A model generated the notes under the pieces. It had not been told where the DNA came from, made no database searches, and saw only the letters and a list, made by a program, of their open reading frames with translations. Both the position numbers and the translations under genes were made by a program. This document shows, in pieces, positions 1-9,858 of a DNA stretch of 9,858 nt. This DNA comes from Chloroflexota bacterium (GTDB taxonomy: Bacteria; Chloroflexota; Anaerolineae; CG2-30-64-16): contig JAKPQT010000275.1 in NCBI GenBank assembly GCA_029555885.1, positions 1 through 9,858 on the forward strand, in the 5' to 3' direction. Position 1 is the stretch's first letter, and the number at the start of each line of letters is the position of its first letter.

Positions 1-761
1 CCCTCGCCGCGCTGCTGACCGCGTTCTATACCGCGCGGCAGATTGTGATGACATTCTTTGGCCGGCCGCGCACCGAGGCCGCCGAGCATGCGTCGGAGCA
101 CGACAGCATCTTCGCCTGGATGACCGTTCCGCTGATGGTGCTGGCCGTCTTCGCAGTCGGCGCAGGGTGGGTAGGTATTCCCGAATCGTTCCCGGTCCTG
201 GGCGCGCTGTCCTCGAATCCGTTCCACCACTACATCGGCAGCCTGGCGGAGGCGCTCCACATCGAGGCCGCGACGCTGCCCTTCAACGCGGTCCCGCTGC
301 TCACGTCGCTGGTGGTCGCGCTGGGCGGCCTGTTCCTGGGCTGGACGGTCTATCGCGGATACGCGGCGCGCGGGCAGAGCGACACGCGCGACCCGCTGGC
401 GCGACCGCTGGGCCGGCTCTACCCGATCCTGCAGAACAAGTACTACTTCGACGAGCTGTATCACCGGGTCTTTATCAAGGGCACGCAGCGCCTCGCGAAC
501 GCGCTCTTCAAGTTCGACTCCAACGTCATCGACGATACCATCGTGGACGGCGCGGGAATGGTCGGCCGCTGGCTGGCGCAGCTCAGCCACCGCTTTGACT
601 TCCACATCGTCGATGGCGCAGTCAACGGCATCGGCGCGGTGGCGGGCTGGCTCGGCAGCGCGTTGCGGGTCATCCAGACGGGCAAGGCGCAGAACTATCT
701 GCTGGTCGGTCTGGTGGCCGTGTCGTTGTTGTTGGGCGCGTTCCTGCTGCTGCCCAAATGA
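1..761 (+). CDS. nuoL: NADH-quinone oxidoreductase subunit L, C-terminal part (5' end outside window)
   Basis: This is the C-terminal part of the large antiporter-like membrane subunit of respiratory complex I, which takes part in proton translocation coupled to quinone reduction. The frame is open from base 3 and gives about 252 residues before the TGA at 759-761. The codons at 45 (GTG) and 48 (ATG) are internal, because the family sequence LTAFYTARQ runs through them from upstream. Visible features are the end of a core transmembrane helix followed by MTFFGRPR, two further membrane segments, a YYFDELYHRVFIKG stretch leading into the long lateral helix region, the VDGAVNGIG segment, and a last helix after QTGKAQNYLLVG. 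This order is typical of NuoL C-termini. It is followed by nuoM and nuoN, the standard gene order. About 60% of the protein is missing, so integrity upstream cannot be judged. Confidence in the family is high. Confidence 0.96.
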   Translation, partial: LAALLTAFYTARQIVMTFFGRPRTEAAEHASEHDSIFAWMTVPLMVLAVFAVGAGWVGIPESFPVLGALSSNPFHHYIGSLAEALHIEAATLPFNAVPLLTSLVVALGGLFLGWTVYRGYAARGQSDTRDPLARPLGRLYPILQNKYYFDELYHRVFIKGTQRLANALFKFDSNVIDDTIVDGAGMVGRWLAQLSHRFDFHIVDGAVNGIGAVAGWLGSALRVIQTGKAQNYLLVGLVAVSLLLGAFLLLPK

Positions 762-781
762 GTAACATGCAATCTTCGTTT

Positions 782-817
782 ATTTCGCACAACCCGGTCA
801 TTTCGCGCAACCCGGTC
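782..817 (+). repeat. 18-bp tandem direct repeat between nuoL and nuoM
   Basis: Two adjacent copies of ATTTCGCRCAACCCGGTC occupy 782-799 and 800-817 and differ at one position (A at 789, G at 807). The repeat fills the centre of the nuoL-nuoM gap and ends a few bases before the nuoM ribosome binding site. It looks like a simple local duplication. No coding or structural role is evident. Confidence 0.9.
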
Positions 818-834
818 CATCGGAGGGGTCTTTG

Positions 835-2415
835 ATGAACAACCTGCTGTTGACGATAATCACCTTCACGCCGCTCCTCGGCGCGGTCCTGACGCTCCTG
901 CCGTGGGGCAAGTGGCTGAATCTCGACAAGCCGCGCGAGGAGAGCCTCATCAAGCGGGGCGCGATTGCCATCAGCCTGCTGCCGCTGGGCCTTGCCATTC
1001 TCCTCTGGTTTTCCTACAACAAGGCGCTGGGCGGCTTCCAGTTCGAGGTCAATGCCCCCTGGATTCGGGCCATCAACGTCAACTACCACCTGGGCGTGGA
1101 CGGATTGAGCGTGCCGATGATCTTCCTCAGCACCTTCCTGACCACGTTGGGGCTGTGGTACTCCGCGCGCACCATCAAGACGCGCGTGCGCGAATTCTTC
1201 TTCCTGTTCCTGCTGCTGGAGATGGGCATGTTGGGCGTCTTCGTGGCGCTCGATCTCGTGCTGTTCTATGTCTTCTGGGAAATCGGCCTCGTCCCGATGT
1301 ACTTCCTGATCGGCATCTGGGGCCAGCCGAAGGACCGCCCGCAGTATTCTGCCATCAAGTTCTTCCTATACACCCTGGCCGGGTCCGTCTTCATGCTACT
1401 GGCGATCCTAGCGATTTACTTCACGACCGGCACGTTCGACATCGTCGAGGCGGCGCGGCTGCGGCCGTTTGCCGACAGCACGCTGCTGTCCGGACTGGCG
1501 TTCTTTGCCTTCTTCATCGCTTTCGCCATCAAGGTGCCGAGCTTCCCGTTCCACACCTGGCTGCCCGACGCCCACACCGCGGCGCCGACCGCCGGCTCGG
1601 TCATCCTGGCGGGCGTGCTGCTGAAGCTCGGCGCGTACGGCATCATCCGTATTGCGCTGCCGGTGTTCCCGGAGGCGGCGAAGCGGTACGCGCTGGTCAT
1701 CGTGATCCTGGGCGTCATCTCCATCATCTACGGCGCGCTCGTCTCCCTGGCCCAATGGGACCTCAAGCGGCTCATCGCCTACTCCTCTGTGAGCCACATG
1801 GGCTATGTCCTGCTCGGCGTCGGCGCGGCGGCCTATGCCATCGGCAACCCGCAGTGGGTGGACGCCAGCGCGATGGCGCTCAACGGCGCGGCGTTCCAGA
1901 TGTTCTCCCACGGGCTGAGCACGGGCGCCCTGTTCTTCCTTGTCGGCGTCATCTACGAGCGGGCCCACCTGCGCGACCTCAAGATGTTCGGCGGGCTGAG
2001 CAGCCGGATGCCCTATTACTACGGGCTGTTTGCCGTGGCCGCGTTCACCTCGCTCGGCCTGCCCAGCCTGGCCGGGTTCTGGAGCGAGCTGTTCGTCTTC
2101 CGCGGCGCGTTCGAGATTGTGCGGCTGTGGGCCGCAGTCGGCATCCTGGGCCTCGTCCTGACTGCGGCCTACATCCTGTGGAAGATCGTGCAGTACACCT
2201 TCCTGGGCGAGTATGACCCGCACAAGGTCGCGCACTGGTCCGACGTGGAGACGGGCGCAGAGCTGCACGAACCGAAGGATGTAGCCTTCTTCGAGAAGGT
2301 GACGCTCTGGCCGCTGGTGGCCTTCATGATCTTGTTCGGCATCTTCCCCGCGCCGCTGTTGAACTTCTTTAACACCGCTTTCGTGGCGCTGATGAATGGC
2401 TTTGCAGGCAAGTGA
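835..2415 (+). CDS. nuoM: NADH-quinone oxidoreductase subunit M
   Basis: Second antiporter-like proton-pumping subunit of complex I, in the cytoplasmic membrane; 526 residues, a normal length. I chose the ATG at 835 over the TTG at 832 because GGAGGGG (822-828) lies six bases upstream. Conserved elements appear in order: HLGVDGLSVPM near residues 83-93; FYVFWEIGLVPMYF with Glu149, the counterpart of E. coli NuoM Glu144; AIKVPSFPFHTWLPDAH with Lys233; the broken-helix region GSVILAGVLLKLGAYG with Lys264; SSVSHMGYVLLG; the second half-channel SHGLSTGALFFLVG; and FWSELFVF with Glu418, corresponding to E. coli Glu407. All the expected proton-path charges are present, so the subunit looks functional. 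It sits 73 bases after nuoL and 3 bases before nuoN, consistent with one operon. Confidence 0.98.
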   Translation: MNNLLLTIITFTPLLGAVLTLLPWGKWLNLDKPREESLIKRGAIAISLLPLGLAILLWFSYNKALGGFQFEVNAPWIRAINVNYHLGVDGLSVPMIFLSTFLTTLGLWYSARTIKTRVREFFFLFLLLEMGMLGVFVALDLVLFYVFWEIGLVPMYFLIGIWGQPKDRPQYSAIKFFLYTLAGSVFMLLAILAIYFTTGTFDIVEAARLRPFADSTLLSGLAFFAFFIAFAIKVPSFPFHTWLPDAHTAAPTAGSVILAGVLLKLGAYGIIRIALPVFPEAAKRYALVIVILGVISIIYGALVSLAQWDLKRLIAYSSVSHMGYVLLGVGAAAYAIGNPQWVDASAMALNGAAFQMFSHGLSTGALFFLVGVIYERAHLRDLKMFGGLSSRMPYYYGLFAVAAFTSLGLPSLAGFWSELFVFRGAFEIVRLWAAVGILGLVLTAAYILWKIVQYTFLGEYDPHKVAHWSDVETGAELHEPKDVAFFEKVTLWPLVAFMILFGIFPAPLLNFFNTAFVALMNGFAGK

Positions 2416-2418
2416 CGC

Positions 2419-3906
2419 ATGAGAGCCAGTGATTTGACCTATCTCCTGCCCGAGCTGATCCTGCTCGGGGGCGCGGCGCTGGTGCTGCTGCTCGACCTTG
2501 TCTGGCTCCGCCGGGCGGGGGGGCCGCGCGGCCGATTTCTGCCCTATGTGGCGCTGGCCGTGCTGTTCGTCGCGGCCCTGGGCCTGATTCCCAGCATCGG
2601 CGCCGACGTCAGCGTGGCAACCATGCTGGTGCTCGACCCGTTTGCGCTGTTCTTCAAGGCGTTTGCGCTGCTGGCGGTCGGGCTGATCATCCTGCTATCC
2701 ACACCGTACATGCAGACCCGCACACCCTTCAGCGGCGAGTTCTACGCGTTCCTGCTGGCGACTGCGCTTGCCATCTGCCTGGCGGTCAGCGCCAGCAACC
2801 TGGTGATGATCTACCTGAGCATGGAGTTCCTCAGCATCACCAGCTACGTGCTGGCCGGCTACTTCCGCCAGGATCGCAAGTCGGGCGAGGCCGCGCTGAA
2901 GTATTTCCTCTACGGCTCGACGGCCTCTGCGGTCATGCTGTACGGCATGTCGCTGCTCTACGGCGCGACCGGCACGACCGACCTGGCCGGGCTGGCCGCG
3001 GGCCTGAGCACCAGCGCGGCCGGGCAGTCCGCCTGGCTGCTGACCCCTGCGATTGTCCTGCTGCTGGCGGGGTTCGGGTTCAAGGCGAGCCTGGTCCCGT
3101 TCCACCAGTGGGCGCCGGACACCTATGAAGGCGCGCCGACGCCGGTGACCGCGTTCCTTTCGACCGCGTCGAAGGCCACCGGCTTCGCCATCCTGATGCG
3201 CGTTTTCCTGGTCGGCATGGGCGACGGGGCCATCGCATCCCAGTGGATCAGCCTGCTGGTCGCCCTTTCCGTCGTCACCATGACGCTCGGCAACCTGACA
3301 GCCCTGCGGCAGACCAACATCAAGCGCCTGCTGGCCTACTCGTCCATCGCGCAGGCGGGCTACATCCTCATCGGTGTGGCCGCGGTGCTCGGTGACCCGG
3401 CCAGGACCTTCACCGGCATCAACGGGGTGCTCATCTACCTGCTGGCCTATTTGTTCACCAATGTCGGCGCGTTTGCCGTCGTGACGGCCATCGAGGATGC
3501 GACCGGCAAGCTGGACATCAAGGACTACAGCGGGCTGGTGCGGCGCGCTCCGTGGCTGGCCGCCCTGCTGTTCTTCTTCCTGCTGTCGCTGGCCGGCATC
3601 CCGCCCACCGGCGGCTTCCTCGGCAAGTTCTTTGTCTTCGGCACGGCGGTGCAGAGCCAGATGTGGGTGCTGCTGGCGATTGCAGCCATCAACAGCGTGG
3701 TGGCCGCCTTCTACTACCTGAACATCGTGCGTTACATGTTCTTCGTCCCGGCCACGGAGGAGGGCGAGTCTATCCGTGTGGGTTGGCCTCTCCAAAGCGC
3801 CCTCGCCATCACGGCCGTGATTACCTTGTTATTGGGCATCGTGCCCGGGCGCGTGATTGCCTGGGCATCCGAGTCTGCGCGCTCGTTGCTGTTGGCCCTG
3901 CGATGA
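2419..3906 (+). CDS. nuoN: NADH-quinone oxidoreductase subunit N
   Basis: Third antiporter-like membrane subunit of complex I; 495 residues, full length. The ATG at 2419 follows the nuoM stop by 3 bases. No strong ribosome binding site is visible, so translation is probably coupled to nuoM. Key family residues can be located: Glu136 in SMEFLSITSYVLAGYF, Lys222 in GFGFKASLVPFHQWAPDTYEG, Lys252 in STASKATGF, and Lys403 in GGFLGKFFVFG. These match the positions of the E. coli NuoN lysines 217, 247 and 395 in the proton path. The SSIAQAGYILIG and LFTNVGAFAVV segments are also family-typical. Many hydrophobic helices run throughout. This is the usual last gene of a nuo operon, and the gene train continues after a 68-base gap. 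Confidence 0.98.
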   Translation: MRASDLTYLLPELILLGGAALVLLLDLVWLRRAGGPRGRFLPYVALAVLFVAALGLIPSIGADVSVATMLVLDPFALFFKAFALLAVGLIILLSTPYMQTRTPFSGEFYAFLLATALAICLAVSASNLVMIYLSMEFLSITSYVLAGYFRQDRKSGEAALKYFLYGSTASAVMLYGMSLLYGATGTTDLAGLAAGLSTSAAGQSAWLLTPAIVLLLAGFGFKASLVPFHQWAPDTYEGAPTPVTAFLSTASKATGFAILMRVFLVGMGDGAIASQWISLLVALSVVTMTLGNLTALRQTNIKRLLAYSSIAQAGYILIGVAAVLGDPARTFTGINGVLIYLLAYLFTNVGAFAVVTAIEDATGKLDIKDYSGLVRRAPWLAALLFFFLLSLAGIPPTGGFLGKFFVFGTAVQSQMWVLLAIAAINSVVAAFYYLNIVRYMFFVPATEEGESIRVGWPLQSALAITAVITLLLGIVPGRVIAWASESARSLLLALR

Positions 3907-3917
3907 CAACCCTCAGT

Positions 3918-3944
3918 CGCCGGTACACCCGCGCGTGACCGGCG
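3918..3944 (+). other. GC-rich hairpin in the nuoN to zinc-ribbon gene gap
   Basis: CGCCGGT (3918-3924) is exactly complementary to ACCGGCG (3938-3944). CAC (3926-3928) can also pair with GTG (3935-3937) inside the loop. There is no T tract after it, so it is not a standard intrinsic terminator. It may act as an intercistronic mRNA-stabilising stem or partial attenuator at the end of the nuo genes; that role is inference. Confidence 0.5.
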
Positions 3945-3974
3945 CTGCACGACACAAAAGAGGACGCACAGACG

Positions 3975-4520
3975 ATGAACGATCGAGTCATGGACGCACG
4001 TCGGTCGCGTCATAGGTCCGGTCGCGAGCGCGGGTGGCAGACCATCTGGCGGCGATACCGGTTTGAAATCATCTGGGCGCTGGTGGTCGCGGCCGGCCTG
4101 TTCCTCATCCTCGAGGACATGAATATTCGCGCGACCCTGCTCCGCTGGCTGCGCGATGCAGCCATGGCCCTCTTCAGGGGCAGCGCGCAGTTGAGCGAGC
4201 GGGTCGGGCAGACCATCCAGCGATTGACCGCTTCCGACCTGCTCGGCTATCTGCTGGTCATCGCCGCGGTCGTGGCCCTGGTCTGGCGCGTACGCTGGCG
4301 GTTCCAGCACAGCGAGGCGTTCACCGCGCTGCGCTGCCCCAGGTGTGGCGGCAACATTCATCGCAAGCACCGCAACATCGGCGACCGGCTCATCAGTATC
4401 GTAGTGCCGGTGCGGCGCTACTGGTGCGTCAACAGCGAATGCCGCTGGCGCGGGCTGCGCGTGACGCCGGTCGGCGGCGCGCCGCGCCCTGTCTCCACGG
4501 GCAGGACGGACCCTCGCTGA
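3975..4520 (+). CDS. Hypothetical membrane protein with two helices and a C-terminal zinc ribbon
   Basis: I do not recognise a named family. The 181-residue protein starts with a strongly basic, Arg-rich stretch (residues 7-29). A hydrophobic helix follows at about 31-48 and a linker with amphipathic segments at about 51-86. A second helix lies at about 88-105, followed by a basic segment. The C-terminal domain carries CPRCGG (Cys121, Cys124) and CVNSEC (Cys151, Cys156), a pattern expected of a structural zinc ribbon. By the positive-inside rule both ends, including the zinc ribbon, should face the cytoplasm. AGAGGA (3958-3963) lies 11 bases before the chosen ATG; a second in-frame ATG at 3990 is possible. 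It follows nuoN by 68 bases and ends one base before murE, so it is probably cotranscribed with murE. Function is unknown. Position alone suggests an envelope or respiratory link, but this is weak evidence. Confidence 0.82.
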   Translation: MNDRVMDARRSRHRSGRERGWQTIWRRYRFEIIWALVVAAGLFLILEDMNIRATLLRWLRDAAMALFRGSAQLSERVGQTIQRLTASDLLGYLLVIAAVVALVWRVRWRFQHSEAFTALRCPRCGGNIHRKHRNIGDRLISIVVPVRRYWCVNSECRWRGLRVTPVGGAPRPVSTGRTDPR

Positions 4521-4521
4521 C

Positions 4522-6126
4522 ATGCAACTGGCCCAACTGCTCCAGGACGTGCCGGGCATTGCCGCGGTCGCCGGCCCGACGGACATCCCTATCACCCGTA
4601 TTGTCTCAGACTCGCGCCAGGTTGTGCCCGGCGCGCTATTCGTCGCGTACCGCGGGGTCGGCACGGATGCACACCGCTACATCCCCGATGCGGTGAGCCG
4701 CGACGCGGCAGCTATTGTGGGCGAGGCGCCTGCCGGTGAGACGGCTGCGGGCGCAGCCACGTATGTGCAGGTGGCGGACGGCCGCGCGGCGCTGGGCTGG
4801 CTGTGTGCAGCGTGGGAAGGGCATCCGAGCCGTGCGCTGGCCCTCGTCGGCGTGACAGGCACGGATGGCAAGACGACCACGACGAACCTGCTGTACGCGA
4901 TGCTGCGCGCGGCCGGCCGCCGCGCCGGGCTCATCAGCACGGTCAACGCGGTCATCGGGGACGCGGTGTACGACACGGGGCTGCACACCACCACGCCGGA
5001 TGCGGCGGACGTGCAGCACTACCTCAGCGAGATGCGCGCGGTCGGGACGGAAGTCGGGGTGCTGGAAGTGACGTCTCACGGCCTGGCGCAGCACCGCGTG
5101 ACCGGCTGCCTGTTCGATGTGGCGGTCGTCACCAACATCACTCACGAACACCTGGACTTCCACGGCGATTATGCCGGGTATCGCGCTGCCAAGGCCATGC
5201 TCTTTCGCTCGCTGACCGCGCAGCCGCCCCACCTGGCGGTCAAGCCGGGCATCAGCCAGCCGCCGAAGAGCGCGGTGCTGAACCGCGATGATTCCTCGTT
5301 CGAATACCTGGCCGGCCTGCCTGCGGCGCGCACCTTCACCTATGGTCGGGGTGCCGCGACCGGGCCGGGCACGCACCTGACCGCGCACGACGTGACACAT
5401 GCTCCCCGCGGGCTGTCTTGCACGATCGCGGTCACGGGTGACGCCTCGACCGATGTCGCGCCGTTCCAGATTCGTAGTCCGCTGGTCGGGGATTTCAACG
5501 TCTCGAACATCCTTGCGGCCGCCGCAGCCGGGCTGGCGCTGGGGCTGCCGCCGGACGCCATTGCCGCGGGCGTTGCCGCCATGACGGGCATCCCCGGCCG
5601 GATGGAGCGCCTCGACCGCGACCAGCCGTTTACCGCCATCGTGGATTTCGCGCACACGCCGAATGCGCTGGCGGTTGCACTGGACACGGTGCGCGGGCTG
5701 GCGGGCCGCGAGGGGCGCGTCATCTGCGTCTTCGGCAGCGCGGGCCTGCGCGACCGCGAGAAGCGCCGCCTGATGGGGCAGGTTGCCGCGCGCCGCGCCG
5801 ACTTCACGGTCGTCACCGCCGAGGACCCGCGCACGGAAGAACTGGCAGCCATCATGGCCGAGACGACCGGCGAGATGGTCATGCTGGGGCGGGTGGAGGG
5901 CCGCGACTTCGTGGGCATCCCCGACCGCCAGCGCGCGATCCTCTATGCGGTGCAACAGGCGCAGCCCGGCGACGTAGTCGTGGTGTGTGGGAAGGGCCAC
6001 GAACAGTCGATGTGCTTCGGCACGGTGGAGCACCCGTGGCGTGACCAGGATGCGCTGGCCTGGGCGTTGGACTATTCACAGGGCCGCGCAGCAGCTCAGC
6101 CGCCATTCGTGCTGCCGACGTGGTAG
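4522..6126 (+). CDS. murE: UDP-N-acetylmuramoyl-dipeptide ligase adding the third (diamino acid) residue, MurE
   Basis: Cytoplasmic ATP-dependent Mur ligase that adds the third amino acid to UDP-MurNAc-L-Ala-D-Glu in peptidoglycan precursor synthesis; 534 residues. The N-terminal domain binds the UDP-sugar (VSDSRQVVPGALFVAYRG). The central ATPase domain has the P-loop GTDGKTTTT (Gly113-Thr121), HTTTPDA, EVTSHGL and NITHEHLDFHG, with Lys224 in RAAKAMLF at the place of the carbamylated lysine of E. coli MurE. The C-terminal domain has GRMERLD, DFAHTPNAL and GKGHEQ (His493-Glu494). The amino-acid recognition motif reads EDPR (434-437) rather than the DNPR of diaminopimelate-adding enzymes, so the residue added may be ornithine or lysine. 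The ATG is one base after the preceding stop, suggesting coupled translation; AGGA (4503-4506) is a weak ribosome binding site. Family assignment is firm; the substrate is uncertain. Confidence 0.96.
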   Translation: MQLAQLLQDVPGIAAVAGPTDIPITRIVSDSRQVVPGALFVAYRGVGTDAHRYIPDAVSRDAAAIVGEAPAGETAAGAATYVQVADGRAALGWLCAAWEGHPSRALALVGVTGTDGKTTTTNLLYAMLRAAGRRAGLISTVNAVIGDAVYDTGLHTTTPDAADVQHYLSEMRAVGTEVGVLEVTSHGLAQHRVTGCLFDVAVVTNITHEHLDFHGDYAGYRAAKAMLFRSLTAQPPHLAVKPGISQPPKSAVLNRDDSSFEYLAGLPAARTFTYGRGAATGPGTHLTAHDVTHAPRGLSCTIAVTGDASTDVAPFQIRSPLVGDFNVSNILAAAAAGLALGLPPDAIAAGVAAMTGIPGRMERLDRDQPFTAIVDFAHTPNALAVALDTVRGLAGREGRVICVFGSAGLRDREKRRLMGQVAARRADFTVVTAEDPRTEELAAIMAETTGEMVMLGRVEGRDFVGIPDRQRAILYAVQQAQPGDVVVVCGKGHEQSMCFGTVEHPWRDQDALAWALDYSQGRAAAQPPFVLPTW

Positions 6127-6161
6127 TGGAAATCTCGAATTTGGCGCCATGCGGAAGATTG

Positions 6162-6200
6162 CCGGCCATATCTGGAATTCCGATCTACGAGCCGGTTTTT
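6162..6200 (+). terminator. Weak candidate terminator after murE
   Basis: CCGGC (6162-6166) can pair with GCCGG (6191-6195), and five T residues follow at once (6196-6200). The stem is only 5 bp and the loop is 24 bases, so the fold is marginal. If real, it would end the nuo-murE transcript just before the promoter proposed at 6199-6227. Confidence 0.25.
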
Positions 6201-6227
6201 GGATAAATCTGCCACGCGTAGTACAAT
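6199..6227 (+). promoter_or_regulatory. Candidate sigma-70 promoter upstream of the corA leader
   Basis: TTGGAT (6199-6204) and TACAAT (6222-6227) are separated by exactly 17 bases. The -10 box matches the consensus at 5 of 6 positions; the -35 matches only its first three bases. The surroundings are richer in A and T than the flanking genes. A transcript would start near 6234, just before the first hairpin of the downstream run, which supports the call. Confidence 0.45.
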
Positions 6228-6382
6228 AGACGAACGAAATACCTGCTAATCGCAGCGGTGTATTGAAGCGATTGGGAGCCCAGCTTCCGGGAGCCCGGCC
6301 AGCACGTGCCGAGGTTCCAGGGCATCGAGCGCCCGAGGATGTAGAACTTAGGTTTATGGATACAAAACCTGGTAGTACGAGC

Positions 6383-6429
6383 AGCGCCGGCAGTCCGACG
6401 CCACCGACCCGGTCGGTGGGATCGGCGCT
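6383..6429 (+). repeat. Two-tier inverted repeat (strong hairpin) within the corA upstream region
   Basis: The outer stem AGCGCCG (6383-6389) pairs perfectly with CGGCGCT (6423-6429). The inner stem CCACCGAC (6401-6408) pairs perfectly with GTCGGTGG (6412-6419) around a CCG loop. The arms are separated by an asymmetric internal loop of 11 and 3 bases. This is the strongest fold in the gene-free stretch. No T tract follows, so it is not a terminator. Confidence 0.75.
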
Positions 6430-6528
6430 CCGGCACAATCAAACACAGCAGCAGCCGGTGTTGCGCCGGCCCCTGCGTATGCTCGACCCCTCCCTGGTGA
6501 TCCCCGTCAGGAACTAGACCCCCTGGCC

Positions 6529-6558
6529 GCCGGAGCACCTGCGAGAAGGTGGGCCGGC
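6529..6558 (+). other. Hairpin with symmetric internal loop in the corA leader
   Basis: GCCGG (6529-6533) pairs with CCGGC (6554-6558), and CACCT (6536-6540) pairs with AGGTG (6547-6551). AG and GG form a 2x2 internal loop and GCGAGA the terminal loop. Its 3' arm with adjoining bases (6553-6561) is also perfectly complementary over 9 bases to 6693-6701, next to the corA ribosome binding site, which gives two mutually exclusive pairings. Confidence 0.55.
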
Positions 6559-6692
6559 AGCGTTAACCTGCTCCTGCTGTCATTTCTGATACTCTGAACA
6601 GGCCGTCTCATCCTGGCAGTGACCGGGTGCGCGGCGTCTCGTCACGTCTGGGGTCAGGCCACGCGTGGCGCGCACGCGCGTGGGTCTGTCAG

Positions 6693-6712
6693 GCTGCCGG
6701 CAAGGAGGCAGC
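6693..6712 (+). promoter_or_regulatory. Hairpin overlapping the corA ribosome binding site
   Basis: The corA Shine-Dalgarno AAGGAGG (6702-6708) is a near-perfect match and lies 5 bases before the ATG at 6714. GCTGCC (6693-6698) is perfectly complementary to GGCAGC (6707-6712). That hairpin places AAGGA in the loop, the last two G residues in the stem, and ends one base before the start codon. It could reduce ribosome access. Regulation is an inference from this geometry. Confidence 0.45.
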
Positions 6713-6713
6713 A

Positions 6714-7643
6714 ATGATCACGATGTACAAGACCGGAGAGCAGGGACTCGAAGTTATCGATGAGATCACGAAGGGCTGCTGGATCAACGTGGTTGACCCG
6801 ACTCCCGAGGAGCTGATGAAGCTGCGCGAGCTCGATGTCCCGTACGAGTTCGTCACGTATCCGCTAGACCTCGATGAGCGGCCACGCGTGGAGCGCGAGG
6901 ACGGCGAAACCATGATCCTGCTGCGGGTTCCCTTTTACCAGGGCGCGCAGTCCGATGTACCATATACGACCATCCCGATGGGGGTCGTGTTGGACGGCCA
7001 GTGGATCATGACGGTCTGCCGCCATGACCACGATATCCTGCGGGAGATGGCGAGCGGCCGGATTCGGGGCCTTTCGACGGCCAAGCGTAATCGCTTCATC
7101 CTGCAGCTCTTGCTCAATGCTGCCAGCAAATACCTGGCTTATCTGCGCGAGATCAACAAATCGGTCGATACGCTGGAGGACCGGCTCCAGATGTCGATGC
7201 AGAACCGCGAGCTACTGGGGTTGCTGAAGTATCAGAAGAGCCTGGTCTACTTTACGACCGCGCTCAAGGCCAACGAGCTGATGATGGAGCGGCTGCACCG
7301 GTCGGGCTTCTTCCGCACCTATCCGGAGGACGAGGACCTGCTGGAGGATGTCATCACGGAAAACCAGCAGGCCATCGAAATGACGAACATCGCCAGCAAC
7401 ATTCTCAGTTCCATGATGGATGCGTTTGCGTCCATCATCTCGAACAACATGAACATCGTGATGAAGTTCCTGGCCGCTGCAACGATCGTGATCGCCCTGC
7501 CGACCCTGGTTGCCAGCCTGTTCGGTATGAACGTGCCGGTGCCAATGGGGGATATACCGTGGGCGTTCCCGCTGATTATCGTGGTTTCGCTGGTGCCGGT
7601 GCTGATCGTGATTCGCGTGTTCGTGCGCAGGGGGTGGATGTAG
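6714..7643 (+). CDS. corA: CorA-family divalent cation (magnesium) transporter
   Basis: Inner-membrane channel of the CorA family, expected to form a pentamer that lets Mg2+ (or Co2+/Ni2+) into the cell. The 309-residue protein has a soluble N-terminal domain (about 1-150), then long charged helices that would form the funnel (about 150-250). TM1 lies at about 252-270 and ends in the family signature Gly271-Met272-Asn273. A short loop and TM2 (about 284-303) follow, with a basic C-terminus (RRGWM). The loop after GMN reads VPVPMGDIPW and lacks the usual MPEL, as in shorter CorA-like subfamilies, so the transported ion is less certain. The ATG at 6714 is chosen over the GTG at 6627 because of the strong AAGGAGG at 6702-6708 and because the homologous region begins there. 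It appears to be a single-gene unit with its own leader and terminator. Confidence 0.93.
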   Translation: MITMYKTGEQGLEVIDEITKGCWINVVDPTPEELMKLRELDVPYEFVTYPLDLDERPRVEREDGETMILLRVPFYQGAQSDVPYTTIPMGVVLDGQWIMTVCRHDHDILREMASGRIRGLSTAKRNRFILQLLLNAASKYLAYLREINKSVDTLEDRLQMSMQNRELLGLLKYQKSLVYFTTALKANELMMERLHRSGFFRTYPEDEDLLEDVITENQQAIEMTNIASNILSSMMDAFASIISNNMNIVMKFLAAATIVIALPTLVASLFGMNVPVPMGDIPWAFPLIIVVSLVPVLIVIRVFVRRGWM

Positions 7644-7662
7644 GCGATGAGTAGACCTAAAC

Positions 7663-7701
7663 AAAAGGCCGGTTGAGGCGATTTCCTCAGCCGGCCTTTT
7701 T
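7663..7701. terminator. Bidirectional Rho-independent terminator between corA and the CHAT gene
   Basis: A 12-bp stem (7667-7678 with 7685-7696, one G-T pair) encloses the loop CGATTT. It is flanked by AAAA (7663-7666) and TTTTT (7697-7701), so it can terminate in both directions. It lies 20 bases after the corA stop and 15 bases beyond the stop of the convergent CHAT gene. Confidence 0.93.
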
Positions 7702-7715
7702 GTGTCCACAAAACG

Positions 7716-9080
7716 TTACTTGCGCGCCGCTGCCGTCAACGCTGCATCCAGGGCCTGAAGGCGCTGTTGGACTAGCTCGAGGCCGCGCTGGGCGAGGTCG
7801 CGCACCTCACGCTGCGGGTCATTCAGCCGGGCGCGGTAGGATTCTTCCGCGCGGCGCAAGGTCTGGCGCCAGGCGAACAGGCTCGTGGCATCCGCGCCCT
7901 TGTAGTCGTCGTCCAGCGCCGCGGACTCATCCAGCGAGGCTTGGAGTGTTTCCAGGCGCGCGCGGCGCAGGATCGGGTCCAGCGCGGAGCGGCTGTCTGT
8001 CGCGGGTGTCAGCCGATAGATGATGCCGTCGGCCGCGTGGGTGTACAGGACGGGCGCAGCCCAGGCCGGACTGTGAGGATATACGATCGCGAGCATGCTG
8101 CGCGCATAGGCGACCGCCACATCCACCTGGCCTGCGCCTTCGCCCAGGCACAGCGATTTATAGAATTCACGCGCAAACGTGATGGCCGGATCGTCGCCGA
8201 TGGGATACTGCATGGCGACGACCGCAGGGACGCCGAAGCGCACCATCTGCGGCGCCAGGCCCTGAAAGGCCCGTGCATCATCGACGCGCCCGCTGCTGCA
8301 GACGTTGAGGATCACCAGGCGCGTGGCTTGATAGTTGACTGCAATCTGCGACAGGGCCGCACCATCCATCCAGTCGAGCTTGCCGTTCGGATGGTTGAGG
8401 CTGATGTAGCCGCGGCCATCGGTGAACGTGCCGTGCCCGCTGAAGTGGACGATGTCATAGTTGCCGACGAGCAGCGCGTCGGTCAGGTCCGTGCGGGTGA
8501 CAATCCCATCGAGCACGTGCAGTCGCAGCACGTCCGGCATGGCCGCCACCACGCGCTCGATGTTCTGGCGTTCCTGGGCCAGTTGCAGGTCGGAGGTCGC
8601 GGGCAGCACTAGCAGCAGGTTCAGCGGCAGGGCCGTCTCCTGCTCAGCCAGGCTGCCGAAGTGCTGGGTCTGGTCATAGTAGCGCACGAGCAGGGTGGCG
8701 GGTGAGGTTGCGAAAACGTGGCCGCGCGCCGGATCGCGCAGCAGCTCCCACGGCCACGCGGCAATCTCCGGCGGGTCGATGCTCAGCCGGATGCGGAGTC
8801 CCGCGCGGCTCCGCTGCGCCCGATCCCAGGCGACGCGCAGATGCGACTCCACCGGGCCGGGCGCGACCCAGCGAAACAGGGCCTCGCCCGCGGTGCGTGC
8901 GGCCTCGTCTGCCGCGCCGCCATGCAGCACCTCGCTCACGCGGCCGAGCCGGGTCTTGAGCTCCGGCGGGGGCAGCGGCAGCACGACGGACACCCGCCCC
9001 GTCTCGCTGCTCGTGGCCGTCAGGTCATAGCCCTGTTTTTCGTGCTCGGTGATGGTAAGCGTGAAATCGTGATAGCGCAT
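7716..9080 (-). CDS. CHAT-domain (caspase-like) cysteine protease
   Basis: A 454-residue predicted cysteine protease of the CHAT family (clan CD, related to caspases and separase). The N-terminal region (1-80) looks beta-rich. A helical linker and the segment DPPEIAAWPWELLRDP (102-117) follow; an LPWELL-like motif just before the protease domain is common in CHAT proteins. The CHAT domain spans about 150-346 and holds both catalytic residues: His216 in VHFSGHG and Cys261 in LNVCSSG, followed by GVPAVVAMQYPI (283-294). The C-terminal part (about 370-454) is charged and helical, possibly coiled-coil. There are no TPR repeats, signal peptide or membrane helix, so it should be cytoplasmic. AAGGA lies just before the ATG (about 9085-9089). 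It is 42 bases downstream of the fabL-like gene on the same strand. Substrate and role are unknown; CHAT proteins occur in defence and programmed cell death systems, but no such partner is visible here. Confidence 0.9.
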   Translation of the reverse strand: MRYHDFTLTITEHEKQGYDLTATSSETGRVSVVLPLPPPELKTRLGRVSEVLHGGAADEAARTAGEALFRWVAPGPVESHLRVAWDRAQRSRAGLRIRLSIDPPEIAAWPWELLRDPARGHVFATSPATLLVRYYDQTQHFGSLAEQETALPLNLLLVLPATSDLQLAQERQNIERVVAAMPDVLRLHVLDGIVTRTDLTDALLVGNYDIVHFSGHGTFTDGRGYISLNHPNGKLDWMDGAALSQIAVNYQATRLVILNVCSSGRVDDARAFQGLAPQMVRFGVPAVVAMQYPIGDDPAITFAREFYKSLCLGEGAGQVDVAVAYARSMLAIVYPHSPAWAAPVLYTHAADGIIYRLTPATDSRSALDPILRRARLETLQASLDESAALDDDYKGADATSLFAWRQTLRRAEESYRARLNDPQREVRDLAQRGLELVQQRLQALDAALTAAARK

Positions 9081-9122
9081 CGCATCCTTGCCTGTGCCGC
9101 CTGATGGTTGACCTGCCGCCCG

Positions 9123-9858
9123 TTACGCCATCAACTCGTATCCGCCGTCGATGATGAGCGTCTGGCCCACGATCATGCGCGCATCATCGGTGCAGAGCCA
9201 GGCGACAAACCGGGCGACTTCCTCCGGCGTGACGAAGCGGCCCGCGGGCGTCCGGCGCAGCCCCTCACTGAGGATTGCATCCTTGCTGGGGAAGAAGTTC
9301 AGCGCCTCGGTCTCGACCACCCCCGGGCTGACGGCGTTGCAGATGATGCCCTGGGGCGCCAGCTCGACCGCGAGATAGCGGATGAGCGTTTCGATGGCCG
9401 CCTTGCTGACCCCGACGACGCTGTACTCCGGCAGGACGCGCCGCGAGCCGAAGCTGGTGATGCCGATGATGCGGCCCCAGCCGTTGCGCTGCATGTAGGG
9501 AATCGCAGCCTGCGCGCCGAACAGGATGGAACGGGCGTTGATGTTGAGCGCCCAATCCCAGCCCTTGAGCTGCTGTGCAACGACGGGCTTCAACACGCCG
9601 GAGGCCGCATTGCCGATGAAGATGTCCACCCCGCCGAATGCTTCCGCCGCGGCCTGGACGAGCTGCTGCACGCCCTCGATCTCGCCCACGTGCGCTCTGA
9701 CCACGAGGGCATGGCCGCCCGCGGCCTCGACCTCAGCCGCGGTCTGCTCGGCCTGGGCTGCGTGGCGGAAGTAGTTGACGGTCACGTTGGCGCCGCGCGC
9801 GGCCAGCTCCAGCGCGATGGCCCGGCCGATGCCGCGGCCGCTGCCGGTGATGACCGCG
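9123..9858 (-). CDS. fabL: FabL-like NADPH-dependent enoyl-ACP reductase (short-chain dehydrogenase), 5' end outside window
   Basis: Cytoplasmic short-chain dehydrogenase/reductase; 244 residues are visible. The frame runs off the window end, and the GTG at 9785 is internal. The nucleotide-binding motif TGSGRGIG is at visible residues 4-11 and GNAAS at about 82-86. The catalytic segment reads YSVVGVSK, so Tyr145 and Lys152 (visible numbering) are spaced YX6K instead of the YX3K of ordinary SDRs. YX6K, with the following [33 protein letters not shown] and TPAGRFV, closely resembles Bacillus subtilis FabL (enoyl-ACP reductase III, Tyr151/Lys158). By that comparison only about six residues are missing. 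FabL catalyses the last reduction of each fatty-acid elongation cycle and is insensitive to triclosan. Another SDR activity cannot be excluded. It precedes the CHAT gene, probably in one operon. Confidence 0.88.

Follow-up and report, generated by a model that had tools for sequence, protein, structure and literature searches.

A conserved corA leader with an upstream ORF in Anaerolineae is a candidate magnesium-responsive leader-peptide attenuator

The riboswitch-type elements M-box (ykoK) and Mg_sensor are leaders of Mg2+ transporter genes. A second type of leader, known from gut bacteria, works through a short upstream ORF, and three reports describe it as follows. On the EPDP motif of MgtL, ribosomes drop off at low Mg2+ (PMC11282234). 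The mgtQ-mgtB leader has a tiny ORF whose acidic codons are needed for control; they govern a hairpin by which the ribosome-binding site of mgtB is hidden (PMC8092293). Expression of corA in E. coli was thought to be constitutive until recently, and translation of the corL ORF is inversely related to corA expression (PMC11552253). No report of corA leader peptides outside the enterics was among the matches listed in the open-access literature, although this does not prove their absence.

Here we describe a corA leader from another phylum. The stretch of DNA that was analyzed (the window) comprises 9,858 nucleotides of a Chloroflexota genome (contig JAKPQT010000275.1). A MurE-like Mur ligase gene extends to 6126 and the first base of corA is 6714, which leaves the 587-base gap (6127-6713) reported in the initial annotation. 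We assign a probability of roughly 0.55 to the reading that this gap is a transcribed corA leader working as a leader-peptide attenuator. By analogy with MgtL, CorL and MgtQ, the attenuation would be magnesium-responsive; Mg2+ is proposed as the cue because of the mgtQ and corL precedents and the identity of the controlled gene. We regard the leader as a real feature for which the evidence is strongest in relatives of the window, and our confidence for the window itself is moderate.

The gene at 6714..7643 (plus strand) belongs to the CorA Mg2+ transporter family (Pfam CorA, 4.1e-52) and scored 126 bits against the NCBIfam corA equivalog, below the cut-off of 200.75. Its product, from which the window was also judged to be of Chloroflexota origin, shares 91% identity with the CorA of Chloroflexi bacterium ADurb.Bin325 (L001) and 83% and 73% with those of two Anaerolineae MAGs (L002 and L003, respectively). 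The corA frame is open upstream to a GTG at 6627, so a longer CorA is formally possible; the Shine-Dalgarno (SD) sequence AAGGAGG at 6702-6708, correctly singled out earlier as a strong ribosome-binding site, supports the start at 6714. A gene for a CHAT-domain (caspase-like) protein (7716-9080, minus strand) is convergent with corA, and between the two lies an inverted repeat with a T-run (about 7660-7702) that was not called by the terminator scan. No tRNA or tmRNA was found in the window.

The gap could not be assigned to a known RNA family. The whole Rfam library gave no match in the window at gathering score, in keeping with the earlier remark that no M-box signature was visible, and at E<=10 the region 6050-6800 gave four matches, the best of which (E 4.4) is unrelated. 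A protein gene in the gap was also rejected, as its ORF at 6356-6517 matched neither Pfam nor NCBIfam, and a search of predicted proteins at E<=0.01 gave no relative. An early idea, that of a frameshifted membrane-protein gene, was dropped because of frame-breaking indels in the gap of L001.

A conserved promoter and leader can be read directly from the sequences. The promoter-like TTGGAT-N17-TACAAT of the initial annotation is present at 6199..6227 on the plus strand (-35-type box at 6199-6204, -10-type box at 6222-6227), and a consensus scan found the same site with a 16-nt spacer (one found, 0.3 expected). Transcription would be expected to start at about 6234, giving a putative corA leader, that is, a 5' untranslated region with an upstream ORF, at 6234..6713 on the plus strand. 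Positions 6228-6713 were 80.1% identical to L063, the same locus as L001 (383 identities among 478 columns without gaps; 11 of the 489 alignment columns are gapped), whereas positions 6127-6198, upstream of the promoter, were only 37% identical. On this alignment, the promoter marks where conservation sets in. Boxes of the type TTG...TA.A.T, spaced by 17 nt, occur at similar distances from corA in the window (-515) and in four relatives, namely L063 (-511), L065 (-546; the same place as L003), L066 (-494) and L067 (-486), and a sixth locus, L064, has a comparable promoter box at -302. Ten genomes of the order of L001 were examined, and five had this type of corA. Only short blocks are common to the window and the four relatives, one of which, CTGCTGTCA, is identical in all five. 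The order and strand of promoter, ORF, shared blocks and corA are the same in the window, L063, L065, L066 and L067, and for this reason the separate non-coding RNA that had been put forward as an option is less likely.

These observations might reflect an unregulated, merely long 5' region that looks conserved only because the two closest genomes diverged recently. Such a region would fit the blastn search with the gap, which gave a match only in L001 among L001-L005, and the leader of L064, which aligns poorly and lacks a counterpart ORF. We nevertheless consider this very unlikely, since identity drops so steeply at the promoter and since the CTGCTGTCA block and a hairpin behind the ORF are retained in relatives with no more than 66-73% CorA identity.

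Inside the gap lies a 53-codon ORF (6356..6517, plus strand; MDTKPGSTSSAGSPTPPTRS...) that the initial annotation had missed. It is preceded by a weak SD-like AGG (6350-6352) and stands between promoter and transporter gene, as do the ORFs of the MgtL, CorL and MgtQ type. Counterparts occur in five of the six corA loci of the window's order, the window included, with lengths of 53 amino acids in the window and L063, 49 in L065, and 44 in both L066 and L067. Their N-termini (MDTKPGSTSSAGSPTPP in the window, MDTKPGSTSDAGSPTPS in L063, METDTQPGSTCDASP in L065, MSSDSLPSSPNP in L066 and MSNDPLPSSTSP in L067) contain much Pro but few acidic residues; among the first 18 residues of the window peptide a single one is acidic, so that this peptide is only Pro-rich. 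The ORFs of the window and L063 are of the same length and align without gaps up to the stop codon. Their first 17 codons differ at two, one and zero places in codon positions 1, 2 and 3, and three differences are too few to tell whether the start is kept as peptide or as RNA. The remaining codons differ at 4, 13 and 9 places, so the tail bears no sign of peptide constraint. A wide family defined by the N-terminus of the window type was rejected, since the pattern ATGGANACN{3,12}CCTGGTAGTA gave matches in only 4 of 380 Chloroflexota genomes; the match of G001 is its corA leader, and two others lie on contigs without that genome's corA.

Three of the relatives carry a second ORF with the SD sequence GGAGG, for which no counterpart was seen in the window or L063. 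It starts 146 nt before corA in L066 and L067, where it overlaps the corA start codon, and 188 nt before corA in L065, where it ends 29 nt before the gene. Its SD lies in a strong hairpin, in which element B (see below) of L065, L066 and L067 pairs locally with it, and the arrangement resembles a two-ORF leader.

Short ORFs before corA are not confined to the window's order. This type of corA was found in 37 of 298 genomes of the class of L001 (E<=1e-20), and a second sample, of 301 genomes from a large order, yielded it in 113 (E<=1e-50). We compiled 119 upstream regions with corA starts set, comprising 30 from the class sample, 28 from the order sample, 60 further loci and the window, and listed one best ORF per region; regions that contained N, were too short or were near-duplicates (L153) were removed before counting. 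Many of the 119 have a short ORF with an odd N-terminus between promoter and corA, for example MYHTDESDLGSSDSNPPS, MLPDSDSDLDPDDKQ, MDDHLPAEPDHQ or MNDDPANQDSDPLSSSKKPP-stop. We scored SD-preceded ORFs of 10-60 codons in the last 220 nt by the number of Asp, Glu and Pro minus Lys and Arg in residues 2-18. A score of at least 5 was reached in 27 of 117 leaders, compared with a mean of 0.8 in shuffles and none in reverse complements. Natural controls gave a similar picture (27/116 leaders vs 4/230 windows further upstream; for long loci, 10/53 leaders vs 2/314 other windows of the same loci), and 89 of the 116 sampled leaders were below the threshold. A second score, at least 5 Asp, Glu or Pro of which at least 2 acidic, was reached in 38 of 117 leaders, whereas shuffles gave 2.7 (8 at most) and reverse complements 3. 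These scored counts (27/117, 27/116, 38/117 and those of EPDP-like cores below) are free of hand choice; the leaders are mutually related, and the counts therefore overstate the independent events. The window ORF scores 4, below the threshold, and at 358 nt before corA it lies outside the 220 nt that were scored.

Acidic and Pro-rich ORFs with a codon pattern of the translated type thus recur in Anaerolineae, as the differences in 35 ORFs, chosen from the 119 for showing the layout, illustrate. In the core from the acidic residues to Pro-Pro, these amounted to 0.318, 0.227 and 0.544 at codon positions 1, 2 and 3, compared with 0.564, 0.555 and 0.626 in the tail. Acidic columns swap GAT, GAC, GAA and GAG (column 19 holds 20 Asp, 14 Glu and 1 Ser, in four acidic codons), and Pro columns swap CCG, CCT and CCA. 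Over the well-occupied columns of core and tail together pN/pS was 0.60, which places the constraint chiefly in the core. The bias across codon positions suggests translation of this acidic core.

The 35 ORFs are most constant at Pro-Pro, where one of the two columns has Pro at all 34 occupied places and the other at 33 of 34, in several codons. It could be speculated that the leader peptide senses a cue other than Mg2+, the Pro-Pro codons reporting EF-P activity, proline-tRNA or polyamines. In this direction also point the Pro-Pro-stop ends of 11 of the 119 best-scoring ORFs and the mgtP leader, which is reported to respond to proline limitation (PMC3641672). On the other hand, the acidic residues look constrained too, the controlled gene is that of a Mg2+ transporter, and 14 of 20 Listeriaceae leaders have a core like the EPDP of MgtL. 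We therefore consider a cue other than Mg2+ unlikely, though a reading to be weighed, and prefer magnesium-responsive attenuation.

In L093, L095, L097, L099, L104, L110, L112 and L124 the leader peptide is 17-21 residues long and closes with Pro-Pro-stop, and those of L096, L111 and L139 also have Pro-Pro at the end; the Pro-Pro-stop is likely a termination-pausing motif. In L147, L149 and L169 the leader peptide MQEEKSYDLDPDPRR is followed by a hairpin and T-run before corA, by eye a terminator. An intrinsic terminator scan of the L147 and L169 leaders called none, and we make no claim of transcription attenuation there. A divergent tmRNA gene lies directly upstream of corA in L004, L068, L072, L105, L106, L118, L132 and L152. 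ARAGORN, run on these eight loci, which had been picked for tmRNA-like upstream sequence, found a tmRNA in all eight; the tag that it gave for L072 looks misplaced.

Mutually exclusive hairpins were evident in one Anaerolineae subgroup, represented by an alignment (A1) of 24 leaders, likewise chosen from the 119 for showing the layout. Element A, the last codons and stop of the ORF (typically CATCACGTAG), pairs with element B (CTGCGTGATG). Paired cells made up 93.4% of A:B, 4 of its 10 pairs were changed on both sides (7 such cells), and none of 500 shuffles reached its covariation score; slid versions were at most 50.4% paired. The alternative partner of B is element C (TCACGCAAGGAGG), the corA ribosome-binding site, with 90.7% paired. 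B:C covariation is weak, with 2 pairs changed on both sides, which 27 of 500 shuffles reach, so that the subgroup has a covarying A:B and a conserved B:C pairing. RNAalifold picked the SD-sequestering B:C hairpin unprompted. The two pairings exclude each other and their energies are close in the 24 leaders (mean -21.9 for A:B and -20.0 for B:C, with B:C better in 12 of 24). With A:B forced, the SD was unpaired at 0.53, compared with 0.28 with B:C forced, and the value was higher in 20 of 24.

Equilibrium folding with the ribosome early or late gave no switch: mean SD unpaired was 0.243 and 0.217, respectively, in 25 leaders. In the window (0.62 early, 0.79 late) and L063 (0.18, 0.62) the change was in the wrong direction, in L065 (0.46, 0.47) it was flat and in L066 (0.42, 0.07) it was in the right direction, these four being the leaders of the window's group that the calculation covered. 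A switch would therefore have to depend on folding during transcription.

A model of this region built from the 24 A1 leaders, which includes the corA SD and start, was searched with at most 16 candidates scored per genome and strict filters. Of 301 whole genomes, 32 had a match, never more than one, and every match ends at the corA start. The training genomes account for 24 of these; among the 8 others, one closely duplicates a training genome, and the specificity of the model is free of hand choice only for the 8 outside the training set.

Elements A, B and C can also be placed in the window, all on the plus strand. Element A is ACAGCAG (6445..6451), inside the upstream ORF, and was found by RNAalifold in the window and four relatives. 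Element B (ACCTGCTCCTGCTGTCA, 6566..6582), with CTGCTGT at 6574-6580 and supported by the identical CTGCTGTCA block, is the predicted alternative partner of A and of the corA SD, and element C (6702..6712) is the corA SD with CAGC. Across the window and four relatives, A:B was nearly invariant, with 97.1% of cells paired. Among upstream partners of B, A ranks first in the window and second in L063. When the 16 nt before corA were paired with 440 positions, B scored best in both the window and L063, but with 20 nt it is not among the best six partners of the window SD, and the preference of the SD for B thus depends on the stretch chosen. Between ORF stop and B lies the hairpin GCCGCCGG.GCACC / GGTGG.CCGGCAGC (6526..6561), with 83.3% of cells paired in the window and four relatives; one of its 12 pairs shows a two-sided change, seen in 2 sequences. 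By eye, we also noted a hairpin CCACCG...CGGTGG over the Pro-Pro codons of the ORF (6401..6419), whose L063 counterpart, CCATCG...CGATGG, has one compensatory change from C-G to U-A. The window leader is a probable, divergent member of the Anaerolineae set of corA leaders built round a short upstream ORF; membership is only probable because the elements are placeable but hardly vary and because the SD partner shifts with 20 nt.

Conserved structure of this kind could also belong to a metal-binding, riboswitch-like RNA leader in which the ORF is incidental. The leader is long and structured: the fold of 6234-6713 beat 100 of 100 shuffles (z -2.2), a modest excess by this prediction, and folding 6356-6583 to a consensus over the window and four relatives gave 39 pairs, with a change on both sides in 6. 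The retention of the 6526-6561 hairpin and of A:B and the unconstrained peptide tail would likewise suit such an RNA. However, there was no Rfam match, no structure of the window type was seen by eye in other corA leaders, and covariation of the two helices tested in the window group was at chance (161 of 500 shuffles reached the score), the stems being too invariant. Hence a metal-binding RNA is an improbable reading, and the window leader is probably not an aptamer riboswitch. The riboswitch-like leader of the initial annotation holds insofar as the leader is conserved, unmatched in Rfam and may sense an ion; a structured RNA is not its best description because the relatives share a short ORF with an unusual N-terminus, behind which, where there are sequences enough to test it, come mutually exclusive hairpins around the corA ribosome-binding site. 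Conservation in relatives, which that annotation had named as a check, was found, but covariation in the window group was not above chance. We retain the leader-peptide attenuator as the most likely explanation.

Similar leader peptides occur outside the Chloroflexota. Short ORFs with an EPDP, EPEP or DPDP core precede corA in Listeria, Brochothrix and Priestia, and a wider expression matched 20 of 58 corA loci (17 Bacilli and 3 spirochaetes). An EPDP-like core, taken as [DE]P[DE] or P[DE]P within residues 2-26, was present in 14 of 20 Listeriaceae leaders (0.1 in shuffles), the set being the 20 of 61 corA loci picked by genus, Brochothrix included. The corresponding figures were 4 of 30 for Bacilli (0.1), 1 of 29 for Spirochaetia (0.3) and 3 of 117 for Anaerolineae (0.6). 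Within the Bacillota, such cores were thus found in Listeria, Brochothrix, Priestia and some other Bacilli. By the second score, 10 of 29 Spirochaetia (1.2 in shuffles), 4 of 30 Bacilli (0.7) and 9 of 20 Listeriaceae (0.3) were positive. EPDP-core ORFs lie directly before corA in L010-L012, L015, L016, L029, L243, L244 and other Bacilli loci. The spirochaete ORF MDTYPGSSHSDS resembles the start of the window ORF, and a pattern from spirochaete-type ORFs occurred once in each of three spirochaete genomes and was absent from three Bacilli; the likeness to the window may be chance, because a start of the window type is otherwise rare. Acidic and Pro-rich leader peptides in Chloroflexota, Bacillota and Spirochaetota might mean that bacteria in general sense Mg2+ for CorA through nascent-chain destabilization of the ribosome. 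One peptide sensor would then have been joined to a different RNA switch in each lineage, and the window would be a divergent member. We put this forward tentatively, with doubt slightly outweighing belief.

A mechanism can be proposed as follows. Ribosomes would start on the upstream ORF, and full translation would let them cover A, so that B would remain available for the corA ribosome-binding site (C) and corA would be off. Early fall-off or a pause on the Asp/Glu/Pro-rich N-terminus would instead allow A:B to form, so that the corA site would be open and corA on. The signal is likely low Mg2+, since low Mg2+ makes ribosomes drop off a nascent chain of the MgtL type. We infer ribosome drop-off, the Mg2+ signal and the direction of control, and the same working in the window's member. 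If this is true, a type of switch known from gut bacteria operates in another phylum, the stability of the ribosome itself is a widely used Mg2+ gauge far outside the enterics, and many natural peptide variants are at hand for testing what makes ribosomes fall off.

Compared with the described systems, the window shares with the M-box (ykoK) and Mg_sensor its place as leader of a Mg2+ transporter gene, whereas the scan with the whole Rfam library found neither in the window. For the enteric corL and mgtL the comparison was made with motifs quoted in the papers. Like the leader of corL-corA in E. coli and Salmonella, the Anaerolineae leaders have an upstream ORF before corA, whose translation would be inversely related to corA expression, and in the subgroup two alternative structures, but corL has few acidic or Pro residues and acts through Rho termination, while the peptides of the Anaerolineae subgroup are acidic and Pro-rich (PMC11552253). 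With mgtL-mgtA the Anaerolineae set shares a putative leader peptide with an acidic/Pro motif; in contrast, mgtL uses Rho-dependent termination where the visible target in the Anaerolineae subgroup is the ribosome-binding site, and the window peptide has no EPDP (PMC11282234). The mgtQ-mgtB leader of Salmonella has a short ORF with Asp/Glu near its start before a Mg2+ transporter gene, alternative stem-loops and a sequestered ribosome-binding site (PMC8092293), for which the Anaerolineae subgroup has predicted counterparts. It differs in controlling mgtB and sitting in an operon, and the Chloroflexota leaders are known from sequence alone. The Anaerolineae subgroup has the same parts as mgtQ-mgtB and corL-corA, in similar order.
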